A stretch of DNA of 64,000 nucleotides from Intrasporangium calvum DSM 43043 (lineage in GTDB: Bacteria; Actinomycetota; Actinomycetes; Actinomycetales; Dermatophilaceae). A program made the translations under genes and the position numbers. The notes beneath the pieces were generated by a model. That model was given only the letters and a program-made list of their open reading frames with translations, made no database searches and was not told where the DNA came from. The stretch is taken from contig NC_014830.1 in assembly GCF_000184685.1 (NCBI RefSeq), positions 3,906,001 through 3,970,000 of the forward strand, in the 5' to 3' direction. This document shows, piece by piece, positions 1 through 64,000 of the stretch (position 1 is the stretch's first letter; every line of letters begins with the position of its first letter).

Positions 1-1052
1 GTCAGCGTGCCGGTCTTGTCCGAGCAGATGACGGAGGCGGACCCCAGGGTCTCGACCGAGTGGAGGTCCTTCATCACGGCGTTGCGCCGGGCCATGACCC
101 GGACACCGAGGGCGAGGACGAGGGACAGGATCGCCGGCAACCCCTCCGGCACGGCTGCCACGGCGAGCGAGACGCCCATGAGGAGGATGGTGGCGGCGTC
201 GGTCAGGTCGTGGACGCCGTTGAGCAGCGCGATCGCGGCCATGACGACGACCGCGATGCCGATGACGAGCAGCCCGAGCGTCTTGGACACGGAGCCGATC
301 TCCCGCCGGAGCGGCGAGGGCTCCTGGTCGGTCCGGTCGAGCAGCTCGGCGATCCGTCCCATCTCGGTGTCCATGCCGGTGCTCGTCACGACCGCCCGTC
401 CGACGCCCTGGACGACGGCGGTGCCGCGGTAGACCATGTTCCGCCGGTCGCCGAGGGCGGTAGGGCCCCCGAGCGGGTCGGCCGACTTCGGGGTCGTGCC
501 GGACTCACCCGTGAGCGACGCCTCCTGCAGCCGCAGGCCGGTCGCGGACAGGAGCCGGGCGTCGGCGCCGACGGAGTCGCCTTCGGAGAGGTTGAGGACA
601 TCGCCGCGCACGAGCGCGGTCGAGCGCACGGTCCGCAGGCGACCGCCTCTGAGCACGCTGGAGCTCGCCGCTGTCATCGAGGCGAGCGCCGCGACGGCAC
701 TGGCGGCCTTGGCCTCCTGGACGAGGCCCAGCACCGCGTTGGCGACGACGATGAGCGCGATGACGATCGCGTCGACGGGCCAGGACTCGCCCCCCTCCCC
801 CGCCCAGGCGACGAGCGAGATGACGATGGCGACGAGGAGGAGGTAGACGAGCGGGTCCTGGAGCTGGCGCAGCACCTTGCGCCACAAGGGAACCGGGGGA
901 CGGCCGCGGAGCTCGTTCGGCCCTTCGTCCGCGAGGCGCTCGTCGGCGGTGGCGTCCGTGAGCCCCACCTCGGGATCGACCCCGAGCGCCTGGGCCACCT
1001 GGTCGGCGGGTCGGAGAGTGGGGTCGGGGATGTCGAACGCCGTCGTCGTCAC
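1..1052 (-). CDS. P2-type cation-transporting ATPase (N-terminal part)
   Basis: Membrane pump that uses ATP to move a cation, most like bacterial Ca2+/Mn2+ P2-type ATPases. About 350 residues are present. The gene runs off the left edge exactly at the phosphorylation motif DKTGTLT, so the nucleotide-binding half is missing from the window. Visible are an N-terminal cation-ATPase domain (start TTTAFDIPDP), the actuator motif TGES, and the PEGL membrane motif (VPEGLPAILSL) typical of P2 pumps. The GTG start overlaps the stop of the methyltransferase gene by four bases (GTGA), so the two are probably translationally coupled. The ion cannot be told from this half. Confidence 0.9.
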   Translation of the reverse strand, partial: MTTTAFDIPDPTLRPADQVAQALGVDPEVGLTDATADERLADEGPNELRGRPPVPLWRKVLRQLQDPLVYLLLVAIVISLVAWAGEGGESWPVDAIVIALIVVANAVLGLVQEAKAASAVAALASMTAASSSVLRGGRLRTVRSTALVRGDVLNLSEGDSVGADARLLSATGLRLQEASLTGESGTTPKSADPLGGPTALGDRRNMVYRGTAVVQGVGRAVVTSTGMDTEMGRIAELLDRTDQEPSPLRREIGSVSKTLGLLVIGIAVVVMAAIALLNGVHDLTDAATILLMGVSLAVAAVPEGLPAILSLVLALGVRVMARRNAVMKDLHSVETLGSASVICSDKTGTL

Positions 1053-1735
1053 GACGGGGGCCGGCCAGCCGGGCTGGTCGCGGCGCGGTCCACCGTCCGG
1101 GTCGCGGCGAGGACCTGCCAGACCGGGCCCCGGTGCACTCGAACCGGCTCCAGGCCGTGGAGGCGCAGGACCGCCTCGATGATCCGGGGCGGGTGGGCGT
1201 AGGCCCGGTACTCCCGGCCGGTCAGCCGCGCGCCGACATTGCCGAGAGCCAGACCGACCCGCGACGCGACGTTGCGGGGCGGGTGGGTGAGGATCACACC
1301 CCGTCGCGCGTGGTCGGCCGCAGCGGCGACGAGCCGTTCGACGTCGGGGTAGCAGCAGACGACTCTGTGCAGGACCACGAAGTCGTGCGGCTCGGCAACC
1401 GAACCGTCCACCGCGATGTCGCCCAGCCGACGCACCATCCGGCCGGTGGCTCCGGCCTCGGCTGCCAGGGCCTGCGCCTCCACGTCGTAGGCGGGGCTCA
1501 GCTCGAGGTTGGTGGTCCGGGCCGCGCCTCGGCGAAGCAGCTCGAGCTGGATCTCGCCGACGCCGCCCCCGATCTCGAGGATGCTGGCTCCGGCCATCCC
1601 TTGGGCGACGAGCCAGTCGACCACCCGTCGCGACGGCCGATCGAGGCCGCGCTTCCGGTAGCGCTTCGCGACATGATGGGCAAAGCGCGGCCCGAAGACC
1701 CGGTCGCAACCCCTGGCGTCACAGCAGCCGGCCAT
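1049..1735 (-). CDS. Class I SAM-dependent methyltransferase
   Basis: 228-residue Rossmann-fold methyltransferase. Motif I is clear (ILEIGGGVGEIQLEL, about residues 52-66), followed by an acidic strand end (NLELS) and a GDIA segment. The N-terminus has a paired-cysteine signature, CCDARGCDRVFG, shared by a group of small actinobacterial methyltransferases whose substrate I do not know; the cysteines could bind metal. It lies immediately upstream of the ATPase gene with a GTGA overlap, so both are expected on one mRNA. The ATG start matches the family N-terminus, but no strong ribosome binding site is visible. Confidence 0.8.
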   Translation of the reverse strand: MAGCCDARGCDRVFGPRFAHHVAKRYRKRGLDRPSRRVVDWLVAQGMAGASILEIGGGVGEIQLELLRRGAARTTNLELSPAYDVEAQALAAEAGATGRMVRRLGDIAVDGSVAEPHDFVVLHRVVCCYPDVERLVAAAADHARRGVILTHPPRNVASRVGLALGNVGARLTGREYRAYAHPPRIIEAVLRLHGLEPVRVHRGPVWQVLAATRTVDRAATSPAGRPPS

Positions 1736-1801
1736 GGTTCGAGGATAGGCCCGAGGACGGGCCCCCGGGCCATGGCCGGCTGTCGGACGTGCGGCGAGGC
1801 C

Positions 1802-2119
1802 TCAGGCGGGACGCGGGCCCGTGACGACGGGTCGACCCGACTGGGCCCACGCAGACGTCCCACCGTCGACGGAGCGGGCGTCCACACCCGCCCGCCGCAG
1901 GAAGTCGGCCATCGCCTGGCTCCGGTTCCCCGTGGCGCAGATGACGTAGGTGGTCCGGTTCCGGTCGAGCTCGTGCACTCGCGAGGGCAGCTGTCCCATG
2001 GGCATGAGGACGGCGCCGGGCACGTGGCCGCCGACGTACTCCATGGGCTCTCGGACGTCGACCACCGGGGCGCCGTCGGCGTGGGCGGCGGCGAGCTCGG
2101 TGATGGTGGCGTTCGGCAT
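1802..2119 (-). CDS. Single-domain rhodanese (sulfurtransferase)
   Basis: 105-residue rhodanese domain. It carries sulfane sulfur on the active-site cysteine C61 in the loop CATGNRS, with the usual DVRE motif near residues 21-24 and the GHVPGA motif after it. No signal peptide, so it should be cytosolic. An AAGGA ribosome binding site sits eight bases before the ATG. Just upstream is a perfect 7-2-7 palindrome of CsoR/CstR type (2149-2164), and a CstR-like regulator is encoded about 1 kb away, which points to control by persulfide stress. The active loop is close to the C-terminal rhodanese loop of the CstB-like protein at 39.2 kb (CATGYRA). Confidence 0.85.
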   Translation of the reverse strand: MPNATITELAAAHADGAPVVDVREPMEYVGGHVPGAVLMPMGQLPSRVHELDRNRTTYVICATGNRSQAMADFLRRAGVDARSVDGGTSAWAQSGRPVVTGPRPA

Positions 2120-2148
2120 GCGTCAGGTCCTTCGGGTCGATGGCGTGG

Positions 2149-2164
2149 ATACCCCCAGGGGTAT
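2149..2164. promoter_or_regulatory. CsoR/CstR-type operator before the rhodanese gene
   Basis: ATACCCC-CA-GGGGTAT, a perfect 7-2-7 inverted repeat 30 bases upstream of the rhodanese start. It has the TACCC...GGGTA core known for CsoR-family operators. A similar 16-mer precedes the cstB-like gene at 39120-39135. Confidence 0.7.
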
Positions 2165-2244
2165 GGTCGAGGAGGCCAACGCTACGCGACGCCGGTCCAT
2201 TCCCCGCTCAGCCCATCCGGGACGGTCGGCTGCGCGCGGAGCGA

Positions 2245-2288
2245 GCCCAGCGGCATACGGACCACGTCGTCGGCGTATGCCGCTGGGC
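2245..2288. repeat. Dispersed GTATGCCGCTGRGC repeat, inverted pair (hairpin)
   Basis: Left arm GCCCAGCGGCATACG and right arm CGTATGCCGCTGGGC, separated by about 14 bases. The two arms can form a 15-bp stem. It lies between the stop of the catalase-like gene and the rhodanese operator and may act as a terminator for the former. Confidence 0.75.
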
Positions 2289-2306
2289 CGGCTCACGCAG
2301 CCCGGC

Positions 2307-2981
2307 TCAGCGGGAGCGGCGCCCCAGCCGGCGCGCGAGGCGGTAGGCGGGCTCGCGCAGCGCGGTGACCCAGGTGGGCGGAGCCGTGCCCTCCAGCCTG
2401 CGGACGAGGGGGTCGAAGCGCGGGGACGCCCCGGGAACCTCGTCACCGAGCTCGACGATGCCGACCGGGGACCACGAGCCCCCGTCGAGTCCGACGCTGA
2501 GCTCGAACTGCCGCGGCGGGCCCATCCGGTCGTCGCCGATCGGCTGGATCAGCAGGAGCAGCGACGAAGCGCCCGCGTGAACCGGGAGCAGGGTCGTCAT
2601 CGGCTCACTGATCGGCTGTCGCGACAGGCGCAGCAGGTGACGGCCGACCCGTCCGGTGCCCGTGCTGGCGAACAGCAGGTCCGCGGGCCCGCAGCCGGGG
2701 CCGGCTCGGTCGACGCGCAGCGCGAACCCGCCGATGTCCCACCAGCCGTCGGGCAGGCTCATGGCCCGTGAGAGCCGCACGAGGCACGGGTGCTGGCCGC
2801 GCTCGGAGAGGAGGCGCACCCCAGGGCCCGTCGTGGGCGCGTCGATCCGCAGGGTGGCCCGGTAGGTCCGGCCCGCGGCGTGCAGCGGCTTGCCTCTCGT
2901 GACGGCGGCCACCACGCCGAGGGCACCCGCGAGCGCCCGCCCCGCGGCCTCGGCGCCCGCGGTCAGTGTCGTCGTCGTCAT
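2307..2981 (-). CDS. Catalase-fold-like protein of unknown function
   Basis: About 224 residues. The middle resembles small catalase-related proteins of actinobacteria, some annotated as phosphodiesterases (GVRLLSERGQHPCLVRLSR, then a DIGGFALRV strand and DLLFASTGTGR). I see no full catalase active site, so peroxidase activity should not be assumed. The ATG at 2981 is chosen because the nine codons upstream, from a GTG at 3008, overlap promoter-like DNA. It is divergent from the CstR-like regulator, so both could share the control region at 2982-3134. Confidence 0.5.
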   Translation of the reverse strand: MTTTTLTAGAEAAGRALAGALGVVAAVTRGKPLHAAGRTYRATLRIDAPTTGPGVRLLSERGQHPCLVRLSRAMSLPDGWWDIGGFALRVDRAGPGCGPADLLFASTGTGRVGRHLLRLSRQPISEPMTTLLPVHAGASSLLLLIQPIGDDRMGPPRQFELSVGLDGGSWSPVGIVELGDEVPGASPRFDPLVRRLEGTAPPTWVTALREPAYRLARRLGRRSR

Positions 2982-3066
2982 GCCTGCCACATACCCCGTA
3001 GGGCTCACCCGGTCACGCAGCCCTGCCTCGTGGCGTGCCCCACATCCGAGCAGCCCCGTTCGCAGC

Positions 3067-3084
3067 TATCCCCCCGGGGGGTTA
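3067..3084. promoter_or_regulatory. Probable CsoR/CstR operator before the regulator gene
   Basis: TAT-CCCCCC-GGGGGG-TTA, a G/C palindrome 50 bases upstream of the CstR-like gene. It resembles the operators at 2149 and 39120 but the outer TA steps are imperfect. Autoregulation is the usual arrangement for this family. Confidence 0.5.
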
Positions 3085-3134
3085 TTGTTCGAGGCGAACC
3101 CGCTGGTTCGCAGACCCGTCAGGAGGGGCGCAGG

Positions 3135-3398
3135 ATGCAGCTCGACGCAGGATCGATGACCGCGATCCGCAACCGCACCAAACGCGCTCACGGCCACCTC
3201 GGCAAGGTCATCTCGATGATGGAGGAGGACGCCGAGTGCCAGGACATCGCCCTCCAGCTCTCGGCCGTCATCAAGGCCCTCCAACGTGCGGGTGTCGTGC
3301 TCATGACCGACGGGATGAAGGCGTGCTTCGAGTCAGGGCAGGGGCCCGACGACGCGGAGCTGCAGCAGTTGCAGAAGCTGTTTCTCAGCCTGGCTTGA
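3135..3398 (+). CDS. CsoR-family repressor, CstR-like (persulfide sensor)
   Basis: 87-residue all-helical DUF156/CsoR-family regulator. Copper-sensing CsoR uses a Cys-His-Cys set spaced C, +25 H, +29 C. Here C35 and C64 keep the 29-residue spacing, but the position of the His is Gly60. Loss of the His with both cysteines kept is the pattern of CstR, which forms Cys-Cys polysulfide links and releases DNA. AGGAGG stands eight bases before the ATG. It is followed after 26 bases by an AhpD-like gene and surrounded by sulfur genes and G/C palindromes. A formaldehyde-sensing FrmR is unlikely given the Cys pair. Confidence 0.8.
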   Translation: MQLDAGSMTAIRNRTKRAHGHLGKVISMMEEDAECQDIALQLSAVIKALQRAGVVLMTDGMKACFESGQGPDDAELQQLQKLFLSLA

Positions 3399-3424
3399 GC
3401 CCGGCACCTCACGAAAGGCACATC

Positions 3425-3796
3425 ATGACCGACACCGTTGCCCCGCAGACGAACCACCCGCACGGGAAGCAGGTCCTCCAGGACGTCGCTCCCCTGAGCC
3501 GGTCCCTGCGCCAGGCCATCCCCGACGTCTATGCGGGCTTCAGCGAGCTGCACAAGGCCGCGCTCGCACCCGGAGCCCTCGACACGAAGACCAAGGAGCT
3601 CATCGCCCTGGCCATCGCGGTGGCCGAGGAGTGCGACGGGTGCATCGCCTCGCACGCCCGCGGCGCCGCCCGGGCCGGCGCGAACCGGCAGGAGGTCGCC
3701 GAGGCGATCGGTGTCACGATCCTCATGACGGGCGGCCCCGGCACGGTCTACGGTCCCCGCGCCTACGCCGCCTTCGAGGACTTCGTCGAGGGCTGA
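3425..3796 (+). CDS. AhpD-like carboxymuconolactone-decarboxylase-family protein
   Basis: 123 residues with the AhpD redox signature: E69-C70-x-x-C73-x-x-x-H77 (ECDGCIASH). Proteins of this kind pass electrons by thiol-disulfide exchange and often reduce peroxidases. It is 26 bases behind the CstR-like gene in the same direction and probably in one operon. In this setting it could handle oxidized or persulfidated thiols, which is inference. A weak GAAAGG precedes the ATG. Confidence 0.8.
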   Translation: MTDTVAPQTNHPHGKQVLQDVAPLSRSLRQAIPDVYAGFSELHKAALAPGALDTKTKELIALAIAVAEECDGCIASHARGAARAGANRQEVAEAIGVTILMTGGPGTVYGPRAYAAFEDFVEG

Positions 3797-3916
3797 GCCT
3801 CACCACCCGGCTCCCCCGCCGGTCCGGCTGTCTGGAGCGGCTGCCGTGGCAGTCGGAACCGGGGATCCGGTGCTGCCTCCGTCCCGATCGAACGATGAAC
3901 CGGGGACAGAGGAACC

Positions 3917-4135
3917 ATGTCGATCACGCCGGAGCAACCCTCCTCGCGGACCCCCGAGGCCGGTTGGTACTCGGACCCCGAGGGCAAACCGATGTCACGC
4001 TCCTGGGACGGCTCCAGCTGGACGGACCAGGTCGCTCCGCTCGGCACGTCGGCAGCGGGCCAGCCCGGGGCCGCCCATACGGTCGACGCCGCGGGCCAGC
4101 CGGTGAGCCCGGGCTCGCTGCTCCTCAACTGGTGA
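3917..4135 (+). CDS. Small DUF2510 protein
   Basis: 72 residues. The segment GWYSDPEG...RSWDGSSWTDQV (about 16-39) is the DUF2510 motif, a short tryptophan-rich module common in actinobacteria and usually found at the N-terminus of membrane proteins. Here it stands alone with a short low-complexity tail and no membrane segment. Its function is unknown. Confidence 0.7.
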   Translation: MSITPEQPSSRTPEAGWYSDPEGKPMSRSWDGSSWTDQVAPLGTSAAGQPGAAHTVDAAGQPVSPGSLLLNW

Positions 4136-4234
4136 CCGGGCAGACCGCGCAGGACGGACGGCAGGGACTCGTTAGGGGGCGGCCGACCCGGGGTAGGCGC
4201 CCTCTGTTCACACCCACCAGGGAAGGAGCTGAGC

Positions 4235-4645
4235 ATGACGGCCTACAACTGGGATCCGTGGAACTACCGCGAGAACGTCTACAGCGCACGTGATGGTGAT
4301 GTCATGGGCGACGTCGTCGAGGACGCGACCGGCCGGCAGCACGACCTCGTCGGCTTCCGCGTCGAGGCGACGGACGGCTCGATCGGCAAGGTCGACTCGG
4401 CGACGGACGAGGTCGGGGCGAGCCACCTCGTCGTCGACACCGGGCCGTGGATCTTCGGCCGCAAGGTGATGCTGCCCGCCGGCACCATCGAGCGAGTCGA
4501 CTGGGACGACCAGGCGGTCTACGTGGACCGCACCAAGGACGAGATCAAGGACTCGCCGGAGCTCGGCGAGACCGGTTGGGACGACCCGGACTACCGGGAC
4601 CGTCTCGGCGGGTACTACGGCGACTACTACGGACCACGAGTCTGA
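4235..4645 (+). CDS. PRC-barrel domain protein
   Basis: 136 residues. A PRC-barrel-like core runs from about residue 36 to 95 (DLVGFRVEATDGSIGKVD...DTGPWIFGRKVMLPAGTIERVDWDDQAVYV). The tail is rich in Tyr, Gly and Asp (GGYYGDYYG). AAGGAG stands seven bases before the ATG. PRC barrels occur in photosynthetic reaction-centre H subunits and RimM and also in many small actinobacterial proteins of unknown role. It is followed by a terminator. Confidence 0.75.
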   Translation: MTAYNWDPWNYRENVYSARDGDVMGDVVEDATGRQHDLVGFRVEATDGSIGKVDSATDEVGASHLVVDTGPWIFGRKVMLPAGTIERVDWDDQAVYVDRTKDEIKDSPELGETGWDDPDYRDRLGGYYGDYYGPRV

Positions 4646-4664
4646 GTCGCCTCGGGAGACGGAC

Positions 4665-4703
4665 GGGCGGTGCGTCGGCCAGGGCCGGCGCACCGCCCAT
4701 TTC
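4665..4703 (+). terminator. Rho-independent terminator after the PRC-barrel gene
   Basis: GGGCGGTGCG and CGCACCGCCC pair as a 10-bp stem around a GC-rich loop, followed by ATTTCC. It starts 20 bases after the stop codon. Confidence 0.7.
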
Positions 4704-4713
4704 CCGAGCCGGG

Positions 4714-4815
4714 TCAGCGGGCGACGTAGCCGCCGTCGATGTAGAGCTCGAGACCGGTGACGAACTTCGCGTCGTCACTCGCCAGGTATACGCCGAACCC
4801 GGCGGGGTCCGATGC
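4714..4815 (-). pseudogene. 3' remnant of a short-chain dehydrogenase (SDR)
   Basis: The last 33 codons of a classical SDR remain, ending in YLASDDAKFVTGLELYIDGG and YVAR before the stop. This matches the conserved SDR C-terminus (ASD..FVTG..L.VDGGY). Upstream the reading frame runs into the 65-bp palindrome with no dehydrogenase sequence, so the NAD-binding and catalytic parts are lost. Confidence 0.75.
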
Positions 4816-4853
4816 ACGAGTGGGCGGGATCCGCAGAACCCCGCCCAGCGGCC

Positions 4854-4918
4854 TACGACACTGACCCGCCCAGCGGGTCAGTGGTACCCACTGACTCACC
4901 CAGCGGGTCAGTGTCGTA
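4854..4918. repeat. 65-bp nested palindrome
   Basis: The ends TACGACACTGACCCGC and its complement near 4903-4918 are inverted. Inside, ACTGACCCGC-CCA-GCGGGTCAGT is itself a hairpin, and a similar one follows, with the centre at GGTACC. It adjoins the broken SDR gene and may be a small non-coding mobile element or its scar. Confidence 0.7.
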
Positions 4919-4965
4919 GCGACCCGAGGGTGGGGTGACCGGTCGGGTCGAGGCACAATCGGGGG

Positions 4966-5586
4966 ATGAGCCAGCCGAGCAGCGAGGACCGGTTCGTCAA
5001 CCCCACCGTGGGCAAGAAGTTCTGGATCAAGCACACCTACGACCTCCTCGTCGAGACCGCCTCCCGGTACAACGCGGTCATCACCTACGGCACGCTGGCC
5101 GAGGAGGTGCAACGCCGTTCCGGGCTGCACACCAACGCTCAGACGCGGAGCTGGGTCAGCGACCTGCTCAAGATGGTCGCCCAGGCCAACCATCTGCGCG
5201 GTGAACCCGCGTTGGCCTCTCTCGTCGTCCACGCGAAGGACGGTCAAGTCGGCGCTGGGTTCGAGGAGGTGCTCCGCCTCGAGGGCCGGGCGGTGACGGA
5301 CCCGCACGAGCGCGAGCACCGCGCCGCGGTCGCGCGTCTGGAGTGCTACCGCCGCTGGTCCGACGACGTTCCCGAGGACGCCGAGCCGACCACGACGATG
5401 TCCCGACGGGACAGCGCGCCTCGACAGGGCGGGGTGCCACACGTCGGCGCGCCCCGACAGGGCGGGGCAGGCACCGTCAGCCGTACGGCTCCGCGCCCGC
5501 GGTCGCAGGAGGAGCGGCGGGGCCGCATCTGCCCGACCTGCTTCATGGAGATGCCCGTGGCCGGCCCCTGCCCGAACTGCAGCTGA
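4966..5586 (+). CDS. Unknown protein with C-terminal zinc ribbon
   Basis: 206 residues. Residues 1-85 form a conserved-looking domain (FWIKHTYDLLVETASRYNAV, then TYGTLAEEV, then LASLVVHAKDGQVGAGFEE). The pattern of a LA-type helix followed by LVV...G.VG.GF resembles N-terminal modules seen before some endonuclease domains, but no nuclease motif is visible. A low-complexity Pro/Arg linker with two APRQGG repeats follows. The C-terminus is a CPTC...CPNC zinc ribbon. I do not recognise the family with certainty. It is convergent with the protease gene, with only 10 bases between stops. Confidence 0.65.
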   Translation: MSQPSSEDRFVNPTVGKKFWIKHTYDLLVETASRYNAVITYGTLAEEVQRRSGLHTNAQTRSWVSDLLKMVAQANHLRGEPALASLVVHAKDGQVGAGFEEVLRLEGRAVTDPHEREHRAAVARLECYRRWSDDVPEDAEPTTTMSRRDSAPRQGGVPHVGAPRQGGAGTVSRTAPRPRSQEERRGRICPTCFMEMPVAGPCPNCS

Positions 5587-5596
5587 CCAGCCGGTT

Positions 5597-6337
5597 TCAG
5601 TCGTCGCAGTCAGTCTTCGCGGCGAACGCCTGAGGCTGGTCCAGCACGTCCTGCAGCACCGCGATCGGCACCGCATAGCTGTTCCCGGGCCCGGTCGAGG
5701 CATAGATGACCCCGACCAGCTCGCCCGTGATGTCGACGAGGGGACTGCCCGAGCTGCCGTGCTCGACCGGTGCGGAGTTGAGCAGCATGGGCAGCGTGGA
5801 CTTCGCGACGGGGTCGGGTCGGTAGCCGAGCACCCGTCCGTCCGTCGTCGTCAGCGGCCCACCGAGGGGGTACCCGATGGCGGTCACCGTCTGACCCACC
5901 TCGGGGTTGCCGGGGGCGAGGGTGATCCAGGCAGGGAGGCGCTCGACGGTCCGGACGATTGCCAGGTCCGCCATGGTCGCCGCGCCGGAGGTCCGGACGT
6001 CGATGTCCCTCCCGTCGAAGGTGCTCACCTCCAGGGTCGTCGCGCCGGCCACGACGTGCCGGTTCGTCACGAGCAGGTGGTCGCCGATGGCGAAGCCGGA
6101 CCCGGTCCGCACTCCTCCGCACCCGATGTTGCGGATGCGCAGCGCCGCCCGCTCCAGCTCAGTGAAACCCTCGAGCGTCGGCGCCGCAGCCTCGAGGTCC
6201 AGCGGCATCGACCGGGTGACCGCCTGCACGGTCGCGACGCGCGGCTCGGGCGGCGCGACCGGCGCGAGGTCGGCGCAGGCGCTGACGGTCGAGATGAGGC
6301 AGGCGGTCGTCACGACGGCGCGCAGGAGCCGCGGCAC
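5597..6337 (-). CDS. Secreted trypsin-like serine protease, probable lipoprotein
   Basis: 246 residues from a GTG start. A short signal ends in the lipobox VSAC, giving Cys21 as the likely lipid-modified residue. The catalytic triad of a chymotrypsin/HtrA-like protease is complete: H94 (TNRHVVAG), D124 (MADLAIV) and S196 (GSSGSP). There is no PDZ domain. The GTG lies one base after the stop of the upstream coiled-coil gene, so the pair is co-transcribed. The extracytoplasmic protease may act with the anchored coiled-coil protein, which is inference from operon structure. Confidence 0.8.
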   Translation of the reverse strand: MPRLLRAVVTTACLISTVSACADLAPVAPPEPRVATVQAVTRSMPLDLEAAAPTLEGFTELERAALRIRNIGCGGVRTGSGFAIGDHLLVTNRHVVAGATTLEVSTFDGRDIDVRTSGAATMADLAIVRTVERLPAWITLAPGNPEVGQTVTAIGYPLGGPLTTTDGRVLGYRPDPVAKSTLPMLLNSAPVEHGSSGSPLVDITGELVGVIYASTGPGNSYAVPIAVLQDVLDQPQAFAAKTDCDD

Positions 6338-6338
6338 G

Positions 6339-6926
6339 TCAGTCCCCCTCCAGCCAGGTGACGAAGGCGTCGCTTGCCGCCTGGGCCTGGTCACACCCGC
6401 GGTTGATCTCCTCGGCGACACCGAGGACGACGGAGATGTCGTAGCTGTCGATGTCGATGAGGTAGTCCTGCAGCTCCTGCAGACCCGCGACGCACTGGTC
6501 GAGCTGCACGGCGACGTTGCGCGACCGGTCCACGGCGGACCCGAGGACTCCGACGGTGTCCGCGGCCCTCGCCTTCTCGTCGGCCAGGTCGCGGATCCGC
6601 TTCGCCGCGTCGTTGTACTCCTCGGTGACCTCGCCGAGCGCTGACTTGGTCCCCGCGAGCGCTGTCTGCGACGCGTCGAGCAGTCCCTGCACCTGACGAC
6701 GCTGGGCCGTCATGTCGGCGAGCTCGGCCGAGACCTGCTCGGCCCTGACCTGCCACTGCCGGGCCGCGTTGTTGGAGTAGACGTATGCCGCTGAGCTCGC
6801 TCCCAGCGCAAGGACGAGCAGGCTGGTGGTCACGATCCAGGCGGTCCGGGCGCGGTCCCGCCGGCGAGGCGGCGTCACCACGTACGGCGGGACGAAGATC
6901 TCGTTGGGGTCCCCCATACCGGCCAT
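6339..6926 (-). CDS. Membrane-anchored coiled-coil protein
   Basis: About 195 residues from an ATG at 6926 (MAGMGDPNEIFVPPYVV); an ATG three codons later is also possible. A short cytosolic N-terminus with basic residues (RRRDRAR) is followed by one membrane helix (TAWIVTTSLLVLALGASSAAYVY), then a long coiled coil (about 75-150), then a C-terminal part with two cysteines that could form a disulfide outside the cell. The membrane helix is partly encoded by a copy of the dispersed repeat. It sits directly before the serine protease gene. Function unknown. Confidence 0.7.
   Translation of the reverse strand: MAGMGDPNEIFVPPYVVTPPRRRDRARTAWIVTTSLLVLALGASSAAYVYSNNAARQWQVRAEQVSAELADMTAQRRQVQGLLDASQTALAGTKSALGEVTEEYNDAAKRIRDLADEKARAADTVGVLGSAVDRSRNVAVQLDQCVAGLQELQDYLIDIDSYDISVVLGVAEEINRGCDQAQAASDAFVTWLEGD
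6783..6796 (+). repeat. Dispersed GTATGCCGCTGAGC repeat, single intragenic copy
   Basis: Exact copy lying antisense inside the coiled-coil gene, where it encodes part of the end of the membrane helix (ASSAAYV). Followed by TCGCTCCC as in other single copies. Confidence 0.7.
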
Positions 6927-7008
6927 CGTGGACCAGTTCGACGGCTCCGGCACCTGATTCGGTTGGACGGGTCCATCTCTTCGTCGCCCGGCGCACACAG
7001 GGCAGACT

Positions 7009-8016
7009 GTGGCTGTGCCGGATGACTTCCTCGTGGCCGCCAACCCGGAGGAGGGCAGCTCCTTGCCCTACCTCATCCGGATCCCGCTCGGCCCGGACGG
7101 GATCGTCCTCAAGGCGAGGGAAACCTGGCCGCGGACGAGCAAGGTCTACTGCCATCGCGCCGAGGGGTGGCCGGTCGACGCGCAGGTCGTCGAGCGGGTC
7201 CCGACCCGGGTCTGCGCGAGCCGGGGCGCCGCGATCGACCTCGTCCTCGACCGCGGACGGGAGAACCGGTCGCAGTTCGTCCTGTCCCGAGCCAAGGGGC
7301 GGCAGGTGATCTTCTGGCAGACGCCGCGGACGGCAAAGCAGGCCAGACCGAACGTCCGGATCCCCACGGCGCGCCCGCGACCCGGTGAGTCGGACGCTCC
7401 CGGCACCGGGCCCGTGCCGCCGCTGGAGCTCGAGATCCTCGTCGACAGCCATGAGCGGTACGGCTGGAAGTTCACCCGCCAACAGGCCACGACCCGCAAG
7501 AAGCCCCTGGCCATCGGGGACTACGCGGTCGAGCTCGACGGCCGCGTCGTGGCTGCCGTCGAACGCAAGTCCCTCCAGGACCTGTCGTCGAGCCTGCTGA
7601 ACGGGAAGCTCAGGTACGCGCTCGCCGAGCTCAGCGGCATCCGGCATGGGGCAGTGGTCGTCGAGGACAGGTACTCCCGCGTCTTCGCGCTCGAGCACGT
7701 GCGTCCGGCAGTGGTCGCGGACGCCATCGCGGAGAGCCAGGCCCGCTACCCCACCGTGCCGATCATCTTCTGCGAGACCCGGGCCCTCGCGCAGGAGTGG
7801 ACCTTCCGCTTCCTGGCAGCCGCACTTCACGAGGCGCGGCTCGAGGTCGGCGCCTGGCCGCACCTGGATGCCCTCGAGGCAGCGGGGCCCGTGCCGCCGC
7901 GCGAGCCGACGACGGCCGAGGTCCGGGCCTGGGCCGCCGCGGCGGGACTGCCGGTCAGTGACCGGGGGCGGCTCCGGCCCGAGATCTGGGAGGCCTACCG
8001 CGGGTCGGGTCGTTGA
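7009..8016 (+). CDS. ERCC4-type nuclease fused to an Lsr2-type DNA-binding domain
   Basis: 335 residues from a GTG start. An N-terminal part of unknown fold (1-125) is followed by an ERCC4/XPF nuclease domain (about 138-275). Its signature runs from DSHERYGW through GDY (170-172) to ERKSLQDL (185-192), the GDx(n)ERKx3D metal-binding site. The C-terminus, about 300-333 ([20 protein letters not shown], then PEIWEAY), matches the Lsr2 DNA-binding domain, which contacts AT-rich minor groove. This suggests a nuclease directed to AT-rich or branched DNA. It is divergent from the coiled-coil gene and convergent with the 2H gene. Confidence 0.85.
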
Positions 8017-8035
8017 CCGCGGTGGGTCTGGCTCC

Positions 8036-8578
8036 TCAGGGGACCCCCGGCAGCGACCACAGCTGCCCGGTCGAGCTGTCGATCAGGGCTGCTCGCTCGA
8101 CCGTCCCCGTCAAGGGGAGGACGTCGGCGACCTCCTTGACGACGATGGCGAGCGCCGGACCAGCGGCCCGGGTCGCGACCGACACGTGGGGCACCCAGCG
8201 GCCGGGCAGGTAGTGCCGATGCAGCATCGCGCCCGCAGCGACGACGACCCCCGCCACCGTCTCCTGGCGCGTCGCGACGTCGGCCGGGACCGCCGGAGCG
8301 AGCGCCGCTCGGCCACGCGGGAACGCGACCGTCCCCTGGAAGCTCACGTCGAAGCCGCCCTTGTCCGGCAGGTCGCCGAGCGCCGTCCGGACGCCGGCGA
8401 GGTCCCACTCGAGCAACACCGCATAGGAGAGGTGCGGGTGGTGCCGACCATGGGTGTGCGACTCAAGCGTGCGGATCCCCTTGCCTTCCAGACGCGCCCA
8501 CAGCTCCCGGATGAGCCGTTCGGTCCGCCGGTCGAAGAGGAGGCACACTGCGAGAGCCACCCCCACAGCCTGCGACAT
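8036..8578 (-). CDS. 2H phosphoesterase (2'-5' RNA ligase-like)
   Basis: 180 residues from ATG 8578 ([16 protein letters not shown]); the open frame extends further upstream but with low-complexity sequence. Both H-x-[ST] signatures are present: H49-L-S51 (HPHLSYA) and H131-V-S133 (VPHVSVA), about 82 residues apart, which define the bilobal 2H fold. Family members hydrolyse cyclic phosphates or ligate RNA in vitro. The substrate here is unknown. Confidence 0.8.
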
Positions 8579-8662
8579 CGGGCCGGGCGGCGGAAGACCG
8601 CGCGCTCGACCCGTCGTGGGGGACACTGGGCCCGGAAGGTGATGAACGGGAGGAGGCGATGG

Positions 8663-8852
8663 GTGAACCGCCACTGGAAGCTGCCCCTCGGCGTCCTCCT
8701 GATCCTCATCGGCGGCCTGTGGATCGCTTCAGGGTCTCGGCTACGTCGGCGGCAGCATGATGACCCGCGTGGTCCTGTGGGCTGTCGTCGGTCCGGTCGT
8801 CGCCCTCGTCGGTCTGCTCTTCGTGCTCCGGTCGCGGAACCCGCCAGACTGA
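8663..8852 (+). pseudogene. Small two-helix membrane protein, frameshifted
   Basis: GTG start six bases after AGGAGG. The first frame reads [21 protein letters not shown] and then breaks into Arg-rich sequence. Removing one T at 8728-8729 restores [20 protein letters not shown] and a further helix ending in RSRNPPD. The restored 62-residue protein looks like common actinobacterial two-helix membrane proteins. The extra T may be a real mutation or a sequencing error. Confidence 0.65.
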
Positions 8853-8974
8853 CCGGGGGTCAGCCCTCGGCGAGGCATCTCGTCTCGCATGGTCGTGACC
8901 ACTCCGATACCTCTGGAGGGCGGATCCGCTGCATGATGGGCCTGTACTCGTCGGTAGGTCGCAAAGGAGCCCTC

Positions 8975-10483
8975 ATGACCAATCTCGCCACGAACCTCGT
9001 CGCCACCGCCACGAGGCTGCCCGACAAGGTCGGCATCAAGCTGGACCAGGCCGAGGTCACCTGGAGCCAGCTGCACGGCGCAGCGGCGAAGGTCGCCGGC
9101 CAGCTGCGCGAGGCCGGTCTCGAGCCCGGGGACCGCGTCTCGCTCATCCTGCCCAACGTGCCCGCGTACCCGGTCCTCTTCTACGGCACGCTCCTCGCGG
9201 GGGGCATCGTCGTGCCGATGAACCCGCTCCTCAAGAGCGGCGAGATCGCGTACTACTTCCAGGACGCCGGCACGAGCTTCTCTTTCGTCTGGCCGGACTT
9301 CGCCGAGGAGGCGCGCAAGGGCGCCCAGATCGCCGCGGGCGAGGGCGTCACCACGCAGGTCATCGAGTGCACCGCGATGGGACCGGCCGCGGGCGCCCTG
9401 CCGGACGCCGACCCGCTGCCCGAGCCGGTGGAGCGCGCTGACGACGACACCGCGGTGATCCTCTACACCTCCGGGACGACGGGCAAGCCCAAGGGCGCCG
9501 AGCTGACCCACTTCAACCTGCACCGGAACGCGGCCCGCTCCTCGGACGACGTCATGGTGATGACCGAGGACGACGTCATCATGGGCTGCCTGCCCCTCTT
9601 CCACGTCTTCGGGCTGACCTGTGGCCTCAACACGAGCGTCCTCCGCGGGTGCACCCTGACGCTGATCCCCCGCTTCGACCCGGCCAAGGCGCTCGAGGTC
9701 GTGGGCCGGGACCACGTCACGATCTTCCAGGGCGTCCCGACGATGTACGCCGCGATGCTGAACCATCCCGACGCCGACGCGGCGGAGACGTCGAGCCTGC
9801 GCACCTGCGTCTCCGGGGGGTCCGCCCTGCCAGAGGCCGTGATGCGCAACTTCGAGCAGAAGTTCGACGCTCAGATCCTCGAGGGCTACGGCCTGTCCGA
9901 GACCTCCCCCGTCGCGTCCTTCAACATGCCCGACCGGCCGACGAAGCCGGGCACGATCGGCCGGGCGATCCCCGGCTGTGAGATGAAGCTGGTCAACCTC
10001 GACGGCACCGACACGGCTCCGGGGGAGATCGGCGAGATCGCGATTCGCGGCGAGAACGTCATGAAGGGCTACTGGGGCAAGCCGGAGGCGACGGCCGAGG
10101 CGATCCCCGACGGCTGGTTCCGCACCGGTGACCTCGCGACGGTCGACGAGGACGGCTACTTCACCATCGTCGACCGGAAGAAGGACATGATCATCCGCGG
10201 CGGCATGAACGTCTACCCCCGCGAGGTCGAGGAGGTGCTCTACACGCACCCGGATGTCCTCGAGGCCGCCGTCGTCGGGATCCCGGACGACGTGATGGGT
10301 GAGGAGATCGGTGCCGCCGTCGCGCTGAAGCCGGGCTCGGAGACGACGCTCGACGAGGTCCAGGAGTACGTCAAGGAGCGGATCGCCGCCTACAAGTACC
10401 CCCGTCGGCTCTGGAGGCTCGACGAGCTGCCGAAGGGCCCCACCGGCAAGATCCTGCGCCGCGAGGTACGCCCGCCGGCCTGA
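8975..10483 (+). CDS. Acyl-CoA ligase (AMP-forming, long-chain type)
   Basis: 502 residues. It activates a carboxylic acid by adenylation and transfers it to CoA. ANL-superfamily motifs are all present: the P-loop [16 protein letters not shown], the A5 motif YGLSETSP, the A7/A8 region [17 protein letters not shown] and [21 protein letters not shown], and the A10 lysine in PTGKILRRE. Length fits medium or long-chain fatty-acid ligases. AAAGGAG lies just before the ATG. It is followed by a strong terminator and seems to be transcribed alone. The exact acid cannot be told. Confidence 0.9.
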
Positions 10484-10499
10484 TCGTCCGGCCCACCAC

Positions 10500-10535
10500 G
10501 AGAGGCCGCATCCCTCCGCGGGGATGCGGCCTCTC
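10500..10535 (+). terminator. Terminator after the acyl-CoA ligase gene
   Basis: GAGAGGCCGCATCCC and GGGATGCGGCCTCTC form a perfect 15-bp stem with a 6-base loop, 17 bases after the stop. There is no U-tract, as is common in GC-rich actinobacteria. Confidence 0.75.
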
Positions 10536-10546
10536 CCATCCCCGCC

Positions 10547-10560
10547 GTATGCCGCCGGGC
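10547..10560 (+). repeat. Dispersed repeat, single copy (one base variant)
   Basis: GTATGCCGCCGGGC followed by TCGCTCCC, directly after the terminator stem. Intergenic. Confidence 0.6.
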
Positions 10561-10730
10561 TCGCTCCCGCGGGACCGTCCAGCTCCCCTCCGGCCGGGTC
10601 GCGGGTGGGTTAGCACCTGTGGACGCCGGGGTAGGGGGCGAGGCATGTGAAGCCCCGAGCAGTGCGGGCTCAGAGCATCGTTCTGCGACGCGGTGAACGG
10701 CTGCGTCGTGACCCCCGAAGAGGAGCACAC

Positions 10731-11657
10731 ATGTCCCAGTTCAGCGACGGACCGTCGTCCGGGAGCCTGCAGGACGCAGGCCCTTCCCAGACGTATCCCA
10801 CCGACCCGGGCCCCAGCGGCTCGACGAGCGCGACGAGCTCGTCGGGCACGAACCCCACGAGCAGTAACCCGACCGGCAGCAGGACGGAGGCGGCCAAGGA
10901 GGCCGGCCGGGAGACGGCCCACGTGGCCAAGGGCGAGGCGAAGCACGTCGCCGAGACGGCGAAGCAGGAGCTCGGCAACGTCACGTCGACCGCCACCGAC
11001 CAGATGCGCCGCCTGATGGACCAGTCCCGGTCCGAGCTGACCGAGCAGGCCCGTTCGCAGCAGCAGCGGCTCACGACCAACCTCCGCAGCCTGACCGAGG
11101 AGCTCGACTCCATGGCCGGCACCGGACAACCAGGCGTCGCGCACGACCTGGTTCGAACGGTGTCCCAGCAGGCCCGGGCACTCGGCGACTGGCTCGACGG
11201 CAACGAGCCCGGGGCCGTCCTCGACGAGATGAAGCGGTTTGCCCGGCGCAAGCCCGGCACGTTCCTCGCCGTCGCCGCCGGGCTGGGCCTCCTGTCGGGA
11301 CGCATGACGCGCGGCCTCGCCGCCACGTCCCAGGACGAGAGCGCCCCGGCGACCGGTGCCTCCCGCGCGGCGTCGGGCTACCCGGCCTACGGCACGCCGT
11401 CCTACCAGGCTGCATCCGGCACGCCGGGTGCCTACGCGGGACGGACCGAGCCGGTCATGGACGGCCCGCTCGCCACCACCGGCACGACGGCGACCCTTCC
11501 CACGGCGCCGACCGGTGCAACGAACCCGACCGGCACTGCCGCCTCCGGCACCGCCGCCCACTCGGGAACCCTCGGCGCCGAAACCCTCGACGCAGAAGAC
11601 CTCCGCGCCGACGAGACGGCGCGCGGCGAGTGGATCGATGGGGGTGACGCCCGATGA
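10731..11657 (+). CDS. Low-complexity protein, first gene of a membrane-stress operon
   Basis: 308 residues from ATG 10731, preceded by GAGGAG. The N- and C-terminal thirds are rich in Ser, Thr, Gly, Pro and Ala. The middle (about 55-190) is helical and charged, with AKEAGRETAHVAKGEAKHVA-type repeats, and contains the short hydrophobic stretch PGTFLAVAAGLGLLSGRM near residue 190. Such proteins commonly precede holin-X and DUF3618 genes in actinobacteria. Its stop overlaps the next start by four bases. Role unknown; possibly membrane or envelope stress. Confidence 0.75.
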   Translation: MSQFSDGPSSGSLQDAGPSQTYPTDPGPSGSTSATSSSGTNPTSSNPTGSRTEAAKEAGRETAHVAKGEAKHVAETAKQELGNVTSTATDQMRRLMDQSRSELTEQARSQQQRLTTNLRSLTEELDSMAGTGQPGVAHDLVRTVSQQARALGDWLDGNEPGAVLDEMKRFARRKPGTFLAVAAGLGLLSGRMTRGLAATSQDESAPATGASRAASGYPAYGTPSYQAASGTPGAYAGRTEPVMDGPLATTGTTATLPTAPTGATNPTGTAASGTAAHSGTLGAETLDAEDLRADETARGEWIDGGDAR

Positions 11658-12097
11658 TCGACGCTCCCGGCTCACGTGGGGTGCCGCCGCCGCGCGAGAC
11701 GACCGACACCCTGCCGGGTGAGCCGTTGAGCTCGCTCGGGGACGTGGTGGCCGACATCGCCAAGGACCTGTCCACCCTCGTCCGCCAGGAGACGGAGCTC
11801 GCCAAGGCCGAGCTGCGCGACTCGGCGAGACGAGCGGGCAAGGGATCCGGCCTGTTGGGCGGCGCTGGACTGGCCGGCTGGTTCGTCCTGTTCTTCCTCT
11901 CGGTCGCCCTGTGGTGGGCCATCGGGAGTGCCCTCGGTCTCGGCTGGTCGGCGCTCATCGTCGCCGTCCTCTGGGGCATCGTCGCCGCGGTCCTCTACTC
12001 GCTGGGCCGTGGAGAGCTCAAGCGGGTGCAGGGCCTCCCGAAGACGACCGAGACCGCCAAGCAGATTCCTGACGCCATGAAGGGGAACGCATCATGA
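11654..12097 (+). CDS. Holin-X-type (DUF1469) membrane protein
   Basis: 147 residues. The amphipathic segment DVVADIAKDLSTLVRQETEL and AKAELR (about 29-54) is followed by two membrane helices (about 74-96 and 100-118). This is the layout of the actinobacterial putative holin-X / YqjE-like family. Despite the name there is no sign of a phage here. ATGA overlaps join it to the genes on both sides. It probably associates with the inner membrane. Confidence 0.8.
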   Translation: MIDAPGSRGVPPPRETTDTLPGEPLSSLGDVVADIAKDLSTLVRQETELAKAELRDSARRAGKGSGLLGGAGLAGWFVLFFLSVALWWAIGSALGLGWSALIVAVLWGIVAAVLYSLGRGELKRVQGLPKTTETAKQIPDAMKGNAS

Positions 12098-12714
12098 CCG
12101 ACTACGAGACCGAGCGGCTGCGCACCGAGGTGGAGCGCACCCGTCAGGACCTGAGTGACAACGTCAACCGGCTCGGCACGACCGTGTCTCCGAGCACCAT
12201 CGCCGAGCGACAGAAGGCCAAGATGAGCCAGAAGGTGTCGACCTGGCGTGAGCGGCTCATGGGAGCCGCGGAGGACGCCAAGCACTCCACGATGGGCACC
12301 GCCCATGGGGTGACGGACACCGGCCACACGGCCGTCGAGAACGTCCAGGAGATGGGCCACGACATGAGGCTCAAGGCCCGGCAGCAGGCCCAGGGCAACC
12401 CGCTCGCTGCGGGGGTGGTCGCGTTGGCCGCGGGCTGGTTGGTGGGGTCGGTGCTGCCGGCCTCCGAGAAGGAGAAGCAGGCGGCTACCGCCGTCAAGGA
12501 GCAGGCCCAGCCGTTCGTGGAGCAGGCCACCGCCGAGGTGAAGGCGGCCGGAAGCGAGATGGCCGAGCACCTCAAGCAGCCGGCCCAGGAGGCCGTCGAG
12601 GAGGTCAGGACCGCGGCGGCCGACTCCGCCCAGGAGATCAAGAGCCAGACGCAGGGCGCTGCTGACTCCGTCCGGACCGAGGCCGAGTACCAGGCGCGCG
12701 ACGTCAACAGCTGA
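12094..12714 (+). CDS. DUF3618 membrane-associated protein
   Basis: 206 residues. Residues 7-28 (RLRTEVERTRQDLSDNVNRL) are the DUF3618 signature. A single membrane helix lies near 103-123 (LAAGVVALAAGWLVGSVLP). The C-terminal half is an Ala/Glu/Lys-rich helical repeat resembling late-embryogenesis-abundant or apolipoprotein-type helices. It is the last gene of the three-gene operon, joined by an ATGA overlap. The family has no assigned biochemical role. Confidence 0.8.
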   Translation: MTDYETERLRTEVERTRQDLSDNVNRLGTTVSPSTIAERQKAKMSQKVSTWRERLMGAAEDAKHSTMGTAHGVTDTGHTAVENVQEMGHDMRLKARQQAQGNPLAAGVVALAAGWLVGSVLPASEKEKQAATAVKEQAQPFVEQATAEVKAAGSEMAEHLKQPAQEAVEEVRTAAADSAQEIKSQTQGAADSVRTEAEYQARDVNS

Positions 12715-12755
12715 CCCACGTCGCGTCTTGCGAGCGCGGTCCCGGTCGGGGGGCC

Positions 12756-14045
12756 TCAGGGCCTCCGACGACCGAGGCCGCGCTCGCGTATCTCGTCCAC
12801 CGTCCGAACGCCGCTGAGGGCCATGGTGAGGTCGAGCTCGGCCAGCAGGTGCTCCAGGACGGCTCGGGCGCCGGCCCCGCCTTGCAGGGCCAGGCCATGC
12901 ACCCACGGTCGCCCGACCAGCACGGCATCGGCGCCGAGCGCGAGGGCCTTGTAGATGTCGGAGCCGCTGCGGATCCCGCTGTCGAAGAGGACCGGCACCC
13001 GCCCGGCTGCCCGTTCCACGATGGGCGGAAGCGCGTGGAGGGAGGCGATCGCACCGTCGACCTGGCGGCCACCGTGGTTGGACACGACGATGCCGTCCAC
13101 CCCGATCTCGACCGCCCGAACCGCGTCCTCAGCGGCTTGGATTCCCTTGAGCAGGATCGGCAACCGGGTCCGGTCCCGGAGCCGGCCGAGGTCGCTCCAC
13201 GTGAGTGAGGGCCGGGAGAAGACCTCGAGGAACGTCTCGACAGCGGCACGCGGCAGCGGTGAGCGGAGGTTGGACCGGACCGGACCGGGCCAGTGCCTGG
13301 CCATCGACAGGGCGGCGGCGAGAGCGGCCCGGGTCGGGCGCGGCGTCGGCTCGGGTGGGACCAGGGGGTGCGCGACCCGGTCCTCGACGAGCTGGCGGAA
13401 GACAGGGTCGCTGATGTACTGGGCCAAGCCCTCGGCGCGGGTGAACGGCAGGCTGCCGAGATCGAGGTCCATCGTCCGCCACCCCAGCGTGTGGGTGTCC
13501 AGCGTGACGACGAGGGCGTCGCTGCCGATGGCCTCCGCCCGACGCACGAAGGACTCGACGAGGTCGTCGTTGCTGCTCCAGTAGAGCTGGAACCACCGTG
13601 GGCAGTCCCCGAGTGCCGCCGCAGTGTCCTCCATCGGGGTCGAGCCCTGGCTGGAGATGACGACGGGCAGACCGAGCTCGCGGACCCCTTCGGCCAGCTC
13701 GACATCCGCCCGCGGGTGCGCGAGCTCGAGCGCGCCGATGGGGGCGAGCAGCACGGGTGCCGGCAGACGCCGGCCGAACAGCTCGACGGAGAGGTCCCGC
13801 GTGGAGACGTCGACGAGCATGCGCGGCACGATCGGGGCCTCGTCGAAGGCCGCCCGGTTGGCCACGTCCGTGCGCTGCTGTCCGGCACCCCCTGCGAGGT
13901 AGGCCCAGGCCCGGGCGCTCAGCTTGCGGCGGGCCGCCTCCTCCAGCGCTCGCGGCGCCACGGGAACCACTGGTCGCCGTCCGAAGAGCCCCTCCCGGTA
14001 GATCCGGGACTGGACTCGCCGACCCACGCTGTCCTGTTCGCTCAT
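12756..14045 (-). CDS. FMN-dependent alpha-hydroxy-acid oxidase, lactate 2-monooxygenase-like
   Basis: 429 residues from ATG 14045; another ATG four codons upstream is possible. The TIM-barrel signature of FMN hydroxy-acid oxidases is complete: the catalytic His in SNHGGRQVDGA, the phosphate-binding GIRSGSDIYKALALGADAVLVGRP near the C-terminus, and the FMN Lys in LKGI. The insert and length fit lactate 2-monooxygenase, which turns lactate into acetate and CO2, better than the shorter glycolate oxidases. Substrate is inferred from overall type only. It is divergent from the double GNAT gene across a 250-base gap. Confidence 0.8.
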   Translation of the reverse strand: MSEQDSVGRRVQSRIYREGLFGRRPVVPVAPRALEEAARRKLSARAWAYLAGGAGQQRTDVANRAAFDEAPIVPRMLVDVSTRDLSVELFGRRLPAPVLLAPIGALELAHPRADVELAEGVRELGLPVVISSQGSTPMEDTAAALGDCPRWFQLYWSSNDDLVESFVRRAEAIGSDALVVTLDTHTLGWRTMDLDLGSLPFTRAEGLAQYISDPVFRQLVEDRVAHPLVPPEPTPRPTRAALAAALSMARHWPGPVRSNLRSPLPRAAVETFLEVFSRPSLTWSDLGRLRDRTRLPILLKGIQAAEDAVRAVEIGVDGIVVSNHGGRQVDGAIASLHALPPIVERAAGRVPVLFDSGIRSGSDIYKALALGADAVLVGRPWVHGLALQGGAGARAVLEHLLAELDLTMALSGVRTVDEIRERGLGRRRP

Positions 14046-14294
14046 GCGGTCCAGCATGGCGGCTCGTCGGGTCCGCCGGGGGCCCGCGGGGGCCCGCACT
14101 GCGGGCCGGACTGGAACTCGAGGTCAAGGTCGCCGCCGCCGGTCACCATCCTGATGTCGCCGCTCGCCAACGCCGCGGCCGAGTCCGCCGGCACTCGTGA
14201 CGACCGGGCCGGACCCACCCCAGCCACGGCAAGCCCGGGTCGGTGGGAGCGGCTGGCGGTGGACCAGCCCCTCCCCCGATGGCAGGGTGACGAC

Positions 14295-15464
14295 ATGCCC
14301 TCTCCGACAACCCCGGTGCAAACCCCGGCGCCTCTGCTCACCGACGGCACGGTGACGCTGCGGCGGCACACTCCCGCCGACGCCGACCGCATCGTCGAGC
14401 AGTCGACGGACGAGTCGTCGCTGCGGTGGACCACGGTCCCGCGGGGCTACACGGGCGCGCACGCAGTTGAGTTCCTCGAGCAGGTCACGCGCGCCTGGGC
14501 GGATCCGGGCGGGACCCGCTCCTGGGCCATCGAGATCACCGGTGATGACGGCAACCCGCAGTTCGCCGGCACGATCGACGTCCGCCCCGGTGCGTCCTGG
14601 GACCACGCCTCACTGGGGTTCGGCCTGCACCCTGCGGCGCGAGGGCGTGGTGCCATGGCTCGCGCCGTGCGCCTCGTCGCGTCCCACGCCTTCGAGCACG
14701 GGTTCTGGGGTCGGCCGTTGAGGCGCATCCACTGGTGCGCCCTCGCGGGCAACTGGCCCTCACGCCGCGTCGCCTGGGCCGCCGGATTCACCTTCCACGG
14801 CACCCTGCCCGGCACCGACGCCGACCCGGTCGACCCGGACGGCCCGGCCCTGGACTCCTGGCACGCCAGCCTCGCGGCCGGGGAGCCGATGCAGCCACGC
14901 CACCCCTGGATGCAGCCAAAAGTCTTGCCGGGTGAGCGAATTCGGCTCCGCGGGTGGCGGCCGGAGGACCTGACGGCCATCGAGGAGCGCACCGACCCGG
15001 CACACTGGTTCCCGTCGGCCAACCCGCTCCGGCCCGACACCTTCGACGCCTGGCTGCTCCGGCGGCACGAGCTGATGGCGAGCGGAATGTCCGTCGAGTG
15101 GGCCATCGCCGAAGCCGACACCGACCGGGCGCTCGGCCACCTGACGATCTTCCTGCGCGGCGGGACGCTCACCGGCGACGTCGCGGAGCTCGGCTACCAG
15201 CTCATGCCCAGCGCTCGAGGCCGGGGCCTGACCAAGGCGGCCTGCCGTCTCGCCATCGCCCACGCCTTCGAACCCAGAGAGGCGGGGGGCCTCGGCCTGC
15301 GCCGGCTCGTCGCCGAGACCGCCGCCGACAACCTGGCCAGCAACGCGGTGCTGCGAGCGGTCGGCTTCACCGAGTTCGGCCGGGAGCACGCGACCGACGA
15401 GCTGCCCGATGGCAGGTTCGAGGACGCGCTCCACTGGGAGCTGGTCCGGCACCCGCCCTTGTAG
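14295..15464 (+). CDS. Tandem GNAT acetyltransferase
   Basis: 389 residues containing two GNAT domains of the RimJ/RimL type: about 12-180 (TLRRHTPADADRI...GFGLHPAARGRGAMARAV) and about 215-385 (RLRGWRPEDLTAI...GYQLMPSARGRGLTKAAC). Both acetyl-CoA-binding loops (Q/R-x-x-G-x-G/A) are present, so both halves may be active. The acetyl acceptor is unknown. The start is the ATG after AGGGTG, and upstream in-frame codons look non-coding. It is followed after 37 bases by a membrane-protein gene in the same direction. Confidence 0.8.
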   Translation: MPSPTTPVQTPAPLLTDGTVTLRRHTPADADRIVEQSTDESSLRWTTVPRGYTGAHAVEFLEQVTRAWADPGGTRSWAIEITGDDGNPQFAGTIDVRPGASWDHASLGFGLHPAARGRGAMARAVRLVASHAFEHGFWGRPLRRIHWCALAGNWPSRRVAWAAGFTFHGTLPGTDADPVDPDGPALDSWHASLAAGEPMQPRHPWMQPKVLPGERIRLRGWRPEDLTAIEERTDPAHWFPSANPLRPDTFDAWLLRRHELMASGMSVEWAIAEADTDRALGHLTIFLRGGTLTGDVAELGYQLMPSARGRGLTKAACRLAIAHAFEPREAGGLGLRRLVAETAADNLASNAVLRAVGFTEFGREHATDELPDGRFEDALHWELVRHPPL

Positions 15465-15501
15465 GGGCCCGCTCCGCAGGGCCTGATGACATGATCGGTC
15501 G

Positions 15502-16545
15502 ATGGCCCGCGCGTCACGTCTGCCGATCCGAGACGCCGACGGCGCCGACCGCTTCGAGGCGTTCCTCGTCAGCGCGGTGCTCTCGATCGCGGTCACGCGG
15601 ATCTTCCTCGCCGTGACGGGCTACCCGCAGCTCGGGGGCGACACCCTTCACTTCGCACACGTCCTGTGGGGCGGGATCCTCATGCTGCTCGCCCTGCTGC
15701 TCTTCATGCTCTTCATGAGCCGGACGGTGCGAATGGTGGCGACCATCTTCGGCGGGGTCGGCTTCGGGCTCTTCATCGACGAGGTCGGCAAGTTCGTGAC
15801 GGGCGACAACAACTACTTCTTCGAGCCGGTCGCCGCGATCATCTACGGCGTCTTCATCGCGATGTACCTCGGGGTGGCATACGTCGTCCAGCGCCACCCC
15901 CTCACCGACCGCGAACGGGTCGTCAACGCGGTCGAGCTGCTCAAGGAGTGGGCCGCCCACGACATGGATCCCGCCGAGCGGGCTCGCGCCGTCGACCTCC
16001 TCTCCCCGGTGCGGCCCGACAACACCATCGCCGCCTCGCTGCGCTCGGTGCTCGTCACCCTTCCCACCTCGACCGGCTCGAGGTCCCTCGTCTCACGGGT
16101 CTACGCGGCGGTCCGTGGTTTCATCGTCGGCCTCCCTCGCCTCGAGTTCATCAAGCGGATCTCGATCGTCGCCTTCTGCCTCTTCGTCGTGTTCTCCGCG
16201 GTGGGTCCGGTCGCGGGCCTCCTCGACGACGCGGATCTGGTCGCTTGGGTCTACGCGGGCTTCGCCGTGGCGTCCGTCGCCGTGAGCGGCTGGGCTCTGC
16301 TGCGGTGGCGCGCCGAGGACAGACAGGGGTCGCTCCAGCTCTTCGAGCTCGCCCTGCTGGCGCAGCTGTTCATCGTCCAGTTCTTCCGGCTGCTCGAGGA
16401 GGAGTTCGCCGGCTACCTCCTCGTCTTCACCAACCTTGCCCTCCTCGGCCTCTGCCGCGCGCTGCGCGTCGAGGATCGTGCGCCGCACCGCTCGGAGGCG
16501 GAGCCGGCCCTTCCCATCGGGGAGGACCCGCCGGCCAGGCCCTGA
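15502..16545 (+). CDS. Multi-pass membrane protein of unknown function
   Basis: 347 residues. At least seven hydrophobic helices: a first group at about 20-130, including [19 protein letters not shown] and a conserved-looking [20 protein letters not shown] loop, then a cytosolic stretch at 130-210, then a second group at 215-330. I do not recognise a named family. Similar proteins are common in actinobacteria as uncharacterised membrane proteins. It probably shares a transcript with the tandem GNAT gene and ends at the hairpin at 16564. Confidence 0.7.
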
Positions 16546-16563
16546 CGCCGCGCCTGACGAGGC

Positions 16564-16595
16564 CGTGTGCCGCCGCGCTGGCTCAGCGGCACACG
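16564..16595. terminator. Terminator hairpin, degenerate dispersed repeat pair
   Basis: CGTGTGCCGC and GCGGCACACG form a 10-bp stem between two genes that converge here. The sequence is a decayed inverted pair of the GTATGCCGCTGAGC repeat. Confidence 0.6.
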
Positions 16596-16627
16596 ACATC
16601 GCTGCTCTGATGCTCGGTGGAACCGGC

Positions 16628-16915
16628 TCAGGCGGCGACCGGCCGCTTGCGCGGACGGCCCCGGGGCCGCTTGAACGCGACGACGGCGCCGTCGACGATC
16701 AGCTGTCCACCCCAGACCCCCCAGGGCTCACCTCGGTCCAGCGCGCCGGCGAGGCACTCAGCCCTGAGCGGGCACGCTCCGCACAGGGCCTTGGCGAGCT
16801 CGACCTCCTCCGGCCGCTCCGCGAACCAGAGCTCCGCGTCGTACTCGCGACACGGGATCGTCTCGCCGTGGTGGAGCACCTCGCCATCGAGGTGGGGCTG
16901 CTTGCTCTCCTTCAT
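16628..16915 (-). CDS. whiB7: WhiB7-type iron-sulfur transcription regulator
   Basis: 95 residues. Four cysteines (C22, C45, C48, C54) bind the [4Fe-4S] cluster. The turn GVWGGQ at 66-71 contacts the sigma factor. The C-terminal AT-hook KRPRGRPRK (82-90) is the mark of WhiB7, which binds AT-rich DNA next to promoters and turns on intrinsic antibiotic-resistance genes. The segment AEPWGVWGG-like EPWGVWGG followed by VDGAVVAFKRPRGRPRK closely follows known WhiB7 sequences. GGGGAGA precedes the ATG. A hairpin in the short leader (16973-16994) could be regulatory. Confidence 0.88.
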   Translation of the reverse strand: MKESKQPHLDGEVLHHGETIPCREYDAELWFAERPEEVELAKALCGACPLRAECLAGALDRGEPWGVWGGQLIVDGAVVAFKRPRGRPRKRPVAA

Positions 16916-16972
16916 CGTTCTCCCCTGTGGTCCGGGCGCACCCGTGGAGGCTGCGCGCCTGGCTCTGACGTG

Positions 16973-16994
16973 GGCCCCGCCGTGGCGCGGGGCC
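16973..16994 (-). promoter_or_regulatory. Hairpin in the whiB7 leader
   Basis: GGCCCCGC and GCGGGGCC form an 8-bp stem about 58 bases before the whiB7 start. Known whiB7 leaders carry an attenuator and a small upstream reading frame. I see no clear upstream reading frame and no U-tract, so attenuation is only a possibility. Confidence 0.35.
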
Positions 16995-17045
16995 GCTTCA
17001 GTGGAACTGACCGGTGAGATCTCCCTTCGTCGGTCCGGCTCTTCC

Positions 17046-17060
17046 CCCCGGCAGCCGGGG
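17046..17060 (-). terminator. Short hairpin after the FAD oxidase stop
   Basis: CCCCGGC-A-GCCGGGG immediately beyond the stop codon. Its closeness to the stop and tight loop make it a plausible but unproven terminator. Confidence 0.45.
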
Positions 17061-18464
17061 TCAGACCGCCGGCAGCACGGTGTGGTTGCGGTGGAAGGTG
17101 TTGTCCGGGTCCCACTGCGCCTTCACCTGCGCCAGCCGCGTGTAGGTGTCAGGCGGGTAGATGTCGTGGATCCGGCCGGGCCCGTCGTCGTAGACGAAGT
17201 TGGCGTAGCCACCCGGGGTGCCGTCGCAGAGAGCGGCCTTGAGTGTCTCGAGCCACGGCAGCTGGGCCTCCAGCTCATCCGCCCGACTCACGATCGCCGC
17301 GACGTTGAGCATCAGGGCCCGCTGCCGATGTGCGTACGCCGTCGCATCCGTGCGCACCCGAGCGATGGCCCCGCCCAGCGGACGCAGCTGCACCACGGCC
17401 ATCTGCACCTCCGGCTTCGCGAGCTGCGCCGTCAGCGTGTCGAGGACGAGCTGGGCGCCCGCGCCGTCGACGTCGTCGGCGTAGCCGTTGCGACCCGCGG
17501 CGACCGGGTGGTAGTCGTCGGGCTCGGGCTGGAACATCCCGGCGTAGGGCATCTCCTGCAGGAGGTCGGCGAGGGGCGGAGCGAGCGCCCGGAACGGTGC
17601 GAGCACGGGCTCGGCCTCGGCCGCGGTCCCGACGAACGTCAGCAACGCGAAGATGACGAGCTGGCCGTGCTGCGCCGGCTCGAGGAACGGCATGGGGGGT
17701 GCCGGCATGACGTTGACGATGCAGGTGAGCTCGTCCGGAGCCTCCTGGGCGTGGCGCACGAACCCTGCGATGGTGTCGGCCGTCGCCGGCAGGATCAGCA
17801 TGCCGCCGAGGACCTGCTCGACTCGGTGCAGGCGGAACGTGAACCGCGTGACCACCCCGAAGTTGCCTCCGCCGCCGCGGAGCGCCCAGAAGAGGTCAGG
17901 GTGCTGGTCCGCGTCAGCCACGACGACGCGCCCGTCTGCGGTCACGAGCTCGACGGCGAGGAGGTTGTCGATCGTCAGGCCGTGCAGTCGGCTGAGGAAC
18001 CCGACACCACCGCCGAGCGTGATGCCGCCCACGCCGACGGAGTCGGTGTCCCCGAACCCGAGGACGAGGCCGTGCTCGGCGAGCGCGACGGTGACCGCCC
18101 CCGCGGTCGCACCGCCACCGACCCGGGCTGTCCGGTTGTCGATGTCGATCTCGACGGAGTCGAGGTGGCGCAGATCGATGACGAGTCCACCCTCGACGGT
18201 GCTGTGGGCCGCTCCGCTGTGACCACCGCCCCGGACGGCGATCTCGAGGCCGTTGGCCTGAGCGAAGGCGACGGCGGCGGCGGTGTCGTCGGTGTCGCGC
18301 GGCTGCACGATGACTGCCGGGGTCTGGTCGAGGTGCCGGAAGAAGACATGGCGGGCGTCGTCGTAGCCATCCGTCCCGGGGGTGAGAACCTCACCGGTGA
18401 CGGTCTCGGCGAGCCCGCGGAGTCGCTCGCGGTCGAGGGTCGCAGAACCATGTGTGGAGGTCAT
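17061..18464 (-). CDS. FAD-linked oxidase, berberine-bridge-enzyme-like
   Basis: 467 residues from ATG 18464 with GAAGG upstream. PCMH-type FAD domain at about 40-215 with the His attachment motif RGGGHSG and the GGITLGGGVGFLSR segment. Substrate domain follows, and the BBE C-terminal motif DPDNTFHRNHTVLP ends the protein. The cysteine that gives a second flavin bond in many BBE enzymes is absent (GVGGITLGGG), so attachment through the His alone is expected. No signal peptide. Substrate unknown; relatives oxidise sugars, alkaloids or polyketides. Confidence 0.8.
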   Translation of the reverse strand: MTSTHGSATLDRERLRGLAETVTGEVLTPGTDGYDDARHVFFRHLDQTPAVIVQPRDTDDTAAAVAFAQANGLEIAVRGGGHSGAAHSTVEGGLVIDLRHLDSVEIDIDNRTARVGGGATAGAVTVALAEHGLVLGFGDTDSVGVGGITLGGGVGFLSRLHGLTIDNLLAVELVTADGRVVVADADQHPDLFWALRGGGGNFGVVTRFTFRLHRVEQVLGGMLILPATADTIAGFVRHAQEAPDELTCIVNVMPAPPMPFLEPAQHGQLVIFALLTFVGTAAEAEPVLAPFRALAPPLADLLQEMPYAGMFQPEPDDYHPVAAGRNGYADDVDGAGAQLVLDTLTAQLAKPEVQMAVVQLRPLGGAIARVRTDATAYAHRQRALMLNVAAIVSRADELEAQLPWLETLKAALCDGTPGGYANFVYDDGPGRIHDIYPPDTYTRLAQVKAQWDPDNTFHRNHTVLPAV

Positions 18465-18650
18465 GGCGTCCATCCTTCGAGTTGAAGTGCACCTGAAGTC
18501 AATGCGGCGTGTGCGGCCGGTTCTCGGCCTCCTTTCCATGACGTCGAACGAGGGCACCCGAATCTGACGCGACAGGTGGATCTCTTGTGACACTGCCGCT
18601 CGACCGTACGTCGCGCCACCGACAGGCCGAACGATTCTGCGGAGAGTTCA

Positions 18651-18686
18651 GCCCAGCGGCGTAGGCCGCGGCGGCGCGCCTACGCC
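18651..18686. terminator. Terminator hairpin with degenerate dispersed repeat
   Basis: GGCGTAGGC (18658-18666) pairs with GCCTACGCC (18678-18686). The left side begins as a GCCCAGCGGC copy of the dispersed repeat. The stop codon TAG of the MFS gene lies inside the right arm. Confidence 0.55.
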
Positions 18687-19981
18687 CCGGGGTGGAGCCG
18701 CGCTCGCCGGTGCGGTCCAGCGCCGGGCCGGACGGTCCGCCAGAGCAGGCCGAGTGCCAGGAGCTGGGTCGCCGCCACGGTGACGACGAGGGCAGGCAGG
18801 GAGACGTCGTAGAGCCAGCCGATCCCGGCCCCACCGATGACCGCGAAGGCGCCCTGGATGCCGGCGAAGACGCCGTAGGCCGTCGCCCGGCGTCCGGCCG
18901 GAACGAGCTCGGCAACAAGGGCCTTGACGGCCGAGTCCTGGATCCCCAGGGCCAGCCCCCAGACGACCACTCCCGCGAGCACGAGCCCGAAGGACTGGGT
19001 GAGGGCCAACGGGGGGACGGCGGCGACGAGGACCGGCACGACGAGGAGGACGTGGGCACCGGCGCGGTCGTAGACCCAGCCCACGAGGAGCGCGGACACC
19101 GCCCCGACCGCCATCGCCGCGGCGTAGACGAGCGGCACCGTCGCGAGAGGCACCACCGCGTCGGCAGTCAGGTGGTAGCCGATGATGCCGAAGGTGACGA
19201 GGCCACCGGTCGTCAGGCTGGCCGCCACCGCGAACCTGAAGAAGTCGCCGGGCAGGTGGCTGCCGACTGCGTCAGCGAGCCACGCCCGGACCGCACCCCG
19301 CGTCCGTATGCCGCTGGGCTCGCTCCCCGGATCATCGCTCGCCGGGGGGTGCGCGGCGTCGGGGGTGCCGGTCACCGCCCCCAGGTCCGGCACCCTGGCC
19401 CGCAGCACCAGCAGGACCGCGATGGCGACGACTCCGGGGACCGCGAGGACGAGCATCCCGGGCCAGATCACGCCGGTCGCGGCGACGACCGCGGCGACGA
19501 CGAGCGGGCCGGCGAAGGCGCCGACCTGGTCCATGGCCTTCTGCACGCCGAAGCCGCGCCCCCGGCCGAGGGCGCCGGCTGCGTGCGCGAGGAGCGCCGA
19601 CTTGGAGGGGCTGCGAATCGCCTTCCCGCTCCGCTCGAGGAGGATGAGGAGCGCGGCCACCGCCAGCCCGGCCCCGCCGAGGAACGGGGCCACCGCGAGC
19701 AGCGGCACACACACCACGGTCAGGGCGTAGCCGCTGATGGTGAGCAGCCAGTACCTCCCGGTGCGGTCGGCGAGCGGGCCGAAGACGAGCCGGAGCACGA
19801 GGGCCATCGCCTCGCCGAGCCCGGTGACGACCCCGACGACGAGGCCGCTCGCGCCGAGCGACGCCAGGAGCGGGCCGTACATCGACCGGGCTCCTTCGTA
19901 GACCATGTCCGCGGTGAGGCTGATGACGCCGAACCACAGCACGATCCGCCAGCTCGACATCGGTCTCGTCACCCGCACCAT
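18680..19981 (-). CDS. MFS transporter
   Basis: 433 residues with twelve predicted membrane helices in two halves. The A-motif-like loop GPLADRTGRYW lies between helices 2 and 3, and GWVYDRAG in the second half. The overall type resembles proton-coupled drug or metabolite exporters annotated as MFS. The central cytosolic linker (about 205-230) is unusual: it contains SEPSGIRTRG, which is encoded by a copy of the dispersed repeat. Start MVRVTRPMSSWR is the first ATG. Substrate unknown. Confidence 0.8.
   Translation of the reverse strand: MVRVTRPMSSWRIVLWFGVISLTADMVYEGARSMYGPLLASLGASGLVVGVVTGLGEAMALVLRLVFGPLADRTGRYWLLTISGYALTVVCVPLLAVAPFLGGAGLAVAALLILLERSGKAIRSPSKSALLAHAAGALGRGRGFGVQKAMDQVGAFAGPLVVAAVVAATGVIWPGMLVLAVPGVVAIAVLLVLRARVPDLGAVTGTPDAAHPPASDDPGSEPSGIRTRGAVRAWLADAVGSHLPGDFFRFAVAASLTTGGLVTFGIIGYHLTADAVVPLATVPLVYAAAMAVGAVSALLVGWVYDRAGAHVLLVVPVLVAAVPPLALTQSFGLVLAGVVVWGLALGIQDSAVKALVAELVPAGRRATAYGVFAGIQGAFAVIGGAGIGWLYDVSLPALVVTVAATQLLALGLLWRTVRPGAGPHRRARLHPGA
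19306..19319 (+). repeat. Dispersed GTATGCCGCTGGGC repeat, intragenic copy
   Basis: Exact copy followed by TCGCTCCC. It lies antisense in the MFS gene and encodes part of the cytosolic loop between the two halves. Confidence 0.75.
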
Positions 19982-20118
19982 GATGCCGCCTCGCGATCCG
20001 GTCAGGGTGCGCTCAGGGTGGGGGCCGGGTTACTCCGGATGGGCCGCACTCCGCCGGCCGGGGACCGACGGCTTTCGCCGCGGTCGTCACCAGCGGCGTC
20101 GGCGCCGCATCCGTCGCC

Positions 20119-20373
20119 GTGACGGCCGCGGGCCGGCTCCTCGGGCTTCTCGCCGCGGACCTGCCCACGGTGCTGACCACCGGCGGACCGGTGCTCGTCG
20201 CGGCCGGCCTCGCGATCCTCCTCGGCCGGCTCGTCCTCGCGGGTCGTCTCCCGGTCCCGGCCGCCCTCGTCACCGCGCTCGGTGCGGGTCTGCCTGCGCT
20301 CCCGTTGGATCTGGTGCCGCTCGGGGCCCTCACAGTCCTTGCCGGCCTGGGGCCGCTGCTCAGACGCGGCTGA
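20119..20373 (+). CDS. Possible small hydrophobic protein
   Basis: 84 residues from GTG 20119 with two or three hydrophobic stretches (RLLGLLAADL, PVLVAAGLAILLGRLVLAG, GALTVLAGLGPLL). The open frame continues upstream without a clear start. No family is recognised and the GC-rich sequence could produce such a frame by chance. Its position 17 bases before the alcohol dehydrogenase would allow co-transcription. Confidence 0.35.
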   Translation: MTAAGRLLGLLAADLPTVLTTGGPVLVAAGLAILLGRLVLAGRLPVPAALVTALGAGLPALPLDLVPLGALTVLAGLGPLLRRG

Positions 20374-20390
20374 CCCGGCAAGATGTGGGC

Positions 20391-21407
20391 ATGCGCGCCA
20401 CGACTATCCACGCCCCTCGCGACATCCGCCTCAGCACCGTGCCCGACCCGACCATCACGGCTCCCACGGACGCCATCGTCCGCGTCCTCGCCGCCTGCAT
20501 CTGCGGTTCCGACCTCTGGCCCTACCGCGGGGAGAACCCGATCGACGAAGGTGTCACGATCGGGCACGAGGCGGTGGGCGTCGTCGAGGAGGTCGGAGCC
20601 GAGGTCACCTCCTTCCGTGCGGGCGACTTCGTCATCGTGCCGTTCGACCACTGCGACAACACCTGTCCCCACTGCCTGGCCGGGGTCCAGTCCGCGTGTG
20701 ACCACCTCGGCTTCACCACGAGCGGCCAGGCCGAGCTCACCCGGGTCAACCAGGCGGAGGGGTCGCTCGTCAAGACCGAAGGCACCATTGACGACGCACT
20801 GCTGCCCTCGCTCCTCGCCCTCTCGGACGTGATGGCGACGGGATGGCACGCCGCGGTCGCGGCCGGTGTGCGTCAAGGCGGCACAGCCGTCGTCGTCGGC
20901 GACGGCGCCGTCGGGCTGTGCGGGGTCATCGCCGCGCACGAGCTCGGTGCCGAGCGCATCATCGCCATGTCGCGACACGCCGACCGGCAGGCGCTCGCTC
21001 GTGAGTTCGGAGCGACCGAGGTCGTCGCGGAGCGGGACGACGCGGGCGTCGCGGCAGTGCTCGAGCTGACCGGCGGGGTCGGTGCGGACGCGGTCCTTGA
21101 GTGCGTCGGGACCGACCAGGCGATCAGAACGGCATTCGAGGTGGCTCGCCCGGGCTCCACGGTGGGCTTCGTCGGCGTGCCCCACGGGGTGGAGCTTCCC
21201 GTGCGGCACATGTTCCGCCGCAACATCGGCCTCGCCGGCGGGATGGCCCCGGTGCGGCGCTACCTTCCCGACCTGCTCGACCGCGTGCTCGACGGCCGCA
21301 TCGACCCCGGCCGGGTGTTCGACCTGACGCTGCCCCTGGACGAGGTCGCAGAGGGCTACCGGGCGATGGACGAGCGCCGAGCCATCAAGGTGCTCCTGCG
21401 ACCCTGA
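20391..21407 (+). CDS. Zinc-dependent alcohol dehydrogenase
   Basis: 338 residues of the medium-chain dehydrogenase/reductase family. Catalytic zinc ligands are in CICGSD (Cys) and GHEAVGVVEEVG (His, Glu). The structural zinc loop is present but altered, DHCDNTCPHCLAGVQSAC. The Rossmann motif VVGDGAVGLCG follows near residue 165 and suits NAD(P). Overall it resembles actinobacterial glutathione-independent or threonine-type alcohol dehydrogenases. Substrate not clear. A short GC hairpin follows at 21506-21525. Confidence 0.85.
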   Translation: MRATTIHAPRDIRLSTVPDPTITAPTDAIVRVLAACICGSDLWPYRGENPIDEGVTIGHEAVGVVEEVGAEVTSFRAGDFVIVPFDHCDNTCPHCLAGVQSACDHLGFTTSGQAELTRVNQAEGSLVKTEGTIDDALLPSLLALSDVMATGWHAAVAAGVRQGGTAVVVGDGAVGLCGVIAAHELGAERIIAMSRHADRQALAREFGATEVVAERDDAGVAAVLELTGGVGADAVLECVGTDQAIRTAFEVARPGSTVGFVGVPHGVELPVRHMFRRNIGLAGGMAPVRRYLPDLLDRVLDGRIDPGRVFDLTLPLDEVAEGYRAMDERRAIKVLLRP

Positions 21408-21505
21408 CGCCGGCGGCGTGCGGCCGCACCGAGGCCCGCGGCCGCGGCACAGAGGAGGCCGAGCGTGAGGAGGCCGAGCGTGCGGAGGCCGCGCCTGACA
21501 AGGAG

Positions 21506-21525
21506 GGCCGGGCCGGGGCCCGGCC
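21506..21525. terminator. GC hairpin between convergent genes
   Basis: GGCCGGGCC-GG-GGCCCGGCC, a 9-bp perfect stem between the alcohol dehydrogenase stop and the stop of the HTH-membrane gene. Could serve both directions. Confidence 0.5.
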
Positions 21526-21528
21526 GCC

Positions 21529-22725
21529 TCATGTGGCCGCGTTGACGAAGCCGATGACGACCGCGCCCCACCAGCCGACCTGCGAGACCGCCGTGGAGAG
21601 CATCATCCGGTGCCACTCGCGCTCGGGCACGTCGACCGGCGACGCGTCCGCGGAGAGCGAGGCCAACCGCAGCCGGACCGGAGCCATCACAGCGCCGTTG
21701 ACGCAGACGGCGAGGACGAGGGCCAGCTTGAGCAGCGTCAGGGGGGACCCGATGTCGGGGCGGAGCAGCGTGCCGGTGAGGAAGAGGCCCCCGAGTCCGG
21801 CCCAGATGATCGGCGAGGCGGCCGCTGCGAGGCGGGTCGACTCGGTCAGGGCCCGACGGCCGGAGAGCCAGAGCAGCCCGTGCCAGTCGACGAGGAGGAC
21901 GGCCCCGAAGGACACGACGAGGGACATCACGTGAAAGGCGCTGACGGTCGGGCGCCAGGAGTACGACTCGGGGACCAGCCTGGAGAGGGCGATGCACGCC
22001 GTGAAGGCCGCCAGCACCACGACGAGGCGATGGAGCGGACCGAGGCGAGCAGTCGCCGCGAAGACCCCGTCGCCCACGACGGCCCTCTCGAGTTCCCGCG
22101 CCGCAGCGGCTGCCGGGGCCGCTCCCGCGGCGGAGTCCACCACCCGCGGTCGGACCGGCCTGGACGGGCGGCCGCGCGGGGTGACCGCGCGCCGGCCCGG
22201 GGCCGTCGACCCCCCGCGCCCCGTCGCGGGCTCCGGTGGCCGCGTCTCCTGATCAGGCAGAACGGGCAGAACGGGCCAGTCGAACGCGCGCCAGTCCGGC
22301 CACTCGTCGTCGATGCGCTGACGCACCGGCCGGGCGTCCCAGGCAGCGTCCGGCCGGTATGAGCGGGGCTGCTGCTCGGGGTCGGTCTGCTCGGGGTCGG
22401 TCTGCTCGGGGTCGGTCTGCTCGGGGTCGGTCTGCTCGGGGTCGGTCCGTTCGGGCCCGACCTCGCGGGTGCTCGCATCCCGGAGCCACCGCCGGAGAGT
22501 GCTCGCGCTGACTCCGACCTGCTGCGCGGCGCCGGCGACCGTGACGCCCTGGCGGCGGGCCAGGGCGACCGCATCGGCTCGGAACTCGTCGGAATACCGC
22601 TTCGGCCGTTCCGGCTTGGTCGGTGGCGCGCGACGGCTCGGCAGGTGGACCACGACCGCCTCGTCCGGCTGGTCGCGGTGCGGGTCCTGGTCCGCTGGGG
22701 ACCGTTCCATGGGTGGGTGGGACAT
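21529..22725 (-). CDS. Transposase-type HTH fused to a multi-pass membrane domain
   Basis: 398 residues. Residues 41-83 (KRYSDEFRADAVALARRQGV, then GVSASTLRRWLRD) are an IS3/IS911-type HTH_Tnp_1 domain. Residues 94-118 are five exact TDPEQ repeats encoded by a 15-bp tandem array. A Pro/Arg linker leads to about five membrane helices (near 231-250, 263-280, 305-322, 332-350, 376-393). There is no transposase catalytic domain. The layout suggests a membrane-tethered DNA-binding protein, which is inference. ATG 22725 is preceded by GAGGT. I know no characterised member. Confidence 0.75.
   Translation of the reverse strand: MSHPPMERSPADQDPHRDQPDEAVVVHLPSRRAPPTKPERPKRYSDEFRADAVALARRQGVTVAGAAQQVGVSASTLRRWLRDASTREVGPERTDPEQTDPEQTDPEQTDPEQTDPEQQPRSYRPDAAWDARPVRQRIDDEWPDWRAFDWPVLPVLPDQETRPPEPATGRGGSTAPGRRAVTPRGRPSRPVRPRVVDSAAGAAPAAAAARELERAVVGDGVFAATARLGPLHRLVVVLAAFTACIALSRLVPESYSWRPTVSAFHVMSLVVSFGAVLLVDWHGLLWLSGRRALTESTRLAAAASPIIWAGLGGLFLTGTLLRPDIGSPLTLLKLALVLAVCVNGAVMAPVRLRLASLSADASPVDVPEREWHRMMLSTAVSQVGWWGAVVIGFVNAAT
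22381..22455. repeat. 15-bp tandem repeat inside the HTH-membrane gene
   Basis: Four perfect copies of GTCGGTCTGCTCGGG and a fifth with two changes. They encode TDPEQ units on the minus strand. Copy number could vary between strains. Confidence 0.9.
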
Positions 22726-22899
22726 GAGCAGTACCTCGTACTTCCCCCGGGCCGGGTCTGCCCTGGCAGATCCGGTCAACTCTGCGAGAATAGCGACCCC
22801 GACCGGCCTCTGGTGCCCGCACGTCCCGCGGGGACGCGGCAGTTCCGCCTACAGTGGAGCGGGTACGTGTTCGGGCAAAGGCCACATGGGGGTAGTGCG

Positions 22900-23694
22900 A
22901 TGACACAGGAGCCAGGCACCCGCCGGGAGCGCCGCGAGCTCGAGCGCCGGGCGCGCGGGCCCGCTGCTGCCGTCGCCATCGTCGTCGTCGCCCTGCTCGT
23001 GCTCGGAGGTGCCGTGTGGTTCGGCAAGGACCTCTTCGTCGGGTCCCCGACGGCGGCACCGCTGGCTCCCGCCACCACGGCCGCCCAGACGACCACGAGC
23101 CCACCGGCCACCAGCCAGCCCACCACCGAGGCGACCGTGTCCGAGACCCCGACGCCGACCGTCGACCCCGTCGCGGCGGCCGTTGACGAGTGCCGCAGCG
23201 CCTGGGCGCGGCAGGTCAAGGCTGCAGCGGCTGCCTCGACGGCCCTGCGGGAGTGGGACGCCCACCTCGACATCATGAACGACCTGCAGGCCGGCAAGAT
23301 CTCGTTGGCCAAGGCGAAGAAGGACTGGGCGCCCACCACGGCCAAGGCACCCCAGCACATCGCCGCCTTCCACTCAGCCGACCGGACCTACCGGTCGGCG
23401 GAGCAGCGCTGCGCCCTCCCCGAGAACGCGCCCACCGGCGACGAGGCGAAGGCCCTCTCGACCTGCGCCGCGAGCATGAAGGTGGTCGACGGGATCCTCG
23501 CGAAGGCCCGCGCCGCCGTCGAGCCCTGGGAGACCCACCTCAAGGACCAGTCCCACTTCAAGGCCGGGGGCATCACCGCGATCCGGGCGGAGGCCCTCTG
23601 GCGGTCCCTCTGGCAGAAGGGCCTCAAGCGCAACCCGCCCTACTTCAGGGCGGTCGCGGCCGGGGCCAAGGCGACCTGTCCGATCGCCGGCTGA
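22900..23694 (+). CDS. Membrane-anchored extracellular protein, unknown
   Basis: 264 residues. A basic cytosolic start (RRERRELERRARG) precedes one membrane helix (about 21-42), then a Thr/Pro/Ser-rich stalk (48-92), then a helical extracellular domain with four spaced cysteines (AVDECRSAW, EQRCALPEN, LSTCAAS, AKATCPIAG) that could make two disulfides. No family recognised. It is divergent from the HTH-membrane gene; both starts lie within 175 bases. Confidence 0.7.
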   Translation: MTQEPGTRRERRELERRARGPAAAVAIVVVALLVLGGAVWFGKDLFVGSPTAAPLAPATTAAQTTTSPPATSQPTTEATVSETPTPTVDPVAAAVDECRSAWARQVKAAAAASTALREWDAHLDIMNDLQAGKISLAKAKKDWAPTTAKAPQHIAAFHSADRTYRSAEQRCALPENAPTGDEAKALSTCAASMKVVDGILAKARAAVEPWETHLKDQSHFKAGGITAIRAEALWRSLWQKGLKRNPPYFRAVAAGAKATCPIAG

Positions 23695-23750
23695 GCGGGA
23701 TCGCGACGCGGTGCGTCTTTACCAATTCATGGACAGCCCGTTACCTGAAC

Positions 23751-23779
23751 GTGACATCCGCGGACGAGTCGTCTAGTGT
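23751..23779 (+). promoter_or_regulatory. Promoter for the riboswitch-CHAP transcript
   Basis: GTGACA, 17 bases, TAGTGT: a sigma-A-like promoter. The predicted start of transcription is near 23786, at an 8-bp hairpin (CCAGCCCC / GGGGCTGG, 23785-23811), which would place the whole ydaO element in the leader. Confidence 0.5.
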
Positions 23780-23821
23780 CATGCCCAGCCCCTTCCCCCA
23801 GTTGGGGCTGGCCCGAGGTGG

Positions 23822-24024
23822 ACGCCGAGTCCTGCCAACGCCTTGAGTCCCGTTTGACCCGCATGGCAGGAGCGGGGGAACCACCGTTCCTCCGAGCGTC
23901 GTGGAGCCGGATCGTTCCGGCTGCGCGCCGCTCTTGGGGTGTAGCACCTCGACGACGGCCTCCGGGCCGGAGAAGAGAGCCGGGCAACCTTTCGCCCGAA
24001 CCCGACAGCTAACCTCGTAGGCGC
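23822..24024 (+). ncRNA. ydaO/yuaA-type c-di-AMP riboswitch
   Basis: The leader of the CHAP hydrolase gene contains the conserved blocks of this class in order: GCGGGGGAACCACC, CTTGGGGTG, AGAGAGCCGGGCAACC and CGAACCCGACAGCTAACC followed by TCGTAGGCG. The element ends just before the GAGAGG ribosome binding site. In actinobacteria these switches sit before wall hydrolases and turn expression down when c-di-AMP is high. Boundaries are approximate. Confidence 0.88.
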
Positions 24025-24036
24025 GAGAGGTTCTCT

Positions 24037-24912
24037 GTGAAGACTGACAACCGTCCCGGGCGCCATCGGGCGCCGGGTGGCTACAGCCCGCTCGTCGAGC
24101 TCAAGAGCATCGCTCGCGAGTCCGCGCAGCCGGCCATGAAGGGCGCCGCAGTCGTCGCCGCCGCCGGCGGAATCGTGGCCACGCTGTCCACCCCGGCTTC
24201 GGCCGAGTCCCTGTCCGACACGTCCGCAGTGGCTGCGGTCGCCGCACCGAAGGTCGCCGCACCACGGGCAGCTGCTGTCGTGGGCCCCGCCTCAGCCATC
24301 GCTGCCCCCGCGGTCGCCGACTCGCACGCGCTTCGCTCCATCGGGTACGCGACGGCGCCGGAGAAGGCCGCCACGGCGAAGCCGATCGTCATCAAGGACG
24401 TCGTCGTCGAGAAGAAGCGCCAAGAGGCTGCCCGCAAGGCTCGGGAAGCGGCCGAGGCCCGCCGTGAGGCCGCCCAGCGCGCCTCTCGCGACGCGACCCG
24501 CTCCACGCTGACCTCGTCGACCTACACGTCGAAGTCGACGGTCAACGGCTCGTCCGGCCGGAAGTCCGCGTACAACTGGGGGACTGCCGGCCAGTGCACG
24601 TGGGGCGCGCTCAACAAGTGGTACCAGTCCGAGGGCTACTACCCGGGTGGCTGGACCGGCAACGCGATGACCTGGGGCTACGGAGCCGCCAATGCCGGCT
24701 ACACCGTCACGAGCACCCCGCGGACCCGCTCCATCGTCGTCCTGCAGCCGGGGGTCCACGGCTCCTCGAGCGTCGGGCACGTGGCCTGGGTCATCGGGGT
24801 CAACGGCAACGAGATCACCATGGTCGAGATGAACGCGCTCGCCGGGCCGTACAACTACAACACGCGCACGGTCACGCACGTCGGCGGGATGCAGTACATC
24901 TACGCTCCGTGA
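24037..24912 (+). CDS. Secreted CHAP-domain peptidoglycan hydrolase
   Basis: 291 residues from GTG 24037, six bases after GAGAGG. Signal-like segment at about 34-56 (AAVVAAAGGIVATLSTPASA). Ala-rich and then charged helical middle (KKRQEAARKAREAAEARREA). C-terminal CHAP domain at about 175-291, with the catalytic Cys in GQCTWGALNKW and the His in SVGHVAWV, then Glu/Asn in MVEMNA. It cuts peptide bonds or amide bonds in the wall. Control by the c-di-AMP riboswitch links wall remodelling to turgor signalling. Confidence 0.88.
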   Translation: MKTDNRPGRHRAPGGYSPLVELKSIARESAQPAMKGAAVVAAAGGIVATLSTPASAESLSDTSAVAAVAAPKVAAPRAAAVVGPASAIAAPAVADSHALRSIGYATAPEKAATAKPIVIKDVVVEKKRQEAARKAREAAEARREAAQRASRDATRSTLTSSTYTSKSTVNGSSGRKSAYNWGTAGQCTWGALNKWYQSEGYYPGGWTGNAMTWGYGAANAGYTVTSTPRTRSIVVLQPGVHGSSSVGHVAWVIGVNGNEITMVEMNALAGPYNYNTRTVTHVGGMQYIYAP

Positions 24913-24936
24913 CCGGCTGAGAACAACGCAGTTCCG

Positions 24937-24972
24937 AGAGCGGGACGGGTGCCCACGCACCCGTCCCGCTCT
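24937..24972 (+). terminator. Terminator after the CHAP gene
   Basis: AGAGCGGGACGGGTGC and GCACCCGTCCCGCTCT form a perfect 16-bp stem with a 4-base loop, 24 bases after the stop. Confidence 0.85.
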
Positions 24973-25038
24973 GGCGTCCTGCCAACCCGCGACGCCGCCG
25001 CGGGTTGGCCCTGGAACCCCGATCGGTGAGACTGGGGT

Positions 25039-26127
25039 ATGCGGACCGCCTTCGTCGCCGGGTCACTGGCAGCCGTGCTGGCCGCCGGCGCCTGCACGAG
25101 CAGCGGTTCCCCTCCCCGCGCCCCCACTCTGATCCCCACTGCTCCGGCCGAGACGCAGCGCTCGTCCACGAGCCCGTCCCCCGTCGCCCCGCCGTCTGCC
25201 TCTGCGTCTCCCCCAGCCAGCCCGACGGCCGGTCCCACGGGCGACGGCCGCGAACGGTCCGACCCCGCGTTCATCGATGCGCTCTTCGAGACCGACTTCG
25301 ACGGCCGCGACCTGCGCCTCGGCCGCGAGGGCGGGAGCACCGACGCCTACCGGCAGTACTTCGTCACCTACCGGGGTGACGGCCTGCGGATCTCGGGGCG
25401 GATCAACATCCCGCGCGGCAGCGGCCCCTTCCCCGCCGTCGTCCTCGCGCACGGCTACGTCCCCCTCGAGCAGTACACGAACGGCGCCACCATGCTGCGG
25501 GAACGTGACCACCTCGCCCGGAAGGGATACGTCACGCTCCACATCGACTACCGGAACCACGCCCAGTCCGATGACGACCCCGACAACGGCCCCAACCTCC
25601 GGATCGGCTACACCGTCGACGCGGTCAACGCCGGACTGGCCCTGCAGCAGCTCGACGCCGTCGACCCCGACCGGATCGGAATCATCGGGCGTTCGATGGG
25701 AGGGGGCGTCGTCTACGGCGCGCTGGTCGCCGTGCCGGGACTCTTCAAGGCGGGGGTCGCCTACAGCCCGGTCAGCTCCGACACGGTCGACAACTTCAAC
25801 CGGTGGGTTCGCCGTGACCGCGACCGAGGCGGCGACGCCCGAGCGGTGCTGCGCCGCCTCGGGGCCCCAGAGCGCGCACCGCGGACCTGGGCCCGGACCA
25901 GTCCCCGCACGTACTTCGACCGGATCACCGACCCGATCCTGATCCACCACGGCACGGACGACGAGGACTGCCCGATCCGCTGGTCCGAGGAGACCGTGAC
26001 CGCTCTGAAGCAGGCCGGCAAGAAGGTGACCTACCACGTCTACTCCGGCGAGCGGCACACCTTCACGTCCCAGTGGCCGCTGTCGATCCGGCGCACCGAA
26101 GCCTTCCTCGACACCAACCTGCGCTGA
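25039..26127 (+). CDS. Alpha/beta-hydrolase lipoprotein (prolyl-oligopeptidase-like)
   Basis: 362 residues. Signal peptide with lipobox LAAGAC, so Cys19 is the likely lipid anchor. A Ser/Pro/Thr stalk (about 20-70) is followed by an alpha/beta-hydrolase domain: oxyanion region VVLAHGY, nucleophile in GRSMGGG, Asp in HHGTDDEDC and His in GERHTF. The layout matches dienelactone-hydrolase/prolyl-oligopeptidase-type secreted hydrolases. It would act outside the membrane on esters or peptides. It is flanked upstream by a strong terminator. Confidence 0.85.
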   Translation: MRTAFVAGSLAAVLAAGACTSSGSPPRAPTLIPTAPAETQRSSTSPSPVAPPSASASPPASPTAGPTGDGRERSDPAFIDALFETDFDGRDLRLGREGGSTDAYRQYFVTYRGDGLRISGRINIPRGSGPFPAVVLAHGYVPLEQYTNGATMLRERDHLARKGYVTLHIDYRNHAQSDDDPDNGPNLRIGYTVDAVNAGLALQQLDAVDPDRIGIIGRSMGGGVVYGALVAVPGLFKAGVAYSPVSSDTVDNFNRWVRRDRDRGGDARAVLRRLGAPERAPRTWARTSPRTYFDRITDPILIHHGTDDEDCPIRWSEETVTALKQAGKKVTYHVYSGERHTFTSQWPLSIRRTEAFLDTNLR

Positions 26128-26288
26128 GGGACCGCGGCCGCGATTCACCAATCCCCCACGGGAGGGATCGCCTCAGGTCTACCGTGACAAGCGTGACGCT
26201 GGCCACCAGTCACGCCATATGAGAAAACCGCAGGCGGGGGTCCTCATCGCGAGGTGCGGGTCCGCGCCCGACCGAAGGGGACGGATCG

Positions 26289-27110
26289 ATGAAGGTTTCA
26301 GGGCGTTTGGCGGCGGCACTTCTCGCCGCCGTGACCACCGTGGCGGTTGGGGGGTCCCCCGCAGTCGCTGCACCACCGACCAACGACATGTACGCCGGCG
26401 CCGAGGCCATCGCGGCCCTGCCGTTCGCGACCACCCTCGACACGACCGAGGCGACCACCGACGCGGACGACGCGGAGCTCAACGGCCAGTGCGGCGCACC
26501 GGCCATGGATGCCAGCGTCTGGTACAGCTACACCGCCGAAGCGGACAGCCTCCTGCTCGCCGACGCATTCGAGTCCGACTACAGCGCAGGCGTCCTCGTC
26601 GCTACTGGCGCGCCGGGGAACTTCCTGGTCCAGGGGTGCGGGCCAGGTGGGGCGGGCTGGGAGGCCATGGCTGGTGAGACCTACTACATCGTCGTCTTCG
26701 ACGACCAGGAGGACGGGACGGGCAACGGCGGCACGATGAGCCTGACCGTCGACGTTGCACCGCCGGCCCCGGCCATCGAAGCCACCGTGAACCCGCTCGG
26801 CTGGTTCGACGCCCGGACCGGATTCGCCACGATCTCCGGAACGGTGACCTGCGACAGCAGCGCCGATTTCGCCTTTGTCGACGTCACGCTCCAGCAGCGC
26901 GTCGGACGCTTCATCGTCCGTGGGTACGGCGGCACCGAGGTGTTCTGTGACGGGACGCCGCAGCCGTGGAGCGCCGAGATCTCTGGCGAAACGGGGCTCT
27001 TCAAGGGCGGCAGGGCGCTCAGCGTCAGCTTCTCCGTCGCGTGTAACAGCGGCGGGTGCTCGGAGTACTTCGACGAGACCGAGGTCCGCCTGACGGGAAA
27101 GAAGCGGTGA
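26289..27110 (+). CDS. Secreted beta-rich protein of unknown function
   Basis: 273 residues with a signal peptide (GRLAAALLAAVTTVAVGGSPAVA, cleavage after AVA). The first domain (about 30-155) begins PPTNDMYAGAEAIAALPF and includes VWYSYTA, a pattern of secreted jelly-roll-like repeats. The second domain (about 160-273) has four cysteines (TVTCDSS, EVFCDG, VACNSGGCSEY) and looks like DUF6299-type secreted domains, which is uncertain. Likely exported and disulfide-bonded. Confidence 0.65.
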   Translation: MKVSGRLAAALLAAVTTVAVGGSPAVAAPPTNDMYAGAEAIAALPFATTLDTTEATTDADDAELNGQCGAPAMDASVWYSYTAEADSLLLADAFESDYSAGVLVATGAPGNFLVQGCGPGGAGWEAMAGETYYIVVFDDQEDGTGNGGTMSLTVDVAPPAPAIEATVNPLGWFDARTGFATISGTVTCDSSADFAFVDVTLQQRVGRFIVRGYGGTEVFCDGTPQPWSAEISGETGLFKGGRALSVSFSVACNSGGCSEYFDETEVRLTGKKR

Positions 27111-27149
27111 CGCCCAGCGGCCGGGCCGGCTGACGTCACCACCCACCGA

Positions 27150-27194
27150 CCGGGTCGTATGCCGCTGAGCCAGCTCAGCGGCATACGGCCCGGT
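27150..27194. terminator. Hairpin from an inverted pair of the dispersed repeat
   Basis: CGTATGCCGCTGAG-CCAG-CTCAGCGGCATACG with further pairing outside. It lies 40 bases after the secreted-protein gene and is well placed to be its terminator. Confidence 0.75.
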
Positions 27195-27393
27195 TCTGGT
27201 GTGGCTGGGTCAGACCTCGATCCACTGGACGGGCGGTTGGGTGCAGCGGGCGGCACGCTGGCCCTCCTCTGGCGGCACCACGGACCCGGACTCCCGGTCG
27301 GGAAGCAGCGGGGCCTGGGGCGGCTGGACGCCAGCTACCTCCGACTGCCCAGGAGCCCGTGGCGAATCCGCACGTGGCGTCATCGGCCTCGTC

Positions 27394-28320
27394 ATGACAC
27401 GGTGGACGCCCCAACACGTCGCCGCGCTCGCTCCCGACGCCTCGTCGCTGGCGGCCGCGCGCCGGCTCGCGCGTCCCGGCCCGTGGTCCGACACCGGGTC
27501 CACCGACACCCTCGTCTGGGGAAAGTGCCAGGGGTCGGGCGCGACCCCCTACCGGGTCAGCGTCGACGTCACCGGCCCTGACTTCCGATGCTCGTGCCCC
27601 AGCCGCAAGCTGCCGTGCAAGCACGGTCTGGCGCTGCTCATGCTGTGGGCCACCGGCTCCGGCTCCGTCAGCGAAGCCGCGGAGCCGGCCGGCCACGCGG
27701 CGCAGTGGGCTGCGGAGCGCTCGAAGCGTGCCGGCGCGGTGGCGTCGCTGCGCGCGGCTCGAGCAGGCCTTGCAGCGCAGGCGCACCGTGCCCCAGACCC
27801 AAAGGCGCAGGCGAAGCGCCTCGAGGAACGGCTCGCCCTCATGACCGCGGGCATGGAGGACTTCTCGCGCTGGCTCGGGGACCTGGCCCGCAGCGGGACC
27901 GCCGGCGTGCGCTCCCAGCCCTACACCTGGTGGGACACGACGGCGGCCCGGCTCGTCGACGCCCAGCTGCCCGGTCTCGCGGACCAGGTGCGCTCGATGG
28001 GACCCGCCCCGCCAGCTCCAGCTGCTCGGCCAGCACCCGCTCGGACCGAGCCTGTTCGAACTGCTCATCCAGCTCCGAGGTGGGGACCTCGGCGTCAAGC
28101 CCAGCCCACTCGACGGCTCGGGCCAGCAGGTCATCCGCATGCAGGTAGGGCACGGACGCCACCTCCCCTCCTGCTGCGCCTCGACGACCCCCTGACAGCC
28201 AGCCCGCCTCCGACCGAACCAGATGGGACGAACCGGACCAGCGACCCCAATCCCATCACGCGCACCCTCCGGAATGCAAGCACCCCAGCCGATCGTTATG
28301 GCTCCAATTTCGTTGACTGA
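27394..28320 (+). pseudogene. Truncated SWIM zinc-finger protein
   Basis: From ATG 27394 the first 200 residues follow actinobacterial SWIM proteins: TRWTPQHVAALAPDASS, the zinc finger CSCPSRKLPCKH (C-x-C...C-x-H) and the segment ARLVDAQLPGLADQVR. After about 28000 the frame becomes Pro/Arg/Ala-rich with no homology to the expected helical C-terminus. SWIM proteins of this group normally head a locus with a MoxR ATPase and a VWA protein. The fusion to foreign sequence fits a deletion that removed the 3' half and the genes that should follow. Confidence 0.6.
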
Positions 28321-28430
28321 CAGTTGAATCCGTCATCATCCCACCCCACCAACCACCCTGGCGCCAGCCACCGACAACGCTCCTCCCCGGACCCGGCCAC
28401 CCAGCGATCCGGGCGCCGCGACGGGAGCGC

Positions 28431-28444
28431 GCCCAGCGGCATAC
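28431..28444 (-). repeat. Dispersed repeat, single copy
   Basis: GCCCAGCGGCATAC in the 160-base gap before the VWA gene. That gap also has an AT-richer patch (28296-28340) with TTGACT, a possible promoter element. Confidence 0.65.
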
Positions 28445-28483
28445 GAGCGCCTGGGGGCAGGGTGGACGCCTAGGCTCGAGAGT

Positions 28484-29182
28484 GTGACCCCAGCGGAGCC
28501 CACCCAGCCTGCCGAGCCGCGCGACCGGCTCACTCGCTGGCGGCTCGTCCTGGGTGGACCCGAAGCGGACGGGATCGGGGCCGTCACCCTCGACCCCGAC
28601 GACCTGCGCCGGGACGAGGCACTGCGCCACCTCAAGCACTACCAACCGGAGCACCGGACCGTCATCCCCGAGCGGCTCGTGGGCCACGCCCGACGAGCGC
28701 AGCGCGTGGAACGCCACATCATCCTGTGCATCGACCAGTCGGGGTCGATGGCGGAGTCGGTCGTCTACTCCAGCGTCTTCGGCGCGGTGCTCGCCTCCGT
28801 GCGTTCACTGGCGACGCGGCTCGTCGTCTTCGACACCGAGGTGGTCGACGTCACCGAGGAGCTCGACGACCCGGTCGACGTGCTCTTCGGCGTCCAGCTC
28901 GGAGGCGGCACCGACATCAACCAGGCGCTCTCGTACTGCGAGACGGTGATCAGCCAGCCGGCCGACACGATCCTCGTCCTCATCAGCGACCTCTACGAGG
29001 GCGGGGTGGCCGAGGAGATGCTCCGCCGCGCGGCAGCTGCCCTGGCCGCGATCGGCGTTCCCGCCTTCGCGTGCACCCCGGACCTCTTCCCCGAGCTGGT
29101 GGCCACGGCGATCGAGCGCCGCGACATCTCGGCCTGGGCGGCCGCGAACGACATCGTGACGACCCACGAGGACGAGGACTGA
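28484..29182 (+). CDS. VWA-domain protein, internally shortened
   Basis: 232 residues from a GTG. The von Willebrand A domain has an intact metal site: DQSGSM (DxSxS), the Thr in GGGTDIN and the Asp in ISDLYEGG. Full-length partners of SWIM/MoxR systems, as I recall them, are over 350 residues. Here the N-terminal WRLVLGG motif is followed almost at once by the LKHYQPEHRTVIPERLVGH segment, and EEMLRRAAAALAAIGVPAF lacks a linker found in relatives, so two in-frame deletions are likely. Whether the short form works is unknown. Confidence 0.7.
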   Translation: MTPAEPTQPAEPRDRLTRWRLVLGGPEADGIGAVTLDPDDLRRDEALRHLKHYQPEHRTVIPERLVGHARRAQRVERHIILCIDQSGSMAESVVYSSVFGAVLASVRSLATRLVVFDTEVVDVTEELDDPVDVLFGVQLGGGTDINQALSYCETVISQPADTILVLISDLYEGGVAEEMLRRAAAALAAIGVPAFACTPDLFPELVATAIERRDISAWAAANDIVTTHEDED

Positions 29183-29242
29183 GCCGGAGCGGACGCGTCC
29201 TTCCAATCCGGTGAGCCGCCGTTCCGCGCCACCGACGAGGGG

Positions 29243-29278
29243 GCCGTATGCCGCTGAGCCCGCTCAGCGGCATACGGC
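29243..29278. terminator. Hairpin from an inverted pair of the dispersed repeat
   Basis: GCCGTATGCCGCTGAGC-CC-GCTCAGCGGCATACGGC, a perfect 17-bp stem between the VWA and GNAT stops. A likely bidirectional terminator. Confidence 0.8.
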
Positions 29279-29306
29279 GCCTCCTGTCGTGGTCGGGTGC
29301 GCCGAC

Positions 29307-30071
29307 TCATCCGTCGATCTCGAGGACGCAGGCGGTCGCCGTGTCGACGAAGCCCACCCGGCGGTAGATGCCGGCGGCCGTATCGGACCCTGCCGTGAGG
29401 AAGACGAGGTCGACCCCTCTCTCGCGGCAGGCTGCGACAAGGGAGCGCGTGATGGCGCTGCCGTGGCCACGCTTTCGGTGGCCCGGCGGGACGGCGATGC
29501 CCATCAGCTCGGCCACGTCCCCGCGCGGCGCCGCTGACCCCGCCCCGCACAGCCGGGACCCCTCGTAGGACGCCACGACGATGAGGGCCCCCTGCTCGAT
29601 GAGCTCGGGCTTGCGGCCCGGGTGCTGGTGCTCGACGTCGTCCCGCCCGGTGAAGCCGGCCCGGACCGCCCCGAAGGCGATGCCCAGGTGCGGGTCTGCG
29701 GGGGGCAGCACCCGGGCGCGCGGGTCCGGCGGCACCCGCACCCTCGGAGGCAGCGTGAGCAGCGGGTAGTGCGCCGGCTCGTAGCCCGCGCCGCGGACGG
29801 CCGGGAGGAGGGACGGGGTGACGTCGGCCACCCACTCGATTGCTCGTGGGAGGCCCAGCGCGAGCTGGCGCGCGAGGACCCGCTCGACAGCCGCCGGCGT
29901 GAAGGTGGCCGACCCGGGCCGGCGTGGCCGCGCGTAGAACTGCCAGCCCGTGCCTTCCTCGGGGACGAAGAGGGTGAACGGCCCGACCTCCTCGGTCGTC
30001 GCCACGGCCCGGGGAACCAGGTCGTAGTACCTCTCGACCCGCTCCAGCAGGTCGGTGCGCTCGCGCTCCAT
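29307..30071 (-). CDS. GNAT-family N-acetyltransferase
   Basis: 254 residues. The C-terminal GNAT domain (about 150-250) carries the acetyl-CoA loop PPGHRKRGHGSAITRSLV and a late Tyr in GIYRRVGFVDTAT. The N-terminal half resembles the helper domain of two-part GNAT proteins (TGWQFYARPR, then RAIEWVADVTPSLLPAV). The acceptor is unknown. Divergent from the nuclease gene 100 bases away. Confidence 0.8.
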   Translation of the reverse strand: MERERTDLLERVERYYDLVPRAVATTEEVGPFTLFVPEEGTGWQFYARPRRPGSATFTPAAVERVLARQLALGLPRAIEWVADVTPSLLPAVRGAGYEPAHYPLLTLPPRVRVPPDPRARVLPPADPHLGIAFGAVRAGFTGRDDVEHQHPGRKPELIEQGALIVVASYEGSRLCGAGSAAPRGDVAELMGIAVPPGHRKRGHGSAITRSLVAACRERGVDLVFLTAGSDTAAGIYRRVGFVDTATACVLEIDG

Positions 30072-30172
30072 GGCGCCACCCTCGCAGGGAGCGAGCGCAC
30101 GGGGCCAGCGGGTTTCGGGGAGTTCGCCACATTCGCGTCCGCGGTTCCGAGCAGCGTGTCAGGATCGAGCCG

Positions 30173-31045
30173 ATGGGCGACGCAGAGCATGTGACGGGGG
30201 TCGGGCGCGGGGTGGTGGTCGCCCTCGCGATGCTGCTCGTCGGCACGCTGGCGCAGTGCGCCCAGCCGATGGGCGACGCCTCTGCGCCGCAGGGGGCGAG
30301 CGGCTCGTCAGGGGCCGCCCCGGGTCTCCCCATCTCGTCCCCCGCCGGCCCCAGCGCGCCGCCGGTGGCGACCACACTGGCCGCGGTCCAGCAGAGGACC
30401 GTGGCCCCGAGGCCGGCCCCCAGACCGACGCCGACGACGCCCGCGAAACCCCGCCCGGCCCTCTGGGAGGTGGCGCGGGTCGTGGACGGCGACACGATCC
30501 ACGTGACCCGCGGCGGCGACCTCGTCAAGGTGCGCCTCATCGGGATCGACTCCCCCGAGCGGGACGAGTGCGGCTTCGACGCCTCGGCCGCCAGCCTGCG
30601 ACGGATCATCGGCGGCCGGGAGGTCAGGCTGCTGACCGGTGCCCGGACGAGCCAGGACCAGTACGGCCGGCTGCTCCGCTACGTCGAGGTCGCCGGCACC
30701 GACGTCGGGCTGGCACAGATCAAGAGCGGCTACGCCGTGGCGCGGTTCGACTCGCGTGACGGCTACGGCGGCCACACCCGGGAGGCGGAGTACATCGCCG
30801 CCGACCGGGCCAGCCCGGACCGGGGCTGGCTCTGCGCGACCCCCGTGCCGGTCCGCCCCCAGGCCGACTGGCCCCTCGCCGGAGACGAGCACCCGTGCCC
30901 CAGGGAGCAGCCGATCAAGGGCAACGAGTCCTCGATGATCGCGCACTCCCCGGGGCAGCAGTCCTACCTCGTGACGAACCCGGAGCAGTGCTTCGCCACG
31001 CTGAGCGACGCGGTGGCCGCGGGCTTCCGACCCGCCAAGCGCTGA
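30173..31045 (+). CDS. Secreted thermonuclease-type nuclease with sunset domain
   Basis: 290 residues. Hydrophobic N-terminal signal (VVVALAMLLVGTLAQC) with a possible lipobox LAQC. Ser/Pro/Ala linker to about residue 98. Staphylococcal-nuclease domain at about 99-225 with Asp in VVDGDTI, Arg and Asp/Glu in RLIGIDSPER, and Arg in DQYGRLLRYV, the known metal and catalytic positions. C-terminal sunset domain with GNESSMIAHSPGQQSYL and PEQCF. It would degrade DNA or RNA outside the cell. Confidence 0.87.
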   Translation: MGDAEHVTGVGRGVVVALAMLLVGTLAQCAQPMGDASAPQGASGSSGAAPGLPISSPAGPSAPPVATTLAAVQQRTVAPRPAPRPTPTTPAKPRPALWEVARVVDGDTIHVTRGGDLVKVRLIGIDSPERDECGFDASAASLRRIIGGREVRLLTGARTSQDQYGRLLRYVEVAGTDVGLAQIKSGYAVARFDSRDGYGGHTREAEYIAADRASPDRGWLCATPVPVRPQADWPLAGDEHPCPREQPIKGNESSMIAHSPGQQSYLVTNPEQCFATLSDAVAAGFRPAKR

Positions 31046-31086
31046 GGGCCAGCCCTGCGCCTGAGGTGAGGGGACCGAGCAGCCCA

Positions 31087-31100
31087 GCCCAGCGGCATAC
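31087..31100 (-). repeat. Dispersed repeat, single copy
   Basis: GCCCAGCGGCATAC between the nuclease and threonine ammonia-lyase genes, 62 bases before the latter's start. Confidence 0.65.
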
Positions 31101-31161
31101 GGCATCTCGTCCCCTGGGAGACCGTGCCCGCGGCGCCCGGCCCGGGTCTACCCTGCCAACT

Positions 31162-32703
31162 GTGGTGACCAAGGGTGGGCCGGCCGGCGCCAACGGCGCT
31201 GACCTCCTCCGCGACGTGCTCCGGGCGCCGGTCTACGAGGCCGCCGTCGTCACACCGCTCGAGGTGATGGAGTCGCTCTCGGAGCGACTCGACAACATCA
31301 TCGAGGTCAAGCGCGAGGACCGGCAGCCGGTCCACTCGTTCAAGATCCGTGGCGCCTACACGCGGATGCGGGCCCTGACGCCCGACGAGACGTCACGAGG
31401 GGTCATCGCCGCGTCCGCCGGCAACCACGCGCAGGGCGTCGCGCTCTCCGCGGCCCTGCTCGGCATCGAGGCGGTCCTCGTCATGCCCGTGACGACCGCC
31501 CCGATCAAGGTCGACGCGGTGCGCAGCCACGGCGCGACCGTCGTCCTCTTCGGCGACACGTTCGACGAGGCGAAGGCCGAGGCGCTCGGCCTGGCCGAGG
31601 AGCACGGCCACACGTACATCGCCCCCTTCGACGACCCGCTCGTCATCGCCGGCCAGGGCACCATCGGGCTGGAGCTCATCCAGCAGGACGCCCATCTCGA
31701 CCGGGTCTTCGTGCCGGTGGGCGGGGGCGGGCTCGCGGCGGGGGTCGCGGGCCTCATCAAGAACCTCATGCCGGGCATCCAGGTCATCGGCGTCGAGCCG
31801 GAGGACGCCGCCTGCCTCACCGCTGCCCTCGCCGCCGGTCACCCCGTCGAGCTGGCGGAGGTGAGCCGGTTCGCCGAAGGGGTCGCGGTCAAGCGGGTCG
31901 GCGACACGACGTTCGCGATGTGCCGTGACTTCCTCGACGACGTCGTCACCGTCGACTCCGACGAGATCTGCGCCGCGATCAAGGACATCTTCGAGGACGT
32001 GCGCGCCGTCGCCGAGCCGGCCGGGGCGGTGGCCCTGGCCGGGCTGAAGAAGTACGTCGACGCCCACGAGATCCGCGGCGAGCGCCTCGCGCACGTCCTC
32101 TCCGGCGCCAACGTCAACTTCCACTCGCTCCGCTACATCTCCGAGCGGGCCGAGGTCGGCGAGCACCGCGAGGCGCTCTACGGAGTGACGATCCCCGAGC
32201 GGGCCGGGTCGTTCCTCGAGTTCCTCCGGGTGCTCCGGGGGCGGGCGGTCACCGAGTTCAACTACCGCGTCGACGGGTCGAGCGAGGCACGGATCTTCGT
32301 CGGTGTCCAGCTCGTCCGCGGGGCGGCCGAGCGGACCGAGATCGCCGAGGCCATGGCTCGGGCCGGCTACCCCGTCATCGACCTGTCCGAGGACGACACG
32401 GCGAAGACCCACGTGCGCTACATGATCGGCGGGCACCCGCCCGAGCTGCGCGAGCAGGTGTACTCGTTCGAGTTCCCCGAGCACCCGGGTGCGCTGTCCC
32501 GGTTCCTCACCCAGCTCGGCACGCGCTGGAACATCACGATGTTTCACTACCGCAGCCACGGCGCCGACTACGGGCGGGTCCTGTGCGCATTCGAGGGCGT
32601 GTCCGATGACGCCGACTTCCACCGGCACGTCGAGGCGCTGGGCTATCCCTACCGGGACGTGACGACGAGTCCCGCGCTGTCGTACTTCCTCCTGCCCCGC
32701 TGA
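31162..32703 (+). CDS. ilvA: Threonine ammonia-lyase, biosynthetic
   Basis: 513 residues, matching the long allosteric form. PLP enzyme that converts threonine to 2-oxobutanoate and ammonia, the first step of isoleucine synthesis. The PLP lysine is in HSFKIRGAY (K61). The phosphate loop is GGGGLAAGVAGL. Two ACT-like regulatory domains follow (REALYGVTIPERAGSFLEFL from about 335 and REQVYSFEFPEHPGALSRFL from about 430), which bind isoleucine and valine in relatives. Two GTG codons in a row (31162, 31165) can start it. Confidence 0.93.
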   Translation: MVTKGGPAGANGADLLRDVLRAPVYEAAVVTPLEVMESLSERLDNIIEVKREDRQPVHSFKIRGAYTRMRALTPDETSRGVIAASAGNHAQGVALSAALLGIEAVLVMPVTTAPIKVDAVRSHGATVVLFGDTFDEAKAEALGLAEEHGHTYIAPFDDPLVIAGQGTIGLELIQQDAHLDRVFVPVGGGGLAAGVAGLIKNLMPGIQVIGVEPEDAACLTAALAAGHPVELAEVSRFAEGVAVKRVGDTTFAMCRDFLDDVVTVDSDEICAAIKDIFEDVRAVAEPAGAVALAGLKKYVDAHEIRGERLAHVLSGANVNFHSLRYISERAEVGEHREALYGVTIPERAGSFLEFLRVLRGRAVTEFNYRVDGSSEARIFVGVQLVRGAAERTEIAEAMARAGYPVIDLSEDDTAKTHVRYMIGGHPPELREQVYSFEFPEHPGALSRFLTQLGTRWNITMFHYRSHGADYGRVLCAFEGVSDDADFHRHVEALGYPYRDVTTSPALSYFLLPR

Positions 32704-32740
32704 GCCGCTCACCGACTCGGCTGAGTCGCCGCTGGGGCGC

Positions 32741-32776
32741 CGCTGGGGCGCCGTCCGCAAGGACGACGCCCCAGCG
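32741..32776. terminator. Bidirectional terminator between ilvA and the metalloprotease
   Basis: CGCTGGGGCG ... GTCC-GCAA-GGAC ... CGCCCCAGCG: a 10-bp outer and a 4-bp inner stem with a GCAA tetraloop. CGCTGGGGCGC is also tandemly duplicated at 32731. Confidence 0.75.
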
Positions 32777-32806
32777 TCTGGTGAGTGGGTGGTGCGCCGG
32801 AGCGGC

Positions 32807-35095
32807 TCAGCCGCCGGGCTGCACCACGCCGTTCACGGTGAGGGAGTAACCAGCCTGCTTCGGCGCGTTCTCCGTGTCGTCGTCGTACATGACGATCGCC
32901 GCCACGGTGGTGGCGCTCGTGCCGATGGCGCTGTCCAGCGCGGCCCCCTCGAGCGTCCCGTCGAAGGCGGCGTCCAGGCCCATCCGGTGGACCCACACCG
33001 GAGTGCCGTCCGCGCCGTAGGCGACGAGCTGGACGGTGAAGCCCTGGACCTCGACCGGGTTGATCTCGGTCGCCGACTGCCAGCCGGTGAGGCTGTCGCT
33101 CGGCAGGACCGTCCCGGCTGCGTTGATGTTGCGCACCCAGAAGCCACCCTCGTTGACACCCGGGTCCGTCATGTAGCGGAACGCGACGAGGATGTCAGCG
33201 CCGGCGTAGTCGGCCAGGTCGACCGACTGCGGGCGCCACGTCCCGGAGTCACCGGTGAAGCCCGGCAGCTCCGCAACGATGTTGCTGACCGCGCCCGGGT
33301 CGTGGGCCGACGTGGTGTCCGCGGTGGTGAGGCTCGTCCACGTCTCACCGTTGTCGGTCGAGACCTGGACGAAGCCGTAGTCCCAGCCGATCTCGGTGTC
33401 CCAGAGGGCGTCGAAGGTGAGGCTGCCTCCGCCCGGTGGGACTGTGACGCTGCGCACGATCGCGCGGTCGAGGTTGGCGCCGCAGCCCGAGTAGAGCGCC
33501 GGTCCGCCGGTGCCGTCCGGTACGTTGCCGCAGGTCGTGTCGGCTGCGGTGGCATCGGGCGGAGTGGTGTCGACGGTCCACGCGACCGGGTCGGGCGCCA
33601 GCGAGGCGTCACCGTTGAAGGCGATGGAGCTGATGTTCCCTGCGGACAGGTACGAGCCGTCCGCGGCGCGCAGCCGCACGTAGTCGGAGCCGTTCGGAGG
33701 CGCACCCGGGTCCGTGTAGGCCTCCGGGGTGTCCCAGTTGATCCTCGCCGACAGCGAAGCGGCCGTGACGGCATCCTTGTCGATGCCGTTGAGCGTCGCC
33801 CCGGCGTCGAGCTTGGCATCGACCGCAACCGCAGCGGCCCAGTTGTGCACGGTCTCGCGCGCGCTCACGGTCGCACCCTGGCCGTCGAGCACCGCGTCGA
33901 CCCCGACGAGGCCGTTCTGGTCCTCGCGGTGCAGGGCGGTCATCGCGTCCGCACCGTAGTGGCTGACGAAGTACTCCATGAAGCTGTAGGTGGCTCCGTA
34001 GTCGCACAGCGTCTCCGGTCCGCCCTGGTCACCCCAGGCGGTCAGGGAGTTCTCCGGTCCGCCGAAGGTCGGGGGCAGGAAACCGAGGAAGCACGCGATG
34101 TGGCTGTCGGCGCCGGGCTCGTCCGGCGGGATCGACGGGTCGACGTAGCCGACGAGCGTCTGCGCCCAGTCGGAGAGCCCCTCGTTGACCCAGGACGTCT
34201 CGTCCGGGTCCTCGTAGTACTCGAGCAGGTGCTGGTACTCGTGCGCGAAGACACCCTCGTAGAGGTGGGGACGCGGGAGCCCCAGTGCTCGGGACGGGTC
34301 AGCGCCGAGCGCCTCGGTGCACGCCTGGTAGTCGGTGTCGCCCGAGTTGTCCGGCGGGTTCGCGCCGGTGCGGTGCAGCCAGTCGAACGCGTCGATGGTC
34401 ATGACGTTGCGGTTGAAGTACTCGTTGAAGACAGAGTAGAAGAAGCCCGCGATGTAGGTCTGGCCGTCTGGGGTGGTCGGTGCGTAGAAGTTGGCGTCGC
34501 GCACGTTGTCCACCAGGGTGACGATCTTGTCGCCCTCACCCCGGTACTCCGAGGACGGGATGTTGGGGATGAGGGATGGCAGCAGCGCCTTCTTGCCGTC
34601 GCGGTCGGGCGGCACGGAGAAGTACTCCGACTCCAGGGGGTAGATCTTCGAGTCGAACTCGTGGATGAAGTTCTGCACCTGGGCGTCGGTGACGTTGGTC
34701 AGGCCCAGGTCGTTGCGGCAGTCGCCCTCGGGGAAGGCCCGGTTGTTGGCCACCCAGACCTCGATGTTGTCGCCGACGCCGCGCAGCGTGTAGTTCTTGA
34801 GGTAGATGGAGCCCTTGTAGTCGTCGAGAGCGAGCCACGTGCGGACGGAGCCGATCTTGGCCGGGCCGAGTGGCGGCTGTCCCTTGACCTTCTCGCTCAA
34901 CTTCTTGTCGATGGAGAGCTTCTTGCCGTTGTTGTAGTCAGGGCCGGTGTGGCGCTGGTCGCTCTTTCCCTTGCCCTGGTCGGCCTTGACGGAGGGCTGC
35001 GCGGAGGCCGCGAGCCCACTCGAGAAGCCCAGGCCCACCACCAGCAGCGCCGCCGCGCCGGAGGCCAGGAGCCGTGATCGTTGCCAATCGCTCAT
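32807..35095 (-). CDS. Secreted M6-like zinc metalloprotease
   Basis: 762 residues from ATG 35095 with AAGGGA upstream. Signal peptide about 1-32 (AALLVVGLGFSSGLAASAQ). Charged propeptide-like stretch at 33-75. Catalytic zinc motif H285-E-Y-Q-H289 and, 16 residues on, E305 in VNEGLSDWAQ, the third ligand of gluzincin/M6-type (immune inhibitor A-like) enzymes. Beta-rich C-terminal region from about 470, with a domain resembling MAM/jelly-roll modules (DYGFVQVSTDNGETW, VAFRYMTDPGVNEGGFWV) as in immune inhibitor A. Likely a secreted endopeptidase. Confidence 0.83.
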   Translation of the reverse strand: MSDWQRSRLLASGAAALLVVGLGFSSGLAASAQPSVKADQGKGKSDQRHTGPDYNNGKKLSIDKKLSEKVKGQPPLGPAKIGSVRTWLALDDYKGSIYLKNYTLRGVGDNIEVWVANNRAFPEGDCRNDLGLTNVTDAQVQNFIHEFDSKIYPLESEYFSVPPDRDGKKALLPSLIPNIPSSEYRGEGDKIVTLVDNVRDANFYAPTTPDGQTYIAGFFYSVFNEYFNRNVMTIDAFDWLHRTGANPPDNSGDTDYQACTEALGADPSRALGLPRPHLYEGVFAHEYQHLLEYYEDPDETSWVNEGLSDWAQTLVGYVDPSIPPDEPGADSHIACFLGFLPPTFGGPENSLTAWGDQGGPETLCDYGATYSFMEYFVSHYGADAMTALHREDQNGLVGVDAVLDGQGATVSARETVHNWAAAVAVDAKLDAGATLNGIDKDAVTAASLSARINWDTPEAYTDPGAPPNGSDYVRLRAADGSYLSAGNISSIAFNGDASLAPDPVAWTVDTTPPDATAADTTCGNVPDGTGGPALYSGCGANLDRAIVRSVTVPPGGGSLTFDALWDTEIGWDYGFVQVSTDNGETWTSLTTADTTSAHDPGAVSNIVAELPGFTGDSGTWRPQSVDLADYAGADILVAFRYMTDPGVNEGGFWVRNINAAGTVLPSDSLTGWQSATEINPVEVQGFTVQLVAYGADGTPVWVHRMGLDAAFDGTLEGAALDSAIGTSATTVAAIVMYDDDTENAPKQAGYSLTVNGVVQPGG

Positions 35096-35223
35096 GCTGC
35101 AATCCCTTCTTCGGAAAGGCCCGGGCAGCGCCGCTCCGGTTCGACCGGCGCTGCGGGGGATGTTCGAAGTACACACCCATTGAGGCGATTGAGGAGGGTT
35201 TGGCCGCGAGAAAGATCACGGGC

Positions 35224-35808
35224 TCAGGACCGCGCCACCTGCGCCGCAACGCGGTCGACGAGGGACGTCAGCGGGGGCGGCGTCGTGCCAGGCTCCAGAC
35301 GGACCGCCAACCGCTCGGCCAGGGCGGCCTTGCGACCGGACCCGCTCCCGGCGAACCGGTGGAGCTGGTCGGCGAGCGGGCGGCCCCGCCACTCCGGTTG
35401 GTGCTGGAAGGTACGGAACCGCTCGAGGTGGCCCATCTCGGCGAGCGCCTCCTCGACCGTGGCCGTACCGACGGCCCGGATGAGCTCGTCCTCCAGGTCC
35501 CGGTCACAGAGGAAGAAGCCGTGGGCGACGAGGTCCACCGGGCCGTCCGGCAGGACGTGGGCCCGCTGCAGGGCGCCGACGACAAAGCGCTCCTCCGCCG
35601 CGTCGTAGAGCCCGAGGACGGCGGCCCCCGGATGCTCGCTCAGGGCACGGCGCAGCTCCCGGGCGACGTTGGTCACCCCGCCCATCGAGACGAGCTTGAC
35701 CCGGCCGTTGGCATCGAGCCCCCGCGCCGTGAGCAGCACCGCCAGGGCCGCTGCGTCACTCCGCCCCTCGACAAGGACGACGACGTGCGGGTGCGGGCCC
35801 AGCGGCAT
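35224..35808 (-). CDS. TOPRIM-domain protein (OLD-type)
   Basis: 194 residues. TOPRIM signature: Glu14 in VVLVEGRSDAAAL, Asp69 in LYDAAEE, and D-x-D at 102-104 in LCDRDLEDELIRAVG, which bind Mg2+ in OLD-type nucleases. There is no ATPase domain, so it is a free-standing TOPRIM protein of unknown substrate. The only usable start is ATG 35808, which lies inside a copy of the dispersed repeat; no ATG, GTG or TTG occurs in frame before the TOPRIM motif. The gene is 11 bases behind the double-ACT gene, probably one operon. Confidence 0.75.
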   Translation of the reverse strand: MPLGPHPHVVVLVEGRSDAAALAVLLTARGLDANGRVKLVSMGGVTNVARELRRALSEHPGAAVLGLYDAAEERFVVGALQRAHVLPDGPVDLVAHGFFLCDRDLEDELIRAVGTATVEEALAEMGHLERFRTFQHQPEWRGRPLADQLHRFAGSGSGRKAALAERLAVRLEPGTTPPPLTSLVDRVAAQVARS

Positions 35809-35810
35809 AC
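35797..35810 (-). repeat. Dispersed repeat overlapping the TOPRIM start codon
   Basis: Read on the minus strand as GTATGCCGCTGGGC. Its ATG is the TOPRIM start, and the next codons CCG CTG GGC become residues 2-4. Confidence 0.8.
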
Positions 35811-35819
35811 GGCTTCGTC

Positions 35820-36344
35820 CTACTGCTCGCTGACGTCGAGGTCGACGAGCAGCTCGGTCGCGAGGCGCTCGAGGTCAGCCCGGATCTCGGCGACCTCCGT
35901 CCCGTGCGGGATGCTCACGACGACGTGCGCCTCGAAGAGGCGCCCGCCCGCCATCGGCGCCTCCCGGGTCGTCGTCTCGATCGTCACGATGCTGAGCCCG
36001 TGGCGGGCGAGCACCGCAGAGACGTCGTGAACGATGCCGGGGTGGTCGTTGCCCACGAGGTCGATCGTCAGCGTGCGGTGCTCCCGAGCGGGAGCGGGTG
36101 GCGGCGCCTCGGCGCCCGGGTGGGCCGACACCTCGAGCAGGCCGTCGAGCTCACGCAGCGAGCCGGTCAGCTCGTCCACGCGCTCCGAGGGCACCGAGAC
36201 GACGACGATCCCGGCGAACTTGCCGGCGAGCTCAGTCATCTGGCTGCGCTCCCAGTTGCCGCCGTGCGCGGTGACGACGTTCGCGAGGGCCTCCACGAGG
36301 CCGGAGCGGTCGTCGCCGATGACAGTGAGCACGAGTCGTGGCAT
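35820..36344 (-). CDS. Double-ACT-domain protein, GcvR-like
   Basis: 174 residues made of two ACT domains, about 3-70 (LVLTVIGDDRSGLVEALANV) and 92-165 (LTIDLVGNDHPGIVHDVSAV), joined by a Pro-rich linker. The layout is that of GcvR, the antagonist of GcvA that controls glycine cleavage in enterobacteria. GcvA is not seen here and the local gcv operon uses a riboswitch, so the ligand and partner are open. Starts at the first ATG. Confidence 0.78.
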   Translation of the reverse strand: MPRLVLTVIGDDRSGLVEALANVVTAHGGNWERSQMTELAGKFAGIVVVSVPSERVDELTGSLRELDGLLEVSAHPGAEAPPPAPAREHRTLTIDLVGNDHPGIVHDVSAVLARHGLSIVTIETTTREAPMAGGRLFEAHVVVSIPHGTEVAEIRADLERLATELLVDLDVSEQ

Positions 36345-36378
36345 CTTGCGATGGTAACCGGCAGCGGGCGCGACGTTC

Positions 36379-37413
36379 TCAGCTGAGGTCGGGGTCGAGG
36401 TCGGGGTCGAGGTCGGGGTCGAGGTCGGGGTTCAGGTGGTGCCGGGGCAGCGGTTCGACGGCCTCGTCGAGCCCGGCGACGTGGATGAGGGCGTCGCCAC
36501 GGTTGACGAGCGGCGCCGTGGTGCGACCGATGACGATGCCGGAGCGGTCGGCGTGGACGAGCCGCAGCGTCTTGCCGAACGAGTCGGACAGGCTGCCGAG
36601 CCGGTCGCCGACCGACACCCGTTGGCCGAGGACGGCGTCGATCTGGAGGATGCCGGTGCGTCGGGCGCGGACCCAGCTGCTCGACCGGGAGACGAGGCTC
36701 GGTGCGGTCGGCGTCGCGACGGGGTCGGTCATCCCGAGGGAAGCGAGCACCCTCCGCACCCCCGCGGTCCCCGCCTCGATGGCCCACTCGTCGAACCGCC
36801 ACGCCTCACCGGCCTCGTAGAGCAGGACCGCCGCGCCGCGCTCGCGGGCAGCGGCCCGCAGCGAGCCGTCGCGCAGCCGGGCGTTGATCATGACCGGGGC
36901 GCCGAAGGCCTCGGCCAGCAACCGGGTGCGGGGGTCGTCGAGGTCGGCTCGGACCTGCGGGTGGTTCGTCCGGCCGAAGGAGCCGGTGTGCAGGTCGATC
37001 CCCACCTCGCCGCGGCCGACGACCTCTGTCATGACGAGATGGGCGATGCGGCTGGCCAGCGACCCGCGCGCCGACCCCGGGAAGGAGCGGTTGAGGTCAC
37101 GCCGGTCCGGTAGGTAGCGGTCACCCGCGGTGAAGCCGAGGACGTTGACGATGGGCGCGGCCACCAAGGTGCCGTGGAAGGTCCTGGGGTTGAGGCGCGC
37201 GAGCACGCGTCGGATGACCTCGATCCCGACCACCTCGTCTCCGTGGATCGCGGCGGTGACCCAGACGGTCGGCCCGTCCTCCCGCCCGTGCACGACGCGA
37301 ACCGGCAGGGTGATCTCGGCGCCGGTGACGAGACGGGTGATCGGCAGCTCGACCTCCCGGGCGTAACCCGGACGGACCCGGACCGTGCCGATCCCGAAGG
37401 ATGCGCGAGCCAT
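36379..37413 (-). CDS. Succinylglutamate desuccinylase/aspartoacylase-family hydrolase
   Basis: 344 residues. Zinc carboxypeptidase-like fold: His and Glu in AAIHGDEVVG, the second His in GIDLHTGSFG, and the catalytic Glu in LLYEAGE. The C-terminal beta domain (about 245-325) resembles the family. The tail is four DPDL-type repeats encoded by a 12-bp tandem array. Family members remove N-acyl groups from amino acids. The start overlaps the stop of the RimB-like gene by one base (TGATG). Co-occurrence with RimK and RimB suggests trimming of glutamate or acyl tags, which is inference. Confidence 0.83.
   Translation of the reverse strand: MARASFGIGTVRVRPGYAREVELPITRLVTGAEITLPVRVVHGREDGPTVWVTAAIHGDEVVGIEVIRRVLARLNPRTFHGTLVAAPIVNVLGFTAGDRYLPDRRDLNRSFPGSARGSLASRIAHLVMTEVVGRGEVGIDLHTGSFGRTNHPQVRADLDDPRTRLLAEAFGAPVMINARLRDGSLRAAARERGAAVLLYEAGEAWRFDEWAIEAGTAGVRRVLASLGMTDPVATPTAPSLVSRSSSWVRARRTGILQIDAVLGQRVSVGDRLGSLSDSFGKTLRLVHADRSGIVIGRTTAPLVNRGDALIHVAGLDEAVEPLPRHHLNPDLDPDLDPDLDPDLS
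36385..36432. repeat. 12-bp tandem repeat in the aspartoacylase-family gene
   Basis: GAGGTCGGGGTC three times and a fourth copy with one change. Encodes DPDL units at the C-terminus on the minus strand. Confidence 0.85.
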
Positions 37414-37898
37414 CAGCGGCCCCGGTTGCGACGCCGGAGAGCCAGACGCGGGCGCCCGCCGAGATAGGAGCGGCGCGGGTCGACGACGAACCCCTGACGG
37501 AGGGCTTCCCGCCCGATGAGCATCCGGAAGCCCATCTGGTCACGGTTGGTGAGGTTCAGCTCGGCCGCGACGGTCCGCCGGCCGAGGACGAGGTCGACGA
37601 CGACGACGATGCGCTCCTCGGCGTGTCCGCTGGAGCTGCGGACGGTCCGCTCGTCCTGGATCGGGCACTCGACGACCACCGCGTCGGCGTCGGAGCGCTG
37701 CCACGGGTGGACCGAGAAGCGCACCCACGGCGCCCCGGCGCGGACGAGGTGCTCGATGTCGAACGCGTGCAGCGAGGACGACCTGGCACCGGTGTCGACC
37801 TTGGCCTTGACCCACGGAACCCCGAGCCCGGGAAGGCTCACCCACTCACGCCACCCCACCGGGGTGCTTAGATGGGTCGGCTCCAACACGTCGATCAT
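37413..37898 (-). CDS. RimB-like retropepsin-type protease
   Basis: 161 residues from ATG 37898, or about 148 from GTG 37859, which starts at the conserved GWREWVSLP. The DTGA motif of pepsin-like retroproteases is in VKAKVDTGARSSSLHAFD, and the second conserved block is GFRMLIGREAL near residue 130. The family is often annotated as ATP-dependent zinc protease and pairs with RimK. In Pseudomonas RimB helps control glutamation of ribosomal protein S6. It is divergent from rimK; if the ATG is right, only 17 bases separate the two starts. Confidence 0.8.
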   Translation of the reverse strand: MIDVLEPTHLSTPVGWREWVSLPGLGVPWVKAKVDTGARSSSLHAFDIEHLVRAGAPWVRFSVHPWQRSDADAVVVECPIQDERTVRSSSGHAEERIVVVVDLVLGRRTVAAELNLTNRDQMGFRMLIGREALRQGFVVDPRRSYLGGRPRLALRRRNRGR

Positions 37899-37915
37899 CT
37901 TTGCAGGTAACCCCC

Positions 37916-39112
37916 ATGAAACTCGGGATCCTCTCGCGCGCCCCGCGGGCCTACTCCACGCAGCGGTTGCGTACTGCCGCGCTCGACCGCGGTCACGAGG
38001 TGCGGGTGCTCAACACCCTGCGCTTCGCCATCGACCTCTCCGGTCCCGATCCGGACCTGCAGTTCCGGGGCCGGCCCATCTCCGACTACGACGCCGTGCT
38101 CCCCCGGATCGGCAACTCGATCACCTACTTCGGCACCGCGGTGGTGCGGCAGTTCGAGCAGATGGACGTCTACACGCCCAACACGGCGAACGGCATCGCC
38201 AACTCCCGCGACAAGCTCCGGGCGACGCAGATCCTCTCGCGGCACAACATCGGCATGCCGGCGACGACGTTCGTGCGCAACCGGGCTGATGTGCGGCCGG
38301 CGATCCAGCGGGTCGGGGGTGCACCGGTCGTCATCAAGCTGCTCGAGGGCACCCAAGGCATCGGCGTCATCCTCGCCCCGGAGGTCAACGTCGCCGAGGC
38401 GATCATCGAGACGCTGCACAGCACCAAGCAGAACGTCCTCATCCAGAGCTTCGTCAAGGAGAGCAAGGGCCGCGACATCCGGGCCCTCGTCGTCGGGGAC
38501 CGGGTCGTGGCCGCGATGCGGCGCGTCGCCAACGGCGACGAGTTCCGCTCCAACGTCCACCGCGGCGGCACGGTCGAGCCGGTGTCACTGTCGCCGGAGT
38601 TCGAGCAGGCCGCGGTCCGATCTGCGCAGATCATGGGCCTGCGGGTGGCCGGCGTGGACATGCTCGAGGGCATCGAGGGACCCCTCGTCATGGAGGTCAA
38701 CTCCTCCCCCGGCCTCGAGGGGATCGAGACGGCCACCAAGCTCGACGTCGCCGGGGCGATCATCGACTACATCTCCAACCAGGTCGCCTTCCCCGAGATC
38801 GACGTCCGGCAGCGGCTCACCGTCTCGACCGGCTACGGGGTGGCCGAGCTCGTCGTCCACGGCGGCGCGGACCTCGTCGGCAAGACGATCGCCGAGTCCG
38901 GGCTCGACGACCGCGACATCACCGTGCTCACGCTGCACCGGGGCGCCGCCGTCATCCCCAACCCGCGCCGCCGCACCGAGCTGCAGGCGGAGGACCGGCT
39001 GCTCTGCTTCGGCAAGCTCGAGGAGATGCGGTCGATGATCCCCGAGCGCCGCCGGCGGCGGCACAAGGTCAGGCGGCTACCCAAGGAGCCGCTCGTCGAC
39101 GACCGCGAGTGA
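37916..39112 (+). CDS. rimK: RimK-type ATP-grasp ligase with C-terminal RCK_C domain
   Basis: 398 residues. Residues 1-300 are a RimK ligase, which adds glutamate to ribosomal protein S6 in other bacteria: N-terminal MKLGILSRAPRAYSTQRL, then TPNTANGIANSRDKLRATQIL, the ATP-grasp Lys in PVVIKLLEGTQGIG, and the Mg2+ site VMEVNSSPGLEGIE. Residues about 303-376 (VAELVVHGGADLVGKTI, then VIPNPRRRTELQAEDRLLCFG) are an RCK_C/TrkA-C domain. That module binds regulatory ligands, including c-di-AMP in some potassium transporters. The tail is highly basic (RRRRRHKVRR). The ribosome binding site is weak (CAGGT). Confidence 0.88.
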   Translation: MKLGILSRAPRAYSTQRLRTAALDRGHEVRVLNTLRFAIDLSGPDPDLQFRGRPISDYDAVLPRIGNSITYFGTAVVRQFEQMDVYTPNTANGIANSRDKLRATQILSRHNIGMPATTFVRNRADVRPAIQRVGGAPVVIKLLEGTQGIGVILAPEVNVAEAIIETLHSTKQNVLIQSFVKESKGRDIRALVVGDRVVAAMRRVANGDEFRSNVHRGGTVEPVSLSPEFEQAAVRSAQIMGLRVAGVDMLEGIEGPLVMEVNSSPGLEGIETATKLDVAGAIIDYISNQVAFPEIDVRQRLTVSTGYGVAELVVHGGADLVGKTIAESGLDDRDITVLTLHRGAAVIPNPRRRTELQAEDRLLCFGKLEEMRSMIPERRRRRHKVRRLPKEPLVDDRE

Positions 39113-39119
39113 GTCGGAC

Positions 39120-39135
39120 ACACCCCATGGGGTAT
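39120..39135. promoter_or_regulatory. CsoR/CstR-type operator before the cstB-like gene
   Basis: ACACCCC-AT-GGGGTAT, a 7-2-7 inverted repeat with one mismatch, 40 bases before the start. Same design as 2149-2164. Confidence 0.7.
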
Positions 39136-39174
39136 GGGGGGCTGGAGACCAGCCGACGGAAGGATCCCAGCGAC

Positions 39175-40542
39175 ATGGTGACCATCGTCCCGATCGAGAC
39201 CCCGAGCCTCGGGGACCGCAGCTACCTCGTGCACGACGGGGCAACGGCCTTCGTCGTGGACCCCCAGCGGGACATCGACCGCATCCTCGACCTCGCGCGC
39301 CGCGACGGCGTGACGATCACCCACGTCTTCGAGACGCACCTCCACAACGACTACGTCACCGGTGGGCTGGCCCTCGCTCGCGAGGTGGGGGCGGCCTACC
39401 ACGTCAGCGCCGCCGACGACGTGGACTACGAACGGTCGCCGGTCGCCGACGGTCAGGTCGTGCGTGTCTCGGACCGGCTGTCGGTCCGCGCCATCGCCAC
39501 CCCCGGACACACCTTCACCCACCTGTCCTACGTTCTCGAGGACCGGGACGAGGTCGTCGGGGTCTTCAGCGGCGGCTCCCTTCTCTTCGGCGCCACGGGA
39601 CGACCGGACCTGCTCGGGCCCGACCACTCCGAAGCCCTCGCCCGGCACCAGTACGCCTCGGCGCACCGGCTCGCTGCAGAGCTGCCCGACTCCGCCCGGG
39701 TCCTGCCCACCCACGGTTTCGGCAGCTTCTGCTCGGCCGGCGAGACGACCGCGGACGCCACGGAGTCGACGATCGGCACCGAGAAGCAGACCAACCCCGC
39801 CTTCAGCCAGGCGGAGGACGACTGGGTCCGAGAGACCCTGGACGGGCTCGACGCCTATCCGGCGTACTACGTCCACATGGGACCGGCCAACGCCGCCGGC
39901 CCCGGGGCCCCGGACCTGTCACCCCCGGCCCGCGCCGACCGCGGCACGATCGCCCGGAGCATCGCGGCCGGCGACTGGGTCGTCGACCTGCGCAACCGCA
40001 CCGCCTTCGCCGCCGGCTTCGTCGAGGGGACCGTGAACGTGGGCCTCGACGGCCAGTTCGCCACGTACATCGGCTGGCTCATGCCGTGGGGGACTGCCGT
40101 GACGCTGCTCGGCGACTCGCCGGAGCAGGTCGCCGAGGCCCAGCGCGAGCTGGTCCGCATCGGCATCGACCGGCTCACGGGCGCCGCGACCGGGCAGCCG
40201 TCCGACTGGACCGACGGGGCGCCGGCGACCTTCCCGCGCGGGACCTTCGCCAATCTCGAGGAGGTACGGCACCACCGTCGCGTCGCCGTCCTCGACGTGC
40301 GTCGGACGTCGGAGTACGACAAGGAGCACATCGACGGCGCCGTCAACATCCCCATCCACGAGCTCCTCGGACGGCTGCGCGACGTCCCCGACGCGGAGGT
40401 GTGGGTGCACTGCGCGACCGGGTACCGCGCATCGATCGCCGCCTCGCTCCTCGCCCGACACGGTGCGCGCGTCGTCCTCGTCGACGACGACTTCGACACG
40501 AGGGCAGCCGAGGCCGGCCTGCCCATCGCTGCGGCCGGCTGA
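39175..40542 (+). CDS. CstB-like persulfide dioxygenase-rhodanese fusion
   Basis: 455 residues. Metallo-beta-lactamase domain at about 1-245 with HLHNDYVTGG (55-64), the ETHE1/BLH-type iron site that oxidises persulfide to sulfite. A middle rhodanese-like domain without Cys (about 265-350) and a C-terminal rhodanese (about 360-455) with Cys413 in VHCATGYRA. This three-part order is that of CstB from the CstR regulon. It would convert low-molecular-weight persulfides to thiosulfate. A CstR-type operator precedes it, and the likely repressor is at 3.1 kb. Confidence 0.88.
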   Translation: MVTIVPIETPSLGDRSYLVHDGATAFVVDPQRDIDRILDLARRDGVTITHVFETHLHNDYVTGGLALAREVGAAYHVSAADDVDYERSPVADGQVVRVSDRLSVRAIATPGHTFTHLSYVLEDRDEVVGVFSGGSLLFGATGRPDLLGPDHSEALARHQYASAHRLAAELPDSARVLPTHGFGSFCSAGETTADATESTIGTEKQTNPAFSQAEDDWVRETLDGLDAYPAYYVHMGPANAAGPGAPDLSPPARADRGTIARSIAAGDWVVDLRNRTAFAAGFVEGTVNVGLDGQFATYIGWLMPWGTAVTLLGDSPEQVAEAQRELVRIGIDRLTGAATGQPSDWTDGAPATFPRGTFANLEEVRHHRRVAVLDVRRTSEYDKEHIDGAVNIPIHELLGRLRDVPDAEVWVHCATGYRASIAASLLARHGARVVLVDDDFDTRAAEAGLPIAAAG

Positions 40543-40573
40543 CGCCGGCCCAGCAAGCCCAGCAGCGGTCTCG

Positions 40574-40738
40574 TCAGCCGACGGGAAGCTGCTCGTCCTC
40601 GTCGTGCTCGGCGGCCTCGAGCTTCGCGATGACCTGCCTGACCTGGGCGCGGACGTCCGCCTCATCGTGCCCGAACGTGCTCAGGTAGGCGTGCATCGCG
40701 TTCTGGGTCAGCGCCAGCTCGGCGTCGGTGAGATGCAC
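40574..40738 (-). CDS. Small conserved-looking acidic protein
   Basis: 54 residues from GTG 40738, eight bases after GAGGGG. Sequence begins VHLTDAELALTQNAMHAYLS and continues FGHDEADVRAQVRQVIAKLE, a helical, acidic pattern with coding-type third-position GC. A GTG three codons upstream is another start. No known domain. Convergent with the cstB-like gene. Confidence 0.55.
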   Translation of the reverse strand: MHLTDAELALTQNAMHAYLSTFGHDEADVRAQVRQVIAKLEAAEHDEDEQLPVG

Positions 40739-40804
40739 CGTGTTCACCCCTCAACGGTACGCCCGGCGACGTCTCGCTGGCACTGATCCGGCAGACGCCG
40801 TCGG

Positions 40805-40972
40805 TCACGACGCCGTGAGCACCACCTTGACGGCGCGGTTCGCGGCGGCGTCGCCGAACGTGTCGTACGCCTCCGACGACGTGGGGGGTGGTCGTGATGT
40901 CGATCGTGTCGGTCGCGCCGAACTCGAGCGCCTGCTCCAGCCGGAACGGGTCGCGCCGGACCCCGCGACCGA
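40805..40972 (-). pseudogene. Remnant of a zinc alcohol dehydrogenase
   Basis: Two pieces of a medium-chain dehydrogenase survive in different frames: LEQALEFGATDTIDITT (middle of the Rossmann domain) and, 30 bases on, EAYDTFGDAAANRAVKVVLT before the stop, which is the usual C-terminus. The catalytic domain and most of the cofactor domain are gone. A copy of the dispersed repeat lies at the broken 5' edge. The rest of 40748-41107 holds only the promoter region of the aminotransferase gene, including an AT-richer stretch at 41000-41090. Confidence 0.65.
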
Positions 40973-40986
40973 GCCCAGCGGCATAC
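40973..40986 (-). repeat. Dispersed repeat at the edge of a gene remnant
   Basis: GCCCAGCGGCATAC abutting the broken end of the dehydrogenase remnant. Confidence 0.65.
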
Positions 40987-41107
40987 GACCCGATCGCAAC
41001 TGATTCCGAAGGCCTGCGCCCTAAGGTATGGATGATCTCGCCATCGATTAGCCAGAAGGACCACGGATTCATTAGAGTTCAGGTCAGATGCACTCAAAGG
41101 AGCAGCG

Positions 41108-42517
41108 ATGACGCAGACACTCGGCACCACCACCGCCGACCCGGGGACCCGCCGGAAGCTGCCGGGGACCTGCCGGCCGGTCGACCGCAACCGGGTCGAG
41201 GCCCTCCTCGCCGCCGAGTGGGAGCGGTTCACGTCCTGGTCCCAGGGCTCCGGGACGCACCACGAGCGAGCGAGCCGGTCGCTCCCGCTCGGTGTGACGA
41301 GCTCGTTCCAGCACTGGGACCCCTACCCCATCTCGATCTCGTCGGCCCGCGGCGCCTGGCTCACCGACGTCGACGGCAACCGGCTGCTCGACCTGTCGAT
41401 GGGCTTCGGCGCGATGCTCGTGGGTCACCTCAACCCCGTCGTCGTGGAGCACGTGACCAGGGCGCTGACGGACACCGGGACACTCTTCGTGACCCCCTCG
41501 CCGCAGGCGACCGACGTCGCCGAGCGGTTCCAGCGCCGGTTCGGCCTCGACCTGCTGCGCTTCACCAACTCGGGCACCGAGTCGCTGATGTACGCGATCC
41601 GGGCGGCCCGCGCCTACACCCGCCGCAAGGCCATCATCAAGATCGAGGGCGGCTACCACGGCGGCTACGACGCGCTCCAGGTGTCGGTCAAGCCGGACCT
41701 GGCCGACATCGGTCCGGCCGAGGCCCCGATCCCCGAGGTCCCCTTCGACGTCGAGGCCGGGACGGTCCACGTCATCGGCTACAACGATCTCGGGCAGCTC
41801 GACCGGGTGCTCGCCGAGCACGGCCGCGACATCGCGGCACTCGTCATCGAGCCGGTCATCGAGAACCTGTCGATCGTCGTCCCCGACGAGGGATACCTCG
41901 CGGCCGTCCGCGCGGCCTGCGACGAGCACGGGGTCGTCCTCGTCTTCGACGAGGTGAAGACGGGTCTCACCGCCGGTTATGCCGGAGCGGCCCAGCGGCT
42001 CGGCGTTCAGCCCGACCTCATCACGCTGGCCAAGTCGATCGGCGGCGGCCTGCCCCTCGCTGCGTTCGGCGGCCGGCGCGAGATCATGGAGGTCGTCGTC
42101 GACGGCCGGATGGCGCACTTCGGCACGTACAACGGCAACCCGCTCGTCATGGCGGCCGCGCAGGCCGTCGACGAGATCTGCACCCACGAGGCGCTCGCCG
42201 CCGCCGAGACGATGAACAACCGCGCGATGGACGCGATCGACGCGATCATCGCCTCCCACGAGCTTCCCGCCCACACGGTCGGCCTCGGGGTCAAGGGCTG
42301 CGTCACGTGGTCGTCGACACCGGTGCGCAACTACCGCGACTACAAGGCGACGGACTTCGGGCTGGCCGAGCTGTCCTGGCTGTGGGGGGTCAACCGGGGC
42401 GTCCTCACGCCGCCCGGGCTCGACGAGCAGTGGCTCGTGTCGCTCGCGCACACCGACGAGGACATGGCGATCCTCGTCGACGACTTCCGGCAGCTCGCGG
42501 AGGCGTTGCGCGCCTGA
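41108..42517 (+). CDS. Class III PLP-dependent aminotransferase (GSAM-like)
   Basis: 469 residues. AAAGGAG lies eight bases before the ATG. PLP features: GTESLMYAIRAARAYT (phosphate cup), FDEVKTG (Asp to the pyridine N) and the Schiff-base Lys in TLAKSIGGGLPLAAFGG. It resembles glutamate-1-semialdehyde aminomutase and omega-amino-acid transaminases, with the extended HHERASRSLPLGVTSSFQHWDPYPI start typical of that group. No haem genes are near, so it is more likely a catabolic or secondary-metabolism aminotransferase. Confidence 0.82.
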   Translation: MTQTLGTTTADPGTRRKLPGTCRPVDRNRVEALLAAEWERFTSWSQGSGTHHERASRSLPLGVTSSFQHWDPYPISISSARGAWLTDVDGNRLLDLSMGFGAMLVGHLNPVVVEHVTRALTDTGTLFVTPSPQATDVAERFQRRFGLDLLRFTNSGTESLMYAIRAARAYTRRKAIIKIEGGYHGGYDALQVSVKPDLADIGPAEAPIPEVPFDVEAGTVHVIGYNDLGQLDRVLAEHGRDIAALVIEPVIENLSIVVPDEGYLAAVRAACDEHGVVLVFDEVKTGLTAGYAGAAQRLGVQPDLITLAKSIGGGLPLAAFGGRREIMEVVVDGRMAHFGTYNGNPLVMAAAQAVDEICTHEALAAAETMNNRAMDAIDAIIASHELPAHTVGLGVKGCVTWSSTPVRNYRDYKATDFGLAELSWLWGVNRGVLTPPGLDEQWLVSLAHTDEDMAILVDDFRQLAEALRA

Positions 42518-42532
42518 CCGGCCCCCTGTGCC

Positions 42533-42546
42533 GTATGCCGCTGAGC
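42533..42546 (+). repeat. Dispersed repeat, single copy
   Basis: GTATGCCGCTGAGC 15 bases after the aminotransferase stop, between convergent genes. Confidence 0.65.
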
Positions 42547-42607
42547 CGGCTCCGAGCGCGACGCCACCTCTCGCCGGGGCGGGGCTCAACGCCCGCCCGG
42601 GCGGGGG

Positions 42608-43528
42608 TCAACGCGCGCCCGCGCGCCCGGCCCCCGGCGGTGCCGTCGGTGTCCCCCGACGATTGCGCTCCGCGCCGACGAGGTCGCGCGTGGCGGGGGC
42701 GACCTCCTCGCCGAACGCCCTGACCAGGTCCGCGTCGTCACCGGTGGCGATGAAGGCGCTGATGCCGTGCTCGAGGGCCAGGGTGGCCAGCCGCTCGGCC
42801 CACTCACGCTGCGGCCCGGCAGTCGAGCTTCCGACGTTGAGGAGGCGACGGACCTGCCTCGGGTCCCGCCCGACCGACGCGGCGGCAGCGTCGATGACGG
42901 CGTTCGACTCGTCGATCTGGCCAGGGCCGGTGAGGTAGGCGAGGGACGGCAGCCAGCCGTCCGCCTGCTCGCCGATGAGACGGAGCATCCGCGGCTTGAG
43001 GCCCCCGACCCAGATCGCGACGCCATGGGCCGGAGCCGGGCCACGCTTGGCTCCGTTGACCCGGTGGTGCCGGCCGTCGACGACGAGCCGACCGGAGCCC
43101 TCCGTGTCCCAGATGCCGCGGATGACGTCGATCGCCTCGTGGAGCGCCCGGAGCGACTCGCCCGGAGTCAGCCGGTCCCCGCCCATCGCGACGATCGGGT
43201 CCCAGAAGCCCCCGGCCCCGAGGCCGAGCTCGACCCGGCCACCGCTGAGCAGGTCGAGGCTCGCCACGGCACGGGCCAGGACCGCGGGCTGCCGAAGCGG
43301 CAGGTTGAGGACGTTGCCGGCGAGGTGCACGCGCTCCGTGCGGGCAGCCACGTAGCTGAGCAGCGTCCACGTGTCGAGGAAGGCCGGCTGGTAGGGGTGG
43401 TCCTGGAAGGTGACCAGGTCGAGGCCGGCCGCCTCAGAGGCCTGGGCCAGCGCGACGACGTGGTGCGGCGCGGCGTTGGCCGGTGTGATGAAGGAACCGA
43501 AGAGAAGGTCGTGGCCGTAGTCCGTCAT
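42608..43528 (-). CDS. LLM-class flavin-dependent oxidoreductase
   Basis: 306 residues of the luciferase-like monooxygenase fold: FGSFITPANAAPHHVVALAQ start, DLVTFQDHPYQPAFLD, the strand VELGLGAGGFWDPI that binds F420 or FMN in this group, and AIWVGGLKPRMLRLIGEQADGWLPS near residue 180. Actinobacterial enzymes of this type often use F420. Substrate unknown. The Pro/Gly/Ala-rich tail is probably disordered. Confidence 0.83.
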   Translation of the reverse strand: MTDYGHDLLFGSFITPANAAPHHVVALAQASEAAGLDLVTFQDHPYQPAFLDTWTLLSYVAARTERVHLAGNVLNLPLRQPAVLARAVASLDLLSGGRVELGLGAGGFWDPIVAMGGDRLTPGESLRALHEAIDVIRGIWDTEGSGRLVVDGRHHRVNGAKRGPAPAHGVAIWVGGLKPRMLRLIGEQADGWLPSLAYLTGPGQIDESNAVIDAAAASVGRDPRQVRRLLNVGSSTAGPQREWAERLATLALEHGISAFIATGDDADLVRAFGEEVAPATRDLVGAERNRRGTPTAPPGAGRAGAR

Positions 43529-43580
43529 GCCTGGTCAACACCGGGGTCGGCGTCGACCATCCCCGGGCAGGCGGTTGCTG

Positions 43581-43618
43581 GGAGGTGGGCCGCGGGGCTG
43601 CCGCCGCGGCCCACCTCC
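43581..43618 (-). terminator. Terminator after the secreted-protein gene
   Basis: GGAGGTGGGCCGCGG and CCGCGGCCCACCTCC form a perfect 15-bp stem with an 8-base loop, just past the stop at 43634. Confidence 0.8.
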
Positions 43619-43633
43619 CCCTGGACGGCCGGG

Positions 43634-45376
43634 TCAGCAGCCGGGCAGCCTGAAGCTCGCGATCCGGGTCTGCCAGCCTGCCGGGCTCGAGGCCTGGCCG
43701 GCCGCGGTGTAGTACTCGTTGACGTACCAGAACGTGCAGTCGTCCACCGGGTCGACGTTCATCGACGTGTAGTCACCCCAGCGGGAGTTGGCCGTCGTCT
43801 GGACGCCGCTGCCGTTGACGACCGTCCCCTCGCCGAGCGCCAGCTGGCCCAAGGGGTCACCGGCGAGGCGGCCGGTGTAGCGGATGCCCGGGTGGACGTC
43901 GACGCCGTTGACGACGCTGTACCCGAGGGCCAGGTTGCCGAGCTTGTCCTGGGCGACGCTGCCCATCCAGCGGTGGACGCCGTCACTCGGAGCGAAGGTC
44001 CCCTGCTGGTGGAGCGAGTAGGTCCCTCCGGTCCGCCGCAGCTCGTACCACCGCATCCCCGCCGTGCCGGGTGTCGCCTCGACCGACTGGGTCGTCACGA
44101 GGGACTCGAAGTCCTTGAAGTTGCGGTACGCGAGCCGCCAGGTCGGCCGCTGCCGGTAGGACAGGACGTCGAGGTACTGGGCAGGGTTGGTGATCCCGGG
44201 CTGGGGCAGGCAGTCCCGCGAGGTGGGCGCGCACGGGAACGCCGAGTCGAACTCCGCCACCGGCAGCTGTCCGGCCAGCTCCAATGCAGCCTCCGGAGTC
44301 GACCGCCAATGGACCGTGAGGTCCCAGATGTTGAGGGCGTCGGACGTCGCGCCGTAGACGTAGTCGTCGTCCTGCGTGCCGACGATCGGGATCGCCGCAT
44401 CGGCCCTGGGCTTCTGCTTGCCGTCGATGTCGGCGGGCAGCAGTCCGTCGCCGACGAGCGGCAGGATCTGCGGATCGTTGCCGTCGAGGAAGAAGCTGAC
44501 GGCCCGGGCGGGCTGGCCGTTGATCATCTTGTTCTTCTCGAGGGCATAGACGCCGATGCCGTACTCGTCGGTTGGCCCGAACTCGCGGGTCGTGATGACG
44601 TAGGAGTCGGTCCACACGCCGTACTTCGGGTAGTCCGGGAAGAAGTTGAGGTTCTCGGTCTCGAAGGCGTAGCGGTAGTAGGTCCCCGTCGGGTCACCGG
44701 TCGTGGAAACGGCGACGCAGTTGTAGAACGGCAGCGTCGGGTCGTCGAGGCCGCGAGTGGTGAACTGCGAGAGGATCCACCGGTCCGCCAGCTGGTCGTA
44801 GAGGACGATCGGGTCGCCCGACGGGTCGGTGCAGTCCTCGACGGGGAAGTCGGCCCAGACGGTGCCCGTGTCCACCGGCCCCAGGAGCAGGTCGCCGGAC
44901 TTCGAGTAGACGCCGAAGACCAGGTTGATCATCTCCACGTAGTGGTTGGGGCCGACGTCGCCCACTGGGTCGGGCGGGTTGACCCGGAAGCCGAAGGTGG
45001 TGAAGTTGTCCTGGTTGCTCAGCCCCTCGAAGTTCGCGAGCGGGCTCCCGATCTCGGCGGTGCCCACCTCGGACTGGAGGGCTGCGTCGCGCCCGGTCGC
45101 TCTGCCGGCGGCCCCGGGGGCGTTGGGGGCGCCACGCTCCTGGGTCAGGCGCGCGGTCGACGGGGAGAAGGACCGGTCGCGCTGGGCGAGGGCTGACAAG
45201 GTGGGTGAGACGTCCTGGGCGACGGCGGCACTCCACACGGGGCGAGGTGAGGCGACCCGTGATGCAGTCGGAGCGGTCTCGGCGACCGCGGCGACCACCG
45301 CTGTGGAGGCGAGCAACGCCGATCCGGCGATGCCGACGACGGCGGCCCGGAGTCGGCGGGTGTGATTCGATCTCAC
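43634..45376 (-). CDS. Large secreted protein of unknown function
   Basis: 580 residues with a signal peptide (AAVVGIAGSALLASTAVVAAVAET). After a variable stretch to about 110, the conserved part reads NFEGLSNQDNFTTFGFRVNP, PDPVGDVGPNHYVEMINLVF and GVYSKSGDLLLGPVDT, then VLYDQLADRWILSQF and YYRYAFET. The repeating pattern of short beta blades and Trp/Tyr suggests a beta-propeller. Several relatives occur as secreted proteins with no assigned role. Four or more cysteines in the C-terminal half may form disulfides. Confidence 0.7.
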   Translation of the reverse strand: MRSNHTRRLRAAVVGIAGSALLASTAVVAAVAETAPTASRVASPRPVWSAAVAQDVSPTLSALAQRDRSFSPSTARLTQERGAPNAPGAAGRATGRDAALQSEVGTAEIGSPLANFEGLSNQDNFTTFGFRVNPPDPVGDVGPNHYVEMINLVFGVYSKSGDLLLGPVDTGTVWADFPVEDCTDPSGDPIVLYDQLADRWILSQFTTRGLDDPTLPFYNCVAVSTTGDPTGTYYRYAFETENLNFFPDYPKYGVWTDSYVITTREFGPTDEYGIGVYALEKNKMINGQPARAVSFFLDGNDPQILPLVGDGLLPADIDGKQKPRADAAIPIVGTQDDDYVYGATSDALNIWDLTVHWRSTPEAALELAGQLPVAEFDSAFPCAPTSRDCLPQPGITNPAQYLDVLSYRQRPTWRLAYRNFKDFESLVTTQSVEATPGTAGMRWYELRRTGGTYSLHQQGTFAPSDGVHRWMGSVAQDKLGNLALGYSVVNGVDVHPGIRYTGRLAGDPLGQLALGEGTVVNGSGVQTTANSRWGDYTSMNVDPVDDCTFWYVNEYYTAAGQASSPAGWQTRIASFRLPGC

Positions 45377-45511
45377 TGCAACTCCTTCCGTTGATGGCCA
45401 TGGTGGCCATCTCCCGATGCTCCTCCGATGTCGGCCGCCCCGCCATCGGTTGGCAAAACTCCCGGGTCCCTGACGCGGTTGACGAAGCCGGCCAGCTCGA
45501 AGACGCCATCG

Positions 45512-46435
45512 TCACGACTTCACGCCAGCCGTATGCCGCTGGGCTCGCACCGCGCCCAACGCCGCCCTCCGGCGCAGGTGGGGCCACAGCACCCCCGTGA
45601 CGATGAGGACCCCGCCGAGCAGCTCCCACCCGGAGGGCTTCTCCCCGAGGATGAGCCAGGCAGCCGTGAGGCCGGCCACCGGCACGAGCATCGAGAACGG
45701 GGCCACCGAGCTCGCGGAGTTCCGCATGAGCAGACTGGTCCAGAGCCCGCTGCCGACGATGGTGGCGAGGACGACCGTGTAGGCGAGGCCGAGGTTGGCC
45801 GTCCACGCAGAGGGCGCCCCGGACAGGGCCGCGGCCACCCGCTCCGGTCCCTCGACGAGGAACGACAGGGCCAGCAGCGGGACGGGCGGGACGACGGTCA
45901 TCCACATCATGAGCCGGAAGGGCGAGTCGGGCCGGGCCTGGCGCGAGCACAGGTTGCCGATGGCCCAGCCCAGGGCGCCCGCGAGCACGAGGAGGACCGG
46001 CACGACCGAGACGGCGAGCCCGCGGTACCCGGCGATGACCGCCAGGCCCGTGAGCGCGACGGCGACCCCCGCGAGGGCCGCCCAGCCCGGGCGCTCGCGC
46101 AGGAAGACGGCGGCGAGGACCACCGTGAACGGGGCCGAGGCCTGGAGCACGAGCGAGGAGAGCCCGGCGGGCATCCCGGCCGCCATGCCGAGGTAGAGGA
46201 AGGCGAACTGGAGGATCCCGAAGCCCAGGCCGTAGCCGAGCAGCCAGCGCCACTGCACCCGCGGGCGCCGGACGAACAGGACGGTGGGGATCGCGAGGAC
46301 GAGGAAGCGGAGACCGGCCAGCAGGAACGGCGGGTAGTGCTCCAGCGACGCGTGGATCGCGACGAAGTTGACGCCCCAGATCACCGCGACGAGGCCGGCT
46401 CGAGCGACATCCCGCCGCGGCATCCCCAGATCCAT
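45512..46435 (-). CDS. EamA/DMT-family transporter
   Basis: 307 residues from ATG 46435, with ten membrane helices in two EamA repeats (about 5-125 and 135-280). Motifs typical of the family are VIWGVNFVAI at the start, LRERPGWAALAGVAVALTGL and ILGEKPSGWELLGGVLIV. It likely exports or imports an amino acid or metabolite. The last residues (GAVRAQRHTAGVKS) come from a copy of the dispersed repeat. It is divergent from a LysR regulator with a palindrome between them, so it is the probable target of that regulator. Confidence 0.82.
   Translation of the reverse strand: MDLGMPRRDVARAGLVAVIWGVNFVAIHASLEHYPPFLLAGLRFLVLAIPTVLFVRRPRVQWRWLLGYGLGFGILQFAFLYLGMAAGMPAGLSSLVLQASAPFTVVLAAVFLRERPGWAALAGVAVALTGLAVIAGYRGLAVSVVPVLLVLAGALGWAIGNLCSRQARPDSPFRLMMWMTVVPPVPLLALSFLVEGPERVAAALSGAPSAWTANLGLAYTVVLATIVGSGLWTSLLMRNSASSVAPFSMLVPVAGLTAAWLILGEKPSGWELLGGVLIVTGVLWPHLRRRAALGAVRAQRHTAGVKS
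45531..45544 (+). repeat. Dispersed repeat encoding the transporter C-terminus
   Basis: GTATGCCGCTGGGC on the plus strand; antisense in the EamA gene it is read as AQRHT, four codons before the stop. Confidence 0.75.
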
Positions 46436-46443
46436 GGGTCCAC

Positions 46444-46466
46444 CTTGAGGGGCGCAGACCCTCAAG
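46444..46466. promoter_or_regulatory. Palindrome in the LysR/EamA intergenic region
   Basis: CTTGAGGG-7-CCCTCAAG, a perfect 8-7-8 inverted repeat close to the EamA start. Size and place fit a LysR-type binding site. Confidence 0.55.
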
Positions 46467-46506
46467 TCCATCGAGACCTGGTTGCCTGACTGTGTAGTTT
46501 TGCTTC

Positions 46507-47484
46507 ATGGAGGTGCGTCGTCTGGCCCTGTTGCGCGAGCTCGCTCGCCGGTCGACGGTCACGGAGGTGGCGCGGGCGGTGAGCCTGACACCCACAGCGG
46601 TGTCCCAACAGCTCAAACTGCTCGAGCGGGAGGCCGGCGTTCCCCTCCTGCGCCGCGTCGGGCGTCGCCTCGAGCTCACCGCCGCCGGCCGGGTGCTCGT
46701 CAACGCATCGACCGACCTCGAGGTGTCGCTCGCCCGACTGCACGGCCAGTGGGACGCCTACCGCGGCGAGCTGCGCGGCACGGTTCGGCTCGCGGTCTTC
46801 CCGACCGCCGCGCAGCTGCTCCTGCCCGGGACCGTCCGACAGCTGCAGGCGTGGCCCGATGTGGTCCTCGACATCGTTGAGACGGATGTGCACGGCGACC
46901 GCTACCCCGGCCTGGTCGACGACGTCGACCTCGTCGTCGGACACCACGCGACCGAGCTGGCGGAGCCGGCGGTCGGTCCGGGCCCACCCCGTGCGACGAG
47001 TCGGCGGCCGCGGACCTGGGAGGGACTGGCCGTGACGGAACTCGTCGTCGAGCCCCTCGACGTCGCCGTCTCCCCGGCCCATCGGTTGAGCGCCCGGGCC
47101 TCGGTGCGGCTGGACGACGTGCGGCGTGAGAGGTGGGTCAGCGTCCCGGCGGGCTGGCCCTTCGACGACGCCCTGCAGCGGTGGTTCGCCGGAGGGGACG
47201 GCGAGCCCGTCGTCGCGCACCGGTTCACCGACCTGCGCCTCCAGGAGGCCTTCGTCGCCGCAGACCTCGGGATCGCGCTGCTCCCCCGCTTCGCCGCCGA
47301 CGACCGGGACGGGCAGCGCCTCGTGCTGCTGCCCACCCAGGATCTGGCCCTGGGTCGGCGGGTGGCCGTCCTGTCCCGGCGCGACCACGCCGAGCGCGCC
47401 GTGACGGTCCTGGTGCGCGACGCCCTGGTGGCCGAGGCGCGCTCGCTCACCTCCGCCAGGGAGACCGCGCCCGCTGGACCCTGA
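46507..47484 (+). CDS. LysR-family transcription regulator
   Basis: 325 residues. N-terminal winged HTH (about 3-60: LALLRELARRSTVTEVARAV, SLTPTAVSQQLKLLEREAG). Effector-binding domain at about 90-295 with the LysR-type two-subdomain pattern (GTVRLAVFPTAAQLLLP ... EAFVAADLGIALLP). Divergent from the EamA transporter gene across 71 bases with a palindrome. Its last 38 bases overlap the end of the convergent lysoplasmalogenase-type gene. Confidence 0.88.
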   Translation: MEVRRLALLRELARRSTVTEVARAVSLTPTAVSQQLKLLEREAGVPLLRRVGRRLELTAAGRVLVNASTDLEVSLARLHGQWDAYRGELRGTVRLAVFPTAAQLLLPGTVRQLQAWPDVVLDIVETDVHGDRYPGLVDDVDLVVGHHATELAEPAVGPGPPRATSRRPRTWEGLAVTELVVEPLDVAVSPAHRLSARASVRLDDVRRERWVSVPAGWPFDDALQRWFAGGDGEPVVAHRFTDLRLQEAFVAADLGIALLPRFAADDRDGQRLVLLPTQDLALGRRVAVLSRRDHAERAVTVLVRDALVAEARSLTSARETAPAGP

Positions 47485-48106
47485 TGACCGCCTCGACCAG
47501 GAGGGTCTGCCCGGTGAGGTAGGTCAGCATGACCCAGAAACCGTGGGCCGGCAGCGCTGTTTCCGCGAAGGACCGCAGGGCGATGAGGGCGTCGGACAGG
47601 ACGAAGAGCGCACCTCCGAGGCCCGCGACCCAGCCGAGTCCGGTGGCGAGCACCGCCATCGTCCCGAGCGCCAGGGCGTAGCAGACCAGGGGCACGAGGA
47701 GGGAACCCGCCCGAGCGTGACTGGCCGCCACCACGCGAGCCAGCCCAGCGGCATACGGCAGCAGGAGGATCGGCCGCCGACGGACGATGCTGGCCCGCCA
47801 CCACGGGAGGAACGCGAGCGCGTAGGTCAGCTGGGCGAGGAGGAAGCCTCCGAGCATGAGGAGGAAGGCGGCGTCCCCTGAAGCGAGCCGCGGAAGCGTG
47901 TCGCCCAGCCAGGAGAACCCCAGCGCCACGAGGGTGAGGCGGACCAGGCGCGGACGCGTCGACCGCACCGCGCTGACGAGCAGCCCAGCGAGGGCCGGCA
48001 TGAGCAGCACCTGCGTGACCGCCGCAACGACGCTGTCCGGTTCGACCAGCTGCGCCCCGAGGTGGATGCCACTGACCACGAGGAGGGCGGCGGCGGCTGG
48101 ACGCAT
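47447..48106 (-). CDS. YhhN/TMEM86-family membrane protein (lysoplasmalogenase-like)
   Basis: 219 residues with about eight membrane helices. The conserved Asp-containing segments of the family are FSWLGDTLPRL near residue 65 and FVLSDALIALRSF near 170, which in TMEM86B belong to the hydrolase that splits lysoplasmalogen. The residues PYAAGLARVV at about 117-126 are encoded by a copy of the dispersed repeat. Enzyme activity is inferred only from family. Confidence 0.78.
   Translation of the reverse strand: MRPAAAALLVVSGIHLGAQLVEPDSVVAAVTQVLLMPALAGLLVSAVRSTRPRLVRLTLVALGFSWLGDTLPRLASGDAAFLLMLGGFLLAQLTYALAFLPWWRASIVRRRPILLLPYAAGLARVVAASHARAGSLLVPLVCYALALGTMAVLATGLGWVAGLGGALFVLSDALIALRSFAETALPAHGFWVMLTYLTGQTLLVEAVIRVQRARSPWRR
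47743..47756 (-). repeat. Dispersed repeat, intragenic copy
   Basis: Read in the sense direction of the YhhN gene as GTATGCCGCTGGGC, giving Y-A-A-G-L in a membrane segment. Confidence 0.75.
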
Positions 48107-48226
48107 GGCCGGAGCCTAGTGCGACGGCGCCAGGCCTTGTCCGACGCAGCGTCCCTGTGCCACGGTGCACGAGGAAGGCCGATCCACGTCGCCGCTCTGA
48201 GTTGAGCCAACCACCCGAGGAGTCCC

Positions 48227-48991
48227 ATGTCGTCCTTGGACCCGGACACGAGGCGGGGCTCCAGTCGGGGCGTGATCGTCACCGCGGCGGGACCCACCAT
48301 GCGCTCGGTGCTCCACGACCAGGCCCTGCCGACCTTCCACCGGTTCGCCGCCCGCTGGGGCTACGACGTCCGCCCCGAGGACCTGGGCCGCGACGGGTCC
48401 GGCGCCGACGACCCCGCACAGGGCGCGAAGTTCACCAAGCTCGCCATCCTCCGCGCGGCTCTCACCGACTACCCGCTCGCCCTCTGGCTCGATGCCGACG
48501 TGCTCGTGGTCCGCTTCGACGAGGACGTCGCGGACCACCTGCACCCCGACCACTTCCAGGCCCTGGGCCTGGAGCAGGTCCCCTTCGAGCACCGGGTCAA
48601 CCCCAACACCGGCGTCTGGGTCATGCGGTCCTGCCCGGAGGCCTTCCACTTCCTCGCTGCCGTGGAGGAGGCCGGACCGCAACCCGGCCCTTGGGCGGAC
48701 CAGGGCGCCGTGCTCGCGGCCCTGGGGTGGCGCCGGGGCGACGAGGAGTACCACTGGGCCGGCCCGGGTGCGGGTTCGCCGTTCCTCGAGCACACCAGCT
48801 GGCTGCCGCCGGGGTGGAACCAGCCGCACGTGGACGGCCGTGACGAAGCGAGCTGCTACAACTCGCCCGCCGAGTCGTACGCCACCCGCCCGACGGTGCC
48901 CCGGCCCCACGCCGTCCACTTCATGGGCCTGACGCCCGAGGCCCGGGCCTCGGAGATGGCTCGTCTCGCCGCAGCCGCCCTCGGCGAGTGA
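48227..48991 (+). CDS. Putative glycosyltransferase (DxD type)
   Basis: 254 residues. The nucleotide-sugar site DAD is in LALWLDADVLVVRF (89-91). The segment VNPNTGVWVMRSCPEA, the WADQGAVLAALGW block and the C-terminal HAVHFMGL resemble GT34/GT8-type galactosyl- or glucosyltransferases. No signal or membrane helix. The acceptor is unknown. The stop codon is part of the first copy of a 17-bp tandem repeat. Confidence 0.68.
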   Translation: MSSLDPDTRRGSSRGVIVTAAGPTMRSVLHDQALPTFHRFAARWGYDVRPEDLGRDGSGADDPAQGAKFTKLAILRAALTDYPLALWLDADVLVVRFDEDVADHLHPDHFQALGLEQVPFEHRVNPNTGVWVMRSCPEAFHFLAAVEEAGPQPGPWADQGAVLAALGWRRGDEEYHWAGPGAGSPFLEHTSWLPPGWNQPHVDGRDEASCYNSPAESYATRPTVPRPHAVHFMGLTPEARASEMARLAAAALGE

Positions 48992-49037
48992 CCCCTGGTT
49001 CCGAGTGACCCCTGGTTCCGAGTGACCCTCTGGTTCG
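48986..49037. repeat. 17-bp tandem repeat at the glycosyltransferase stop
   Basis: GAGTGACCCCTGGTTCC twice in a row, then a third, slightly changed copy that runs into the terminator stem. The TGA of the first copy is the gene's stop codon. Confidence 0.8.
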
Positions 49038-49084
49038 AGGTATGCATCGACTCCTGGTGGTCGATCCATACCTCGAACCAGAGG
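49027..49084. terminator. Long bidirectional terminator hairpin
   Basis: CCTCTGGTTCGAGGTATG and its complement form a perfect 18-bp stem, with an inner ATCGAC/GTCGAT stem. It lies between the glycosyltransferase and the serine ammonia-lyase stops. Confidence 0.85.
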
Positions 49085-49086
49085 TG

Positions 49087-50460
49087 TCAGCACTCGATGA
49101 CGTTGACGGCCAAGCCGCCTCGCGCGGTCTCCTTGTACTTGACCTTCATGTCCGCCCCGGTCTCGCGCATGGTCTTGACCACCTGGTCGAGGGACACGAC
49201 GTGCGACCCGTCCCCGCGCACTGCCGTGCGGGCCGCGGTGATCGCCTTGACCGAGGCGATGGCGTTCCGCTCGATGCACGGGATCTGCACCAGACCGCCC
49301 ACCGGGTCACACGTCAGACCGAGGTTGTGCTCCATCCCGATCTCCGCCGCGTTCTCCACCTGCTCCGGCGTCCCGCCCATGACCGCCGCCATCGCGCCGG
49401 CCGCCATCGAGCACGCCGAACCCACCTCGCCCTGGCACCCGACCTCGGCCCCGGAGATCGACGCCGTCTCCTTGTAGATGACCCCGATAGCGCCCGCCGT
49501 CAGCAGGAACCGGACGATCCCGTCCTCGTCCGCACCGGGCACGAAGTCCGCGTAGTAGTGCAACACCGCCGGGATGATGCCCGCCGCTCCGTTCGTCGGC
49601 GCCGTGACGACCCGCCCCCCGGACGCGTTCTCCTCGTTGACGGCCAACGCATAGAGCGTGACCCAGTCCATCCCCCGCAACGGGTCGACGCTGCCGCTCT
49701 CGAGCTTCAGCTTCTGGGCCAGCTCCGGGGCGCGGCGACGCACCCGCAGTCCCCCCGGGAGGATCCCCTCCGTCGAGATCCCGTTGCCGATGCACTCCTT
49801 CATGACCGCCCAGATCTTCAGCAGTCCGGCGCGGACCTCTTCCTCGGTGCGCCAGGACAGCTCGTTCTCGAGCATGATCCGCGCGATCGACTTGCCCGTC
49901 TGGCGGCAGTGCGCCAACAGCTCGTCCCCGGTCCGGAACGGGTGGGCGACCTCGGTCGTGTCCGCCACGACCCGGGTCTCCCCGTCGGCCCCCTCACCGA
50001 TGACGAAGCCGCCGCCCACCGAGTAGTAGGTGTGCTCGGACACGACCTCGCCGAGCGCGTCGTAGGCCGTGAACGTCATGCCGTTCGGGTGCAGGGGCAG
50101 CGTCTTGCGACGGTGCAGGACGAGGTCGGTGTCCTCGTCGAACTTGATCTCGTGATGCCCGAGGAGCGAGACCCGCTGGTCCCGGCGGATCTGCTCGAGC
50201 CGGCCGGTCACGCTCCGCGGATCGCACAGCTCCGGCCGTTCGCCGGAGAGGCCCAGGAGCACGGCCTTGTCCGACCCGTGCCCGTGCCCGGTCGCACCGA
50301 GCGAGCCGAACAGCTGGGCGACGACCCGGGCGGTCCGCGGGAGGACGCTGTCGTCCCTCAGGCGTTCGGCGAACATCACCGCCGCGCGCATCGGGCCCAC
50401 CGTGTGGGAGCTCGACGGGCCGATCCCGATCGAGAAGAGGTCGAAAACGCTGAGCGCCAT
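49087..50460 (-). CDS. sdaA: L-serine ammonia-lyase, iron-sulfur type
   Basis: 457 residues, single-chain form. It deaminates L-serine to pyruvate. N-terminal domain signature [20 protein letters not shown]; the [4Fe-4S] region contains [17 protein letters not shown] and [18 protein letters not shown], with a C-terminal Cys as the penultimate-region ligand (NVIEC). Last gene of the gcvPTH-glyA-lipA run, one base after lipA in gene order reversed: its start at 50460 follows the lipA stop at 50462. It drains serine made by GlyA. Confidence 0.93.
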
Positions 50461-50461
50461 G

Positions 50462-51406
50462 TCAGGCTCCTTGTGCGTGCTGGCGACGGGCAGTGGCCTG
50501 GGCGTAGAGACGGCCGGCGCGGTAGGAGGACCGAACGAGCGGTCCGCTCATGACGCCGAGGAAACCGAGCTCCCGCGCGACGACGGCGAGCTCGTCGAAC
50601 TCGGCCGGCTCGACCCACCGGCTCACCGGGTGGAGCAGGGCCGAGGGACGGAGGTACTGGGTGATGGTGACGAGGTCGCACCCGGCGCCGCGCAGGTCGG
50701 TGAGCGCGGCCACGACCTCCTCCGGCTCCTCCCCCATGCCGAGGATGAGGTTCGACTTCGTGACGGCCCCGGCCCCTGCGGCGTACGCGATGACCTCGAG
50801 GCTGCGCTCGTAGCGGAAGCCCGGCCGGATGCGCCGGAAGATCCGTGGGACGGTCTCGATGTTGTGGGCGAAGACCTCCGGACCCGAGGCGAGCACGACG
50901 TCGATGAGCTCGGTCCGCCCGCTGAAGTCGGGCACGAGCAGCTCGACGCCCACCCCCGGGGTGCGCTCGTGGATCTCGCGAACCGTCTCGGCCCAGAGCC
51001 AGGCTCCCTCGTCCTCGAGGTCGTCTCGGGTCACCCCGGTGACGGTGGCGTAGCGCAGCCCCATCTGCGCCACGGACTCAGCCACCCGACGAGGCTCGTC
51101 ACGGTCGAGCGGCTGGGGCTTGCCCGTCGCGATCTGGCAGAAGTCGCACCGCCTGGTGCACTGGTCTCCGCCGATGAGGAAGGTGGCCTCCCGGTCCTCC
51201 CAGCACTCGAAGATGTTGGGGCACCGAGCCTCCTGGCACACCGTGTGCAGTCCGGCGCGTTCGACGAGTCCGGCGACCTCGGCGTAGCCGGGACCAGTGC
51301 GCAGCTGCTGGCGCATCCAGGCCGGCTTGCGCTCGAGGGAGGTGGCCGCGTTGGCCACCTCCAGTCGGAGCAGCCGCCGGCCGTCGGGCACGGTGCCGGT
51401 GCTCAT
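50462..51406 (-). CDS. lipA: Lipoyl synthase
   Basis: 314 residues, radical-SAM enzyme that inserts two sulfurs into octanoyl-GcvH and other carrier proteins. Auxiliary cluster motif [12 protein letters not shown] (C-x4-C-x5-C) and radical-SAM motif CTRRCDFC (C-x3-C-x2-C) are both complete. The C-terminal RSSYRAG is conserved. The ATGA overlap with glyA shows coupling. Its place in this operon supplies the lipoyl arm to GcvH. Confidence 0.95.
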
Positions 51407-52686
51407 GACGACAGCTCTGGCACCGCGGGGTAGAGCGGGTGCTTCGTCGCGAGCGCCTCGACCCGCCCGCGCAGGTGACCTGCGGTCTCGTCCGTCAGGT
51501 CACCCTGCAGGGCCTCGGCGATGACGTCGGCGACCTCGGTGAACTCGGTCGCGCCGAAGCCACGGGTGGCCAGGGCCGGGGTCCCGATCCGCAGTCCGGA
51601 GGTGACCATCGGGGGGCGCGGGTCGTTGGGGACCGCGTTGCGGTTCACGGTGATCCCGATCCGGTGCAGCCGGTCCTCGGCCTGCTTGCCGTCGAGCTGC
51701 GAGTCCACGAGGTCGACGAGGACGAGGTGGACGTCCGTGCCCCCGCTGAGGACCTTGATCCCCGCGGCGCGGGTGTCGTCGGCGGAAAGACGGTCGGCGA
51801 GGATCTTCGCGCCCTCGAGGGTCCGGCGCTGCCGGTCCTGGAACTCCGCGCTGCCGGCCACGAGGAACGACACGGCCTTGGCGGCGATGACGTGCTCGAG
51901 CGGACCGCCCTGGAGGCCGGGGAAGACGGCCGAGTTGATCTTCTTGGCGATGTCGGCGTCGTCGGTGAGGATGATCCCCCCGCGCGGGCCGCCGAGCGTC
52001 TTGTGCGTGGTCGACGTCGTCACGTGGGCGTGCGGCACCGGGTTGGGGTGGAGGCCGGCCGCCACGAGCCCGGCGAAGTGGGCCATGTCGACGAAGAGGT
52101 AGGCGCCCACCTCGTCGGCGATCGCGCGGAACTCGGCGAAGTCGAGCACCCGGGGGTAGGCCGACCAGCCGGCGATGATCATCTTCGGCTTGCGCTCCTG
52201 CGCGAGCCGCCGGACCTCGGCCATGTCGACCCGGCCGTCGTCGTCGACGTGGTACGGCACGACGTCGAAGGTCTTGCCGGAGTAGTTGATCCGCATCCCG
52301 TGCGTGAGGTGACCACCGTGCGCGAGGTCCAGACCGAGGATCGTGTCGCCGTGCTGGAGCAGCGCGAAGAACACCGCCGTGTTGGCCTGGGCGCCGGAGT
52401 GCGGCTGGACGTTGGCGAAGCCGGCGCCGAAGAGGGCCTTGACCCGATCGATGGCGAGCTGCTCGACGACGTCGACGTGCTCACAGCCGCCGTAGTAGCG
52501 GCGCCCAGGGTAGCCCTCGGCGTACTTGTTCGTCGCGACCGAGCCCTGGGCCTCCATGACGGCGAGGGGGGCGAAGTTCTCCGACGCGATCATCTCGAGC
52601 GTCGACTCCTGGCGCCGGAGCTCGGCGTCGAGGGCGGCGGCCACGTCGGGGTCCACCTGGGCGAGGTGCTGGTTGAGGAGGTTCAT
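51403..52686 (-). CDS. glyA: Serine hydroxymethyltransferase
   Basis: 427 residues from ATG 52686 with AGGAGC upstream. PLP enzyme that makes serine from glycine and methylene-tetrahydrofolate. Motifs: [34 protein letters not shown], and the PLP lysine in [16 protein letters not shown]. It uses the methylene-THF released by the Gcv system, so two glycines give one serine. Overlaps lipA by four bases and follows gcvH after 11 bases. Confidence 0.96.
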
Positions 52687-52697
52687 GGCGGGGCTCC

Positions 52698-53078
52698 TCA
52701 CGCGCTCTCGACGACAGCGCGGTAGGCCTCCGCGTCGAGCAGGTCGCCGAGACCGTCCTCGACGCGGAGACGGAAGAGCCAGCCGCCCTCGAAGGACGCC
52801 GCGTTGACGAGGCTCGGGTCGTCCACGACCGCGGCGTTCACCTCGGTGACCTCGCCGGTCAGGGGTGCGTAGAGGTCGCTCACCGACTTCGTCGACTCGA
52901 CCTCGCCGCAGGTCTCGCCGGACGTGATGGTCGAGCCGGCCTCGGGGAGGTCGACGTAGACGACGTCGCCGAGCGCCTCGGCGGCGAACTGGGTGATGCC
53001 GACGGTGGCGACGTCACCGTCGATCCGGACCCACTCGTGGTCCTTGGTGTACTTGAGGTCTGCGGGGATGGTGCTCAT
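52698..53078 (-). CDS. gcvH: Glycine cleavage system H protein
   Basis: 126 residues. The lipoyl-bearing lysine is in [14 protein letters not shown], and the start [20 protein letters not shown] is typical. AGGAGA precedes the ATG. It shuttles the aminomethyl group between GcvP, GcvT and the L protein. No gcvL/lpd gene lies in the window; the shared dihydrolipoyl dehydrogenase is expected elsewhere. Confidence 0.96.
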
Positions 53079-53136
53079 GGGAGTCTCCTGGGAAGTCTGT
53101 GGGGTGGGGCGAGCGAGCGCAGCGGGTGCTGGTCGC

Positions 53137-54237
<1,101 letters not shown>

Positions 54238-54266
54238 GCTTGCCTGCTCTCGGGTCGGGTTCACGG

Positions 54267-57206
<2,940 letters not shown>

Positions 57207-57255
57207 TGCGGGAGGCTCCCTGGTCGGTGCGCGCGTCAGAGCGCGACTGGATGGT

Positions 57256-57442
57256 CACCTCCCCGCTCTGTCATTGGACCTGAGAGCTTCACCGGCCTCT
57301 CAGCCGGCTTGCACCGTGGGTGCAGGACGCGGTCCTGCTTTCCAGAGTTCGCCTCATCGCAACGGTCATGGGGGCCTGAGAGATTCTGGGGAGAAGTTGC
57401 TCCTTCGGCGCCGCGACTGGCTGGTCGCGAACTCTCCCGCTG
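57256..57442 (-). ncRNA. Tandem glycine riboswitch upstream of gcvP
   Basis: Two aptamers on the minus strand. Aptamer 1: GCGGGAGAGTTCGCG ... CGCCGAAGGAGCAA ... ATCTCTCAGGC. Aptamer 2: ACTCTGGAAAG ... CACCCACGGTGCAAGCC ... CTCTCAGGTCCAATGACAGA then GCGGGGAGG. This is the cooperative on-switch that allows gcv expression when glycine is high. Boundaries approximate. Confidence 0.93.
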
Positions 57443-57477
57443 CGATTCGAATGGCGGATATGGAGTTTGTCGCGATC

Positions 57478-57506
57478 ACGGTAGGTGCCGCGGGGCTCCC
57501 CGTCAA
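57478..57506 (-). promoter_or_regulatory. Promoter of the gcvP operon
   Basis: On the minus strand TTGACG, 17 bases, TACCGT. Predicted transcription start near 57471, about 30 bases before the riboswitch. Confidence 0.6.
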
Positions 57507-57567
57507 TGCGTGACCACCTGATGGTGAACAGCGGTTCAGCAAGACATCCGACATCTGGACCGGGGGC

Positions 57568-57596
57568 TTGTGCCGTCCCGACGTCAGGTCTACCGT
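57568..57596 (+). promoter_or_regulatory. Promoter of the cycA-like gene
   Basis: TTGTGC, 17 bases, TACCGT. The -10 hexamer is identical to that of the gcvP promoter. Predicted start near 57603. Confidence 0.5.
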
Positions 57597-57633
57597 CCGG
57601 CGCACCATCTAATTGAAAATGCCATCGAGCTGT

Positions 57634-57828
57634 GGCGGGAGAGTCCCGTCGTCCTCAACGAGGACGTTCGGGCGCCGAAGGAGCAAGTCCTCCCCTGGAA
57701 TCTCTCAGGCCCCCGTACCGCCACCGGCTGGGCAACTCTGGAAAGCTGCCGGGCGCCACGCCCGGACACCGACGGTGCAAGCGGATGACTCCGCGAATCT
57801 CTCAGGTCCGAACACAGAGCGGGGAGGG
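57634..57828 (+). ncRNA. Tandem glycine riboswitch upstream of the permease
   Basis: Two aptamers on the plus strand. Aptamer 1: GGCGGGAGAGTCCCG ... GCGCCGAAGGAGCAAG ... AATCTCTCAGGCCCCCG. Aptamer 2: CAACTCTGGAAAGC ... CACCGACGGTGCAAGC ... AATCTCTCAGGTCCG then CAGAGCGGGGAGGG. It mirrors the gcvP switch and makes the permease glycine-responsive. Confidence 0.93.
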
Positions 57829-57860
57829 ACCACTCATCCCCTGCCGGAACGGACCGGACC

Positions 57861-59378
57861 ATGCCTCAACTCAGCAACGGCGCTGACACCCTGATCGCGC
57901 CTCCCCCCGCACCTCCGACCCCCGAGGCTCGGGCGGCCGAGGCGACCAGCGCGGAGAGCCCGCACCTGGCGCGCTCCCTGTCGAACCGCCACATCCAGCT
58001 CATCGCCATCGGCGGCGCCATCGGCACGGGGCTCTTCATGGGCTCCGGCAAGACGATCTCGCTCGCCGGCCCGTCGGTGATCTTCGTCTACATGATCATC
58101 GGCTTCATGCTCTTCTTCGTCATGCGGGCGATGGGTGAGCTGCTCCTCTCCAACCTCAACTACAAGTCGTTCACCGACTTCGCCGCGGACCTCCTCGGGC
58201 CGTGGGCCGGCTTCTTCACCGGCTGGACCTACTGGTTCTGCTGGATCGTCACCGGGATCGCCGACATCGTCGCGATCGCCGGCTACGTGCGGTACTGGTG
58301 GGCGGACCTGCCGCTCTGGATCCCGGCGGTCTCCGCGATCGTCCTGCTGCTCAGCCTCAACCTGCCGACGGTCAAGGCGTTCGGCGAGACCGAGTTCTGG
58401 TTCGCGCTCGTGAAGATCGTCGCGATCGTGACGCTCATCGTCGTCGGCATCGTCATGGTGTTCAACTCGTTCACCGCGCCGAACGGAGCCGAGGCCTCGT
58501 TCACCAACCTGTGGAACGACGGCGGGATGTTCCCCACCGGTGTCATGGGCTTCGTCGCGGGCTTCCAGATCGCGGTCTTCGCGTTCGTCGGTCTCGAGCT
58601 CGTCGGCACCACGGCCGCCGAGACGAAGAGCCCGGAGCGGACGCTGCCGAAGGCGATCAACTCGATCCCGATCCGGATCATGCTCTTCTACGTCGGAGCG
58701 CTCGTCGTCATCATGGCGGTCACCCCGTGGCGTGAGATCGTGGCCGACAAGTCCCCCTTCGTGGGCATGTTCAGCCTGGCCGGCCTCGGGATCGCCGCCT
58801 CCCTCATCAACTTCGTCGTGCTGACGTCGGCCGCGTCCTCGGCCAACTCGGGGATGTACTCGACGTCGCGGATGATCTACGGGCTGGCCCTCGAGGGCGA
58901 TGCCCCGTCCCGGCTCCGCCGGCTCACCAAGCGCAAGGTGCCCGCGAGCGCCCTGTTCTTCTCCTGCGTCTTCCTCCTCGGCGGCGTCGCGCTGCTCTAC
59001 GCCGGCACGTCGATCATGGAGGCGTTCACCGTCGTCACGACGATCTCGGCGCTGCTCTTCATGTTCGTCTGGTCGATGATCCTCATCTCCTATCTGGCCT
59101 ACCGGCGCAAGCACCCGGAGCGGCATGCCCGTTCCGCCTTCAAGCTGCCCGGCGGGGTCGTCATGGTCTGGGTCGTGTTCGGCTTCTTCGGCTTCCTCCT
59201 GTGGGCGCTCACCCAGCAGGCCGACACGCTGCGCGCCCTGCTCGTGACGCCCGTCTGGTTCGTCGTCCTCGGGGTGGCCTGGGCGATCGTCCGGCGCCGC
59301 CCGCACCACGTGGCCCGCTACGAGGCGTTCCGCCGGGCCTTGCAGGAGCCGAGCGAGACCTCCTCCACCGTCGTCTAG
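57861..59378 (+). CDS. cycA: APC-family amino-acid permease, CycA-like (glycine/serine/alanine)
   Basis: 505 residues with twelve membrane helices. The APC signature IQLIAIGGAIGTGLFMGSGK is in helix 1, followed by AGPSVIFVYMIIGFMLFFVMRAMGELL, which closely matches the AAT group containing CycA, the D-serine/D-alanine/glycine transporter. The consensus FVGLELVGTTAAETKSPERTLPKAINSIP is also present. The glycine riboswitch in its leader supports glycine as a substrate. The ribosome binding site is weak. Confidence 0.88.
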   Translation: MPQLSNGADTLIAPPPAPPTPEARAAEATSAESPHLARSLSNRHIQLIAIGGAIGTGLFMGSGKTISLAGPSVIFVYMIIGFMLFFVMRAMGELLLSNLNYKSFTDFAADLLGPWAGFFTGWTYWFCWIVTGIADIVAIAGYVRYWWADLPLWIPAVSAIVLLLSLNLPTVKAFGETEFWFALVKIVAIVTLIVVGIVMVFNSFTAPNGAEASFTNLWNDGGMFPTGVMGFVAGFQIAVFAFVGLELVGTTAAETKSPERTLPKAINSIPIRIMLFYVGALVVIMAVTPWREIVADKSPFVGMFSLAGLGIAASLINFVVLTSAASSANSGMYSTSRMIYGLALEGDAPSRLRRLTKRKVPASALFFSCVFLLGGVALLYAGTSIMEAFTVVTTISALLFMFVWSMILISYLAYRRKHPERHARSAFKLPGGVVMVWVVFGFFGFLLWALTQQADTLRALLVTPVWFVVLGVAWAIVRRRPHHVARYEAFRRALQEPSETSSTVV

Positions 59379-59390
59379 ACCCATCCGGCC

Positions 59391-59454
59391 GTATGCCGCT
59401 GAGCTCGCCCCCCGCCCACCGCACCTCGGGCGCGGGGCGAGCTCAGCGGCATAC
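59391..59454. terminator. Hairpin from an extended inverted pair of the dispersed repeat
   Basis: GTATGCCGCTGAGCTCGCCC pairs with its complement near 59435-59454, giving a stem of about 21 bp around a loop of about 22 bases. It starts 13 bases after the permease stop. Confidence 0.8.
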
Positions 59455-59521
59455 CCCTTGCTGGTGCCGTGGGAACGAGCGGTCCTCGACCAGGTCAGCC
59501 GAATACCAGACCGGCGCTTGA

Positions 59522-59540
59522 CCTTGACGCAGCGTCAGGG
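59522..59540. promoter_or_regulatory. Palindrome before the ABC exporter genes
   Basis: CCTTGACGC-A-GCGTCAGGG, 9-1-9 with one mismatch, containing TTGACG. A likely site for the MerR-family protein encoded downstream. Confidence 0.5.
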
Positions 59541-59555
59541 TTGCACGCTGCTGAC

Positions 59556-60338
59556 ATGACCACCACACCAGCCATCACGATCACGGGGCTCACGAAGTCC
59601 TACGGCGACACCGCCGTGCTCCGAGGCGTCGACCTCAGCGTCCCTGCCGGCTCCATCGTCGCCCTGCTCGGCTCCAACGGTGCCGGGAAGACGACGACCG
59701 TGCGGATCCTGTCCACGCTCCTCAAGGCGGACGGTGGAGCCTGCTCCGTCAACGGCCACGACGTCGCCACCGCGCCCGCCGAGGTGCGCGCGTCGATCAG
59801 CCTCACCGGGCAGTTCGCCGCCGTCGACGAGATCCTCACCGGGCGGGAGAACCTCGTCCTCATCGCCGAGCTGCGCCGGCTCTCGGACCCACGCGGCATC
59901 GCGGACGACCTGCTGGCGCGGTTCGGGCTGACCGACGCGGCCGCGCGCCGGGTGGCGACCTACTCCGGTGGGATGCGTCGTCGGCTCGACATCGCGATGA
60001 GCCTCATCGGCCATCCGCCGGTGCTCTTCCTCGACGAGCCGACGAGCGGCCTCGACCCCCAGTCCCGGCTCGAGGTGTGGGACACCGCGCGTCAGCTCGC
60101 CGGGCAGGGCACCACCGTGCTGCTCACGACCCAGTACCTCGACGAGGCCGAGAACCTCGCCGACCGGATCGCCATCCTCCACGAGGGCCGCATCATCGCG
60201 GACGGCACCCTCGCCGAGCTCAGACAGCTGCTTCCGCCAGCCACGGTGGAGTACGTCGAGAAGAAACCCACCCTCGAGGACGTCTTCCTCGCCATCGTCG
60301 GCCACGACCACCCCGTCAGAAAGGGAGCCGAGTCATGA
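59556..60338 (+). CDS. ABC exporter ATP-binding protein (DrrA-like)
   Basis: 260 residues from ATG 59556. Walker A GSNGAGKTTT, signature YSGGMRRRLDIA, Walker B VLFLDEPTSGLD and the switch His region reading TTQYLDEAE, where Gln stands in for the usual His, a feature of the DrrA/ABC-2 drug-export group. The C-terminal stretch ATVEYVEKKPTLEDVFLAIVG is also DrrA-like. It powers the permease encoded next, with an ATGA overlap. Confidence 0.9.
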   Translation: MTTTPAITITGLTKSYGDTAVLRGVDLSVPAGSIVALLGSNGAGKTTTVRILSTLLKADGGACSVNGHDVATAPAEVRASISLTGQFAAVDEILTGRENLVLIAELRRLSDPRGIADDLLARFGLTDAAARRVATYSGGMRRRLDIAMSLIGHPPVLFLDEPTSGLDPQSRLEVWDTARQLAGQGTTVLLTTQYLDEAENLADRIAILHEGRIIADGTLAELRQLLPPATVEYVEKKPTLEDVFLAIVGHDHPVRKGAES

Positions 60339-61081
60339 CCAGCGCCACGACCGTCCTGCTCAAGCGGTCGCTCCGGCACATCCTCCGCAGCCCGGACACC
60401 ATCGTCACCACCGCCATCACCCCGATCGCCATGCTCCTGCTCTTCGTCTACGTCTTCGGGGGCGCGATCGACGTCGGCGGCGGCAGCTACGTCGACTACC
60501 TGCTGCCCGGGATCCTGCTCATCACGGTCGCCTCCGGCATCGCCTACACCGCGTTCCGGCTCTTCACCGACGTCTCCACCGGGATCGTCGAGCGGTTCCA
60601 GGCGATGCCGATCCCCCGGTCGGCGCTGCTCTGGGCCCACGTGCTCACCTCGGTCGTGGCCAACCTCGTCTCGCTCGCGCTCGTCGTGCTGGTGGCCCTG
60701 GCCATGGGCTTCCGGTCCGGGGCCGGCGTCCTCGCCTGGCTGGGCGTCGTCGGGATCCTCGTGCTCTTCACGCTGGCCCTGACCTGGCTGGCCGTCGTCC
60801 CCGGGCTCACCGCGAAGTCGGTCGATGGCGTGAGCGGCTTCTCCTACCCGCTGATCTTCCTGCCGTTCATCAGCTCCGCCTTCGTGCCCACCTCTGGAAT
60901 GCCGGGTCCGGTGCAGTGGTTCGCGGAGCACCAGCCGGTCACCCCGATCGTCGACACCATCCGCAGCCTGTACGCCGAGCAACCCGTCGACGACGGGTGG
61001 ACCGCCGTCGGGTGGTGCGTCGCCCTCACGGTCGTCGCCTACGCCCTCGCGGTGCGCACCTACCGGCGCAGGATCGGCTGA
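60335..61081 (+). CDS. ABC-2 type exporter permease (DrrB-like)
   Basis: 248 residues, six membrane helices. Start SATTVLLKRSLRHILRSPDT and the YVFGGAI and VERFQAMPIPRSALLWAHV segments are typical of the DrrB/ABC-2 permease family that exports antibiotics or lipids. It overlaps the ATP-binding gene by four bases and is followed by a MerR-family regulator gene after 33 bases. Confidence 0.9.
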   Translation: MTSATTVLLKRSLRHILRSPDTIVTTAITPIAMLLLFVYVFGGAIDVGGGSYVDYLLPGILLITVASGIAYTAFRLFTDVSTGIVERFQAMPIPRSALLWAHVLTSVVANLVSLALVVLVALAMGFRSGAGVLAWLGVVGILVLFTLALTWLAVVPGLTAKSVDGVSGFSYPLIFLPFISSAFVPTSGMPGPVQWFAEHQPVTPIVDTIRSLYAEQPVDDGWTAVGWCVALTVVAYALAVRTYRRRIG

Positions 61082-61114
61082 CGGGGCCCAGCGACCAACC
61101 GGGAGAATGGGGCC

Positions 61115-61888
61115 ATGCTGACGATCAGCCAGCTCGCGTCGTATGCAGGTGTGACCGTGCGAGCCGTCCGGCACTACCACGCCAAGGGGTTGCTCCCCGA
61201 GCCGGTTCGTGACCACTCCGGCTACCGTCGCTACGACGCCGCTGCCGTGGTGGAGCTCGTCAAGATCCGCACCCTGGCCGATGCCGGCGTGCCGCTCTCC
61301 CGGATTCACCAGCTGCTCGTGGCGGACGAGGACGAGTTCGCGGCGGCGGTCGAGGAGATCGACCGCCGCCTCCGCGCCGAGATCAGGGAACGGCAGGTCC
61401 ATCGCGAGCGCATCGCCCGGCTCACCGCCGGTGACAGCCTGGCGCTGCCTCCGGAGGCGGTGGCCTACCTCGACCGGATGCGCGAGCTCGGCTTCCGGCA
61501 GCGACTGATCGAGATCGAGCGCGACAGCTGGATCCTCATCGCCGCCCAGATGCCCGACGCCGTGCCCGCCCTCATGGCCATCAAGCACACCCAGATCGAG
61601 CACGAGGTGATGCGCGGGCTCTATCTCGACCTCGGCGAGCTCGTCGACGTCGGGCCGGATGACCCACGGCTGCCGGAGCTCGCCGATCGGGTGGCGGCCT
61701 TCATCGAGGTAGCCGCGGCCGAGGCGGTGGGGGTCGAAGAGGAACACCCCGTCGGCGACGACCTGGTGGCGCTGCTCGACGGGGCGTTCCTCGACTCCTT
61801 CCCCTGCGCGCCCCGCCTGCTCGAGCTGCTCGAGGAGCGCGGCTGGACCGGCTGGACCAACATCAGGCGCACTGGGGCTGCGCCCTGA
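61115..61888 (+). CDS. MerR-family transcription regulator
   Basis: 257 residues. N-terminal winged HTH (LTISQLASYAGVTVRAVRHYHAKGLLPEPVRDHSGYRRYD, residues 2-41, typical MerR), then a coiled dimer helix (about 70-110) and a long C-terminal domain (about 120-257) without the cysteines of metal sensors. That points to a small-molecule ligand, perhaps the compound exported by the ABC system upstream. Same direction, 33 bases behind the permease. Confidence 0.88.
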   Translation: MLTISQLASYAGVTVRAVRHYHAKGLLPEPVRDHSGYRRYDAAAVVELVKIRTLADAGVPLSRIHQLLVADEDEFAAAVEEIDRRLRAEIRERQVHRERIARLTAGDSLALPPEAVAYLDRMRELGFRQRLIEIERDSWILIAAQMPDAVPALMAIKHTQIEHEVMRGLYLDLGELVDVGPDDPRLPELADRVAAFIEVAAAEAVGVEEEHPVGDDLVALLDGAFLDSFPCAPRLLELLEERGWTGWTNIRRTGAAP

Positions 61889-61940
61889 AGGCGGGCTGGA
61901 TCGGCCCGCTCGGGACCGCTTGGATTGTCCGCGGGGTCCG

Positions 61941-62966
61941 TCAGCGGCCGCACCGGTCCGGACGGCTCCAGGGCCAGTCCGAGTCGATCCATCGGGCGAC
62001 CGCGTCGGCGAGGGGGGTGTCGAGGTGGGCCCGGTCGGCGCGGACCCACGACTGCACGACGACGTCGTGCTCCGCCGCCGACGGGTAGAGATAGACGCAG
62101 CCGATGACGTCGCCGTGGGCAGGCTCGAGGACGGTGAAGGTGAAGCCTCGACCCGTCTCGAAGTCGCGGGCATGCCGCTCGAGGTCAGCCAGGTTCTCCT
62201 CGAGCGTCAGGCCGCCGTCCGGGGGCCAGTCGCCGTCGGGGTAGCCCGGGCTCGCACGGATGTGCTCGATGCTCGACGTCCAGGCCGCGTGATCGGCGGT
62301 GTTGTGCTGCGGGCCGAGCGGCTCCAACCTGAACCGCTCGTCGACCAGCGACGTGGGCGGGGTGAACCCCGCCGGGGTGAAGCGGTGGCCAGCGACCCGT
62401 GCTGCCCTCTCGGTGCGACGCCAGCGCCGGGCGAAGTCGGCCTCCTGCTCCGGTGACAGTGCCTCGACGTCCTCGCCGATGCGGCCGTCGAGCTGCTCGC
62501 GGATGATGTCCAGGTGGCCGAGGTGCTGGCGGGTCTCGCCGACCATGTGGGCCAGCACGCTGAACAGCGGGACGTCCGCGGCTCCCCACCACGGGACGTG
62601 CCCGACGGCATCGATGGGGAGCGCCTCGATGGTGTCGTCGGCGTGGCGACAGGCCCTGCGGTAGTCGTCGACGACCTGCTCACGGGACTCGTCGGCGGGC
62701 ACCCACATCAGGTCCTCGTTGCGAAAGCCCTGGTCGACGGTGGGAAGCGGCTCGGGATACGGCCGGTCGAAGACGAACCCGAAGTAGGTGGCCTCGTAGA
62801 ACGCCAGGTGCTTGACCAGCCCGAGGAGGTTGGTGCCCGTGCGGGTCATGGGCCGGCGGACGTCGTACTCGTCGAGCCCGTCGAGCTTCGGCAGCACCTC
62901 CGCCCTCGCCCAGCGGAGGCACTGGTGAAGATGAGTCTTGGCGGCCCGGGCAGCGTCGTCGCTCAT
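61941..62966 (-). CDS. DinB-like and GNAT domain fusion
   Basis: 341 residues. Residues about 8-165 form a DinB/DUF664 four-helix bundle with His at the metal positions (LVKHLAFYEATYFG and HMVGETRQHLGHLDII). Residues about 205-335 form a GNAT-like acetyltransferase (RFRLEPLGPQHNTADHAAW, then FTFTVLEPAHGDVIGCVYLYP). Both domains are common alone; the linker is short. DinB proteins in actinobacteria include mycothiol-dependent enzymes. No role can be assigned. Confidence 0.78.
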   Translation of the reverse strand: MSDDAARAAKTHLHQCLRWARAEVLPKLDGLDEYDVRRPMTRTGTNLLGLVKHLAFYEATYFGFVFDRPYPEPLPTVDQGFRNEDLMWVPADESREQVVDDYRRACRHADDTIEALPIDAVGHVPWWGAADVPLFSVLAHMVGETRQHLGHLDIIREQLDGRIGEDVEALSPEQEADFARRWRRTERAARVAGHRFTPAGFTPPTSLVDERFRLEPLGPQHNTADHAAWTSSIEHIRASPGYPDGDWPPDGGLTLEENLADLERHARDFETGRGFTFTVLEPAHGDVIGCVYLYPSAAEHDVVVQSWVRADRAHLDTPLADAVARWIDSDWPWSRPDRCGR

Positions 62967-63005
62967 GCCTCAAGTGTGCCTTGGGCGAGCACGAGTGTTC
63001 CGGCC

Positions 63006-63019
63006 GGATGCCGCTGGGC
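63006..63019 (+). repeat. Dispersed repeat, degenerate single copy
   Basis: GGATGCCGCTGGGC, one base from consensus, followed by TCGTTCC. Lies in the 81-base gap between two leftward genes. Confidence 0.55.
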
Positions 63020-63047
63020 TCGTTCCGCGCCACGGTCCGCGCCACGG

Positions 63048-63989
63048 TCAGCCGGCTTCCACGAGGTCGAGGACGTCGAGCGACCACTGGTGGACGCCGT
63101 CGAGGCGCACGGAGAACGCCGGGTTGACCTGGGCCATACCGGTGTACCAGAGGTCGAAGGCGACCTGACGAAGGGCGATGAAGTCGTCGAGGTGTGTGGC
63201 GTCGATGTCGCGTCGCGCACGGTAGCCGGACAGCAGCGCCTGCCGGAAGGCCGGGTAGTCGGGCCGACCCCTCAGCTCCCACAGCGCGACCGCGAGCTCG
63301 TAGCTGCGTGGGCCGGTGCCGCAGTCGTCGAAGTCGATCAGCTTGACGGCTCCACGGCGAAAGAGCGCGTTGCCCAGGTGCAGATCGGCGTGGATGAGGC
63401 CAGAGTCGCGAGCGCCCGGAATGAGGTCAGCCAGCCTGGCCCCCACCTCCCGGAACCGGGCCCGGAGCTCTGGGGGGAGCAGCGTCCAGCACTCCGCTGC
63501 GGGGGTGCGGCCGTAGACCATGACGTTCCCGAAGAAGGCCTCATGGTCCCAGTGGATCCGCGTGAACCCGTCCGGTGGCGTCCACGCGTCGGCCTGGTCG
63601 TGGAGGCTGGCCATCGCCGCACCGAGGCGATGGAGATGGACGGGTCGAGGGGAGGCCTCGTGGATGCGCCCATCCATCCAGCGCAGGACCGAGCACAGCC
63701 TGGTCTCCCCTGCCTCAGTCACGGCTACGGCCGATGCGCCGTCACGAGCGGCCAGCGGCTCCGGCACGAGGAGGTCGGTGTCCTCGCGGAGAGCCCGGAG
63801 CCAGGCGAGCTCCGAGTCGACGGCCGCGGCCGAGTCCACCCCGCGTCCGTGCCGGCTGGGACGATGGACTCGGACCAGATGGCTGGTGCCATCCGCACCG
63901 ATGTGGCGGAAGGTGGTGTTCTCGCCATGGGAGATGAAGATGAGCCGGCCCTCAGCCAAGGGGTAGCGGCCCAGCGCGGTCACCGCCAT
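63048..63989 (-). CDS. Aminoglycoside-phosphotransferase-like kinase
   Basis: 313 residues of the APH/choline-kinase fold. Catalytic loop LIHADLHLGNALF (H-x-D-x4-N) and metal motif KLIDFDDCG are intact; the N-lobe begins LIFISHGENTTFRH. The family includes antibiotic kinases, choline and homoserine kinases and many uncharacterised members, so resistance should not be assumed. The ATG at 63989 is only 11 bases from the window edge and has no visible ribosome binding site, so an earlier start is possible. Confidence 0.82.
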   Translation of the reverse strand: MAVTALGRYPLAEGRLIFISHGENTTFRHIGADGTSHLVRVHRPSRHGRGVDSAAAVDSELAWLRALREDTDLLVPEPLAARDGASAVAVTEAGETRLCSVLRWMDGRIHEASPRPVHLHRLGAAMASLHDQADAWTPPDGFTRIHWDHEAFFGNVMVYGRTPAAECWTLLPPELRARFREVGARLADLIPGARDSGLIHADLHLGNALFRRGAVKLIDFDDCGTGPRSYELAVALWELRGRPDYPAFRQALLSGYRARRDIDATHLDDFIALRQVAFDLWYTGMAQVNPAFSVRLDGVHQWSLDVLDLVEAG

Positions 63990-64000
63990 CCGGCGGAGCC

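Follow-up and report, generated by a model that had tools for sequence, protein, structure and literature searches.

The window analysed here, a stretch of 64,000 nucleotides, belongs to the genome of Intrasporangium calvum, a single contig of 4,024,382 bases. Within it, gcvP and a CycA-type permease gene diverge from an intergenic gap of 654 bp (57207-57860). On the minus strand lie gcvP (glycine dehydrogenase, 979 aa, 54267..57206; TIGR00461, 1323.6 bits, cut-off 859.2), gcvT (aminomethyltransferase, 53137..54267; TIGR00528, 355.6 bits, cut-off 235.85), gcvH (52698..53078; TIGR00527, 151.4 bits, cut-off 115.85), glyA (serine hydroxymethyltransferase, 51403..52701; NF000586, 594.2 bits, cut-off 335), lipA (lipoyl synthase, 50462..51406; TIGR00510, 325.9 bits, cut-off 310.25) and sdaA (L-serine ammonia-lyase, 49087..50460; TIGR00720, 698.2 bits, cut-off 345.1). 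On the plus strand lies the D-serine/D-alanine/glycine permease of 505 aa (57861..59378; NF008272, 787.8 bits, equivalog cut-off 732), so that all seven genes exceeded their curated NCBIfam cut-offs. The genes gcvP-gcvT-gcvH-glyA-lipA-sdaA appear to form one operon of presumed extent, and the permease, to judge from its sequence, probably carries glycine. With sdaA and glyA included, the gene set reads as a route from glycine to pyruvate with its own importer. A search of the same genome returned no second CycA-type permease at E <= 0.001, and it returned two further, more distant matches for gcvT (41% and 37% identical). Glycine is also a building block of the peptidoglycan of I. calvum, which is described as having a triglycine bridge and one further glycine (PMC3035309), and a link between this and the dedicated importer is possible. 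Elsewhere in the window, a c-di-AMP riboswitch (RF00379) was found at 23829-24034 on the plus strand (58.1 bits, cut-off 38).

Aptamers were called with cmscan and Rfam 15 on both strands of the whole window, the gathering score of RF00504 being 32 bits. Four matches exceeded their cut-offs, three of them to RF00504: aptamers 1 (57353..57449, 64.4 bits) and 2 (57258..57352, 42.0 bits) of the left leader on the minus strand, and aptamer 1 (57626..57730, 61.8 bits) of the right leader on the plus strand, each over model positions 1-94. The second aptamer of the right leader (57728..57827, plus strand) appeared in cmscan only as a partial match of 21 bits (E 0.13), and the custom covariance model R1 did not report it; R1 missed many second aptamers, and its single matches were not counted as single-aptamer leaders. 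In the search of the same genome this aptamer scored 49.0 bits over model positions 1-94 (G000:C1:3963728-3963827), and both leaders were therefore taken as complete tandems, with abutting aptamers in 57449-57258 (minus) and 57626-57827 (plus). It shares its first 3 bases with right aptamer 1, and its low score in cmscan could have been caused by the removal of overlapping matches. An earlier note on this DNA had proposed that 57256-57828 holds two tandem glycine switches pointing in opposite directions, one towards gcvP and one towards a CycA-like permease. That claim was borne out by the four aptamers and the gene assignments, and its limits agreed with ours within 2 bases; both strands, rather than just one, carried a scoring pair. 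Both leaders were thereby confirmed as tandem glycine riboswitches of predicted glycine binding.

Each leader is preceded by a promoter-like site, TTGACG-N17-TACCGT at 57478..57506 on the left (minus strand) and TTGTGC-N17-TACCGT at 57568..57596 on the right (plus strand). Both sites came from a pattern scan, and their hexamers and spacers were common, by eye, to the congeneric locus L035. The pattern TTG-N20-TACCGT, with 17 nt between the hexamers, matched exactly twice in the 64 kb window against 0.05 matches expected, in agreement with the same -10 box and 17-bp spacer that had been noticed earlier on both sides. A stricter sigma-70 consensus scan of 57150-57900 gave no promoter, and no intrinsic terminator was found in that interval. 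The intergenic middles of six other loci (L063, L066, L075, L076, L083, and L097) contain palindrome-like runs, for example TGGGTGATTCGGCTCACA near the start of the left leader, which we take to resemble CRP/GlxR sites; by eye such runs were not evident in the window.

The divergent pair was present at 12 distinct loci, two from Intrasporangium, nine from Micrococcaceae, and one (L116) from another family. Among 80 permease loci from named genomes, the best 80 of 588 relatives, aptamers at E <= 0.01 faced both gcvP and the permease in eight, stood on the gcvP side alone in six and on the permease strand alone in eight, and were absent from 58. The 12 loci comprise these eight, the window, L116, L220, and L225, whereas L115, L118, and L227 were left out as duplicates of records in this count; L220 and L225 belong to group f6, which represents Micrococcaceae by inference. 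The mirrored pair had been called unusual, which holds inside the family of Intrasporangium (2 of 119 genomes) but less so beyond it, since seven of the eight loci among the 80 were from Micrococcaceae and L116, L220, and L225 add to them. RF00504 itself was found in at least 168 of 297 genomes of the order and at least 140 of 149 genomes of f6. Among the matches listed, divergent pairs occurred at least in G000, G123, and G134 of the order and in G123, G453, G469, and G471 of f6. In L220 (G469:C25), the divergent glycine switches lie between gcvP and cycA homologues with their first aptamers 1.2 kb apart. Ten loci, the window included, were read base by base, and by eye the leaders on either side were all tandems; the first aptamers stand 151-322 bases from each other, and every leader ends in ACAGAG(C/T)GGGGAGG (20/20). 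The reading by eye covered these 20 paired leaders, and 53 leader tails were inspected. Another grouping of the same functions was seen in L071, from a Citricoccus MAG, where the permease-strand glycine switch precedes sdaA and cycA lies just downstream.

Among the titles and abstract openings listed from open-licence PubMed Central, no paper on divergent glycine riboswitch pairs was found, nor was any found in that collection on a glycine riboswitch with a cycA transporter or with an Arthrobacter permease. Divergent or opposite-strand switches and arthrobacter are unmentioned in the main text of two comparative papers (PMC6944388; PMC12452182). The parts are known, and the recurrent arrangement is apparently undescribed in the literature searched.

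On the left, GGGGAGG at the 3' end of aptamer 2 (57258..57264, minus strand) is a candidate switching strand. In the fold it pairs with CCTCCC (57210-57215), which lies between AGGGAG (57216-57221) and the gcvP ATG (57204-57206) in the ribosome-binding region (57204..57221, minus strand). The fold of this left platform (57198-57270) gave a z of -2.30, with 5 of 200 shuffles as good. On the right, GGGGAGG (57821-57827) has a local partner TCCCC (57837-57841) within 57821..57841 of the plus strand, and the fold was no better than shuffles (z -0.14, 79/200 as good). Folds of the whole leaders gave z values of -2.04 on the left and -0.40 on the right, and other platforms gave -0.28 (L035 right), -1.49 (L116 right), -1.22 (L066 right), and -1.05 (L066 left).

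A helix of 6-9 pairs, G-U allowed, between the strand at the end of aptamer 2 and bases ending 0-4 nt before the start was present on both sides in seven of the eight paired loci tested outside Intrasporangium (L057, L063, L066, L075, L076, L097, and L116); in the eighth, L083, it is broken on the right. In both Intrasporangium genomes this helix is present in the left leader, and the right leader has none near the start, its best one ending 16-17 nt before it. The pairing sequences differ among groups. In most Micrococcaceae leaders read, left and right alike, the GUUCCUC found after the Shine-Dalgarno sequence and before the start is complementary to GAGGAAC; L116 has GAGGACC:GGUCCUC in its right leader, and the left leaders of the window and of L116 have GGGAGG:CCUCCC. 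A third left-leader pairing, CAGAGCG:CGCTCTG, was discarded, being broken by eye in the congener L035.

Taken one by one, only 5 of 53 leaders had a ribosome-site helix better than that of a shuffled site (p<=0.05), and the window leaders gave 0.124 (left) and 0.283 (right). When strands and ribosome sites were swapped among 119 leaders, cognate combinations were better: none of 5000 shuffles was as low for the 81 tandem leaders and 1 of 5000 for the 38 single-aptamer leaders, compared with 239 and 3176 of 5000, respectively, for a control pairing. For the 44 tandem leaders without GTTCC, 82 of 5000 shuffles were as low. Start codons in the helix and swap tests were picked by script or by eye; the right leader of the window, where no start reached a Shine-Dalgarno match of 4, is outside the swap-test set, and at least for L057 right the swap test took an upstream ATG, unlike the helix test. 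Tail and partner types were exactly complementary in 5 of 14 cases against 1.27 expected (5/10000), in the forms AAC:GUU, GUC:GAC, and ACG:CGU, the required anchor being present in 35 of 72 leaders. Among 58 sister pairs, the cognate ribosome-site pairing was better in 22, worse in 25, and tied in 11 (p 0.40), and therefore the signal of the swap test lies between lineages and not within them. Based on these comparisons, a ribosome-site hairpin is likely across the clade, though unproven.

The gap would give rise to two separate leader RNAs, both of them tandem glycine riboswitches and each transcribed from a promoter of its own. Control of the gcvP-to-sdaA operon, a predicted route from glycine through serine to pyruvate, would fall to the left leader, and control of the glycine permease to the right leader. 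Binding of glycine to the aptamer pair would most likely release GGGGAGG from the hairpin over the ribosome-binding region, by which translation would go up (ON) and glycine would be imported and burnt only when it is present. Two translational ON switches that raise uptake and breakdown together are probably what the gap encodes, a direction and mechanism that we infer. For the left leader, which stands before glycine-cleavage genes as gcv-type ON switches do, the ON direction is plausible. For the right leader, in whose platform no distinctive fold was seen, it is unproven. That uptake and breakdown are induced in coordination, as suggested in the earlier note, is best called plausible. In its favour are the two-sided helices of seven of the eight paired loci outside Intrasporangium; against it are the right leaders of both Intrasporangium genomes, which have no such helix near the start, and the right platform of the window, which folds no better than shuffles.

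The closest known systems agree with parts of this scheme. According to PMC5666159, the B. subtilis gcvT riboswitch (RF00504) likewise has two serial aptamers before glycine-cleavage genes and turns expression on. However, that system is one switch with a transcription terminator, whereas in I. calvum the two switches occupy opposite strands, 57150-57900 yielded no terminator-like site, and a ribosome-site hairpin is possible. In another actinobacterium, Streptomyces griseus, the gcvT-gcvH and gcvP operons are each reported to be under a tandem glycine switch, which allows glycine to be used as a carbon source (Tezuka and Ohnishi 2014, via PMC5666159). There, both of the switches serve glycine catabolism on glycine-cleavage operons, whereas in I. 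calvum one is on a permease and the two share the 654-bp gap.

How binding of the ligand could free the start codon may be explained by an exchange of strands within each leader. The P3b loop of aptamer 1 contains CTCCCC, complementary to GGGGAG, in both the left (57388..57393, minus strand) and the right leader (57690..57695, plus strand); GGGGAG could pair with this loop in the glycine-bound RNA and with the ribosome-site strand in the ligand-free RNA. Such a capture is a hypothesis compatible with the two ON switches, and we put it forward tentatively, as a possibility with the odds rather against it. At least five complementary pairs were present in all 95 distinct leaders compared, but CCCC and GGGG were requirements of the selection, and both runs are almost invariant, so that the core is beyond the reach of covariation. 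The comparison could use 130 of 144 parsed leaders, 12 having no flank match and two having altered loops; L200, excluded because its loop is altered, still shows ten pairs by eye. In the 81 tandem leaders, the cognate loop and flank paired better than swapped ones (21 of 5000 shuffles reached as low a value, compared with 239 for the control), and among the 58 sister pairs 21 were better, 10 worse, and 27 tied (p 0.024, against 0.68 for the control). However, several tests were made, and a p of 0.02 is therefore weak. The varying outer pairs of tandem leaders showed no excess (657, 657, 1140, and 1207 of 2000). The pair immediately outside GGGG was in excess in 30 single-aptamer leaders (11/2000), but single-aptamer leaders had no cognate excess overall (1995/5000).

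On the other hand, the two switches could have opposite signs, the gcv switch being ON and the permease switch OFF, so that high glycine would raise breakdown and shut uptake as protection from glycine toxicity. This arrangement would match the published model, in which gcv-linked switches activate and transporter-linked glycine switches are reported to repress (PMC5829553; PMC6944388), and the right platform of the window is indeed unlike the left. An example is the switch of the Streptococcus pyogenes sodium:alanine symporter (PMC5829553), similar in that a glycine switch stands on a likely uptake gene, and different in that one aptamer is predicted, the switch represses, and the transporter is of another family; the portions of that paper covered mention no divergent partner. 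However, homologous paired loci outside Intrasporangium mostly carry the ribosome-site helix on both sides. Moreover, according to PMC6944388, gcv control is tied to stronger conservation of aptamer 1, and aptamer 1 outscored aptamer 2 in both leaders of the window, which resembles the gcv pattern loosely, as the score from one model is a different measure. Opposite signs are rather unlikely in our view.

If both switches are ON, as we prefer, glycine would induce its own uptake, which is a logic of nutrient use rather than of detoxification. In its fullest form this would be a glycine-induced importer within a back-to-back feed-forward arrangement, assembled at least twice in Actinobacteria, with the P3b loop capturing the start-blocking GGGGAG; the whole of that combination is doubtful, and, if true, would contradict the published model of repressing transporter-linked switches. 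With one transporter-linked and one gcv-linked switch in a shared gap, the same boxes, and related leaders, the locus would allow the ON/OFF model to be tested cleanly in a natural setting.

As for the origin of the pair, the left and right leaders of the window were 71.5% identical, within the range of 66.3 to 84.8% between the two leaders of the same locus in the ten loci. Mean identities between loci were 79.4% (left-left), 80.2% (right-right), and 76.9% (left-right). The best matches to the left leader of the window were the left leaders of L035 (91%) and L116 (82%); the best match to its right leader was L035 right (89%), followed by several Micrococcaceae left leaders (78-80%) and L116 right (77%). 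In a tree of 40 leaders, in which 23 of 37 inner branches were below 80, the bootstrap was not settled, and five branches were long, a clade of the four Intrasporangium leaders was rejected (p-AU 0.0157), as was a single clade of 17 right-hand leaders (p 0.042), and the labels left and right needed only 2 changes on the tree, compared with 7.0 in shuffles. Duplication by inversion, raised earlier as a source of the mirrored pair, is not supported as a recent event in the Intrasporangium lineage and is very improbable. In its favour, each leader is a full tandem, the conserved segments of the two are much alike, and the few label changes would fit one old split into sides. Against it, the left leader is nearer to its counterpart in another family than to its neighbour, the right leader is likewise nearer to leaders outside the genus, and the Intrasporangium clade failed. 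The leader identities and the rejected clade make the two switches look old and separate rather than recent mirrored copies; an ancient duplication before the lineages split is possible.

The permeases were also placed in a tree (89 rows; a quick, simple LG+G4 analysis), in which a single clade of the ten paired permeases was rejected (p 7.95e-7) and a clade of those of the window, L035, and L116 was not (p 0.62). Because the paired permeases do not form one clade, either the layout arose two or more times or it is of ancient date, with later losses or transfers.

A fifth RF00504 match of the same genome (G000:C1:2048160-2048274; 1501-1615 of locus L003, minus strand) is a single aptamer before another gcvP, 58% identical to that of the window. 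RF00504 was found in 106 of 119 genomes of the family, in a search whose filters lose some weak matches; 104 list one match, and the two Intrasporangium genomes, which make up the genus in the collection, list five each. Among these 119 genomes of the family the divergent pair was seen only in these two, on a second glycine-cleavage operon. All 28 loci fetched from other genera of the family had an aptamer before a gcvP 51-62% identical to the window copy. In a quick gcvP tree, the L003 copy fell among the family copies, and the window copy grouped with those of the congener L035 (G015) and of L116 (G134, another family) with an SH-aLRT of 100. The simplest reading is that the window locus is a second, catabolic glycine system gained by transfer, while loss in the other genera is possible.

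The single-aptamer gcvP leaders of the family (L003 and the 28 loci among L006-L034) resemble the window leaders in having the same aptamer class before gcvP, and 11 of 13 read have GGGGAG after a short second stem. They differ in that those read have only one full aptamer and in that no cycA match occurred within the loci of roughly 3 kb. The short second stem with GGGGAG looks like a ghost of aptamer 2 and its flank. In L003, where a MerR-type gene and a bifunctional-nuclease-domain gene neighbour the aptamer, GACGGGG follows the second stem and pairs with a TCCCGTC directly upstream of AGGAG, and in L010 and L025 GGGGAC stands in place of GGGGAG.
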